From a virus, in the IMG/VR virus record IMGVR_UViG_3300025910_000025, positions 1 to 35,382 of that record: 35,382 nt of DNA; one strand, 5' to 3'. Made by a program: the position numbers and the translations under genes. The notes beneath the pieces were generated by a model, which was given only the letters and a program-made list of their open reading frames with translations, did not search any database and was not told where the DNA came from. Below, in pieces: positions 1 through 35,382 of the stretch (position 1 is its first letter; each line of letters starts with the position of its first letter).

Positions 1-436
1 CGTTCCCGAAATTTATCTGAAGGTAGACGACACTTGTCCCAGTCGTTCGTCGGAAACCGATCCAATACCAAGTCGCAGTATTGAGCGTGGTGGTCGAGGT
101 GCCCATCAGTGTCGTCGTGTCATACACCGACAAGGCGCCAGTAGTCTCCAATCGCAGATTGAGGGTACTAGCTGAGGACCCAGCGATAACCCGTTGCACC
201 GAAGGCAGGCTGGCGACATACAAACCAAAATGGAGGAACTGCCCGTTTATGGGGGTGTTGAAGGAACCAGACGCGCCGCTGCCCGGATTCACTCGCAATG
301 ATCGCGTTCCGGTCCGCACGATGTTCGTGGCGTAAGCGGCCGATCCAGTTAGGCCCAGATTCGGACTACCTCCAGCACCCAATGCGTCGATGACGCTATC
401 GGCGCTTTCAAACCCCACCATTGACGTGGTCGCCAT
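1..436 (-). CDS. LamG-like (concanavalin A-like) phage structural protein, 3' end outside window
   Basis: Reading leftward from an ATG at 436, the frame stays open to base 1, giving 145 residues without a stop, so the gene is cut by the window edge. The start lies directly after the TAG of the upstream metalloprotease-like gene (437-439). The protein begins MATTSMVGFESADSV and runs through Ser/Thr/Gly-rich beta-strand-like segments. SLRVNP, then LHFGLYV, then TWYWIGFRRT resemble the strand pattern of laminin-G/jellyroll lectin domains found in phage tail-fibre and surface proteins. That family assignment is by pattern only. It probably sits on the virion surface and may bind host glycans; this role is inferred. 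Confidence 0.72.
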   Translation of the reverse strand, partial: MATTSMVGFESADSVIDALGAGGSPNLGLTGSAAYATNIVRTGTRSLRVNPGSGASGSFNTPINGQFLHFGLYVASLPSVQRVIAGSSASTLNLRLETTGALSVYDTTTLMGTSTTTLNTATWYWIGFRRTTGTSVVYLQINFGN

Positions 437-958
437 CTAGGGATAATCCGCCGCAAGTGTGTCGAAGTCATCCTGATTCGGGGATGGACCGTAGTTGTAT
501 GGCGCCATGCAAGATGGGATCGGCGGATCATCAAGGCGATAATCCCCAAGCCCTAGAGCGTGGCCCATCTCCATGCAGGTCAACTGCTGGAATCCGGGTG
601 TGTAGCCCTGACAATCGTCATTGAGATTGATGATTGCGTTTTTGATCGTCCCTTGGCCAGTCTTGTAGATGATCGTCGCACCGCAGGGATACCCCGTCCC
701 GAAGTGGCCGTTCTGGATGACCACCTTGCCCGACGTGCTGAGATTCACATCGACCGTCGGAGATGCTGACCAGTCTGCGGCGGCCTGCACGACTCGCGCG
801 TGCCAGTCCCCAGTGGTGTTGTTCTGCATGTTCACGGTGAACGGCGCGTGAGCGTTCCACTGCGTCCCTGGATCACTCCACACCGATGAAGCGAAGGCTG
901 GGTAGGCAGGGGCCGCCGCGAGTGCGACGGCCCCTGCAAGAGCGAGGAGGCGTCTCAC
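437..958 (-). CDS. Secreted matrixin-like metalloprotease homologue with altered zinc-ligand motif
   Basis: 173 aa from a GTG start that overlaps the upstream stop (GTGA). Residues 1-23 form a signal peptide: MRRLL, a hydrophobic Ala/Leu core, then AFA. The mature part resembles M10-type matrixins: an Asn/Thr-rich beta region and then residues 129-139, M-E-M-G-H-A-L-G-L-G-D. The family zinc site is HExxHxxGxxH. Here the first His is Met129 and the third ligand is Asp139, while Glu130, His133 and Gly136 remain. A following SCM at about 153-155 matches the Met-turn region. It would be exported by the infected host. Activity is doubtful because one ligand is lost; it may be a binding protein rather than an enzyme. 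Confidence 0.68.
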   Translation of the reverse strand: MRRLLALAGAVALAAAPAYPAFASSVWSDPGTQWNAHAPFTVNMQNNTTGDWHARVVQAAADWSASPTVDVNLSTSGKVVIQNGHFGTGYPCGATIIYKTGQGTIKNAIINLNDDCQGYTPGFQQLTCMEMGHALGLGDYRLDDPPIPSCMAPYNYGPSPNQDDFDTLAADYP

Positions 959-1227
959 GCGGTCACCTCATATGAGCAGCCACACAAGTGCGTATGCTTG
1001 GCGTTGTCGGTGTACAAATCCACCTTCCAAGTTCCCGCTGTACTGCGAGCCTGCCACTGCTCCAAGTGACCGACGGCGATCTTGCCCAGATGACTGTCTG
1101 TCGGCTCTCCCGCAGGATTGGTGATCGTCTCCAGCAGCGCAGTCTTGGTCGGTAAACCCGTGAAGCTGACAACAGTGGTCTGGTTGATACCGACCGTGGT
1201 TGGATTAGCAGAGCAGGTTGCAGCCAT
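955..1227 (-). CDS. Small Ig-like beta-sandwich protein
   Basis: 90 aa, ATG start, coupled to the next gene by a GTGA overlap. It begins MAATCSANPTTVGINQTTVV and contains the alternating hydrophobic/Thr pattern and late G-T-W-K-V-D-L-Y strand typical of bacterial or phage Ig-like domains. There are four Cys residues in all, three of them (CGC near the C terminus plus one at position 5) suited to disulfides. It resembles the 85-aa and 106-aa proteins at 3299-3556 and 6071-6391 in size and ending (G-T-W/Y strand). Such domains usually decorate capsids or tails and bind carbohydrate; that role is inferred from the fold guess only. Confidence 0.6.
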   Translation of the reverse strand: MAATCSANPTTVGINQTTVVSFTGLPTKTALLETITNPAGEPTDSHLGKIAVGHLEQWQARSTAGTWKVDLYTDNAKHTHLCGCSYEVTA

Positions 1228-1235
1228 GAGTACTC

Positions 1236-2249
1236 CTACTGCACCGTGAACGGGATGACTTCGGAGCCGGTCAGGATGTTGCCTCCGAAGAAGGAATCAA
1301 AGGTATGCGTCATCAGCACGAGGTGATGCGGCCCTGAAGTCAAGGTTGAGAGGTCAATTGTCGCCGTGGAATCCCCGCCACCACTGGCGCTCTGAACTAG
1401 AACGCCAGCATGGTCAGGATCAGCGTCGAGCCACAGATCGCGACTAGTGACTGGCTGAGGTGAGCAATCTGCTCCCGTCCCACCATGGTTGGCGTTCCAG
1501 TGGACCGTGAACGTCCCTGAGTGTGGCAGCGGTGTCAGCGGCGGTGCCTGGTTGAGCAGGGCGTTTGCGTAGCAGGTATGCGTGTACCAGCCGCGGCCTT
1601 CCTCGCGGCCATTGGTCCACATGTCGTTGTGCGGCTTGCCATTGGCGATGTCCAGCAGCCAGCCGTCACTGACGGCGAGGTCGTGACCGTTGGGCTCCAG
1701 AACCTCAGTGAACAGCCTCAGTTCCTCGAAGCCGTCATACGGGCTGCGCGTGGAATCGATGCTGACCGAGATCGTCCACGAGCACTCGTGGGTGCCACAC
1801 GCCAGATTCAGCGGATACTCAGTGAGCTGCACCTGACCAGCACTGGTGGCGATCTTTGGTGAGATGACGGTGATGGTGCCGGGGTTGTCCACCAGCGACA
1901 CCACGATGTCGAAGTGGACCGTGCCCGATACAGGCTGGCTGATCGGGAAGCACGTTCCCATGATCAGGTATTCGTAGTCCTTGCCCGTTCCGCCCGGACT
2001 GGTCTGCCAGCGGCCCATGGATTCCATGAAGATGCGGGGCTCGGGGTAGCCAGAACATGCAGTTGGGGGTACCGACCCACTGGCAGTCGGTGATGGAGTA
2101 GGACTGGGCGTAGCTGTTGCCGTAGCTGTGGGAGTCGGAGGAGGACAGGTGTGTGTGGCGTGGCAGTTCTTAGCCTGTGAAAAGCTGGTACCTAGCAGAA
2201 GGGCCGCCACGATGGCGACCCCGCTGAGTAGGTAGAGCAGCCTTCTCAC
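1236..2249 (-). CDS. Secreted protein with Thr/Pro-rich linker, function unknown
   Basis: 337 aa from a GTG start overlapping the holin stop (GTGA). Residues 1-26 are a clear signal peptide (MRRLLYLLSG, hydrophobic core, SQA). Residues about 35-62 are a low-complexity Thr/Pro/Ser/Ala linker, as in exported and surface-tethered proteins. The rest is beta-rich with six Cys after the linker (for example CGTHECSW and a C near 256) and patterns such as TSGPHHLVLMTHTFDS near the end, suggestive of a beta-sandwich. No enzyme motif is seen. Its place after holin and endolysin, next to another signal-peptide protein, suggests a module exported from the infected host. Confidence 0.65.
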   Translation of the reverse strand: MRRLLYLLSGVAIVAALLLGTSFSQAKNCHATHTCPPPTPTATATATPSPTPSPTASGSVPPTACSGYPEPRIFMESMGRWQTSPGGTGKDYEYLIMGTCFPISQPVSGTVHFDIVVSLVDNPGTITVISPKIATSAGQVQLTEYPLNLACGTHECSWTISVSIDSTRSPYDGFEELRLFTEVLEPNGHDLAVSDGWLLDIANGKPHNDMWTNGREEGRGWYTHTCYANALLNQAPPLTPLPHSGTFTVHWNANHGGTGADCSPQPVTSRDLWLDADPDHAGVLVQSASGGGDSTATIDLSTLTSGPHHLVLMTHTFDSFFGGNILTGSEVIPFTVQ

Positions 2250-2530
2250 CCGGTCGTATTCCCCGAGGCGACAGAGTTGCCCACCTCATACAGACCGACT
2301 GCACTCGCTCCTGCGAGGATACCGGTCAGGATGGCATTGCCCCATGCCAGACGCACGTCAGCGACCGCTCCGAGGTTTGCACCACCAACGATGATGATGC
2401 CAAGTGCGATCGCTTCAAGCGAAGCGAATCGGGTTGGGATCGGCAGCGGTCCTTTGAGGACCTGCGTCAGGATGAGAACGAGGGCTGTTGCTCCACCTAC
2501 CGTGAGTAGGCTCTGCATCGTGATGTCCAA
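2246..2530 (-). CDS. Probable holin
   Basis: 94 aa with three hydrophobic segments at roughly residues 5-25, 38-58 and 63-85, separated by short polar turns (KGPLPIPTR; ADVRLAWG). A short polar N terminus precedes the first segment and a Ser/Asn/Thr tail closes the protein. Size and topology match class I phage holins, which permeabilise the inner membrane at the end of infection so that endolysin reaches the cell wall. It directly follows the M23 endolysin gene (10-bp gap) and overlaps the next gene by GTGA. The call rests on topology and position, not on a family signature. Confidence 0.68.
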   Translation of the reverse strand: MDITMQSLLTVGGATALVLILTQVLKGPLPIPTRFASLEAIALGIIIVGGANLGAVADVRLAWGNAILTGILAGASAVGLYEVGNSVASGNTTG

Positions 2531-2540
2531 TGGGTTCTCC

Positions 2541-3302
2541 TTAGACTGCCTTGACGGTAAACGGCCCGGACTTGCCGGAAATGAGATACAGACCGTAGAA
2601 CGTGCTCGTGGAGGTCTTACACAGGTAATAGCCCTTGACGCCCTGCACGACCTTGCCCGCGAAGCTCGCGGCCTTGAAGTAGACGGTCTTATGCCCGTCG
2701 ATGACGAGGGTACCGGGCTTGATGTGATAGGCGGTCACGTTGCCCGGACCGACCGTTGCAACCAGATTCGTGCCGCTGACCGGAGAAGGCAGGATCAGAG
2801 AAGACCCTGCATGAGAGCCACCCGTGATGTACTGCTCAGGATTGCGGAACGTCCGAATCCCGTAGCTACCTACGGTCGAAACGGAGCAGTGGTCGTGCGG
2901 CCCGGTCGCGACTCCGGTGCTGCCCATACGGCCAATGGTCTGGCCGCGACTCACCATCTGGCCCTTGGCAACCACGCTGCTGGACAGATGGCAGGCCACG
3001 TAGTGCATCCCGCCCGCGATGGCGACTTCCACGATGATCCCGCCGCCAGCATACGGACCAGGGTTCGCGGCCCAGCCTTCGTACACCACGGTTCCAGCTT
3101 CCATGGCCCGCACATTCGTCCCGGCAGCAGCCGCCCAATCAGTCCCAGCGTGATAGTGAGGTACATACGTCGAGCCCGGATACTGATTGAACATGGCGGT
3201 TTCCACGCCGACGTGCCAGTACCCGTATTCAAGGTAGTTGCTTTGATTTCCGAAGTGCTGAGTGAGCGTCCCACCCGCGACTGGCAGCAGCAGGCCGCTC
3301 AT
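2541..3302 (-). CDS. M23-family peptidase, probable endolysin
   Basis: 253 aa. A LytM/M23 zinc metallopeptidase domain spans about residues 40-150. It has the HxxxD element (H51-A-G-T-D55), a conserved CHLS with H105, and the HxH element H136-D-H138 in GPHDH, where the family usually has GPHLH. It cuts peptide cross-bridges of peptidoglycan. The C-terminal part, about residues 165-253, is beta-rich with Gly/Lys/Tyr repeats and could be a wall-binding module. There is no signal peptide, so export would depend on the holin encoded just downstream. The start overlaps the stop of the Ig-like gene. Confidence 0.85.
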   Translation of the reverse strand: MSGLLLPVAGGTLTQHFGNQSNYLEYGYWHVGVETAMFNQYPGSTYVPHYHAGTDWAAAAGTNVRAMEAGTVVYEGWAANPGPYAGGGIIVEVAIAGGMHYVACHLSSSVVAKGQMVSRGQTIGRMGSTGVATGPHDHCSVSTVGSYGIRTFRNPEQYITGGSHAGSSLILPSPVSGTNLVATVGPGNVTAYHIKPGTLVIDGHKTVYFKAASFAGKVVQGVKGYYLCKTSTSTFYGLYLISGKSGPFTVKAV

Positions 3303-3556
3303 GGTGTCACCGTAATCTCGGCGCTCGCCAGCACCTCGTCGGCGTCCTTGAGAGTATAGGTGTAGGTTCCCGGCTCGTGCTGACTCTGCCGCGTCTCGAA
3401 CTCAGTATCGTCAACCTCACCGAGCGTCGCGCCGATCTCGTTGCCGTCTGGATCAGTGAAGGCCAAGGTCAGCACGTCGTCATTCGGCATTCCGCTGATC
3501 TTTAGGCTGAACGGCTGGTCCACCTTTGCAGAAGCTGGATCAAATGTGAGGATCAT
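3299..3556 (-). CDS. Small Ig-like domain protein
   Basis: 85 aa, beginning MILTFDPASAKVDQPFSLKI. A PasaKvdqPfsLkIsG opening and a closing G-T-Y-T-Y-T-L-K-D-A strand followed by AEITVTP give a classical Ig/cadherin-like beta-sandwich pattern. It overlaps the endolysin start by 4 bp. With the 90-aa (955-1227) and 106-aa (6071-6391) proteins it forms a set of very small single-domain proteins near the lysis and sugar genes. A virion-decorating or carbohydrate-binding role is plausible but not shown. Confidence 0.6.
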   Translation of the reverse strand: MILTFDPASAKVDQPFSLKISGMPNDDVLTLAFTDPDGNEIGATLGEVDDTEFETRQSQHEPGTYTYTLKDADEVLASAEITVTP

Positions 3557-3562
3557 GTGGGC

Positions 3563-3994
3563 CTAACCTCGCAGTAGAGACTCCATGTCGATGTCATCGC
3601 AGATCAGATTGTCTTGGGTGATCCACAAGCCGTGACGCTTCTTGCCGTGGGTCACGCCGATTCCATAGGCGACCCATTCGGTGCCTGCCCGTGGCCCCAT
3701 AAGGATCAAGGAGTGATGCTTCACGTACCACGGCTTGTCGCCTGGATACACCTCAACACCGAAGACGATGGTGTCGTCGGTCTTGCGGGCCAGATACCAT
3801 CGCATCCGGCCCCGCATCCAGTCCTTGTAGATCACCCACCAGCCAGTCACGTCCACATCGATCTTTACGTGCTCGGTGTTCTCTTTGACGATGAACAGGA
3901 AGTACGGCGTGTCGCCCCACCAAGTATGCTCGACTACGGCAACCGCTTCATCACTGGTCTGCGGCGCTTCAAAGACAGTCACGATTCCCACCAC
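3563..3994 (-). CDS. Hypothetical phage protein (Trp-rich)
   Basis: 143 aa from a GTG start overlapping the previous gene by 16 bp. The protein is Trp/Tyr-rich with alternating strands: VEHTWWGDTPYFLFIV, then TGWWVIYKDW and RMRWYLARK. A Gly-Pro turn precedes EWVAYGIGVTHG. It looks like a soluble all-beta protein with no membrane segment, signal peptide or catalytic motif I recognise. Being co-transcribed with the sugar and lysis genes, it may be a minor structural protein. The function is unknown. Confidence 0.55.
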   Translation of the reverse strand: MVGIVTVFEAPQTSDEAVAVVEHTWWGDTPYFLFIVKENTEHVKIDVDVTGWWVIYKDWMRGRMRWYLARKTDDTIVFGVEVYPGDKPWYVKHHSLILMGPRAGTEWVAYGIGVTHGKKRHGLWITQDNLICDDIDMESLLRG

Positions 3995-4293
3995 GGCGGC
4001 TGGTAGGTATCAATGGGAAGTTGCTTGACTCTCGGTTTCAGGTCTAGACCTCGCGGCGGGTCCAAGTCATCTAGGTTCTCGCGACACCATCGCCGATAGC
4101 TAAGAGCTGCCTTTGCCGCAGCGCTCCTCGCATCCCAAACTGTGAGGAAAACACCGATGGTGTGGTGCTCCTCGTATCCGACCAGAGACACCTCGAAGAC
4201 GTGTTTGAGTGGCATGAAGCCTGTATCGAAACCATACCAGCCGTACTGCCCATAGAAGGGATAGTAGACAGGTGGTGGAATCGAGAGACTCAC
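3979..4293 (-). CDS. Hypothetical protein
   Basis: 104 aa from a GTG start in a GTGA overlap with the glycosyltransferase upstream. The N terminus is aromatic (PPPVYYPFYGQYGWYGFDTG) and the middle reads LKHVFEVSLVGYEEHHT. A helical stretch with ARSAAAKAALSYRRWCREN follows. It is not recognised. The tight coupling on both sides supports that it is a real gene in the same operon. Confidence 0.5.
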   Translation of the reverse strand: MSLSIPPPVYYPFYGQYGWYGFDTGFMPLKHVFEVSLVGYEEHHTIGVFLTVWDARSAAAKAALSYRRWCRENLDDLDPPRGLDLKPRVKQLPIDTYQPPWWES

Positions 4294-5114
4294 GAGCGCA
4301 GACTCTCTAGAGCTTCTTCCTTCTCGACCGTCGGAAGTCCCATGTCCGAATTGATGCGGCGGCGCTCATCCATGACCTCATCGGGCCGCGTGGCGAGCTG
4401 CATCCAGAAATCCCGCTTGGTGATGATCTGCTCTGCAACGTGGCCGACTTCGATGCGGGTATCCACGAATATGCGGCAGCCAGCTTTCTTGGCGTCCTGA
4501 CAGAAGCGCAGGTCCTCTCCCAGCGTCCCCTCCCAGCGGAAGATAGGCGGCGGCCCGATCTTCATGCGCTCCTCACGGGGCGGCATCGGCGAGCCGATGA
4601 TCTTCTCAAACACTCGCTTATGGATCACCACGAACGCGCAGCCCGTGGCATCCACCTCCACGATGTCTGAATCCCAGCGTTCGAGGAAGTTGTAAGCACC
4701 TGAATCAGCCTGCTCGCGCATGTAGAGCGTCGGCTGGAATGGCTCGCTGCGGCGGAAACACAAGCCGCCGAGAATATCGAGGTCGAACTCCTCGCGGGTC
4801 TGGATCAGGCGCTTGATGGCATCTGGCTGCCAGACCATATCGTCGTCAATGAACATCAGCCAATCGCCGTTCATGCGCTGTACCGCTTCATTGCGGGCCA
4901 GCGTCAGCACCGAGGAGCCGTGGATGATGTTGGGCTCGACGTACTCGCCGGGTTTGAGCCATGTCCAGTCGGTTCCCATCAGCGAAGCCACAGAGATGGC
5001 GGGCATCGAATTGAGCACCGGGATCATCAGCGTCCCGAGGCAGGTATCGCCGCCGCGGCCCCAGTGGAATATCTCGTGTTCGGAACCTGGGGACTTAGTG
5101 AGTCGTGTGGGCAC
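4290..5114 (-). CDS. Family 2-like glycosyltransferase (GT-A fold)
   Basis: 274 aa from a GTG start that overlaps the epimerase gene by 20 bp. After TLMIPVLNS come the nucleotide-sugar region (residues about 20-85) and the metal-binding acidic motif in WLMFIDDDMVW. A mid-protein CFRRSEPFQP follows, then the acceptor-side signature GEDLRFCQDAKKAG and a later EVGHVAEQ. This is the usual order of GT2 enzymes: DxD-type motif, then ED motif, then GH. It should transfer a sugar from an NDP-sugar to a protein or glycan in the cytosol. The donor and acceptor are not predictable. Confidence 0.82.
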   Translation of the reverse strand: MPTRLTKSPGSEHEIFHWGRGGDTCLGTLMIPVLNSMPAISVASLMGTDWTWLKPGEYVEPNIIHGSSVLTLARNEAVQRMNGDWLMFIDDDMVWQPDAIKRLIQTREEFDLDILGGLCFRRSEPFQPTLYMREQADSGAYNFLERWDSDIVEVDATGCAFVVIHKRVFEKIIGSPMPPREERMKIGPPPIFRWEGTLGEDLRFCQDAKKAGCRIFVDTRIEVGHVAEQIITKRDFWMQLATRPDEVMDERRRINSDMGLPTVEKEEALESLRS

Positions 5115-6012
5115 GAATCAAGCTCTGCATCACCCTTGCTAGTCCGTCGTAGACAGTAACGCTAGGATGATACCAGCGCAACATCTCTGAAGGGTCACAG
5201 AATCGAGAATGGACACCTTCAGGCTTGGACTCGTCGTTGACAATCTGCGGCGCGTAGCCTGCGATCTCGGCGGCCATCTTGGCGATCTCGACCATCTTGA
5301 TCGGGATGCCGGTCCCGATATTCATGGATTCGTAACCGTTCACGCCGCCCTTGACGCGGGCCATGGTGGCATTCACGAGGTCGCTGACATGGATCAGATC
5401 GCGGGACTGCTGACCTGAACCCCAGACAATTAGCGGATTCTCCTGGTTCAGTGCCCGCTTGCAGATAGCAGGGATCGGATAGGTTTCGGCCTGTCCCTCG
5501 CCGTAACCAGAGAAGGGCCGGATGCACAGCGTCGAGAGTCCGTACTTCGCGGCCTTCCAAGCGAGATATTCGCCCGTCAGCTTCGTGAAGCCGTACATCT
5601 CGTCAGGCGCGTACCACGCGGCGTTCTCTGGATTGAAGGCATCCTCCCTGAGCGCTTGACCTTTGGCTTTCTGGAGTGCGGCGCCATAGACCGCGCTCGA
5701 TGACGGGTAGATCGCCAACTTGGCGTGCTCAGAAGCCCAGCGAAAAAACGCAGCATCCAGTCTCAGGGAGTCCGCGTTGTACAGTGGATCGCCCTCGATC
5801 TTCTCCCGACCACCTACCAATGCCGCAAGGTGAATGGCGATGTCGAACTGGCGCCGCGAGCTTTCGTAGAACTCCTGGGCCTCGAAGTGATACACGCCCT
5901 CCGGCCGATCTACGGCAATGTCAAAGGCCACAATCTCGGCCTTGGCATCTTGGAAGTAGCGGAGGAAGTGTCTCCCTAGAAATCCAGCCGCGCCCGAGAT
6001 CAGGATTTTCAC
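5095..6012 (-). CDS. NAD(P)-dependent sugar epimerase/dehydratase (extended SDR)
   Basis: 305 aa from a GTG start with a TAGGAG Shine-Dalgarno about 6 nt upstream. The Rossmann motif GAAGFLG (7-13) and the acidic D31 after strand 2 bind NAD(P). SSSAVYG (about 104-110) supplies the catalytic Ser, and Y140-x3-K144 in MYGFTK is the catalytic pair. IRPFSGYGEG and SRDLIHVSDL are typical of NDP-sugar epimerases, reductases and GDP-fucose synthase-like enzymes. It probably makes the activated sugar used by neighbouring glycosyltransferases. The exact reaction is not deducible. Confidence 0.9.
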   Translation of the reverse strand: MKILISGAAGFLGRHFLRYFQDAKAEIVAFDIAVDRPEGVYHFEAQEFYESSRRQFDIAIHLAALVGGREKIEGDPLYNADSLRLDAAFFRWASEHAKLAIYPSSSAVYGAALQKAKGQALREDAFNPENAAWYAPDEMYGFTKLTGEYLAWKAAKYGLSTLCIRPFSGYGEGQAETYPIPAICKRALNQENPLIVWGSGQQSRDLIHVSDLVNATMARVKGGVNGYESMNIGTGIPIKMVEIAKMAAEIAGYAPQIVNDESKPEGVHSRFCDPSEMLRWYHPSVTVYDGLARVMQSLIRAHTTH

Positions 6013-6035
6013 GGCTGGCTCCTAGAATTGCGGGT

Positions 6036-6066
6036 GGGGGGCGGGCGGCCCACCACCGCGCCCCCC
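6036..6066 (-). terminator. GC-rich hairpin between the Ig-like and epimerase genes
   Basis: GGGGGGCG (6036-6043) and CGCCCCCC (6059-6066) form a perfect 8-bp stem with a 15-nt loop, starting 5 nt after the stop of the 106-aa gene. There is no U-tract on the minus strand, so it could be a weak terminator, an attenuator or an mRNA-processing/stability hairpin inside the operon. Confidence 0.5.
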
Positions 6067-6070
6067 ATGT

Positions 6071-6391
6071 TTAGCTGGCTGAGACGCTGGTGGAAGTCAC
6101 CGACTGGTCGTCAGCGGCAGTGAAAAGGGCCAGCGTCCACGTTCCTGCGGCGGGCAGAAGCACTCCGGGCCACTCGGCCGCGCCATCGGAATTGGTGCTG
6201 AACGTATTGCTCTTGAGGTCGTCCTGACCCGACAGGCTCAGCTTGAAGTAGTACAGAATCTCCGGCTCGGTTGGGTACGCAGACGCGTTGTACGAACCGG
6301 AATCGTTGTTGTCCGCATCGGTGCATGTGATTTTCAGCGAGGTCAGCTTCGCAACGATGCCAGAATCCGGGTCAGTAGTTAGGGTCGTCAT
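6071..6391 (-). CDS. Ig-like/beta-sandwich minor structural protein
   Basis: 106 aa, ATG start with GAGGAA 5 nt upstream. Thr/Ser-rich beta strands, an LYYFKLSLSGQDD centre and a closing AAGTWTLALFTAADD strand match a small Ig-like or carbohydrate-binding fold. It interrupts the run of sugar genes, with a glycosyltransferase upstream and the epimerase downstream. It might be a virion surface protein and even an acceptor of the glycan; that is inference. A stable GC hairpin follows its stop codon. Confidence 0.58.
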   Translation of the reverse strand: MTTLTTDPDSGIVAKLTSLKITCTDADNNDSGSYNASAYPTEPEILYYFKLSLSGQDDLKSNTFSTNSDGAAEWPGVLLPAAGTWTLALFTAADDQSVTSTSVSAS

Positions 6392-6400
6392 CGGTTCCTC

Positions 6401-7219
6401 CTAAGCGGCTTTGCGAGGTCGTCCTCGCTTGGGTGTCGCGGCGGGTGCCGCTTCAGGTTCAGGGACAGGTTCAACTTCAGCCTCGGGATACGGATCATTG
6501 CCTGCATAGGCGACCCGCACCACTTCTGGATACCACGCGAAGCTGCGGACGTAGGCTTCGCCCTTGTTGCGGGTCACGGCATCTACGGCGCTTCGCATCA
6601 TCTTCTGGTTGTGCGCCTGTTGGTCGGGCGTCGCATCTTTGGTGCCGAGTTCATAGCGCCGCAGATAATCTTGGAGCATCTCGTCCAGAGAGCGGTCGTG
6701 GTGGATTAGAGCGCCGTCTGGCTTCCACTGGATCGTGTTCTCGGTCATCGGACGAGCGTGCTGGGTCTGCGGCCAGCCTACGGTCGCGGTGAAGAAGCGA
6801 AGGTGCTGATCCTGCTCGCGGGTGAAGTCGATGCCGTCGATGGACGAGGCGAAACGGAGCCACGCTCCGTCTTTGCCCTTAGCCTTCAGCTCATCCACGA
6901 GGTCTTGGAAGCTAAACAACAGCTCGGCGGTCGGCATCTCGTCATCGCTGATGACGAAGGCGTACTTGGTCTTGACTGCGGCGACTGCGGTATGGATCGA
7001 AGGATCGCCGCGACCCTGCCACGGCTCCTCGATCACCACGTCGGCGTACTTCTTCGCTACCGCGAGAGTGTTGTCCGGTGACTCCTGAACAACCGCAATG
7101 ATGGTCTTGAACCAAGGCCGCACGAACTTCAGGAGCTTCTCTAGCCGCGGCCCGCAGTTCCAATAGCCCCCCGCAAATGTCACGTCTTTCCAAGGAGCCC
7201 GTGCATGAACATTAGCCAT
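6401..7219 (-). CDS. Glycosyltransferase-like protein with AT-hook-like C-terminal tail
   Basis: 272 aa, ATG start overlapping the previous stop by 8 bp. Residues about 35-60 (KTIIAVVQESPDNTLAVAKK and following) and the acidic motif FVISDDEMP near residue 95 are the pattern of GT-A glycosyltransferases. A later ENTIQWKPDGALIHHDRS segment may line the active site. From about residue 243 the chain becomes Pro/Glu/Ala-rich and ends KRGRPRKAA, a canonical AT-hook core (GRP flanked by basic residues) that normally binds the DNA minor groove. A DNA-binding tail on a sugar transferase is odd. It could instead be a non-specific charged tail. Confidence 0.68.
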   Translation of the reverse strand: MANVHARAPWKDVTFAGGYWNCGPRLEKLLKFVRPWFKTIIAVVQESPDNTLAVAKKYADVVIEEPWQGRGDPSIHTAVAAVKTKYAFVISDDEMPTAELLFSFQDLVDELKAKGKDGAWLRFASSIDGIDFTREQDQHLRFFTATVGWPQTQHARPMTENTIQWKPDGALIHHDRSLDEMLQDYLRRYELGTKDATPDQQAHNQKMMRSAVDAVTRNKGEAYVRSFAWYPEVVRVAYAGNDPYPEAEVEPVPEPEAAPAATPKRGRPRKAA

Positions 7220-7934
7220 TGACAGCCTCGTATTGCATCGTGAGGACCCGACGCACGCGGGTTACCAGATCGGTCGGATAGTAGCCCGACAGGATTGTCC
7301 ACGGATCGGAATGTTCGCGGACCCCGAGTTTCTCCACCAGCAGGTCGTACGGCGTCAGGTGTGGAAAGCCGCGGAAGCCGACGTACTGGAATGGGTGCAG
7401 GTTGTGCTCGACCCAATTGATCGGCGCATTGATCCCAGCGATTGTCGAGCGGTCAATCGACTTGTGAAGCGTGTCGGATGCTGGTCGAAATCCGCAACTC
7501 TCCAGCAGGCTTCGGTGGAACATGTACGGCCCGATGCCCTTAGCGTCGTGCGACCGCAGTTCAGCGAGCCGCGTATCGGTTACCGCACAGTACAGCGGCG
7601 AGGTACGAGTCTCGGACGGATCAGGCAGCGGCAAGAAGTACTTTGGGTCGATCCAGCTATCTGAGCCGATGGGCACGATCCAGTCGTAGCCCTGTTCCCC
7701 AGCCCATTGCATCCCGTCGTTGAATTTGCGGCCGAGGAAATCGTTGTTCTGCTCGACAGTCTCAAAGCCACAACCTAGGGCAATGTCTAGATTGGCGTCA
7801 TCCGCTATGTACACCGCATAGGCTTCGATTCCATGCTCGGCGAGTGTCCGAATCACATTCACGCGCTGCCAAGCACAAACTTCGGTCAGATCGAACCGAC
7901 CCCACGCGGGAGTGACGAAGCAGACGCTAGTCAC
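7212..7934 (-). CDS. Glycosyltransferase-like protein (GT-A)
   Basis: 240 aa from a GTG start. The chain opens CFVTPAWGRFDLTEVC, the first strand and loop of GT-A enzymes. It continues with YAVYIADDANL and has the acidic metal motif in DWIVPIGSDSWIDP (near residue 95). The C-terminal half contains KGIGPYMFHRSLLESC and aromatic-rich loops. It is part of the contiguous sugar cluster, downstream of the DegT aminotransferase, so it may use an amino-sugar donor; that is speculative. No Shine-Dalgarno is obvious. A CACTG/CAGTG hairpin overlaps the start region. Confidence 0.68.
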   Translation of the reverse strand: MTSVCFVTPAWGRFDLTEVCAWQRVNVIRTLAEHGIEAYAVYIADDANLDIALGCGFETVEQNNDFLGRKFNDGMQWAGEQGYDWIVPIGSDSWIDPKYFLPLPDPSETRTSPLYCAVTDTRLAELRSHDAKGIGPYMFHRSLLESCGFRPASDTLHKSIDRSTIAGINAPINWVEHNLHPFQYVGFRGFPHLTPYDLLVEKLGVREHSDPWTILSGYYPTDLVTRVRRVLTMQYEAVNG

Positions 7935-7972
7935 TGTTTGGTCGCAGTGGGTAGTACGTTCTGCGGCGATGC

Positions 7973-9013
7973 CTAAATAACCGCAGGAGCCATTTCCAGA
8001 TCACGAACAGCACTCCTCACCGCGGCGATAACCTGATCCACCTGGTAATTGCTCATATCCGGCCAGATCGGCAGCGACAGCGACTCACGGTAGAGTTTCT
8101 CGGCGACTGGGAACTGGCCTTCTCGATAGGCAAGGCGCTGATACAAAGGGTGCAGATGCAGCGGCTTGAAGTGGATCGAAGCTCCGATGCCCTGTGCTTG
8201 CAACGCGGCCATGACCTGATCGCGATTGGAGACACGGATGACGTACAAATGCCACTGATCCTGTCGCGGCGGTAGCCTGATACCGCTCTCAGCGAACGCC
8301 TCGTCGTAACGAGCCGCAATCTTCGCACGCTTGGCTCGCAGTTCTTCCTGTCGGCGAAGCTGAACCAACCCAATCGCCGCCGCAATGTCGGTCAGGTTGT
8401 CCTTGAAGCCCGCCTCGGTGACTTCGTAGTCCCAGGTTCCCTGCTTGCGGACCACTCCATGTAGCCGCATCAATCTCGCGCGCTTCGCGATCCATATATC
8501 GTCGGTGACCAGCATCCCGCCTTCGCCGGTCGTCAGAGGCTTTGTCGCGTAGAAGCTATATGCGGCGGCGGTTCCCAACAGCGGGGATGGCATCCGATGC
8601 GCCGCGTCCTCAAACGTAAATCCGCTCGGCACTTGGGCCTGCTGCCCTGCGAAATGAACCGGCATTGTTATCGGGTAATCCCGAGGATAAGTAACCGGCA
8701 GCAGATAGTCTTCTCCTACGTCAGCCAGTACTAACTTCGCTCCTAAGTGCAGCACAACAGCGCCACAGGCCGTGAAGGTATAGGTAGGTACCAAGACTTC
8801 AGTCTCGGGACCCACGCTTATCGCTTCCAGCGCCAGATGTAACGCGGCGGTGGCACTGTTGACGGCCACCGCGTACTTGGCTTGCGTGGCTTGGGCGAAG
8901 GCCGCCTCGAACTCCTCGACCTTGGTTCCGCTACTCAGCCATCGGGAGCGCAGGACCGCTGTTGCGGCGGCGATCTCCTCCTCGCCGATGGAAGGCATAT
9001 GAAAGGGAATCAC
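7973..9013 (-). CDS. DegT/DnrJ/EryC1/StrS-family aminotransferase
   Basis: 346 aa, close to the family length. It is a fold-type I PLP enzyme: VNSATAALHLALEA (residues 51-64) binds the phosphate, EDAAH (135-139) supplies the pyridine-N acid, and K158 in SFYATKPLTTGEGG is the Schiff-base lysine. LPIWPDMS near the C terminus matches the LPxxxxM region of this family. These enzymes aminate NDP-keto-sugars, usually with glutamate as donor. With the SDR enzyme at 5095-6012 it could supply an NDP-amino-sugar to the neighbouring transferases. The sugar itself is not predictable. Confidence 0.93.
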   Translation of the reverse strand: MIPFHMPSIGEEEIAAATAVLRSRWLSSGTKVEEFEAAFAQATQAKYAVAVNSATAALHLALEAISVGPETEVLVPTYTFTACGAVVLHLGAKLVLADVGEDYLLPVTYPRDYPITMPVHFAGQQAQVPSGFTFEDAAHRMPSPLLGTAAAYSFYATKPLTTGEGGMLVTDDIWIAKRARLMRLHGVVRKQGTWDYEVTEAGFKDNLTDIAAAIGLVQLRRQEELRAKRAKIAARYDEAFAESGIRLPPRQDQWHLYVIRVSNRDQVMAALQAQGIGASIHFKPLHLHPLYQRLAYREGQFPVAEKLYRESLSLPIWPDMSNYQVDQVIAAVRSAVRDLEMAPAVI

Positions 9014-9669
9014 GAGTATTCCGCAATCGCCTCGCGGCGCAGTTCGTTGTCTCTCTCTGAGCGCTGGAGTGACATGTTCGTAGTATGGCGCCGATAGAGC
9101 CAGGTTGGCTCGTCAATCGTGCTGAACTTGCGGCCCTGAGACAGCATTCCCAGCCAGAAGGTCAGCATCATGGCTCGCCCCCGCTCAGGATGGAATTCGA
9201 TCGCCGCATCGCGGCGCACCAGAGCCCCATCGTTGATCGTGACTTTGCCCTCCAGCAGATCGTACATTCTGGCCTCGGGAAGCACCTTGAGTTGGGTGGG
9301 CTTCAGATTGGCGTCGGTCTTCCAGAATGAGCCCGCCACCACGTCGTAGCCCTCCGAAATCGCATCGAGATGCACATCGCACCACCTCGGCAGCATGTAG
9401 TCATCGTCGCCCCAGAAACTGTAGAACGGCGTCTCGACCCGCTCAAAGCCTCTGACCAGTGCCGAGTAGACCCCAACGTTCTCATCGAGCCGCAGGTATT
9501 CGACTCCCAGCCGCTGGCAGATCATCCTCGCGGCGAAGTCCTCAGAGCAGTCGTCCACCACCACGATCTTGGCACCGCCGATAATGGCCGCCGCGGAGAG
9601 GATAGAGTGCAGTTCGACTTCGAGCATACGAGGCCGATTGTGGGTTGCCACGACGAAGGTTATGACCAT
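9010..9669 (-). CDS. Family 2 glycosyltransferase, paralogue B
   Basis: 219 aa. It opens FVVATHNRPRMLEVELHSIL and has IVVVDDCSED, the conserved nucleotide-sugar motifs of GT2. The metal-binding SFWGDDDYMLPRW is near residue 86. It shares with the next gene upstream (9660-10325) the tail ND.L.R..AIAE.S, the segment PTWLYRRHTTNMS versus PVWLHRLHASNLS, and the segment VAGSFWKTDANLK versus VSGSYWETDARLK. The two are therefore tandem duplicates. A single GT2 domain is present with no membrane segment. It probably acts in the cytosol on a phage glycan or protein. Confidence 0.88.
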   Translation of the reverse strand: MVITFVVATHNRPRMLEVELHSILSAAAIIGGAKIVVVDDCSEDFAARMICQRLGVEYLRLDENVGVYSALVRGFERVETPFYSFWGDDDYMLPRWCDVHLDAISEGYDVVAGSFWKTDANLKPTQLKVLPEARMYDLLEGKVTINDGALVRRDAAIEFHPERGRAMMLTFWLGMLSQGRKFSTIDEPTWLYRRHTTNMSLQRSERDNELRREAIAEYS

Positions 9670-10325
9670 TCGGCTATCGCCTCAGCCCTGAACCTTGCAT
9701 CGGATTCATCAAGGTGCGAAGACAAGTTAGAGGCGTGCAGACGATGCAACCAGACTGGTTCATTGATAGTGGCGAAGGACTTTCCCTTCGCGGCCAGAGC
9801 CAGCCACATGCTCATCATCATCACGTTATCCCGATCCGGTCGCCACGAAATCCCTGACAGCGCCGAGACGCGATGCAGGCTGCCATCGTTGATCGGCACG
9901 TAGCCTGACTTCAGACCCTCGAAGGTCGCGAGCCCTAACGTGACCTGTTTGGTCTGCTTCAGTCGAGCATCGGTTTCCCAATACGAGCCCGAGACGACAT
10001 CGTGCCCTTGCTCGATCAATTCAAGGTGCAACTTCATCCAGCGTGGCAGCAACACGTCGTCGTCGTCTATGAAGGCTACGTACTGGCTGGTGACTTCGCT
10101 ATAACCAGCTATCCGCGCCGCCGAGCACCCGACTGGGCCTAATCGCCGATGTTCGACTCCGGCTCGCTCGCAGACCTCCTGAGCCGGAACCCGTGAGGCA
10201 TCATCTATCACTAGGACTCGGCTCTCGACATCTACGGTCGCCGCAGTCGCCAGAATGGATTGCAGGCACGTCTCCAGCCAGATCGGTCTGTCACGCGTGG
10301 TGACAATGAAGGTCACGTCATCCAT
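9660..10325 (-). CDS. Family 2 glycosyltransferase, paralogue A
   Basis: 221 aa, overlapping paralogue B by 10 bp and the methyltransferase by 8 bp. The motifs are TFIVTTRDRPIWLETCLQS, then VLVIDDASRV, then the DxD-type VAFIDDDDVLLPRW at about residue 90. The acceptor half contains GSYWETDARLKQTKQV and INEPVWLHRLHASNL, matching paralogue B at the same relative places. Retention of both motif sets suggests both copies are active with different donors or acceptors. Confidence 0.88.
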   Translation of the reverse strand: MDDVTFIVTTRDRPIWLETCLQSILATAATVDVESRVLVIDDASRVPAQEVCERAGVEHRRLGPVGCSAARIAGYSEVTSQYVAFIDDDDVLLPRWMKLHLELIEQGHDVVSGSYWETDARLKQTKQVTLGLATFEGLKSGYVPINDGSLHRVSALSGISWRPDRDNVMMMSMWLALAAKGKSFATINEPVWLHRLHASNLSSHLDESDARFRAEAIAEWS

Positions 10326-10860
10326 GCGAGAGGTGGTACATCGCCAGCCGTCCGATAGGTGTGCGGCTCACTCGCTTTGGGTAGAGCTTCCTATAGTCAT
10401 GTGCCCACTGGTAGTCCGTTCGGCCGCCTACCTCATCCCAATCAATCGTCACCAGATCGTTGCGAGCCCAGCGGCGCATCTTTGCAATGACCTGCTTGAT
10501 GTCACTCGGAAGCAGATGCCCCAGCACGCTGACTGAAACAACGAGGTCCCACTTGCGGTCCGTGTCCCAGGTTGCTAAGTCGGAGACGAACAGCTCAGAA
10601 TCTGGGAGCCTGCGTTTGGCGGCTGCTACAAGATCAGGCGAGACATCCATACCCGTGTAGCGCACTTGAGGCCACTTGCTCAGGATGTTGGCCCCGACCC
10701 TGCCAAAGCCGCAACCGACTTCGAGGACTGAAGCGAATGTCAGGGTTGAGAGAAGATCACTAAGAGGCTCGTTCTCGGCGCCCCACCATCCCTGTTTGCG
10801 GGCTTCGGCCTCGAAGCCGTGGCCGCGCTCGACCCAATATGCCGCAGGATCAAATGCCAT
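10318..10860 (-). CDS. SAM-dependent class I methyltransferase
   Basis: 180 aa. Motif I VLEVGCGFGRVG (about residues 45-56), motif II YTGMDVSPDLV with the acidic ribose-binding Asp, and motif III/IV SDLATWDTDRKWDLVVSVSVL make a standard class I SAM fold. It is short, lacking a large substrate domain, as in sugar or small-molecule methyltransferases. Located between glycosyltransferases, it may O-methylate the glycan; substrate is inferred from context only. It overlaps both neighbours. Confidence 0.85.
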   Translation of the reverse strand: MAFDPAAYWVERGHGFEAEARKQGWWGAENEPLSDLLSTLTFASVLEVGCGFGRVGANILSKWPQVRYTGMDVSPDLVAAAKRRLPDSELFVSDLATWDTDRKWDLVVSVSVLGHLLPSDIKQVIAKMRRWARNDLVTIDWDEVGGRTDYQWAHDYRKLYPKRVSRTPIGRLAMYHLSHG

Positions 10861-11773
10861 AGATCGCCAACGTCTGCTCCACGACTGACTTTTGGGAATG
10901 CCACTTCTGAGCGTGCTGCCGACCCACTTCTCCCAGTTCGGCGCGCCGCTCAGGATTCAAGATCAGGAGTTCGATAACGTCCGCCAACGTCTTCTCCGTG
11001 GCATCCGCCCATGGCAGATAGCCCCACATCTCAAAGCACTTACGGCGCGGCTCGTCGTCTTTCCAGCCTGAGACGACCGGAACGCTCATGCCCCAAGCCT
11101 CGATGCAGTTCACTCCGAAGCCGAGGTTCAACTGGTCCACGAAAATATCTGCGGCGGCCTTGCGCTCCAGAACTTCCATACGACTGGGGACCTGCTCGAT
11201 CACATCGAGGTCAATCGGATACTGAGTCGCCAGCCATTCCACCGCAGAGATAATGGCATCGGTGGATTTCAGTTCTCGGTTGGTCGGAGCGTGAGCGATT
11301 CTGATCCGCTCTGAAGGTCGGTAGACCCGCTTGCGAATCGCTGCCATGGCGTCCAGATCGGTCGTGACTGGTAGCCAAGTGATCCACGGAAAGAGCAGCA
11401 GGTCGATGCTATCGGTAACCTGGATGGCCCCATACGCTTTGGCTTTGGCGCTGACTCCGGCTGGATCGCGACGAAAATAACTGCCGAGATGATGGACGAC
11501 GATAGTCTTGCCCGCCAGCATATCTCGGAAAGGACCGAGTGCGTATTCGTAGTCCATGACGTGGATCACGTCTGCGGCGCGGACGATCTCCATGACCTGT
11601 TCGGTCAGCCCTGGATCACCCTTGGGCCACACGATGTCCGAGTCGTAGTCGAGGTAGACCTGCTTGCGGCAAATGGCCCGCGTCTGCCAGTCGGTGTACT
11701 TGTCGAAGGCTTGCTTGAGAGCGATGCCGCAGCCAGCAGTATCGGGACCAGCGCTGAGGATGACGAGCTTCAC
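10850..11773 (-). CDS. Glycosyltransferase, GT-B fold (family 4-like)
   Basis: 307 aa when started at the GTG at 11773, which forms a GTGA overlap with the upstream stop and is followed at once by the first strand KLVILSAGPDTAGCG. A longer frame to 11827 would run deep into the neighbour and is unlikely. The N-terminal half has ADVIHVMDYEYALGPF and IVVHHLGSYFRRD. The C-terminal half has RIRIAHAPTNRELK and ADIFVDQLNLGFGVNCIEAWGMSVPVV, where the E-A-W-G-M-S-V-P-V-V segment is the donor-binding region of GT4-type enzymes. It is the only GT-B member among the seven transferases. Confidence 0.82.
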   Translation of the reverse strand: MKLVILSAGPDTAGCGIALKQAFDKYTDWQTRAICRKQVYLDYDSDIVWPKGDPGLTEQVMEIVRAADVIHVMDYEYALGPFRDMLAGKTIVVHHLGSYFRRDPAGVSAKAKAYGAIQVTDSIDLLLFPWITWLPVTTDLDAMAAIRKRVYRPSERIRIAHAPTNRELKSTDAIISAVEWLATQYPIDLDVIEQVPSRMEVLERKAAADIFVDQLNLGFGVNCIEAWGMSVPVVSGWKDDEPRRKCFEMWGYLPWADATEKTLADVIELLILNPERRAELGEVGRQHAQKWHSQKSVVEQTLAIYGI

Positions 11774-12456
11774 AGCAGGATGCGCCTGACGGTTTCGATG
11801 TCCTTGGCAGCGGAGTTTGTCTTCCACGCCTCGAATGCGCCGCGATCCGCGTGATACATGCCCGGATCGTTCACACGTTCATACCCGGAATCCATGGCCG
11901 ATTTGCCGACCATGGGGTGCATGTGCTCGATCACCACATCCTCGAAGTAGTAGAGCCGTCCTACGGCGTCACCGAGGTACAACCACGAATCGTCCACGTA
12001 CAGGTGCTTCAGATTCGGCGGGCTCATCCAGCCCAGCGCTCCGACGATGGAAGTGTTCATCACGATATGCGTCGGTAGGCTCATACCCTGGAACAGATCG
12101 TTACCATAGACAAATCCGCCGCCCACCGAAGCGAGCTGATCGGTGAATATCTTGTCCCAGCCCAGCGTTCGTGGACGGTGATCGTCGCCCATGAAGCCGA
12201 GGTAGTTGTAGACATTGATCGCGGCGTGCAGCGTGGCTGAGGCGTTCAGCGCCGCGACCATCGAACCTATTGCCTCATTGACCTCAACGTTCTCGGGCGG
12301 CAGTGATTCTAGGTAGGCATCGAGCTGATCGTCGTCCTCATCGACCACGAACAGAAGCACCGAATCGCCCAGTGTCGCCGTATTCCGAAAGGACTCCAGA
12401 AGGGCTACGGCGTTCTGCGGCCTACCGCGAGTTGGAACGAGGAGAAGCAGAGCCAA
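11770..12456 (-). CDS. Glycosyltransferase-like protein (GT-A)
   Basis: 228 aa from a TTG start immediately after the TAG of the small membrane gene (12457-12459). The first residues LLLLVPTRGRPQNAVALLES match the beta1/alpha1 region of GT2-like enzymes, so an earlier start is not needed. FVVDEDDDQL and the acidic motif LGFMGDDHRPR (about residues 89-99) resemble donor and metal sites, and LYVDDSWLYLGD resembles the acceptor-side acidic motif. First transferase of the sugar cluster in transcription order. Confidence 0.75.
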   Translation of the reverse strand: MALLLLVPTRGRPQNAVALLESFRNTATLGDSVLLFVVDEDDDQLDAYLESLPPENVEVNEAIGSMVAALNASATLHAAINVYNYLGFMGDDHRPRTLGWDKIFTDQLASVGGGFVYGNDLFQGMSLPTHIVMNTSIVGALGWMSPPNLKHLYVDDSWLYLGDAVGRLYYFEDVVIEHMHPMVGKSAMDSGYERVNDPGMYHADRGAFEAWKTNSAAKDIETVRRILL

Positions 12457-12612
12457 CTAGCCCGCCAAGAACGACCCGGCGAAGCAGGCTAGACCGAACC
12501 CTAGCAGCGAGAGGACGACGGTGCCCAAGTGGAAAGCGCCAAAGCCCACGGCTACCAGGATAAAGAGGATGACCGCCGCGATGAGTAGCAAGTTGCGAAG
12601 TGAGAGAACCAT
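12457..12612 (-). CDS. Small two-helix membrane protein
   Basis: 51 aa, ATG at 12612 with a near-perfect Shine-Dalgarno (AGGAGGT, 12617-12623) 4 nt upstream that overlaps the stop of the peptidase gene. Two hydrophobic segments at residues 7-25 (LLLIAAVILFILVAVGFG) and 31-50 (TVVLSLLGFGLACFAGSFLA) are joined by a short AFHLG turn, giving a hairpin topology. Holin-like in size, but it lies far from the lysis genes, between a papain-like peptidase and the sugar cluster. It could anchor the glycosylation machinery; this is a guess. Confidence 0.7.
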   Translation of the reverse strand: MVLSLRNLLLIAAVILFILVAVGFGAFHLGTVVLSLLGFGLACFAGSFLAG

Positions 12613-12621
12613 TCTGACCTC

Positions 12622-13449
12622 CTAGATTTCGGCGGCGAGACACGCGTCTCCCGATTCGGATAGAAGCCGCTTCACATCGGCGGTCTTCATCTTGAAGTTA
12701 CCGTTCTGGCCCCAGTCACCCCAGCTATTGCGGAACAGGTAGCCATCTTCGGCGTCGAGCTTGTCTAGGCACAGGAAGCAGTGACCGCCCTCGACCTGTC
12801 CGCTAATCTTGATCCAGCCGTTGGCGTCAGGACTGAACATGGACGTATACCAGTTGGTGCCGAAGACCACGCTGCTGTGATTATTCAGCCACTCATCGAC
12901 TTGACTCAGATCAGAGGCAAAGGCGTACGCAGCGAGTTTGCCACGATTCTTGACCGCCTTGGCTCCATCTCGGACGCTTGAGCCCTGCTGCCCGCCGCCC
13001 GGAGCATCTGGATCATCGGGAGAGCCGCCAATGATGGTCGATTCGTAGTAGATCGCTCGCGCCAGCGTCTCATCCACACCGGGGTCTTCGATGGGAGCCG
13101 CGGCAAGGAATCCGGCCCAGCCGTTCCCCACGCACGTCCCGTAGTTGCCCTGATCGAGTACTACGAGGTCGCGCCATGCTGGAACGTCAGTCGGGGTCGG
13201 CTTTGGCTTGCGATGCAGGATGTCCTTGATCCAGCGCCACAGTTGGAGTATTCCGTTCCACGTCGTGAAGAAAGGGCTGCCTTCATCAATCGCCTCCCGC
13301 ACCGTCTTGTCGAGGAGGGCATCATCGGGCTGCGGCGCCTTTTCCTTGGCCGCTTCCAATCGAGCGTGCAGTTTCTCGGGAGTCCAGTCGCGATCATCGG
13401 GGACGTTCGGTACGCGGCCCAATCTCACTTTCAAAGGATGGTCAGGCAT
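12622..13449 (-). CDS. Papain-like (C1A) cysteine peptidase
   Basis: 275 aa. The N terminus LGRVPNVPDDRDW matches the opening common in bacterial C1 peptidases. The catalytic set is complete: oxyanion Gln100 and nucleophile Cys106 in DQGNYGTCVGNGW, His223 in EGGHCFLC, and Asn241 in FRNSWGDWG. Residues 25-90 are a charged, helix-rich insert with KPKPTP that may be a propeptide or linker. No signal peptide, so it acts in the cytosol or in the virion. Its position downstream of portal makes a head-processing or virion-associated role possible, but C1 enzymes are not the usual phage prohead proteases. Confidence 0.9.
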   Translation of the reverse strand: MPDHPLKVRLGRVPNVPDDRDWTPEKLHARLEAAKEKAPQPDDALLDKTVREAIDEGSPFFTTWNGILQLWRWIKDILHRKPKPTPTDVPAWRDLVVLDQGNYGTCVGNGWAGFLAAAPIEDPGVDETLARAIYYESTIIGGSPDDPDAPGGGQQGSSVRDGAKAVKNRGKLAAYAFASDLSQVDEWLNNHSSVVFGTNWYTSMFSPDANGWIKISGQVEGGHCFLCLDKLDAEDGYLFRNSWGDWGQNGNFKMKTADVKRLLSESGDACLAAEI

Positions 13450-13759
13450 CGTGCTTCTCCAGTGTGCGGTGAATGGGCGGCTTTCCGTTCTCGGCCCACC
13501 AGTCGGCAGCTTCTTGGGCTAGGTCCCGATAGGCGAGTGGCATGTGCGGCGCAACGGTCCCGCCGAAGACCAGAATGTCGATTACCTGGTGGATCGCGTA
13601 GTGAGCCGTATCGCAGATCGTGACTCGCGGCGCCTGCGGCTGTCCTAGCTGAGAGGTCCATGATTCAGGGATGACGTGGTGCTGAACAGTGCGCCAGATT
13701 CGCGGCGAATGGTACTTATGGAGCGTACAGGGCGCCGCAGACGGATCGAGACTCAACAT
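13442..13759 (-). CDS. HNH-like zinc endonuclease-related protein
   Basis: 105 aa when started at the ATG at 13759, which has GAGGAG 5 nt upstream; a GTG one codon earlier is also possible, and a longer frame to 13798 lacks support. LHKYHSPR, VQHHVIPESW, a disordered loop, then TICDTAHYAIHQVIDIL follow the H-H...C-x-x-x-H-x-x-x-H order of small HNH proteins, in which HH and the last His form the beta-beta-alpha-metal site. The central Asn is not obvious. The 5' leader is preceded by a large hairpin domain (13781-13893). Ends by overlapping the C1 peptidase start. Confidence 0.6.
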   Translation of the reverse strand: MLSLDPSAAPCTLHKYHSPRIWRTVQHHVIPESWTSQLGQPQAPRVTICDTAHYAIHQVIDILVFGGTVAPHMPLAYRDLAQEAADWWAENGKPPIHRTLEKHDA

Positions 13760-13780
13760 CACGGCTCCTCTATGAAGTAA

Positions 13781-13893
13781 GGATCGGGCAGTTTCCACAG
13801 GGACGGCTTATGCGGATGTCTGGGTCCGAACCGAACCATAGCTCAGGCCCACGTCTGGACGGCACCCTTGGTAAGACGCCTACTGCCCGATCC
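13781..13893 (-). repeat. 12-bp inverted repeat closing a 113-nt domain
   Basis: Arms GGATCGGGCAGT (13781-13792) and ACTGCCCGATCC (13882-13893) are perfectly complementary. Inside, minus-strand GGTTCG-gtt-CGGACC and CGTCT...AGACG can form further hairpins. The domain ends 11 nt upstream of the Shine-Dalgarno of the 13442-13759 gene, so it is either the 3' domain of the structured RNA or a 5'UTR element of that gene. Confidence 0.75.
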
Positions 13894-14514
13894 TCTTGAA
13901 TTCGCAGGCTGGAATTGTTAGTTCCACTTTCGCCGCCCAGAGGTAGCGGACCTGCGAGTTAGGACGACCAACGACCGAGGATGCAGGCATGACTCTGCGG
14001 GCCGCGGGTCGTCCTATTCAATTGCGACGGGGAGCCGCTGGCACCTTTCGTCGCGGGAGACTTATCTTAGTTCGCCTACCAGCCCCAAAGCACTTGACTA
14101 AGCGTGCTCCTAAGTTAGCGGCGCCGCAAGTAGCGTGGAGACTCACCTGTGCCCAAGTGAAGTCGCTGCCCTTCTACATCACTGCCTGTACGGCGCCGCT
14201 ATTCATTGTCAGCCTACACCAGTCATCGGCCCATACGCGACTGTTCGGACCTAGACCACCTTCACCGAGCCTAGTCGCACTATCTCGGCAGCCTCCAACC
14301 ACCTTGGCTGACCTGCCCTGTCGGGCTTCACGGTGAGGACTGGCAGTTCCATCCTCATGTGGGCGGATTAGTCTGCCATCGCAGTACCGCTCTCCGCTGT
14401 TCATTAGGGGCTTGCGGGTTATCGCAGAAGTGGACAATGGTGAGATCACCCGCCTGCCGCTCGCCGCAAACCCCTATTCATTGCGCCAGACCGCCTCCGG
14501 TCTGCCGCGATAGC

Positions 14515-14542
14515 ATGATACCTACTAAGGCTCAGAAGTCAA
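14515..14542 (-). promoter_or_regulatory. Sigma70-like promoter for the structured RNA region
   Basis: On the minus strand, TTGACT (14542-14537), a 16-bp spacer and TATCAT (14520-14515) match 5/6 and 5/6 of the consensus. The -35 begins 4 nt after the HNH stop codon, and initiation about 7 nt beyond the -10 would place the first hairpin at the RNA 5' end. The decamer TATCATGCTA recurs at two other phage promoters (20670 and 34368). Confidence 0.7.
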
Positions 14543-14545
14543 GAA

Positions 14546-15268
14546 CTAATCCGTATGCTCATGCATCGGCTGAAACTCAATCCCCGCCGCACGCAGCAGC
14601 CCTTCCAGATAGACGATGTGCTCGCGTTCCTGCTTGCGGTGAAGTGTGATGTGCTGCGCCGCAGACAGCTTCACGAGATTCTCAGGCGCATCATTCGTCG
14701 GATCAGAGTCAATGTGGTGGATCACATTGCCTTGTGTGATTCTCTCATCAGGATGAGTCTCTTGCCAAACGATCCATGCTCGCGGGAAGTAGCGATGCCG
14801 TTCTACTGACCACAGTGATACTCGTCCAGTTTCAGGATCAGTCTTGATACCGCCTCGCCAATTAGGGGCTAGTTCACCGACCCGCCCGCGAGTCTTACCA
14901 GTCTTATCACTGGCATATAGACCCTGGCTAATACGAACACCCCAGTCGTGACTGCCACCCTTCTTGGTCGGCATCTTGTTTTGCCGGTAAGAGCGACGAG
15001 GAATGGCGTAATGGCTCAACCAGCGACGGACCATAGTTTGCGTCACATCGTAGTGCTCGGCCAATTCCCATGTGCTTTTCTGCTTGTACAGAGCAGCAAG
15101 TTCACCACGCGATGGAATGCCCTTCATCGGCGATAACTGCGCCAGCCAGAGTGAAACCGTGGTCTGGTGAACACCAAATCGTGCCGCGATCTGCGTCTGG
15201 CTCAGACCTTCCTCCACGTATAGCCGTCGCAATTCGTCTAGAGATGGTCTAACCTTTGGAGCGGACAT
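14546..15268 (-). CDS. HNH homing-type endonuclease with two N-terminal HTH motifs
   Basis: 240 aa, ATG with GAGGTG 7 nt upstream. Two helix-turn-helix units are visible: LSQTQIAARFGVHQTTVSLW (23-42) and TWELAEHYDVTQTMVRRWLS (about 66-85). A linker with GELAPNWRGGIKTD leads to an HNH module: HHIDSDPTNDAPENLVKLS, then AAQHITLH, with the HH pair, the Asn and the terminal His all present. A Lys/Arg-rich C terminus follows. Phage HNH homing enzymes often sit in introns or free-standing between genes. Here no split gene flanks it, so it is probably free-standing. It has its own promoter (15305-15333) and a structured non-coding region directly downstream. Confidence 0.88.
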   Translation of the reverse strand: MSAPKVRPSLDELRRLYVEEGLSQTQIAARFGVHQTTVSLWLAQLSPMKGIPSRGELAALYKQKSTWELAEHYDVTQTMVRRWLSHYAIPRRSYRQNKMPTKKGGSHDWGVRISQGLYASDKTGKTRGRVGELAPNWRGGIKTDPETGRVSLWSVERHRYFPRAWIVWQETHPDERITQGNVIHHIDSDPTNDAPENLVKLSAAQHITLHRKQEREHIVYLEGLLRAAGIEFQPMHEHTD

Positions 15269-15304
15269 CGAGTAGCACCTCTTTGCGTCTTTCCCAACGC
15301 TAGA

Positions 15305-15333
15305 AGTCTACTCGGTGTCCTTTCTCATGTCAA
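15305..15333 (-). promoter_or_regulatory. Promoter of the HNH endonuclease gene
   Basis: On the minus strand, a perfect -35 TTGACA (15333-15328), a 17-bp spacer and TAGACT (15310-15305) lie 37 bp upstream of the HNH start, in the 89-bp gap after the stop of the 162-aa gene. An independent promoter inside a long late operon is typical of an inserted cassette. Confidence 0.7.
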
Positions 15334-15357
15334 GTGTCTTCGTAACTCCTCGCCGGT

Positions 15358-15846
15358 CTATGCCTCGTCGTACGAGCAGCTCACGGTCTCCTGGGTCCAG
15401 TTCCCCGGGCCGCAGGTCGCATCTACTTGCAGCTGGAATACCGCATATTTGGTCGTGGCCGCTGTGGCGCTGTACGAGCCCGAGTCCCACGTGAGCTTAT
15501 TGCCTGCGGTGAAGTTTACGAAGGTCGTGTTAGCGATGGTGCTGACGGTGGTGACGGGCGTGGTACCCGTGGTATAGGCACCTGTGACCATGAGGGTGGT
15601 GGAAGTCTGTACGGCGCCGTCGCCCCACAGCTTGAAGTTGCTCACGCTGTTGGCGGGTGCGGTATCCACCTTCATCTTGAGCCACTTCTCGTAGGAGTTG
15701 GTTCCTACCGTAATGGGGTTGGCCTGACGGTTGGCGAGGGAGTTCGTCGCGTTATCGGCGGACTCTAGGTCAATGCCTGTAACGACGGCTGACTCGGTAC
15801 CTGCGGCTGATCCGGTGTAGACACGAAATGACAAACTGGCGGCCAT
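15358..15846 (-). CDS. Putative minor structural protein after portal
   Basis: 162 aa, ATG start, 3 bp after the portal stop. The protein is Thr/Ser/Ala-rich and almost entirely predicted beta: SLSFRVYTGSAAGTESAVVT at the start, EKWLKMKVDTAPANSVSNFK in the middle and YAVFQLQVDATCGPGNW near the end. That resembles a single jellyroll or Ig-like virion protein. It is much too short and of the wrong composition for an HK97 major capsid protein, which would be expected in this area. The position right after portal supports a virion component. Confidence 0.6.
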   Translation of the reverse strand: MAASLSFRVYTGSAAGTESAVVTGIDLESADNATNSLANRQANPITVGTNSYEKWLKMKVDTAPANSVSNFKLWGDGAVQTSTTLMVTGAYTTGTTPVTTVSTIANTTFVNFTAGNKLTWDSGSYSATAATTKYAVFQLQVDATCGPGNWTQETVSCSYDEA

Positions 15847-15849
15847 GGT

Positions 15850-17256
15850 CTAGCGGTTTCCTCCGATGACTGGAGCCTCGGTCGCGGCGTTGGCTGGAGC
15901 CTGGGCCTTGGGCTGGCTCACCTGACCATTGGCGGGTTGGGGGGCCGCTCCATTGGCGGCTTTGTTGTTGAGGCCCGCCATCTCGGCGGGGGTTGGAATC
16001 TCAGAAAGGTCTGGAGGGATGCGGACCAAACCCTGAGCTGTGTTCACGATCGGCTGGTTGTACGGATTGTCGAGGTCATTGACATCGCCGAATGGTTCGC
16101 GGCCTTCGTCTACGCGCGCCTCGTTCATCACGCCCCACGAGATGCCGCCAAGCCGACTCTTGTTGATCGTGGCCTGAGCAGTGGTCTCACGGATCGTCAG
16201 GTGCGGGAACTTGAAAGCGAGGTTATTGTCCGGTCCACCGAAGCTCGGATGCCAGACGTACTGCTGGGTCATCTCGTCTTGGAACAGGTCGGCGAGCGGC
16301 CGCAGTCCGCGATCTTCTGACTGTTCGGCCTGCGTATCGGCAGTTGAGCGGTTGATGTCGGACAGAATCCCGAAGTCCTGCACCGACTCGCCGAAGACGA
16401 CGGCGGTCTGCTGGACGTACCACTTCAGCAGTTCCATGAACTGCATATCGCGATTTGAGGGGTGGAACGGGATATACGCGGGACTCTTGCCACCGCCCGT
16501 AATCGCCAGCGCTCCGCCAGAGGTCATATCCTGGTAGAGCTTCGTCTCGAACTTCTCGCGCTCCTCGGGCGGCACTCCTTCGCCGAGATGCAGCAGCCCA
16601 TCAGGAATCGGGAATTCCACTAGGCGACGGTTGTAATCGCTTGCCGCCATCTCGGAAACGATCACGTCACGCAGCACTTCAAGCGGACTGATGCCCAGCG
16701 TCCAGTAGGTGGACGGGTTCTGCATCATGTAGCTCATCTGGGAGTTGCGCCACCCCTGTCCGTGGTATTGGCCGTCTGGATACCAGAAGTAGCGGCGCTC
16801 GTCGTCGTCGCCCTCCCACGTCGTGGAGACACGTACCTTGGCGGCGTCTACCGGCCAGATTTGGACCAGATCGCCGTCGAGCGTCTCAACCCCCTCTGAA
16901 ACTCCGGCATCGAGCGTCATCAGATCGTCAATGACCCGTGTGGCGAAGGCTCGGAAGGAACGATCACGCGGGTTGGGATGTGCGAACAGGTCGCTGATCC
17001 TTGCGGCGAGCCGCTTGGAGTACGGTCGGTTCACATCGAACGGGCCAATCTCGAAGTCGGCAGATGCAATCTGATTCTTGCGAATGTCAATCGCGCCGCG
17101 AATCCACGGATTGGATTTGGCCCACTGGCGATATGCCTGCGTGTTGGTCTTGAACGCTCGGTTCTGAGAGATGGCGATGGACGCCATGGTCGAAGGACTA
17201 CGATCCACGGCTTTCGGCCCGAGAGCACGGGTCAGCCAGTCAACGACGATCCCCAT
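15850..17256 (-). CDS. Phage portal protein
   Basis: 468 aa, ATG start, ending 3 bp before the next gene and starting 3 bp after TerL. It has the SPP1/HK97-type portal pattern: NPWIRGAIDIRKNQIA near residue 50, LTLDAGVSEGVETLDGDLVQ-like wing strands (about 113-131), and SPLEVLRDVIVSEMAASDYNR, the helix region that precedes the clip. FGILSDINRSTADTQAEQSE is a recurring portal motif, and the C terminus is Pro/Ala/Asn-rich and disordered. Twelve copies form the ring at the capsid vertex through which DNA is packaged. The position immediately after TerL is the usual gene order. Confidence 0.92.
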   Translation of the reverse strand: MGIVVDWLTRALGPKAVDRSPSTMASIAISQNRAFKTNTQAYRQWAKSNPWIRGAIDIRKNQIASADFEIGPFDVNRPYSKRLAARISDLFAHPNPRDRSFRAFATRVIDDLMTLDAGVSEGVETLDGDLVQIWPVDAAKVRVSTTWEGDDDERRYFWYPDGQYHGQGWRNSQMSYMMQNPSTYWTLGISPLEVLRDVIVSEMAASDYNRRLVEFPIPDGLLHLGEGVPPEEREKFETKLYQDMTSGGALAITGGGKSPAYIPFHPSNRDMQFMELLKWYVQQTAVVFGESVQDFGILSDINRSTADTQAEQSEDRGLRPLADLFQDEMTQQYVWHPSFGGPDNNLAFKFPHLTIRETTAQATINKSRLGGISWGVMNEARVDEGREPFGDVNDLDNPYNQPIVNTAQGLVRIPPDLSEIPTPAEMAGLNNKAANGAAPQPANGQVSQPKAQAPANAATEAPVIGGNR

Positions 17257-17258
17257 GC

Positions 17259-18761
17259 TTACCTCATCTGCCCAAAGTGACCGGATATGGTGCGCTGCAT
17301 TGCTCGCTTGAGCATGTCGGATTCGGCGGTCTTGAGTGCTTCACGAGCCTTCTCGGGATCGACCGGCTTCGGCCCGCGAGCGATATTCAGATCGGAGGGC
17401 TTCACGACGCTGAATGAGAAGTCTGAGCCGCCCAAATCCATCGCGAAGCCCAGCGCGTCAACGAAGTCATCGTGGCCCATCGGGAATTTCATCAGCTCAT
17501 CCACGAAATCCGAACCCTGAAGCGAGGAATGGAGCCAGACCTTATGCGCCTCAAAGCGTGCAGCGACAGCGCGAGCACGGGTCATCTTATCGGTATCGGT
17601 CTTCTTCGGAACAACGGGGATACGCGGGTAGTCGCGCATTAGCTCCTGCACGAGAAGTGACTGGGCTTGGACCGACTCCACCTTGACGGCTGAAATCTGA
17701 GGAAACGCTTGATAGCCGCTGTTCACGAACGCGGCGTGACCACCTTCCATCTTGTCCCGCTGGGCTGCCAGCACAAAGAAATCACCCCTTCGGTTCTCGG
17801 CTAGAGTCACCCGAGCCGTGAAGTCGGCTCGCTCGCGAGTGCTCATGGCGAGGTCCACGCCCATGCGGTGCGTGTAGTCTCCATCGGGCATGAGCAGATA
17901 GCCATGGCGATCAGCCAGTGCCGGATCAGTGTCAAACCACTGGAGCCAAGTCTTCTGGAAGACGTTGCCCTCCATCATCGCCGAAATGTCATTGAGATAA
18001 GCGCAGGCGAACATCGGGCCGCCCATGTTCTCTTTGTAACTCAGCAGCTTGTCAACCGGCCATACCTCGGGCCAGTAGGACCGATACTCTCCACCATCGA
18101 GGGTTAGCGCACCTTCTACCCTGTGTCTCCAGCCCTTCCCCTTGGGCTTGGGATCAATAAGCACCTGGTGAATGTCGTCCTCGGCCCAGCGAGTACCGAT
18201 GTCAAGTACCACACCGTCAGCAGATAAACACGGGTAGGCGGTCTTCCACATCCACTGGTTGATGCGCTCGCGCTGGTCAGTGGTAGCTGAGTTTTCGTCG
18301 TCAATCACGTCATCGAGCAGCAGGATGTCGAACCGTTTGGAAACGACCTGACCTCCCACGCCTCCGGCGAACAAGGTCACATCCTTGGAACCTTCCCAGC
18401 GGCTTCCGGCTCGCAACCAGGCAGCGTCGGTCCATTTGGTGTCGCTGACGAGATGGCCGAATACCTCCTTGAAACGCTCATTGCGCTCCAGCGTGAGCCG
18501 AATGCCACGGCTCATGTCAAAGGCACGCTCGGCAGTCTTACTGAACAGACCGACCCGCAGATCAGGATTCTTGGCGATCAGCCAGGACAACAGGATCGTG
18601 GTCACCCACGTCGTCTTGGCAGCGCCGCGCGGCTCAAGATCGACCGAGTTGATCCGCTTCCCAATGCCCTCTAAGCAGAACTCCACCATCTCGCGGTGGT
18701 GCGCGGCTGGCTCGTAGCCAAAGACGTATTCGCCATAACGGAATACGTCAGTCGGGGCCAT
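17259..18761 (-). CDS. terL: Terminase large subunit (packaging ATPase and nuclease)
   Basis: 500 aa from the ATG at 18761, giving a 14-bp overlap with TerS; a TTG at 18917 would extend it to 552 aa but needs a 170-bp overlap and a low-complexity Ser/Ala leader. Early GYEPAAHHREMVEF precedes a deviant Walker A, LEPRGAAKTTW. Walker B is FDILLLDDVIDDE, followed by the coupling/adenine region DIGTRWAEDD. The RNase H-like nuclease domain shows MGVDLAMS, VESVQAQ and the final acid pair in GHDDFVDALG. It cuts concatemers and pumps DNA through the portal. The deviant P-loop is common in terminases. Confidence 0.93.
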   Translation of the reverse strand: MAPTDVFRYGEYVFGYEPAAHHREMVEFCLEGIGKRINSVDLEPRGAAKTTWVTTILLSWLIAKNPDLRVGLFSKTAERAFDMSRGIRLTLERNERFKEVFGHLVSDTKWTDAAWLRAGSRWEGSKDVTLFAGGVGGQVVSKRFDILLLDDVIDDENSATTDQRERINQWMWKTAYPCLSADGVVLDIGTRWAEDDIHQVLIDPKPKGKGWRHRVEGALTLDGGEYRSYWPEVWPVDKLLSYKENMGGPMFACAYLNDISAMMEGNVFQKTWLQWFDTDPALADRHGYLLMPDGDYTHRMGVDLAMSTRERADFTARVTLAENRRGDFFVLAAQRDKMEGGHAAFVNSGYQAFPQISAVKVESVQAQSLLVQELMRDYPRIPVVPKKTDTDKMTRARAVAARFEAHKVWLHSSLQGSDFVDELMKFPMGHDDFVDALGFAMDLGGSDFSFSVVKPSDLNIARGPKPVDPEKAREALKTAESDMLKRAMQRTISGHFGQMR

Positions 18762-19287
18762 CTCCTTGTTCAGAGCTTGGAGAAACGCCGTCGCCTGTTG
18801 CGGCGTCAGGGAGGGCAGCTCTTGCGGCTCGCTCGAAGCGTTCGAGCTGGCCGAGATCGAAGCTGTGGAGGTTGAGGCCAAGGCTTCGTTCCTCCCTTCG
18901 CTCGGTGGGCTCACCAATGATGACGCGAGTCAGTTCGGCGACCAGCTTGAAGTCTCGGACGCTGATCGGCGTCTCGCCATCGTCGATCTTCTTCTGCCAG
19001 ATCGGCATCTGCTTTTCAAAGAGAGTCAGGACCTTATCGCCGATGTCCAGCATCTGCATGTTGCGGGCCGCGAGCTTGACTGCATCGCGGCTGCTCATCA
19101 AGTCGTAGGCTTTGGTGCTCAGAGAAGCGCGATATGCAGCGCGCTTCGATTCCCAGCCATTGAGCCGCGAGACTCTCGCGATCGTGGATTGGCTCATCCC
19201 CTCGTCGCGGGAAATCTGGCGCAGGCTCATGGAACCCGTCACGTACTCGGCTTCGAGGCGCGCGAAGTCCTTACCGCTTCGCGGCAT
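18748..19287 (-). CDS. terS: Terminase small subunit
   Basis: 179 aa from the ATG at 19287, chosen because MPRSGKDFARLEAEYV starts the conserved part; a longer frame to 19362 overlaps the previous gene heavily. An HTH is clear: MSLRQISRDEGMSQSTIARV, then SRLNGWESKRAAYR, as in TerS DNA-recognition domains. A long helical oligomerisation region follows (NMQMLDIGDKVLTLFEKQMP). The C-terminal tail is acidic and Ser-rich, suited to contact with TerL. It recognises the packaging start site. It is directly followed by TerL. Confidence 0.82.
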   Translation of the reverse strand: MPRSGKDFARLEAEYVTGSMSLRQISRDEGMSQSTIARVSRLNGWESKRAAYRASLSTKAYDLMSSRDAVKLAARNMQMLDIGDKVLTLFEKQMPIWQKKIDDGETPISVRDFKLVAELTRVIIGEPTERREERSLGLNLHSFDLGQLERFERAARAALPDAATGDGVSPSSEQGDGPD

Positions 19288-19642
19288 TTCGCTTCTGCAA
19301 TGAGTTTCGCACAATCTGGGCTGCTCGCGACTTGGACATGTGAAACACGAATCCCAGATCAAGCGTACTGATTCCGGTCATGTACATCGCGACAAGAATA
19401 GCGTCGCGGTCCAGCAACGCTGAACAGAGCGGGCAATGGAGCACAATCCCAGTCCGCGGTCCGCCACGGCAGCGAAGGCAGTACGGACGCTGACTGCGGC
19501 CCTTGATGCGGCCGCAGTGTTGGCACTTTGGGTAGTAGTACCAGAATTTACCATCCGGTCGGCGCTCTCGGACTCGCCCATCAGGCAGAGCCTCTACCGC
19601 CAGTTTCGGTGTCTTCGCTTGATCTGAGCGAAGGAGCGCCAT
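19271..19642 (-). CDS. Zinc-finger/HTH protein
   Basis: 123 aa from ATG 19642 with GAGG 5 nt upstream; a longer frame to 19759 lies inside the neighbour. It contains three Cys pairs: CQHC (about 51-54), CLRC (about 66-69) and CPLC (about 81-84), giving at least one zinc ribbon. The C terminus has a helix-turn-helix-like segment, STLDLGFVFHMSKSRAAQIV, where D-L-G...S-K-S-R-A matches sigma70 region 4/HTH patterns. It probably binds DNA. It lies just upstream of TerS and overlaps it by 17 bp, so it could be a late-gene regulator or packaging accessory; both are guesses. Confidence 0.6.
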   Translation of the reverse strand: MALLRSDQAKTPKLAVEALPDGRVRERRPDGKFWYYYPKCQHCGRIKGRSQRPYCLRCRGGPRTGIVLHCPLCSALLDRDAILVAMYMTGISTLDLGFVFHMSKSRAAQIVRNSLQKRNAAKR

Positions 19643-19830
19643 GAGTCCTCGATATTCTTGGGATGCGGCAATTGTTCGTCTTCGGCCTGTTCCAGCACGC
19701 ACGCCGCACAGAGAATGGTGCCGTTCACATAATTGCCGCGGGAGATTTGCTTGCCGCAACTAGCGCAGGAAAGCATCAGAGGGGACAGCAATGCAAAGGG
19801 TGACCCGCTCGACTGTCGAGGGAGAGGCAT
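19594..19830 (-). CDS. Small zinc-binding protein
   Basis: 78 aa from ATG 19830; an internal ATG at 19776 (MLSCASCGKQ) would give 60 aa and neither start has a good Shine-Dalgarno. CASC and, 17 residues later, CAAC form a compact treble-clef-type zinc site (CASCGKQ...NGTILCAACV). The C terminus is basic (KRRHRNWR). It overlaps the next gene by 49 bp, which is long but possible. The function is not known; small zinc proteins like this often act as regulators or nuclease accessory factors. Confidence 0.5.
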   Translation of the reverse strand: MPLPRQSSGSPFALLSPLMLSCASCGKQISRGNYVNGTILCAACVLEQAEDEQLPHPKNIEDSWRSFAQIKRRHRNWR

Positions 19831-19862
19831 GTTTCATTAGGAACTTCCGCGTAGCGGCGACA

Positions 19863-20087
19863 TCATGACGTGGAAACTTGCTCAGTGTCAAGCGTGGCGA
19901 CGCGGTACCAGTCATTTGCACCTTCCGCGTAGCGCCAGCGGGTCATAATCGCGTCGTCGGTGATGTTCAAACTGCCGTCCGAGGCAATCCAGACCGTTTT
20001 GACGCCATCGTGGTGTGAAACGAAGCCGAGCACCAAAATCGGTCGCTCAGACCACGCAAGCCACGCTTTCATCGGTTCAGGAAGCAT
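19863..20087 (-). CDS. Hypothetical small protein
   Basis: 74 aa, starting MLPEPMKAWLAWSERPILVL, then VSHHDGVKTVWIASDGSLNI and TRWRYAEGANDWYRVATLD. It reads as a small beta-barrel-like protein of the kind common in phage operons, without recognised motifs. The 2-bp spacing to the upstream gene supports it. A 13-bp direct repeat, CTTCCGCGTAGCG, occurs within its coding region (19922-19934) and again just downstream (19844-19856). Confidence 0.5.
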   Translation of the reverse strand: MLPEPMKAWLAWSERPILVLGFVSHHDGVKTVWIASDGSLNITDDAIMTRWRYAEGANDWYRVATLDTEQVSTS

Positions 20088-20089
20088 AT

Positions 20090-20350
20090 TCAGCCCTTTT
20101 TCCTGATTGAAACAGGTTCTGAGTCGTTTTCGCTCTTTCTGCGGCGATCATGGGTAATTCGCTGCCGTTCCTTGGCTGAATCGAGCACGCCGAGCGCCCA
20201 CGGATCAGATAATTGGTAGCCCGTCAGCCATTCCGCGGACAATGCTTCCATCAGATTCGTGGCCGAGATACCTGCTTGGAAGGCGGCGATGCGGATGCGG
20301 TGCCATGTCTGGCCGTTCAGCCGCAGTCCGACCTGGGTTTTCGTATTCAT
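20090..20350 (-). CDS. Small putative DNA-binding protein (ribbon-helix-helix-like)
   Basis: 86 aa from ATG 20350, in an ATGA overlap with the previous stop. KTQVGLRLNGQTWHRIRIAA is a beta strand followed by a helix, and AFQAGISATNLMEALSAEWL a second helix, the order seen in Arc/CopG ribbon-helix-helix proteins. A basic C terminus (RITHDRRRK...SIRKKG) follows. Proteins of this type dimerise and insert paired strands in the DNA major groove. A regulator role is inferred. Confidence 0.55.
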   Translation of the reverse strand: MNTKTQVGLRLNGQTWHRIRIAAFQAGISATNLMEALSAEWLTGYQLSDPWALGVLDSAKERQRITHDRRRKSENDSEPVSIRKKG

Positions 20351-20661
20351 GGCCGCATGGCTGCCATTCGATGAGCGAGCCATACAGAAAATCTACGCCG
20401 CCGCTCATCTGCTACTGAATCTTCGGACTCCAGCTCGATAGTCTCAACATGCCCGTCAGGGAAGGCCCACTCTCGGACATGGAGATTACGAGCGCCGGTC
20501 CCCCCTTCTGGCCCGCTACCCTTGTCAATTTCCCATGCAAGAGCTAAGCCGAGCGGCCAGAAGAACTTTTGATTGGCCTTCATAAGCACGCCATTGTCGG
20601 CAAGCTCCTGAAGATCGCTGATGACGAATCGCGGCTCGCTGACGGCTTGTGCCTTACCCAT
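20347..20661 (-). CDS. Hypothetical protein from a leaderless mRNA
   Basis: 104 aa, ATG at 20661. A -10 element TATCAT (20675-20670) lies only 8 nt before the ATG, so the mRNA is probably leaderless, and there is no Shine-Dalgarno. Regions include RFVISDLQELADNGVLMKAN and LALAWEIDKGSG. A Gly-rich loop and then REWAFPDGHVETIELESED follow. No family is recognised. It forms a small unit with the ribbon-helix-helix-like gene, coupled by ATGA. Confidence 0.55.
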   Translation of the reverse strand: MGKAQAVSEPRFVISDLQELADNGVLMKANQKFFWPLGLALAWEIDKGSGPEGGTGARNLHVREWAFPDGHVETIELESEDSVADERRRRFSVWLAHRMAAMRP

Positions 20662-20669
20662 GGGCTAGC

Positions 20670-20697
20670 ATGATACCAAACGGGTCAAGGATGGTAA
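20670..20697 (-). promoter_or_regulatory. Leaderless promoter, TATCATGCTA type
   Basis: The -10 TATCAT (20675-20670) is followed 8 nt later by the ATG of the 104-aa gene. A weak -35, TTACCA (20697-20692), lies 16 bp upstream. The decamer TATCATGCTA is identical at 14511-14520 and 34368-34377. Confidence 0.55.
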
Positions 20698-21071
20698 GCC
20701 GTGTTCGGAATCAGTGTAGTCGAGAGCCGCTGAACGTCCACTTCGTAGAGTCCAGTGCTCACCGAAAGTCCAAGAGCTTCGACCACACCGTATTGCAGAT
20801 CGATGATGCGATGCGGCACTGAGGAATCGGGCACAAGGCAAAAACACCAATCAACAACGGGAGCGACCACGGTCTTTCCGGTTTGCAGCGATGTGATCTT
20901 GACGGAACCGCAGCCAGAAGTGTGGCGCAGGGTCCACGTACAGAAGTGCATCGCAACCCCATTACCTGGACCGTACTCAGAAGCAATGCCTGTCTCGGCG
21001 CTGATCGGGGTTGCCGCTATGAGGAGGACGAGAATAGCGGCGCTAGTTGAGTTTCGCAGAAGGCGGATCAC
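20685..21071 (-). CDS. Secreted RlpA/expansin-like double-psi beta-barrel protein
   Basis: 128 aa. Residues 1-25 are a signal peptide (MIRLLRNSTSAAILVLLIAA then SA). The mature domain begins ETGIASEYGPGNGVAMHFC and continues with SGCGSVKITSLQTGKTVVAPVVD, where the Tyr/Gly start, the G-x-V-x-V strand and V-V-D match RlpA-like double-psi barrels. IIDLQYGVVEALG corresponds to the final DLS...F/A-region helix. Cys residues may form disulfides after export. RlpA is a lytic transglycosylase or wall-binding protein. The catalytic state here is uncertain. It may help loosen the cell wall. Confidence 0.68.
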   Translation of the reverse strand: MIRLLRNSTSAAILVLLIAATPISAETGIASEYGPGNGVAMHFCTWTLRHTSGCGSVKITSLQTGKTVVAPVVDWCFCLVPDSSVPHRIIDLQYGVVEALGLSVSTGLYEVDVQRLSTTLIPNTAYHP

Positions 21072-21282
21072 TAGGCAGTCCTCGTACGGATTCCATGATG
21101 CGGTCGCGTAGCAAAGATTCGTTCACAGATAGAGTGTCGGCGTTGAGCCGCAGAACTTCCTCCAGCAGCGCTCTCTGCTTCGAGACTAACCGCGACCATT
21201 TGACGGCGAGCTGGAACCACAGCGCCGCAATGATCCAGCCAAGCGCCGCAATAACGATAAGCGCCGCTATTAGCGGGCTCAC
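21043..21282 (-). CDS. Small membrane protein with coiled-coil tail
   Basis: 79 aa with one strong transmembrane segment at about residues 4-25 (LIAALIVIAALGWIIAALWF), then a basic, heptad-like helix (KWSRLVSKQRALLEEVLRLN) to about residue 62. Such an N-in membrane anchor with a coiled coil recalls i-spanin or lysis-inhibitor topologies, but it is distant from the lysis genes. It overlaps the RlpA-like gene by 29 bp, so they are probably coordinately translated and may work together at the envelope. Confidence 0.6.
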   Translation of the reverse strand: MSPLIAALIVIAALGWIIAALWFQLAVKWSRLVSKQRALLEEVLRLNADTLSVNESLLRDRIMESVRGLPSDPPSAKLN

Positions 21283-21548
21283 TCCGGTTCCTCCGCTGAG
21301 AAGGTGGATCTGCGGCGCACGACGACGGGGACCGCCTGCGGGACTCGCCAGCCAAATGGCTCGGCTTGAAGATCAGGGCGGCGCCGAATGTACCCGTAAT
21401 GCTGCTCGATGTAGGTTCGGGCCTCGCGGCGCGTCTGGAACAGGGTGAAGTTTGGCTCGCCACTAGGACGCCACTGCAAGTACCGCTGCTCGCCATCCAA
21501 GAGGTTCCGGCTGTGCCACTCAACGCCCCATGCCCGCAACTCACTCAC
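21279..21548 (-). CDS. Hypothetical phage protein
   Basis: 89 aa. A beta-rich N-terminal part (GVEWHSRNLLDGEQRYLQWR) is followed by a helix (QTRREARTYIEQHYGYIRR) and an Arg/Pro-rich C terminus (VVVRRRSTFSAEEPE). The layout resembles the many small proteins of about 90 aa in actinophage early or middle operons. It overlaps both neighbours by 4 bp. The function is unknown. Confidence 0.5.
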   Translation of the reverse strand: MSELRAWGVEWHSRNLLDGEQRYLQWRPSGEPNFTLFQTRREARTYIEQHYGYIRRRPDLQAEPFGWRVPQAVPVVVRRRSTFSAEEPE

Positions 21549-22018
21549 CCCTCATCCTCCACGGCTGGCGGGTTGGCGGCCTCGTAAACCTTGGCGAGGG
21601 CTACGGCCGCTGATCGAATCGCCTTATCGTCATAGCCTCCGACGGCGACCTTCCATGCCCGCGCCAGCCGTTCTACGTCTATCCCTCTGGGCTCGGCCCT
21701 ATGCGCTGGGTCGTGCTCTTTGCAGTCAGCGATGCCCAAGTGATAACCCTCGTTGCTGGCTAGGTCGTACATCTCGTCCTCGATGGCGAGGATGGCTGGT
21801 AAGACGACGCTCTGAAGGGCAGCGATCTCTTCGGCTGATCCGAACACGGCCGTTGATTTCAGCAAGTCGCGGCCCGCGACAGTGGCGGGTAGGGGCCAGC
21901 TAATGATCCTATGCGGCCTGTGATCTGATCGCAGAAGATGATTCGCGGCGTTGTCGACTAGGACAGAGGCACCGCAGATGCATGTAACCCGGCCCGCAGC
22001 CGTTCTCGGCGTTCTCAT
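21545..22018 (-). CDS. Hypothetical protein
   Basis: 157 aa. CICGASVLVDNAANHLLRSDHR near the N terminus has two Cys and two His in a zinc-finger-like spacing (C-x-C...H...H). The middle is helical (EEIAALQSVVLPAILAIEDE), and LASNEGYHLGIADCKEHDP adds a further Cys/His. The C-terminal region RSAAVALAKVYEAANPP is helical. It may bind zinc and is otherwise unrecognised. It overlaps both neighbours by 4 bp. Confidence 0.5.
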   Translation of the reverse strand: MRTPRTAAGRVTCICGASVLVDNAANHLLRSDHRPHRIISWPLPATVAGRDLLKSTAVFGSAEEIAALQSVVLPAILAIEDEMYDLASNEGYHLGIADCKEHDPAHRAEPRGIDVERLARAWKVAVGGYDDKAIRSAAVALAKVYEAANPPAVEDEG

Positions 22019-22581
22019 CCCTGCTTCTCCAGTTCAGCGAGTAGGAGTTCAGCGGTTTCCGCCTCACCGGCCTTGTCGAGCAGTGAGCGCCACTTGTCCC
22101 ATGCTCGCGTGACGGCTCCCGTACCAGGGAACAGGTCACATAGCTCATCGCTGGATTTGGCGCCCATCATCTCGAAACCCCACATGCAAACGGCCTCGGG
22201 CTTGGCCCCTGCCAGTCCACGTTTCAGCGTGATCGGCTCGGCGATCCAGTCCCGCATCACGATCCGATGAGAGACGACTGGATTGCGGCATGCCTTGACA
22301 AGTACCGGCTCCCAAGCATAGGCAACTGGGACGTTCCGCTTGAAGGCAGCGAAGGGCTTGACCCAAGCCATTATCCGATAACTGCCCACATGGGCCGCAT
22401 CGGCAGAGCGGATTACCTCAGGTAGAGCGGTCGATGAGGTGTGCAGAAGCCAGCCATCGAACATGCTGTCTATTCGCCGCAAAAGCTGGCTGTGATCCAC
22501 CTCGCCGAGATAGTCAGGGTGGTCTGCGTAATGCTTCAAGGCCTGACCGGGATAGGGTGGGTCGGCATAGGCGAGCCGCAT
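22015..22581 (-). CDS. DNA amino-methyltransferase-like protein (DPPY motif)
   Basis: 188 aa. RLAYADPPYPGQALKHYADH (residues 2-21) carries motif IV (DPPY) that contacts the flipped-out adenine or cytosine. DLFPGTGAVTRAWDKW near residue 150 is motif I (FxGxG), the SAM site. Catalytic motif before SAM motif marks the beta-class order of N6-adenine/N4-cytosine enzymes. It is small, without a separate target-recognition domain. It probably protects phage DNA from restriction or modifies promoters. The last residues LLAELEK are shared with the next gene upstream by a 22-bp direct repeat. Confidence 0.75.
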   Translation of the reverse strand: MRLAYADPPYPGQALKHYADHPDYLGEVDHSQLLRRIDSMFDGWLLHTSSTALPEVIRSADAAHVGSYRIMAWVKPFAAFKRNVPVAYAWEPVLVKACRNPVVSHRIVMRDWIAEPITLKRGLAGAKPEAVCMWGFEMMGAKSSDELCDLFPGTGAVTRAWDKWRSLLDKAGEAETAELLLAELEKQG

Positions 22582-22605
22582 TACTTCTCCAGTTCAGCGA
22601 GTAGG
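22024..22605 (-). repeat. 22-bp direct repeat in the 3' ends of two adjacent genes
   Basis: The sequence CTTCTCCAGTTCAGCGAGTAGG occurs identically at 22024-22045 and 22584-22605. On the minus strand it encodes LLAELEK at the C terminus of both the methyltransferase-like protein and the protein encoded upstream of it. The copies are 560 bp apart. Exact identity at this length is unlikely by chance and suggests a recent duplication or gene conversion. Confidence 0.8.
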
Positions 22606-22946
22606 GCTGCGGCGATGGCGAGCGCATGGTCGCCACCCACCATCTCGGGCGGCTGGTACAGAAGATCGAGAGCAGGTCGCAGCGCAGCAGCCAGCGTCTC
22701 ACGGTCCACGAGGTAGATGCCCTCGGCGGCGAGAGCGGCCTGCGCCATATTTGCGAACTGATCCGGACGGTTATCCGGCACGAAGCCGAGCCTGTGAGAT
22801 TGATCTCGCGCACGCTTGAGGGCTCGTGCCAGGGCGGCGGTCAGGTCAGTCCTCTTGGCAGGGGCATCGTCATCTGGCGGCCTGCCGGTTACGTTGCTTC
22901 CCGGTGCGGCTTCGCCACCGCCCCCTATCCGCTTCACGTAGTTCAT
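22581..22946 (-). CDS. Hypothetical protein
   Basis: 121 aa from ATG 22946; a start at 22973 is also possible but overlaps the antitoxin stop. The N terminus is Gly/Pro/Asp-rich (RIGGGGEAAPGSNVTGRPPD) and probably flexible, followed by an alpha-helical part (DLTAALARALKRARDQSHRL; DQFANMAQAALAAEGIYL) and a C-terminal LLAELEK. The last residues match the methyltransferase gene, see the direct repeat. The stop and next start overlap as TAATG. The function is unknown. Confidence 0.55.
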   Translation of the reverse strand: MNYVKRIGGGGEAAPGSNVTGRPPDDDAPAKRTDLTAALARALKRARDQSHRLGFVPDNRPDQFANMAQAALAAEGIYLVDRETLAAALRPALDLLYQPPEMVGGDHALAIAAALLAELEK

Positions 22947-22969
22947 GCCATCACCGCCGCGTAGCCTGT

Positions 22970-23320
22970 TCACTTTTCATCCTTCCATGCGTGCGTGGCC
23001 TGGTACTCGTAAGCCTCGGGGGAATTCGCGCCGCGATCCTTGACCAGCGCCGCATGTTCGGCATCTGACCAGGGCGGCTTCGGGGACAGGTGAGCCGCGT
23101 TGGTGGCGATGGTGGGAGTGGTATTGGAAACGACCATGGCCTGTGCCGCAGGCCGATAGTTCGGAGCCACGCCGATATGGGTATCAGCCCCCAAAACAAT
23201 CGGGCCGAGCATAGCTACCGGATACCCCTCCCGAACAATGGTGAAACTTTCGCCCGAAGCGGCTCTCTTGAGGAGACTGGCGAATTGTTTGCGGGCCTCG
23301 GAGGCAGATATGTCACTCAT
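22970..23320 (-). CDS. Phd/YefM-type antitoxin-like DNA-binding protein
   Basis: 116 aa from ATG 23320; a longer frame to 23497 would pass through the promoter and is rejected. SDISASEARKQFASLLKRAA, then SGESFTIVREGYPVAMLGPI, is the Phd/YefM N-terminal domain, a swapped dimer that binds operator DNA. The C-terminal 60 residues are long, Thr/Ala/Pro-rich and disordered, as in antitoxin toxin-binding tails. No toxin gene of the Doc or RelE type follows, so it may be an orphan: either anti-toxin immunity or a regulator of the leftward operon. It is the first gene of that operon, with a leaderless promoter. Confidence 0.78.
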   Translation of the reverse strand: MSDISASEARKQFASLLKRAASGESFTIVREGYPVAMLGPIVLGADTHIGVAPNYRPAAQAMVVSNTTPTIATNAAHLSPKPPWSDAEHAALVKDRGANSPEAYEYQATHAWKDEK

Positions 23321-23327
23321 TGGCAAG

Positions 23328-23356
23328 AGCGTACAACAGATGGCGCTGATTGTCAA
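23328..23356 (-). promoter_or_regulatory. Main leftward promoter, leaderless
   Basis: On the minus strand, perfect TTGACA (23356-23351), a 17-bp spacer and TACGCT (23333-23328) end 7 nt before the ATG of the Phd-like gene. The spacing implies a leaderless message, and no Shine-Dalgarno precedes the ATG. It is the upstream-most promoter of the whole leftward gene run. Confidence 0.72.
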
Positions 23357-23543
23357 GAGATTACTGAACGAATGTGGGCAGAACGCTATGCTCGCCCCCT
23401 TTCGCCCTAGCTTGGGATTGTTTGAGGTGGGGCCTAGTTGAGCACGGAATAGATACTTGCGGCCGTCCTGGGGCGTCCTGTGAGCTGCCAGAGGCATTGT
23501 TTGCGGCGAGGGTATGCGGCGCCGTTCAGCAATAGATTCGTGC

Positions 23544-23572
23544 TTGCATTAAGCGGCGATACCGCTTAGGCT
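23544..23572 (+). promoter_or_regulatory. Rightward promoter 1 with operator in the spacer
   Basis: TTGCAT (23544-23549), a 17-bp spacer and TAGGCT (23567-23572). The spacer contains a perfect inverted repeat AAGCGG-CGATA-CCGCTT (23551-23567), which would place a bound repressor between the -35 and -10. It lies 29 bp upstream of the first plus-strand gene. Confidence 0.7.
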
Positions 23573-23600
23573 TAGGTCCTAGCTCATAGTTGAGGTTCCA

Positions 23601-23798
23601 ATGAACAAAGAAGCAAAGGGTGAGCCCAAAGTTTTTGAGCCTCGCATCACCTTCGAAACAATCCTGCGCAACAGTCATTCGTGGTCCGATTCTCAGTGGC
23701 TATTCCTCATGCGGGAGTTGACCGACTTTGAAATAGCTACGAGGACTGCGGCGAGCCGAGAAGCCTTACATTCTGCGGCGGTCGATCGACAGAGTTAG
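23601..23798 (+). CDS. Hypothetical small early protein
   Basis: 65 aa, ATG with GAGG 6 nt upstream. First gene after rightward promoter 1. It is mostly helical: FEPRITFETILRNSHSWSDS, WLFLMRELTDFEIATRTA, ASREALHSAAVDRQS. No motif is recognised. The length, the promoter and the Shine-Dalgarno support a real gene; small early proteins of this kind often act against host processes. Confidence 0.55.
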   Translation: MNKEAKGEPKVFEPRITFETILRNSHSWSDSQWLFLMRELTDFEIATRTAASREALHSAAVDRQS

Positions 23799-23932
23799 AC
23801 CACGGCGACTAGCCCGTTATGCGGCGGTCTAAGTCAGCGCGACCTAGCGCGAGCACGGAAAGAGGAAATCACCAACGCCTTAGTTAGATCACGGCCGCCT
23901 GCATGGGGTAGCAGGCGAGCGCGATCTAGCGC
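23793..23932 (+). repeat. Pair of related structured repeats in the early leader
   Basis: Two copies 80-90 bp apart. Copy A has AGTTAGACCACGGC (23793-23806), then a GGTCTAA (23826-23832) that pairs with TTAGACC, then AGCGCGACCTAGCGC (23836-23850). Copy B has AGTTAGATCACGGC (23882-23895), a CGCCTGC/GCAGGCG hairpin (23897-23917), then AGCGCGATCTAGCGC (23918-23932). Both motif pairs differ by the same C-to-T change. An orphan Shine-Dalgarno-like CGGAAAGAGGAA lies at 23856-23867 with no start codon after it. No ORF is supported from 23799 to 23960. The function is unknown: operator pair, RNA leader or small degenerate gene. Confidence 0.6.
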
Positions 23933-23960
23933 TAGGAACGTATAGCGGCGAGGAATAGAT

Positions 23961-24158
23961 ATGCGGCGCGCAGTTGGCCCAAGCGAGTTTGAAGTACTCG
24001 CGCAAGGCGGCAAGGTATACGTAATGCCCGCGCAGACATGGCAACAGGCTTGCGAGCGAGTCGCGGACCTGTACCGCGTGACGGTCGTCGCGTGGCGCGA
24101 GCCATCCATCGCCTTTGTCCCCGGACTATCGCGGCACGCAACGGAGGTCATCGGATGA
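23961..24158 (+). CDS. Hypothetical small protein
   Basis: 65 aa, ATG at 23961 with GAGGAA 7 nt upstream, and overlapping the next start (ATGA). Region FEVLAQGGKVYVMPAQTWQQ then ACERVADLYRVTVVAWREPS is a strand, a helix and a strand, resembling a small alpha/beta domain. The coupling to the following gene supports it. No function is recognised. Confidence 0.5.
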   Translation: MRRAVGPSEFEVLAQGGKVYVMPAQTWQQACERVADLYRVTVVAWREPSIAFVPGLSRHATEVIG

Positions 24159-24379
24159 CTGACTGCGGCCAGGTATTCCAGACTATCCGCGGACTGCGGC
24201 GCTGCCAGCTAGGAGCGGGGCATAGCGGCGGACATGACCTGGTGCGGCCTGTTGAGCGCGGTGAGGATAGGAGCTTGCCGCGTATCCCCGTCACACTCTC
24301 GCCGTTCACTACTGGTAAGCGGCCGGAATGGGTCAAGCGGGCATTAGGTGAGCAGCTACCGCCCAAGGAATACCGATAG
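24155..24379 (+). CDS. Small Cys/His-containing protein
   Basis: 74 aa from ATG 24155, overlapping the previous stop. The segment RRCQLGAGHSGGHDLVRP is the kind of short C...GH.GGH motif repeatedly found in small actinophage proteins, and may bind zinc together with Cys4. The C terminus TGKRPEWVKRALGEQLPP is helical. No function is known. It ends 4 bp before the -35 box of rightward promoter 2. Confidence 0.52.
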   Translation: MTDCGQVFQTIRGLRRCQLGAGHSGGHDLVRPVERGEDRSLPRIPVTLSPFTTGKRPEWVKRALGEQLPPKEYR

Positions 24380-24383
24380 TGAC

Positions 24384-24412
24384 TTGCGGCGATCCCGCTG
24401 GTCTGCTAGGCT
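24384..24412 (+). promoter_or_regulatory. Rightward promoter 2 with shared operator
   Basis: TTGCGG (24384-24389), a 17-bp spacer and TAGGCT (24407-24412). The inverted repeat GCGG-CGATC-CCGC (24386-24398) overlaps the -35 and spacer. Its core GCGGCGATCCCGCT is identical at promoter 3 and differs by one base at promoter 1. Confidence 0.7.
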
Positions 24413-24458
24413 AATCTAAGGTCCAAACTCGACACGCATCGGAAAGAGGAATAACAGC

Positions 24459-24671
24459 ATGGCAGCAACAATCGCGAAGGCAACGGGCCACGATAGTTCA
24501 CGGTCCAAGTACGTTCACAGGCTCGGCCATCAGTCAAGTAGCGTGGAAGCGGCGACGTGGCGCACATTCGCACGCGCCTACGTCGCGAGGGACGGCAGCG
24601 GCTATATCGAGGTCGTACGCGACGGCACGCCTCTGCACCGATTCGACTTTGAGAAAGAGGAGAAAGCATGA
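24459..24671 (+). CDS. Hypothetical small protein
   Basis: 70 aa, ATG at 24459 with AAGAGGAA and suitable spacing, 47 bp after the -10 of promoter 2. The N terminus is basic and Ser-rich (AKATGHDSSRSKYVHRLGHQ), and the C-terminal half is beta-like with an acidic end (RDGSGYIEVVRDGTPLHRFD). It is coupled by ATGA to the next gene. No family is recognised. Confidence 0.55.
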   Translation: MAATIAKATGHDSSRSKYVHRLGHQSSSVEAATWRTFARAYVARDGSGYIEVVRDGTPLHRFDFEKEEKA

Positions 24672-25186
24672 CACCCCAAACAATCGACCGTGATCCAGGC
24701 TTTGAGGCCGAGCTGATCGCCTATCTCGCGGCGGCTGGCTACAAAGTCACGAAAGCACGCGCGCCACGAATCACGACGGGCGGTACGTGGCCGCGACTCG
24801 GCGGCACCACGCCTGCGAAGGCGCCCAAAGGACACGACCACTGTGCCGAGCACTGGAAGGTCGAAGGCTACCGCAAGCCTATCTGCATCGCGCGAGCTGG
24901 CACCATGCGCGAGGATGGCCGCGACACTGGCGAGCCGATCCCGCCCGCATGGACTGACGCGCCTACGGCGCTCCGCTTCGCACTCGACCTAGCGGCGATG
25001 CAGCCTGATCCTAGTGCGACTCACGATCGCGCCTGGTGGGACGCATGGCACACTGAGCGCAATTCAAGCATCGCGGCTCAAAAGGCCACTGAGATTACCG
25101 AGGCGGAGATTAGTCGCCTAGAAGCCGAAGGCATGACGCGCTCTGATGCTCAGTCTGTCGCAATGGCCCAGCAGGTGGCGGCATGA
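24668..25186 (+). CDS. Hypothetical protein
   Basis: 172 aa. An N-terminal helix (DPGFEAELIAYLAAAGYKVT) precedes a Pro/Gly-rich basic middle with two Cys and three His (KGHDHCAEHWKVEGYRKPIC). A Trp-rich helix (AWWDAWHTE) and a C-terminal helix (EISRLEAEGMTRSDAQSVAM) follow. The C/H cluster might bind zinc. It is coupled by ATGA on both sides. No function is recognised. Confidence 0.52.
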   Translation: MTPQTIDRDPGFEAELIAYLAAAGYKVTKARAPRITTGGTWPRLGGTTPAKAPKGHDHCAEHWKVEGYRKPICIARAGTMREDGRDTGEPIPPAWTDAPTALRFALDLAAMQPDPSATHDRAWWDAWHTERNSSIAAQKATEITEAEISRLEAEGMTRSDAQSVAMAQQVAA

Positions 25187-25338
25187 GGTACCTAGATCGC
25201 GGCGGACATATCGCGGTGCTCGACAACCGCGGCCGCGTCCTGTACACGCTGCCGCAGCGCGACTGGCGGCGTGATTCAACGCGACTCAACAGCTATACCG
25301 TTTTGGCTCAGAAAGAATCGAAAGAGGTACACGCATGA
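25183..25338 (+). CDS. Hypothetical 51-aa protein
   Basis: ATG at 25183 overlaps the previous stop (ATGA), and its own stop overlaps the next start at 25335. The frame encodes MRYLDRGGHIAVLDNRGRVL, then YTLPQRDWRRDSTRLNSYTV and a polar tail. Two short beta hairpins and a basic middle are suggested. The double coupling fills the only gap in the overlapping gene chain here, so it is probably real. The function is unknown. Confidence 0.6.
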   Translation: MRYLDRGGHIAVLDNRGRVLYTLPQRDWRRDSTRLNSYTVLAQKESKEVHA

Positions 25339-25580
25339 CACATAATCAGAACGTAACAGTCACAGCGCGATACGTCATCAGTGTCACCGTACGGCGCGAG
25401 CTGTACGTCGGCGTGACTGTTGACCGCACGAAAGAAGAAGTGTGGCCCGAGATTGCATCTGCCGCAAAGCAGGCGCTTCTCCTTGATCTGATTGAGCATC
25501 CCCCGATCGAGTCCGACATTCAGTACAACGTCATTACTACACGGCCAGACTTTCCGGCCGCAGTCGAGGTGACGACGTGA
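25335..25580 (+). CDS. Hypothetical small protein
   Basis: 81 aa. TVTARYVISVTVRRELYVGV is a beta strand-rich start, and EEVWPEIASAAKQALLLDLI is a helix. The C terminus YNVITTRPDFPAAVEVTT returns to strands, giving a compact alpha/beta fold. A GAGG Shine-Dalgarno is 10 nt upstream. It overlaps the next gene by GTGA. No function is recognised. Confidence 0.5.
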   Translation: MTHNQNVTVTARYVISVTVRRELYVGVTVDRTKEEVWPEIASAAKQALLLDLIEHPPIESDIQYNVITTRPDFPAAVEVTT

Positions 25581-25915
25581 CTACCTTCGCCGACATCATC
25601 GCCGAGATCGTCGCACGCCTGGAGAGAAATGCGGCGGATGCTCGCGGCGATAGTTTCGAGGCTGGCCGTAAGGACGCCTATTCGTACGCGGCGCAAATCG
25701 TCAAGGAGATCGCCGCGTCTCACGACCTACGAGCTGCGGCGCTTGCCACGCTCGACTCACTTAGTAGCGGCGAAGATATGGCCGCAGGACTACGTGACTT
25801 CCGTGAGCACGTCTACAAGCCGGAGTACCTCATCACGCACCGCGACGAGCCGCGTGGATGGGACGGCGCAGGAAGCAACGTCAACGGCGTTGACTTGGAA
25901 GTAGGACGAGGATGA
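25577..25915 (+). CDS. Hypothetical protein
   Basis: 112 aa from a GTG start in a GTGA overlap. FADIIAEIVARLERNAADAR and DSFEAGRKDAYSYAAQIVKE are helical, and a Gly/Asn-rich C terminus (DGAGSNVNGVDLEVGRG) follows. It appears to be a soluble helical protein. It overlaps the next start by 4 bp. The function is unknown. Confidence 0.5.
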   Translation: MTTFADIIAEIVARLERNAADARGDSFEAGRKDAYSYAAQIVKEIAASHDLRAAALATLDSLSSGEDMAAGLRDFREHVYKPEYLITHRDEPRGWDGAGSNVNGVDLEVGRG

Positions 25916-26196
25916 CCACCAACGAGGCAGCCGAGCGGCTGTTGACAATGCTGAATCCGGGCGGCGCATGGTTTGCACAGGGAGAGCAATACATCCGTCT
26001 CCGCCTGAATGAAGCTTTGCCGCTAGCCCTTGCCGCAGCCAAGCGCGAGGGCGCACGGGAAGCGATGGAGCAGATCGACATTCTGCAACGCAAGTACACC
26101 GCTGACATTCACGCTCCGCGTGTCTACCGGACCAATGTGCTAGCTGACCTGCGAGCCGCCAAGCGAGCCATCCTCGATGAGGAGGCGGCGCGATGA
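25912..26196 (+). CDS. Hypothetical helical protein
   Basis: 94 aa. Helical throughout: NEAAERLLTMLNPGG, YIRLRLNEALPLALAAAKRE, EQIDILQRKYTADI and VLADLRAAKRAILDEEAAR. The Glu/Arg/Ala composition suggests a coiled coil. It is coupled by ATGA on both sides. No family is recognised. Confidence 0.5.
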   Translation: MTTNEAAERLLTMLNPGGAWFAQGEQYIRLRLNEALPLALAAAKREGAREAMEQIDILQRKYTADIHAPRVYRTNVLADLRAAKRAILDEEAAR

Positions 26197-26303
26197 CTAA
26201 CAGCGGCTATCGCTTTGCGCTTGGCCTACTCGCCGCAGTCGGATTCGTGGTGCTCCTAGTGCTCATAGATGCGGCGGCGGGCGGGACGAGGTTATTGCCA
26301 TGA
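26193..26303 (+). CDS. 36-aa single-pass membrane peptide
   Basis: ATG at 26193 overlaps the previous stop and its stop overlaps the next ATG at 26300. The sequence MTNSGYRFALGLLAAVGFVV followed by LLVLIDAAAG has one transmembrane helix at residues 8-26. It is followed by a two-helix membrane protein, so the pair may act together at the membrane. Confidence 0.55.
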   Translation: MTNSGYRFALGLLAAVGFVVLLVLIDAAAGGTRLLP

Positions 26304-26485
26304 TCCTGCGATTCGTTGGCGTGGTGCTGCTCGGTTCGCTGGTGCCATATGTCTTGATCGCGCTGCCCGCAATCTTCCTGCTGCACGTCAACCTAGTTGC
26401 CGCAATGTTGATAGGCGTCGTGACAGGATTCATTGGCGGCACTATCGCAATGGTAGTCCTTATGGATTGGGTAGAAGGATCATGA
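26300..26485 (+). CDS. Small two-helix membrane protein
   Basis: 61 aa with transmembrane segments at about residues 4-27 (RFVGVVLLGSLVPYVLIALP) and 32-56 (LVAAMLIGVVTGFIGGTIAM). It lies between the 36-aa membrane peptide and the RadC-like gene, coupled by ATGA. Function unknown; small early membrane proteins can act in superinfection exclusion. Confidence 0.6.
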   Translation: MILRFVGVVLLGSLVPYVLIALPAIFLLHVNLVAAMLIGVVTGFIGGTIAMVVLMDWVEGS

Positions 26486-26856
26486 ACGAGATTGCGGCCG
26501 TGGTGCCGATTCGTGATGATGGAACGCGGCTCGCGGCAATCCTCATCAACGAGGGCACACCGCAATCGGTCGAGGTCCCTATCCCCGACGTACTAAGGGC
26601 CGTGCTCGCGGCTGGCTGTAGGAGCTTCGTCCTTACCCACACCCATCCTAGCGGCAGTCTGAGGCCGTCTCAGGCCGATATGGACCTGACCCGTACCTAT
26701 TTAAAAGCCGCAACCTGGCTGGGCATGCTCCTAGTCGATCACGTCATAGAAGGGCCGAGCGGCGAGCTGTCCATGACTGCGGCGGGCTATCTTGCCCCAT
26801 TGCCATCTGCGGCGATCCCGCTTACAATAGCTGCACACACAGAGGAGAAGGCATGA
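26482..26856 (+). CDS. RadC/JAB-domain protein (short)
   Basis: 124 aa from ATG 26482; a longer frame to 26269 is rejected because this ATG overlaps the previous stop. It contains the JAMM metal signature: Thr52-His53-Thr54-His55-Pro-Ser-Gly, then RPSQADMDLT with Asp66, and LGMLLVDHVIEG. These match RadC's HNHPSG...PSxxD and LLDHIIxG. Only this catalytic domain is present, without the helix-hairpin-helix N terminus of bacterial RadC. A zinc isopeptidase or nuclease-like activity is possible, but RadC chemistry is not established. Promoter 3 lies in its 3' end. Confidence 0.78.
   Translation: MNEIAAVVPIRDDGTRLAAILINEGTPQSVEVPIPDVLRAVLAAGCRSFVLTHTHPSGSLRPSQADMDLTRTYLKAATWLGMLLVDHVIEGPSGELSMTAAGYLAPLPSAAIPLTIAAHTEEKA
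26800..26828 (+). promoter_or_regulatory. Rightward promoter 3 with shared operator
   Basis: TTGCCA (26800-26805), a 17-bp spacer and TACAAT (26823-26828). The spacer holds GCGG-CGATC-CCGC (26810-26822), the same inverted repeat as promoters 1 and 2. It lies within the 3' end of the RadC-like gene, 25 bp before the next ATG. Confidence 0.7.
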
Positions 26857-27185
26857 CCCATATCACAGATTCGCAGCGCGCCGAATGGCTGGATGCCGGA
26901 CGGTTAGGAAACTCTCGCTTTGAGGATTTCGATAGCAGCGGACCAGGGTGTAGCGGCGGACCGATGCGCTCAGACGGCGTACTCGTCGGTGATAATCCGT
27001 GCCGCGAGCCGATCGCGTTCGTCAAGGAAGGTCTGAGCTACCCGATCATGCTGTGTGTCTCGCACGGCCGCGCCTACGAGAGACAAGGGATACGCGGCGG
27101 CTCCTATCACTGTTCAGTGTGCGGTACCGCCGCAAAGGGATGGGAGCTTGACGGCTCAGGCCGAGGGATCGAATGCCAGCCTTGA
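26853..27185 (+). CDS. Hypothetical Cys-rich protein
   Basis: 110 aa, ATG at 26853 with GAGGAGAAGGC 3-7 nt upstream. It contains several Cys: SSGPGCSGGPMRSDG, DNPCREP, MLCVSHGRAY and a C-terminal YHCSVCGTAAKG...GIEC. The CxxC near the end and the last Cys could form a zinc knuckle. It is preceded by promoter 3, so it starts a sub-operon ending in the XRE regulator and the nuclease pair. The function is unknown. Confidence 0.55.
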   Translation: MTHITDSQRAEWLDAGRLGNSRFEDFDSSGPGCSGGPMRSDGVLVGDNPCREPIAFVKEGLSYPIMLCVSHGRAYERQGIRGGSYHCSVCGTAAKGWELDGSGRGIECQP

Positions 27186-27388
27186 AAGGCGATTCGACCG
27201 ACGCACCGATCAACGCTGAGATGGCTTTATGGGCTGCCGTCAAGCTGGCATCCGGCGTTTCCCTGACTCCGCAGCAACTCAACCTCGTCTTACGATCCTT
27301 CGAGGCAAATCGGTGGGCGCTGCGGTTCGAGGCCGAAGAATACTTCGACCTAGATGCCGAGGAACGCGGCGAGAGTGCGCCGCCATGA
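27173..27388 (+). CDS. Hypothetical small helical protein
   Basis: 71 aa, overlapping the previous gene by 13 bp. INAEMALWAAVKLASGVSLT and PQQLNLVLRSFEANRWALRF form helices, with an acidic tail (EAEEYFDLDAEERGES). A soluble protein without recognised motifs. It ends in an ATGA overlap with the following 48-aa gene. Confidence 0.48.
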   Translation: MPALKGDSTDAPINAEMALWAAVKLASGVSLTPQQLNLVLRSFEANRWALRFEAEEYFDLDAEERGESAPP

Positions 27389-27531
27389 AACACGCTCACG
27401 TAGACGGCTGGCGATATTGTCCGGTGTGCAGGATCACGGCGCCGCTCGACTGTGAATGGTGCCGCCGCACGCATGAACGACTCCATCATCGACACAGGGC
27501 TATGAGAATCCGCAAGGCGGCAAAGGCATGA
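27385..27531 (+). CDS. 48-aa zinc-knuckle protein
   Basis: ATG at 27385 overlaps the previous stop. MKHAHVDGWRYCPVCRITAP then LDCEWCRRTHERLHHRHRAM contains two CxxC pairs (CPVC, CEWC) 9 residues apart and a basic helix with His. This spacing fits a single zinc ribbon. It overlaps the XRE regulator gene by ATGA. It may be a small DNA/RNA-binding protein. Confidence 0.6.
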   Translation: MKHAHVDGWRYCPVCRITAPLDCEWCRRTHERLHHRHRAMRIRKAAKA

Positions 27532-27815
27532 CTCCCGACGAACGAGAGAAACTGGCCCTGCTTATCCGCAGAGAGATCGGCTACAAGGGCAAGCTGCTCA
27601 ATCTTGCGGCGAGGTCGGGACTGGCCCGCGACACGCTGTATACCTGGTTCAACGGCCGCGCCAGTCCTGAATGGGACAGTCTCAAACTACTCGCCGCAGG
27701 ACTCGGACTATCCATGACCGCCATTGTCGGAGAAGTAGAAGGTATCGAGCGCTGCGAATGCGGCGCGTTTGAGAAGCAGGTCAGACCACGGCGCGGACGG
27801 CCGAGAAATGACTGA
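27528..27815 (+). CDS. XRE/Cro-type HTH regulator
   Basis: 95 aa, ATG in an ATGA overlap. KLALLIRREIGYKGKLLNLA then ARSGLARDTLYTWFNGRASP is the Cro/CI helix-turn-helix with turn and recognition helix, and LKLLAAGLGLSMTAIVGEVE is the third and fourth helices. A CEC and an RRGRPRND tail end the protein; the RGRPR stretch resembles an AT-hook. As a DNA-binding protein in the early operon, it is the best local candidate to bind the GCGG-N5-CCGC operators at promoters 1-3; that link is inferred. Confidence 0.75.
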   Translation: MTPDEREKLALLIRREIGYKGKLLNLAARSGLARDTLYTWFNGRASPEWDSLKLLAAGLGLSMTAIVGEVEGIERCECGAFEKQVRPRRGRPRND

Positions 27816-28113
27816 CCGTGCTTGGAAACTATGGACTCCGCCAAGCAAGCCCGAGAAGATCGACGGACGTTTGCGGCAAACTCTGACTGTTGCTCAACAG
27901 GAAGCCGCGCTCCGCGAAACAATTGACGCGGCGATGGTGCTGCAACGCGACGTGAGGTCGAATTACGCGGCGGCCCGCAAACTACGCAGATTCCTCGCCG
28001 AATACCCTCACGCTTTGGATCGCAGCCACATCGCCCATAACTTGGGTCCACGCCGCATAACCTGGGTCAGAGAATATTTCCGCGACACGCAACCTGTCGA
28101 AAGCGACTCCTAA
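27808..28113 (+). CDS. Hypothetical protein
   Basis: 101 aa from ATG 27808, overlapping the regulator stop by 8 bp. It is helical with RQTLTVAQQEAALRETIDAA, MVLQRDVRSNYAAARKLRRF and HIAHNLGPRRITWVREYFRD. The C-terminal segment could be a small DNA-binding helix. The gene is between the regulator and the nuclease; function unknown. Confidence 0.5.
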   Translation: MTDRAWKLWTPPSKPEKIDGRLRQTLTVAQQEAALRETIDAAMVLQRDVRSNYAAARKLRRFLAEYPHALDRSHIAHNLGPRRITWVREYFRDTQPVESDS

Positions 28114-28122
28114 GCTCGCCGC

Positions 28123-28896
28123 ATGAGTGATCCACTTGTTCTTAGCGGCAGCTCGCTCGAAGGATTCTTCCGATGTCCCAAACAATGGGAGATCATCAAC
28201 ATTCGCGGCATTCGGAATCCACCCAACGTCAAGACCACGCTAGGGGTTTCGGCGCATACCGCTGTCGAGCACAACTACCGGCAGAAGATCACCTCGAAGG
28301 TAGACGAACCGCTGGACGTGGTGCTCGATGTATTCAGCTCGACCTATGACACCGCGATCTATGACGTAGAAAGCCCGGAGGAACACGCTGGCAAAGCGAA
28401 GGATTCAGGCATCGGGCTCATCAAGGTCCACCATTCTCGGGTCGCACCTCACGTGCAGCCCGCGATGGTCGAGGAGCCTGGACAACTGACCATCAACGGC
28501 ATCGCCTATAGTTGGGTGATCGACCTCGTTGATGATGAAGATATTGTCCGCGACCTCAAAACAACGATGCGCTCGCCTGATCCGAACGGGCATTGGGTCC
28601 AAGTCGTCGGCTACGCAACCGCCTTTCGACAGCGGACAGGCCGCATTGAGAAGGGCGCTGTGCTCGACTATCTGGTACGCGCCTCGGCCAAGAAAGCCGC
28701 AGACTATGTACCCGTCGCTTGGGCGCCATTTGATAGTTCGACGGTCAATGCTTTCGCTTCCCAAGTACGTACGGCCCATGATATGATGTTAGCAGGACAT
28801 TTCCCCGCAACCGGAGTCGCACAGGGTCGTCAAGGACCGTGTTCATGGTGCGGCGTTCGAGCGTGGTGTCCGGCTGGAAGTAAGTTGAGGTTTTAG
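28123..28896 (+). CDS. Cas4/RecB-like PD-(D/E)XK exonuclease with Fe-S cysteine set
   Basis: 257 aa. GVSAHTAVEHNYRQK supplies the N-terminal His/Glu helix. YSWVIDLVDDEDIVRDLKTT gives the catalytic Asp, then D-x-K, and QVVGYATAFRQRTG the conserved Q...Y helix. C18 (FFRCPKQW) with C240, C243 and C249 (CSWCGVRAWC) makes the C-n-C-x2-C-x5-C iron-sulfur cluster arrangement of Cas4, AddB and phage exonucleases. It should resect DNA ends. Its downstream neighbour is a probable annealing protein, so the pair resembles phage exonuclease/annealase recombination systems. Confidence 0.85.
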   Translation: MSDPLVLSGSSLEGFFRCPKQWEIINIRGIRNPPNVKTTLGVSAHTAVEHNYRQKITSKVDEPLDVVLDVFSSTYDTAIYDVESPEEHAGKAKDSGIGLIKVHHSRVAPHVQPAMVEEPGQLTINGIAYSWVIDLVDDEDIVRDLKTTMRSPDPNGHWVQVVGYATAFRQRTGRIEKGAVLDYLVRASAKKAADYVPVAWAPFDSSTVNAFASQVRTAHDMMLAGHFPATGVAQGRQGPCSWCGVRAWCPAGSKLRF

Positions 28897-30117
28897 ATGG
28901 CAACGAAAACCGAACTGGCTGACGCGGCGCAGGAGATTGCCGCAAAGGAATACGCGCTGGCTATCAACGGCTATCGCGCGGCCGATGGCGTACAAGCTCT
29001 GGCGACGCTGAGTGATGAGGATTTCGAGGCGCGGCTAGCACAACTCAAGAAGGGCCGCGAGCGCGTCGCGAGAGCGCAGCGCGAGTACATGGTGCTCGAT
29101 GAAGACTACGGCCTGATCCCAGGTACGCCCAAGCCGACGCTGTTCAAGAGCGGCGCCGAGAAGCTGGCCCAGCTCTACGGTCTTGCGGCCAGAGTCGAGA
29201 CACGCTTCGAGTCAGGCGACGGAGAGAAGACTCCACCCCTGACCTTCTACGCCGAGGCATTCCTGCACGTCGGTTCTTTCTCTGGACCGATTGTTGCAGT
29301 CGGACACGGTACGGCTAATAGTTGGGAGAAGCGCTACCGCCGCGATTCCAAAGTCTGTCCCAATTGTTCGCAGCCCAAGATCATCCGCTCAAAGTACGGC
29401 GCCGAGCCGCGCGGCTGGTACTGTCTGAATTGCAAGAGCCAATTCGGACATAACGACGCGTCAATCACCGACCAGGTTGGACCCGCGACCGGTGACGTAC
29501 GCGAGGCATATGACCTCGGCGTGACGCTGCTCAAGATGAGCGAGAAGCGCGCATTCGTGGGCTCCGTGCTGCGGGCCACCGCCACGTCAGGACTGTTCAC
29601 GCAGGACGTTGCAGAGGAGCCGGTCGAGGAAAGTGCCGCACGCATAGCTTCCGTGGCTCAGCGACCGTCTGGTGAGGCCACAGGGGCATCCACAACCGCA
29701 ACGCCACAGATCGAAAAGACCGAGTGGACCGCAAAGCCCGAGGTGCTCGCCAACGACGCTGAAGTATTGGGCCGCATCCTAGAGGCGACTGGCGGCGAGC
29801 TGGTCGAAGAAGAAGTGAAGCTCGGGCCGTCCAACGTCGAAGGCGTGGAGCGCGGCGGACGTACGGCTGGTGCAAACGAAGCTCAAATCTCAGAAGTGCG
29901 GCGGCTGGCTGGCGAGCTTTCGTGGGGCAGCCGCGCGATCCTCGATTATGCAGACTCGCTTCTAGAACTCGGCGTGGATATTCCCGAGGATGGCCGCGTG
30001 GCACGTTCCACGCTTACGGCACTGCTCGATCAGATGAGTAGTGCGAACATCGGAACGTTGATCCAAGGTATGCGGCAGGAAGCCGAGGGCCGCGAGCCAG
30101 CGGTTATCACGCCATGA
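28897..30117 (+). CDS. Probable phage recombination (ssDNA annealing) protein with zinc ribbon
   Basis: 406 aa, starting directly after the nuclease stop. A helical N terminus (RERVARAQREYMVLDEDYGL) leads to IPGTPKPTLFKSGAEKLAQL, then strands TFYAEAFLHVGSFSGPIV. A zinc ribbon CPNC...CLNC (about residues 154-178) is inserted, followed by LGVTLLKMSEKRAFVGSVLR, a pattern shared by phage proteins annotated as recombination or annealing factors. The C-terminal third is acidic and low-complexity, with a helical end. The link to annealing rests on the adjacent Cas4-like nuclease and this pattern; no direct proof in sequence. Confidence 0.6.
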   Translation: MATKTELADAAQEIAAKEYALAINGYRAADGVQALATLSDEDFEARLAQLKKGRERVARAQREYMVLDEDYGLIPGTPKPTLFKSGAEKLAQLYGLAARVETRFESGDGEKTPPLTFYAEAFLHVGSFSGPIVAVGHGTANSWEKRYRRDSKVCPNCSQPKIIRSKYGAEPRGWYCLNCKSQFGHNDASITDQVGPATGDVREAYDLGVTLLKMSEKRAFVGSVLRATATSGLFTQDVAEEPVEESAARIASVAQRPSGEATGASTTATPQIEKTEWTAKPEVLANDAEVLGRILEATGGELVEEEVKLGPSNVEGVERGGRTAGANEAQISEVRRLAGELSWGSRAILDYADSLLELGVDIPEDGRVARSTLTALLDQMSSANIGTLIQGMRQEAEGREPAVITP

Positions 30118-30293
30118 CCATAGAAGTATTCGCGGGAGTTCTAGGCGCACTGCTTGCGCGGGATGCTCTGCGAGAAATATGGTTTCTAGTGTCCAAGATG
30201 CGGGCGGTCAGCGGACCACCACCAATCAGTACGCTGGAAGGGTTGCGGCGGCGGTTTGGATATGCCATGTGGGCTCGGACAATACGACGATGA
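30114..30293 (+). CDS. Hypothetical 59-aa protein
   Basis: ATG at 30114 overlaps the previous stop (ATGA), and the TGA at 30291-30293 overlaps the next ATG at 30290. The frame gives MTIEVFAGVLGALLARDALR, then EIWFLVSKMR and a basic C terminus ending RTIRR. An amphipathic or short hydrophobic N-terminal helix and a basic tail suggest a small membrane- or nucleic-acid-associated protein. Double coupling supports it. Confidence 0.58.
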   Translation: MTIEVFAGVLGALLARDALREIWFLVSKMRAVSGPPPISTLEGLRRRFGYAMWARTIRR

Positions 30294-30793
30294 CTAATCT
30301 GCAAGGTAAGACCCGCAAGGAATTAGTGCTCGACCTACTCAAATCAAAGGAGTGGGTATCGACAGCAGAGATTTGTGCCGTCAATGTCGGAGGCACTGAG
30401 GGTACACGCCGATTGAGGGAATTGCGTGCTGCCGGTCATGTGATAGCACAGCGCCGCAAAGCCAATTCCTCTCAGGCGGAATACTCGCTGCAAGAGGAGG
30501 TTGTCGGCCGCATACCAGAACGGCCCTTCAATACCAGCTACGGCCATGGAATCGGTGCTACCGATGGTTCAGCTTCGCGCCGCGCCGCACTCAGCACGCC
30601 TTGGGTAGCCTGGCATGGATCGAGTAACAAGGGCTGGACCGCGAAACTGAGAGGTAACTCGCTAGCAGTACGCCCGATGTGGACCGACGAAAGTTGGATT
30701 TGGGTAGTTACGCACCAAAACGGCAGTCAGGATTCTGGTCGAGCAGACAGTCTTGTTAGCGCCAAACAAAAGGCGATAGAGGCTTCGAGATGA
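30290..30793 (+). CDS. Winged-helix DNA-binding protein
   Basis: 167 aa from ATG 30290 in an ATGA overlap; a longer frame from 30179 is rejected. Residues about 8-60 form a winged helix: RKELVLDLLKSKEWVSTAEI, then GGTEGTRRLRELRAAGHVIA and QRRKANSSQAEYSL (the wing). The C-terminal half is beta-rich with Trp (TPWVAWHGSSNKGW; RPMWTDESWIWVV), resembling a small domain seen in some phage proteins. It could be a regulator or a replication-accessory factor. Confidence 0.65.
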   Translation: MTNLQGKTRKELVLDLLKSKEWVSTAEICAVNVGGTEGTRRLRELRAAGHVIAQRRKANSSQAEYSLQEEVVGRIPERPFNTSYGHGIGATDGSASRRAALSTPWVAWHGSSNKGWTAKLRGNSLAVRPMWTDESWIWVVTHQNGSQDSGRADSLVSAKQKAIEASR

Positions 30794-31338
30794 ATGAGAC
30801 AACTCTTCTCAACCGAATCCTGTCGCGAATCGACGCAAGCGGCGATTGCTGGATTTGGACTGGATGGAATTGGGATGGATACGGTGTAATCCAAATCAAC
30901 AACAAGCAGACGATGGCGCATAGGGCGCTCTATGAGCGGCTAGCAGGACACATTCCCGACGGGTTCACTCTCGATCATCTCTGCCGAAATAAGCTGTGTG
31001 TGAATCCAGACCATCTCGAACCAGTAACACTTCGAGAGAATATCCTGAGGGGCTATGGGCCCCTAGCACAACACGCTCGGCAAACCCACTGTGTCCACGG
31101 GCATGAATTCACCGCCGAAAATACTCAGATCAGAAGAGGCGGCTATAGAGCTTGCAAGGCTTGCGCTAAGGCGACGCATCGAGAACGAAACAATCGCTAT
31201 CTAGAGACACACGGGCGCGAATGGATAAACTCTCTCAGGCGCGCCAGACACGCCGCAAATAAGGTTCGCATCCAAGCATCCGGTAAGGCCGATACGCTCA
31301 ATGAGGCCAAGCGTGCGGCGCTGGAGATCGCGCTATGA
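30790..31338 (+). CDS. HNH homing endonuclease
   Basis: 182 aa. CWIWTGWNWDGYGVIQINNK, MAHRALYERLAGHIPDG, then TLDHLCRNKLCVNPDHLEPV and TLRENILRG form the HNH_3-type module, with DH, the N-x-x-H and the Cys pair of the metal/zinc site. CVHGHEFTAENT and CKACAKATH provide a second zinc cluster, and the C terminus is helical and basic. This type is typical of free-standing or intron homing endonucleases in phages. It sits between the winged-helix and 82-aa genes, coupled by ATGA on both sides. Confidence 0.9.
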   Translation: MNETTLLNRILSRIDASGDCWIWTGWNWDGYGVIQINNKQTMAHRALYERLAGHIPDGFTLDHLCRNKLCVNPDHLEPVTLRENILRGYGPLAQHARQTHCVHGHEFTAENTQIRRGGYRACKACAKATHRERNNRYLETHGREWINSLRRARHAANKVRIQASGKADTLNEAKRAALEIAL

Positions 31339-31583
31339 ACAGAGGCGAGTTGTTCAAGCGGCCAATCCTGATCGAGATTCGCAGGCACCGAGGCCGGAAA
31401 CTTCTGTGGTCGGCGTTCCAAGCACCAGGTACCGATCTAGATTTCGGTCATGTACGATCTCTGATTCGCGGTCGCTACCGAGTGACGTGGACAGGATTCG
31501 GTCCTCGCGGCGGAAAACACCTGATCCAAGCAATGAACTTCGATGGGGATGTGGACCCAAACATCATGCGGGTCGATCTATGA
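31335..31583 (+). CDS. Hypothetical small basic protein
   Basis: 82 aa. RPILIEIRRHRGRKLLWSAF and VRSLIRGRYRVTWTGFGPRG are Arg-rich strands, and the end is NFDGDVDPNIMRVDL. Likely a beta-rich nucleic-acid-binding protein. Coupled by ATGA on both sides. No family is recognised. Confidence 0.5.
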   Translation: MNRGELFKRPILIEIRRHRGRKLLWSAFQAPGTDLDFGHVRSLIRGRYRVTWTGFGPRGGKHLIQAMNFDGDVDPNIMRVDL

Positions 31584-31777
31584 AAGGCGATTTGACGCCC
31601 CGTGAGATGGAAGTGCTGATGGCGGTTGCTCAGTACGAGAAGGCGGTCGAGGCCGCATACGAGCTGGGTATCTCCCGCCAGAGCGTAAAGAATCATCTGT
31701 ACGCCGCATACCAGAAGCTCGGCGTCAACAATGCCATCGCCGCCTTCAGAGAACTAGGCTGGCTCCAGGTTCCCTAA
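31580..31777 (+). CDS. LuxR/GerE-type HTH protein (HTH only)
   Basis: 65 aa from ATG 31580, overlapping the previous stop. LTPREMEVLMAVAQYEKAVE, then AAYELGISRQSVKNHLYAAY and QKLGVNNAIAAFRELG, are the helices of the LuxR/GerE C-terminal domain, including the LTPRE start, the S-x-x-S-V-K-N-H recognition helix and the K-L-G-V-x-N. There is no receiver or autoinducer domain. Last gene of the early operon. It probably acts as a small transcription regulator of phage or host promoters. Confidence 0.8.
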   Translation: MKGDLTPREMEVLMAVAQYEKAVEAAYELGISRQSVKNHLYAAYQKLGVNNAIAAFRELGWLQVP

Positions 31778-31786
31778 TCGTTGCGG

Positions 31787-31810
31787 GCCGTGATCTGCGG
31801 CTCTCTTTTT
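31787..31810 (+). terminator. Terminator of the rightward operon
   Basis: GCCG (31787-31790), a 7-nt loop and CGGC (31798-31801), followed by TCTCTTTTT, 9 nt after the stop of the LuxR-type gene. The stem is short but the U-tract is good. It ends the plus-strand operon at the convergent junction. Confidence 0.6.
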
Positions 31811-31814
31811 ACCC

Positions 31815-31981
31815 CCAACTAGTCCACCCAACTAGCGCCCCTACGGGGGGCGCAATAGGTGGTTGGTTTGACCAGAACAACTAGTTGGCAACTAGTTGGG
31901 AGCCACCGATCTAGCAGGAACAATCACATTCACAACGGAATCCGTGGAATCAGTAGGGCAAATCGCCGCCCAACTAGTTGG
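31815..31981. repeat. CCAACTAGTTGG palindrome array; candidate origin or operators
   Basis: Five copies of a CCAACTAGTTGG element. The intact 12-bp palindrome is at 31970-31981; CAACTAGTTGG is at 31878-31888 and CAACTAGTTGGG at 31889-31900; partial copies CCAACTAGTCC and CCAACTAG lie at 31815-31825 and 31828-31835. Two intact copies abut. The last overlaps the stop codon of the primase-helicase gene. A GC hairpin (31835-31853) lies inside. Repeated palindromes next to a replication gene are typical of origin iterons or repressor operators; which applies is not known. Confidence 0.65.
31835..31853. terminator. GC-rich hairpin at convergent gene ends
   Basis: GCGCCCC-tacgg-GGGGCGC: 7-bp stem, 5-nt loop, between the rightward terminator and the leftward primase-helicase stop. 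There is no U-tract on either side. It could help end the leftward transcript or be part of the repeat array. Confidence 0.45.
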
Positions 31982-33974
31982 TCCCTGAACCGTCGCTCAT
32001 GTTTCCCCAACGATACTTGCGGTCGGGCGTGTAGAACTTCACGAATACCTTGCCTTCGCCGCCATTCAGGGTGTTACGCACCGCCTGGATTCCTGACGGC
32101 CCCTCGTAGCCAAGCTCCTCGGCGATCTCGTGGACTAGAAGTGCCCCATCCGAGAGTAGAGACTTGATCCGCTCGCGCATCGATGCCTTGGATTGAAGCT
32201 GCGGCACGTTGCGAAGGTCGGTGACAACGATAGTGGTGCGCTCTGCTGCAAAGGTGACTTTGTAGGCAATGTCTCTGAATCGCGGCCCGAGATTGTTCTT
32301 GCGGTTGAACAGGCCGACTGTCATCTCTGGCGAGTCTGCTTCCTGCGTGTTCTTCACGTACCAGGTGCGGCGCGCGAGGTTGTGGTAGAACGCCGAGCCA
32401 AACGGCTTCTGATCGTCCTGCGCTTTGGTGTTATGGGCTGTGCAGATGATCGGCACTTCGAGACGGCGTTGAGCGGCAAAGAATTCATCGGCGGTCGATT
32501 GTTCGTTGGCGTCACCACCCGATGCAGGGGCCAGCGAATCCACGGCGATGAGGCCGATGCGTTCATCTCGAACAATGGGGCGCAGTTGATCCACTGACTG
32601 CGCCAGTGAGCGCGACATGCGTAGGTAGAGCATGTCCGATTCCTCACCGAGCAACCGGCGCATTCGATCACGATGCACCCAGTCTTCATCCTCCCAGTCG
32701 AGATACAGGACTCGGAGTTGAACCGAAGGAATGTAGCCGAGCAGGTCATAGCCAGTGTGAATCGAAAGGGCCATGGCTTGGATGATCTGAGACTTGCCGC
32801 TTCCCCCATCCCCAAAGAAGATCGTCACGCCAGAGGGCGAGATGAGCGGGCCGAGCAGATCGACCTGTGATGGCGGCTCAGGTGCTTGGTTGAGTGGCAC
32901 TGGTTGATTACCTCGCCGATGAGCTGTCAATGCTCGCAGCGATGACCATTCGATCATCTCGTCCCAGGCTATGTCTGCTGGAGCGGTTCGTTTGCCAAGC
33001 GCATTGGCGAGTGTCGCCTTGGCGAGCGTGCTCAGGAGATTGAGTCGTGACTTGTGGAGTGGTTCCGTGGCTCCGCCGACATAGATCGTGATCTCCGAGA
33101 ACGTTTCGCCATGGGAATCAGTGCGGATCAGGTCGAACTCAATGCGAACGTCCTGCGCTTCAAAGGCAGCCGTATGAATTTCGTGGTCGGTGGTGAACGA
33201 TCTTCCGATCTGGATGATCGTTGCCGCGGCGACTAGAGCTTCAACAGCCGCGGCCCCTTCGATCCCGACGAGATCAGCGGCACCAGCTTTGGGCGGCGCT
33301 GTCGTCCAGCGGATCAGCTTCACTTCGGCCGCGACTCCACGTAATGCCTTGGCAACTCGCTGCATATGCTCCACACCGGGCTGATCGTTGTCAGGCCATA
33401 GCAGAACGTTGCGGCCACGGAGCACGGAGAGCGGACCCTCGCTTGGAGTGGAGGCGGCTCCGGTTACGGTTGCCAACGCCGCGAAATCGTGCGAGATAAG
33501 AGCGTCGGCGTCCTTCTCACCCTCAGTGACGATGAGGCTTTCGTCCTTCTCCCAAAGGCTCATGCGCTCGCTGCCGTACAGCGGAAGATCGGCGGCCTTG
33601 ATACCTCCCAAACCGATCTGTCCGTTGGGCTGGCGCCATGAGAACTTCTTGCCTGGATCGGTGCGGACGTGGATTGCTACCAGCGTTCCGGCTCCGTCCT
33701 TGATCTGGTAGTTGATGGTGTGTTCGGCGTAGCCATTCGTCGGTGGGAAAAAGTCCGTGCTGTTCATGCCCATTGCGTCCACGATGGCAGCAAACTGGCA
33801 TCCGAAGTGGCAATAGACCAGTGCTTTGCCTTCGGGACCGACGCTAACGCTCAGGGACTGACGATGATCGTCGTGAGCCGGACAACGAGCCGCCCATTCA
33901 CTGCCAGAACGCCTGACACCTTCGAGGTGATTGAGGACTTGGATGACTGGCTCAGAAGGGAGCGGCTGATTCAT
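31974..33974 (-). CDS. Primase-helicase: zinc finger, Toprim and RecA-like ATPase domains, winged-helix end
   Basis: 666 aa, ATG overlapping the upstream 53-aa gene (ATGA). C31-x2-H34...C55-x3-C59 is a CHC2-type zinc finger for template recognition. Toprim motifs are LIVTEGEKDADAL (catalytic E151) and LLWPDNDQPG (D195, D197). Residues about 200-375 are not assigned. A RecA/RepA-like ATPase follows with Walker A GDGGSGKS (388-395), YLDWEDED, Walker B LIAVDSL (475-481) and a GSAFYHNLAR sensor region. About 605-640 (LVHEIAEELGYEGPSGIQAV) is a winged-helix-like end. It should prime and unwind at the replication fork. Confidence 0.87.
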   Translation of the reverse strand: MNQPLPSEPVIQVLNHLEGVRRSGSEWAARCPAHDDHRQSLSVSVGPEGKALVYCHFGCQFAAIVDAMGMNSTDFFPPTNGYAEHTINYQIKDGAGTLVAIHVRTDPGKKFSWRQPNGQIGLGGIKAADLPLYGSERMSLWEKDESLIVTEGEKDADALISHDFAALATVTGAASTPSEGPLSVLRGRNVLLWPDNDQPGVEHMQRVAKALRGVAAEVKLIRWTTAPPKAGAADLVGIEGAAAVEALVAAATIIQIGRSFTTDHEIHTAAFEAQDVRIEFDLIRTDSHGETFSEITIYVGGATEPLHKSRLNLLSTLAKATLANALGKRTAPADIAWDEMIEWSSLRALTAHRRGNQPVPLNQAPEPPSQVDLLGPLISPSGVTIFFGDGGSGKSQIIQAMALSIHTGYDLLGYIPSVQLRVLYLDWEDEDWVHRDRMRRLLGEESDMLYLRMSRSLAQSVDQLRPIVRDERIGLIAVDSLAPASGGDANEQSTADEFFAAQRRLEVPIICTAHNTKAQDDQKPFGSAFYHNLARRTWYVKNTQEADSPEMTVGLFNRKNNLGPRFRDIAYKVTFAAERTTIVVTDLRNVPQLQSKASMRERIKSLLSDGALLVHEIAEELGYEGPSGIQAVRNTLNGGEGKVFVKFYTPDRKYRWGNMSDGSGTN

Positions 33975-34132
33975 TCCCCCGTCTCCGCCGCGCAGCGCAT
34001 GAGTTCATGCAATGCGAGACGGTAGGCATTCCGCACTCGGAAATCGTGCGCCTCCTCGATCAACAGCGTCACCGTGTCGATGGCCGCGCTCAGTTCAAGG
34101 TCAGCGTCGCGTATCTCATGTATTTCGGGCAT
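33971..34132 (-). CDS. Hypothetical 53-aa protein
   Basis: ATG at 34132 with GGAAAGGT about 7 nt upstream; its TGA overlaps the primase-helicase ATG. The frame encodes MPEIHEIRDADLELSAAIDT, then VTLLIEEAHDFRVRNAYRLA and LHELMRCAAETGE, all helical. It is coupled to the replication gene, so it may be a small replication accessory protein; no motif proves it. Confidence 0.6.
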   Translation of the reverse strand: MPEIHEIRDADLELSAAIDTVTLLIEEAHDFRVRNAYRLALHELMRCAAETGE

Positions 34133-34151
34133 TGACTACCTTTCCGGCCTA

Positions 34152-34182
34152 TTGACAAGTGGGCTTGTCGGTCTGATATGAT
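34152..34182 (+). promoter_or_regulatory. Promoter for a candidate sRNA, with operator
   Basis: TTGACA (34152-34157) and TATGAT (34177-34182) with a 19-bp spacer, longer than ideal. The inverted repeat GACAAG-tggg-CTTGTC (34154-34169) overlaps the -35, so a dimeric regulator could occlude it. Confidence 0.55.
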
Positions 34183-34186
34183 GCTG

Positions 34187-34282
34187 TCTGCGAGATGCGA
34201 ATTGACCAGACGAGAAACCGTCTGTTCCGGCCCGCAGATCGTTATCGGAGCCCCGCCAGCCCCCCTCGGCGGGGCTTCCGTT
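34187..34282 (+). ncRNA. Candidate small structured ncRNA
   Basis: Between the promoter and a strong hairpin terminator there is no ORF. The expected RNA of about 95 nt folds as TCTGCG (34187-34192) with CGCAGA (34233-34238), enclosing CAGACG-agaaac-CGTCTG (34207-34224), then the terminator stem (34249-34276). The whole unit is about 130 bp, between a leftward replication gene and a rightward HNH-like gene. No known family is recognised; it could be a regulatory sRNA or an anti-defence decoy. Confidence 0.5.
34248..34277 (+). terminator. Strong hairpin terminator
   Basis: AGCCCCGCC (34249-34257) and GGCGGGGCT (34268-34276) give a 9-bp stem with a 10-nt loop, extended by one G·U pair, followed by CCGTTATG. 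It lacks a full U-tract, as is common in high-GC actinobacteria. It would end transcription from the promoter at 34152. Confidence 0.62.
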
Positions 34283-34345
34283 ATGCCCGTGACTATGAAC
34301 GAGCCGCCAGAGTTTACCCCTCCCCTGCCGCCGCGTCTAGCCCCA

Positions 34346-34373
34346 TTGCGCGGCGCACTAGCGGTGCTATCAT
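34346..34373 (+). promoter_or_regulatory. Leaderless promoter of the HNH-like gene
   Basis: A -10 TATCAT (34368-34373) lies 7 nt before the ATG at 34381, with a weak -35 TTGCGC (34346-34351) 16 bp upstream. The decamer TATCATGCTA matches the promoters at 14515 and 20670. There is no Shine-Dalgarno before the ATG. Confidence 0.58.
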
Positions 34374-34380
34374 GCTACCC

Positions 34381-34800
34381 ATGACTGAACAGCGAGTGAA
34401 GCGGCGATATATCAGGCGTGCGCCGCGCAGAAACAGGACCCTGACCTCCGCGGATTGGGTAGAACTACAGACGCTAGTTCTGCGGCGCGATGCGGCGGTC
34501 GTGGCCGCGACGCTACGCGAACGCCTCGATCCCCTGATCGCCGCTCGACTGATGGCTACCAATACCTATCCCTGTCCAGCCTGGGTCATCGAAGGCGGAG
34601 AGATCAGATGCGAGCCGCCGAATACTTGGAGGCTCGATCATATCCAAGAGGGCTATGGTCGAATGGGCGTCAAGGCAGACGACCATCGACTAGTCAGCCT
34701 CTGTGCCGTTCATGATGAAAGAGGAATGAAAGCAGGCCATCAATGGAATACGGCGAATCGCCCAGCGCTGCGTGATTACTTAGAGCGATTCGGAGAATGA
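34381..34800 (+). CDS. HNH-like nuclease domain protein
   Basis: 139 aa from ATG 34381; a longer frame from 34195 runs through the ncRNA and terminator and is rejected. The N terminus is very basic (VKRRYIRRAPRRNRTLTSAD). A helical region follows, then TYPCPAWVIEGGEIRCEPPN, WRLDHIQEGYGRMGVKADDH and LVSLCAVHDERGMKAGHQWN. The D-H, the later C-x-x-H and the closing His fit a small HNH/McrA-like fold; a Cys before it may complete a zinc site. It is coupled by ATGA to the next gene. Confidence 0.6.
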   Translation: MTEQRVKRRYIRRAPRRNRTLTSADWVELQTLVLRRDAAVVAATLRERLDPLIAARLMATNTYPCPAWVIEGGEIRCEPPNTWRLDHIQEGYGRMGVKADDHRLVSLCAVHDERGMKAGHQWNTANRPALRDYLERFGE

Positions 34801-35382
34801 GAACCTTCACCATTTGCCCGCGATGTGCTAGGCCATTTCCCCAACATTCTTCCAACCGCTTGCAGCGCTTCTGTTCTAGAGCGTGCCAAAAGAATCCTCG
34901 GAAACTGTGTGCGCACTGCCGAATCGAGCCAGTTCATGATGGGCATCCGTCACGTAAATACTGCTCGCTGGCATGCGCCTATGCGGATCGCCGGTTTCGT
35001 CAGCGGCCAAAGTGCCCAGTATGCGAAGTGCCTATCTCGTACGAATCCAAAACTTGTCGGCGGCACATTCACTCCTTGGAGCGCCAATCACGTGAGCGCG
35101 AATGTGTGGGTTGTGGTAAGAGATTCAGCCCTTATCCAAGTACTATAGGCCGCTCTGGAATCAGGTTCTGCTCTAGACGATGCCGGGTGGATTCCGGCTA
35201 CAGGCCAGCAATGCTTGATGTCTCGTGCTATTACTGTGGCGCCCAATTCAAGAGGACGAGGGCGGCTATCGCTCGCGAGATTCATACTTTCTGTTCGAAG
35301 ACGTGCGCCTGGAATTACAACAGTGGCCCAAGGAACAGAGGCTGGCGAGGAGGCATCCGCGGCTGGCGAGGAATGGGTTGGG
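34797..35382 (+). CDS. Multi-zinc-finger protein, 3' end outside window
   Basis: ATG at 34797 in an ATGA overlap with the HNH-like gene; the frame is open to the window end (195 residues, no stop). There are five Cys-rich modules: CPRC...CSRAC, CAHC...CSLAC, CPVC...C, CVGC...CSRRC and CYYC...CSKTC. Each is a C-x2-C with a distal C-x3-C, i.e. treble-clef zinc fingers. The last reads NSGPRNRGWRGGIRGWRGMG, and the HNH at 14546-15268 also has NWRGGI before its HNH module. A nuclease domain may follow beyond the edge; that is inference. Confidence 0.72.
   Translation, partial: MRTFTICPRCARPFPQHSSNRLQRFCSRACQKNPRKLCAHCRIEPVHDGHPSRKYCSLACAYADRRFRQRPKCPVCEVPISYESKTCRRHIHSLERQSRERECVGCGKRFSPYPSTIGRSGIRFCSRRCRVDSGYRPAMLDVSCYYCGAQFKRTRAAIAREIHTFCSKTCAWNYNSGPRNRGWRGGIRGWRGMGW

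What the first reader, a model, noticed from the sequence alone, without database searches (positions are those of the whole stretch)
13760..15333. HNH endonuclease plus a 786-nt structured non-coding region, each with its own promoter
Seen in sequence: an HNH gene with a TTGACA-17-TAGACT promoter, followed 4 nt after its stop by a second promoter (TTGACT-16-TATCAT). Then come about 786 nt without a supportable ORF, rich in perfect or near-perfect inverted repeats with at least one 9-nt long-range pair over 400 nt. This lies between structural genes where phage genes normally abut. Known precedents for large phage RNAs (GOLLD, ROOL) and for HNH-associated RNAs (HEARO, group I introns) make a large ncRNA plausible. 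I recognise none of their signature motifs, so it may be a new RNA class or a mobile HNH-RNA cassette.
Basis: partly seen in the sequence, partly recalled or inferred. Interest (0 to 1): 0.82.

Follow-up and report, generated by a model that had tools for sequence, protein, structure and literature searches.

The report
New large structured phage RNA
Two uncultured phages carry related, elaborately folded RNA genes that code for no protein and match no known RNA family; the DNA-cutting enzyme gene beside one of them is an unrelated, independently mobile neighbour.

Summary
About 783 nt (minus strand, 14545 to 13763) between an HTH+HNH gene and a 106-aa gene have no coding signal. They fold better than shuffles (z about -3.5) and better than the opposite strand, are rich in inverted repeats (11 perfect 9-mer pairs; shuffles 1.4), begin at a sigma-70-like promoter, and match no Rfam family even at E<=5. 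A second phage (L004; portal 72%, neighbouring 162-aa protein 87% identical) has a shorter (~365 nt) noncoding segment at the same site. It shares two hairpins and linker motifs (local alignment score 45; 300 shuffles mean 23.8, maximum 34.5). Three stem pairs change on both sides and stay paired. With two members this is suggestive, not statistical, covariation.

I read this as a lineage-specific large structured phage RNA, comparable in kind to GOLLD/ROOL but in neither family, with a homing-type endonuclease inserted upstream. Function is unproven: a free or processed structural RNA, or a cis-acting leader of the downstream genes, since no terminator separates them.

The parts
13763..14545 (-). 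Noncoding structured region; presumed RNA from about 14508 to at least 13776
   Evidence: No coding signal; fold z -3.5 to -3.8; homologous RNA in L004; no Rfam match
14515..14542 (-). Promoter-like site TTGACT-16-TATCAT of the RNA
   Evidence: by eye L004 has TTGACT-17-TAAGGT ahead of the same ATCGCGGC start, but the tool's stricter rule does not list it
14483..14508 (-). 5' hairpin GCGGCAGACC..GGUCUGGCGC
14404..14480 (-). Module A: UGAA-UAG[13-bp stem]CUA-A; shared with L004, two closing pairs changed on both sides
14356..14402 (-). Module B: UGAACAGCGG .. CCGCCCACAU, flanks shared with L004
14114..14207 (-). Module 2: AAUGAA-UAG[13-bp stem CGGCGCCG]CUA-AC; no counterpart found in L004
13954..14025 (-). 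Module C: UUGAA-UAG[stem GGACGACC]..GGCCCGCAG..CUGCA..UCGGU..CUA-AC; inner part shared with L004
13779..13895 (-). Terminal domain closed by a long hairpin (GGAUCGGGCAGU/ACUGCCCGAUCC); no U-tract follows
14243..14256 (-). 5' arm of 14-nt long-range pair (possible pseudoknot)
   Evidence: chance rate about 4/60 shuffles
13818..13831 (-). 3' arm of the long-range pair, inside the terminal hairpin domain
14546..15268 (-). HTH+HNH endonuclease gene, probably a homing-type insertion, not part of the RNA system
   Evidence: low codon score 0.064; homologues at same site in 7 sister phages
15305..15333 (-). Promoter-like site of the HNH gene
15358..15846 (-). 162-aa gene upstream (unknown function; conserved marker of the phage group)
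13442..13762 (-). 106-aa gene that starts (GTG) right after the RNA region; HNH-like residues by eye, no family match
   Evidence: only in this phage
12622..13449 (-). Peptidase gene
   Evidence: phrog_16701 E 1e-26

Best explanation
The region encodes a lineage-specific, modular structured RNA of up to about 750 nt. It is read on the minus strand from its own promoter at 14542-14515. It folds into a series of hairpin modules, three of them closed by the same UGAA-UAG...CUA-A(C/U) motif, plus a terminal domain that may dock back by a 13-bp long-range pair. A 365-nt relative with two of the modules sits at the same place in another phage. Shown by computation: no coding signal, excess structure on this strand, positional and sequence homology of the RNA in two phages, separability from HNH. 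Inferred: that it is transcribed, and that it works as a structural RNA (RNA scaffold or RNA-only complex, by analogy with GOLLD/ROOL) made late in infection, either free or cut from the leader of the downstream peptidase/glycosyltransferase transcript. The HNH gene is a separate homing-type insertion between the 162-aa gene and the RNA promoter.
For: No coding signal. Excess inverted repeats, and [A/U]UGAAUAG three times in the region and nowhere else in 35 kb on either strand. Fold z -3.5 (window) and -3.6 (L004), with the sense strand 25 and 18 kcal/mol more stable than the antisense. Homologous shorter RNA between corresponding genes of L004, alignment score far above shuffles. Modules A and C pair in both, with three two-sided and three one-sided changes that keep pairing. 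Promoter. No Rfam match at E<=5 in the window, only an irrelevant sub-threshold hit in L004. Sister phages have other RNAs (a conserved leader plus a tRNA) at this same junction.
Against: Only two independent members; the third contig (L002/L088) is identical over 4.3 kb and adds nothing. With two sequences the pair counts are not significant against dealt-out letters (123 and 252 of 500 shuffles reach them). The opposite strand of the window also folds well (z -3.4). No expression data. No terminator between the RNA and the next gene. The 3' 560 nt of the window RNA, apart from module C, have no relative, so their folds are single-sequence predictions.
Confidence: 0.55

Rival explanations
1. 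A cis-acting leader: the RNA is the long 5' untranslated part of the mRNA for the downstream peptidase and glycosyltransferase/sugar genes. It controls them by antitermination or by folding around the ribosome-binding site, and has no separate life.
For: Same strand, RNA ends 10-20 nt before the next gene's GTG/ATG in both phages; no terminator between; different RNAs (with terminators) sit ahead of the same glycosyltransferase gene in L104 and L107.
Against: 750 nt is very long for a leader; the next gene differs between the two phages (106 aa / 275-aa peptidase against a 309-aa gene), so a fixed cis target is not conserved; most sister phages have no such leader.
Confidence: 0.3
2. A DNA element (origin, packaging or recombination site) whose inverted repeats act as DNA, with RNA folding a by-product.
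For: Rich inverted repeats including palindromes; both strands fold in the window.
Against: Sense strand folds distinctly better in both phages, with G-U/G-C exchanges; promoter at its edge; size differs twofold between relatives.
Confidence: 0.08
3. An HNH-RNA unit: a HEARO/IsrB-like RNA-guided nuclease or an intron-like mobile element moving with the HNH gene.
For: Adjacent and each with a promoter.
Against: RNA without HNH in L004; HNH homologues without RNA in seven phages; no RuvC domain; no HEARO or group I/II intron match; the RNA lies between genes, not inside one.
Confidence: 0.03
4. Decayed sequence: a dead gene or old insertion with chance structure.
For: Junction after the 162-aa gene is a hot spot for insertions.
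Against: Homology to L004 kept in loops, linkers and pairing while the flanking genes have diverged to 72-87% protein identity.
Confidence: 0.04

Closest known systems
GOLLD RNA (Rfam)
   Same: Large (many over 800 nt), phage-encoded, intricate fold, variable in size with one better conserved part, unknown function, often near tRNA genes (PMC12286853); sister phages have tRNA genes at this junction
   Different: No GOLLD match even at E<=5; no tRNA in this window; only two members
ROOL RNA (Rfam)
   Same: Large ornate phage RNA, multi-helix with pseudoknots, forms RNA-only cages (PMC12286853)
   Different: No match; no evidence here of oligomers
HEARO RNA with IsrB (OMEGA nickase)
   Same: HNH gene beside a structured RNA
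   Different: No match; HNH protein here is HTH+HNH, 240 aa, no RuvC; RNA and HNH occur apart
Phage HNH homing endonucleases (PHROG 7545 and others)
   Same: The neighbouring HNH gene fits: HTH + HNH, foreign codon usage, recurrent at one site
   Different: Concerns the neighbour, not the RNA

Membership tests
GOLLD | Match to the Rfam covariance model | tested here: not met
   nothing at gathering score or E<=5
GOLLD | Phage-borne, near tRNA genes, around 800 nt | tested here: inconclusive
   phage and size yes; no tRNA in the window, tRNAs at the same junction in sister phages
ROOL | Match to the Rfam covariance model | tested here: not met
GOLLD/ROOL-type ornate RNA | Self-assembly into RNA-only multimers | not testable with these tools
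   needs native gel or cryo-EM
HEARO/IsrB | Match to HEARO model | tested here: not met
HEARO/IsrB | Associated protein with RuvC and HNH domains | tested here: not met
   HTH and HNH only
Group I or II intron | Conserved catalytic core (Rfam models) interrupting a gene | tested here: not met
   no match; region lies between intact genes
HNH homing endonuclease (neighbour gene) | HNH domain with DNA-binding HTH, recurrent insertion at one site | tested here: met
HNH homing endonuclease (neighbour gene) | Cleavage of the HNH-free allele | not testable with these tools
   needs an enzyme assay

The most novel reading that the evidence does not exclude
A new class of large phage RNA built from repeated UGAA-UAG...CUA-A modules that acts as an RNA-only machine or cage during late infection, unrelated by sequence to GOLLD, ROOL or OLE.
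Probability: 0.25. Interest if true: 0.8.

Novelty: new variant of a known kind. Interest (0 to 1): 0.52.

Why it matters
Large ornate phage RNAs are few, and their jobs are unknown. A further candidate class in phages with no cultured relative found, with a compact 365-nt relative and a repeated closing motif, would give a small natural minimal version to fold, image and delete. It also shows that one phage genome junction repeatedly acquires different structured RNAs, tRNAs and homing endonucleases.

Tried and rejected
Rfam at gathering and relaxed thresholds: no family. Blastn in 50,697 phage records: nothing. Covariance model from two members over 91 sources, plus 21 whole viral records: no third member. 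HNH-RNA cassette: rejected. Terminase- and portal-based collection: no extra homologue. The long-range pair as independent proof: dropped, because shuffles give one in about 7%. Internal duplication of modules by sequence: only the short linker motif recurs. Homology of the sister-phage RNA leaders to this RNA: not significant.

Full report
Setting. The window is a 35,382-base virus record. On the minus strand the late genes run terminase, portal (Pfam E 6e-24), a 162-aa protein of unknown function, the HTH+HNH gene (14546-15268), the noncoding region (14545-13763), a 106-aa gene, a peptidase, and then glycosyltransferase, methyltransferase, aminotransferase and epimerase genes. The nearest named phages are remote (portal 20-28% identical), and the 162-aa protein has no match among 50,697 phage records.

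Observation. Both promoter-like sites exist. Reading frames inside the region look like non-coding frames by codon usage. Perfect 9-nt inverted repeats number 11 against 1.4 in shuffles, and [A/T]TGAATAG occurs three times, all in this region and nowhere else in 35 kb on either strand. The region folds at z about -3.5 to -3.8. In 200-nt windows it is not exceptional throughout (best -3.8, some windows near 0), and one coding window of 750 nt reaches -3.4. Folding energy alone would therefore not carry the claim. The 14-nt long-range pair is real and energetically favourable (duplex -20.5 against about 10 kcal/mol to free the arms), but as good a pair is found in 4 of 60 shuffles.

Homologue. 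Searching with portal and then with the 162-aa protein brought in sister phages. One of them, L004 (70.7 kb contig), has a 365-nt noncoding stretch directly after the 162-aa gene and before a 309-aa gene, with no HNH gene. Its fold is also better than shuffles (z -4.2; -3.6 for the presumed transcript). The window and L004 regions align with a local score of 45, against 23.8 +/- 3.4 and a maximum of 34.5 in 300 shuffles. Shared pieces are TTGCGGCGAGCG...TGCGA...CCCGCAAGCCC (module A), TGAA(C/T)AGCGG...CGCCCACAT (flanks of module B) and TTGAATAG...GCGGCCCGCAG..CAT..CTGCA....TCGGT (module C). The order differs: L004 lacks the window's module 2 and terminal domain, and its module C follows module A directly. 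The RNA therefore looks modular.

Pairing. In module A, 12 of 13 pairs form in both sequences, with two pairs changed on both sides and one on one side. In module C, 12 of 14 pairs form in both, with one pair changed on both sides (C-G to G-U) and two on one side. Sliding the partners removes most of the pairing, but with two sequences the shuffle control is not significant. The sense strand folds 25 kcal/mol (window) and 18 kcal/mol (L004) better than the antisense, as expected if G-U pairs matter.

HNH. Homologues of the HNH protein (42-50% identical over the matched part) lie 27 to 133 nt after the 162-aa gene in seven sister phages. None has a match to the RNA model, although several of those contigs end within 400-1,900 nt. 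L004 has RNA without HNH. The HNH gene's codon usage is atypical for this phage (0.064 against 0.10-0.29). The parsimonious reading is a homing-type endonuclease that repeatedly settled after the 162-aa gene. This is inference; no cleavage was shown.

What it is. No Rfam family fits. GOLLD and ROOL are the closest in kind: phage-borne, large, ornate, of unknown function (PMC12286853). I commit to a structural phage RNA, free or processed. The strongest rival is a cis-acting leader, because no terminator separates the RNA from the next gene in either phage. Against the leader reading, the next gene is not the same in the two phages.

Limits. The class rests on two independent members. The 3' part of the window RNA outside module C is a single-sequence prediction. 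Expression is not shown.

Noticed in passing
L104:5575-5705, L107:1205-1325, L128:5540-5670: Sister phages carry, at the same junction after the 162-aa gene, a different conserved RNA-like leader (hairpin, then AUAAGGCG..CGCCAGCGGCAA) followed by a tRNA gene (tRNA-Gln in L104 and L107; incomplete call in L128) and, in L104 and L107, a good terminator. Six leader pairs show two-sided changes, but the alignment is poor at its 3' side.
   Followed up: partly
L104:5780-5980: About 200 nt of further noncoding, inverted-repeat-like sequence lies between the tRNA-Gln and the terminator; no similarity to the window RNA beyond chance.
   Followed up: partly
window 13442-13762: 106-aa protein with an HHVIP...CDTAHYAIH pattern reminiscent of HNH-fold nucleases, but no Pfam or PHROG match, and found only in this phage.
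   Followed up: partly
window 31440-32226: Highest count of perfect 9-nt inverted repeats in the window (15); it spans the gap between convergent genes ending at 31777 and 31974, probably a two-way terminator.
   Followed up: no
window 5883-6082: Strongest local fold on the minus strand (z -5.4), with a GC-rich hairpin (GGGGGGCG..CGCCCCCC-like) between genes at 6013-6070, terminator-like but without a clear U-tract.
   Followed up: partly
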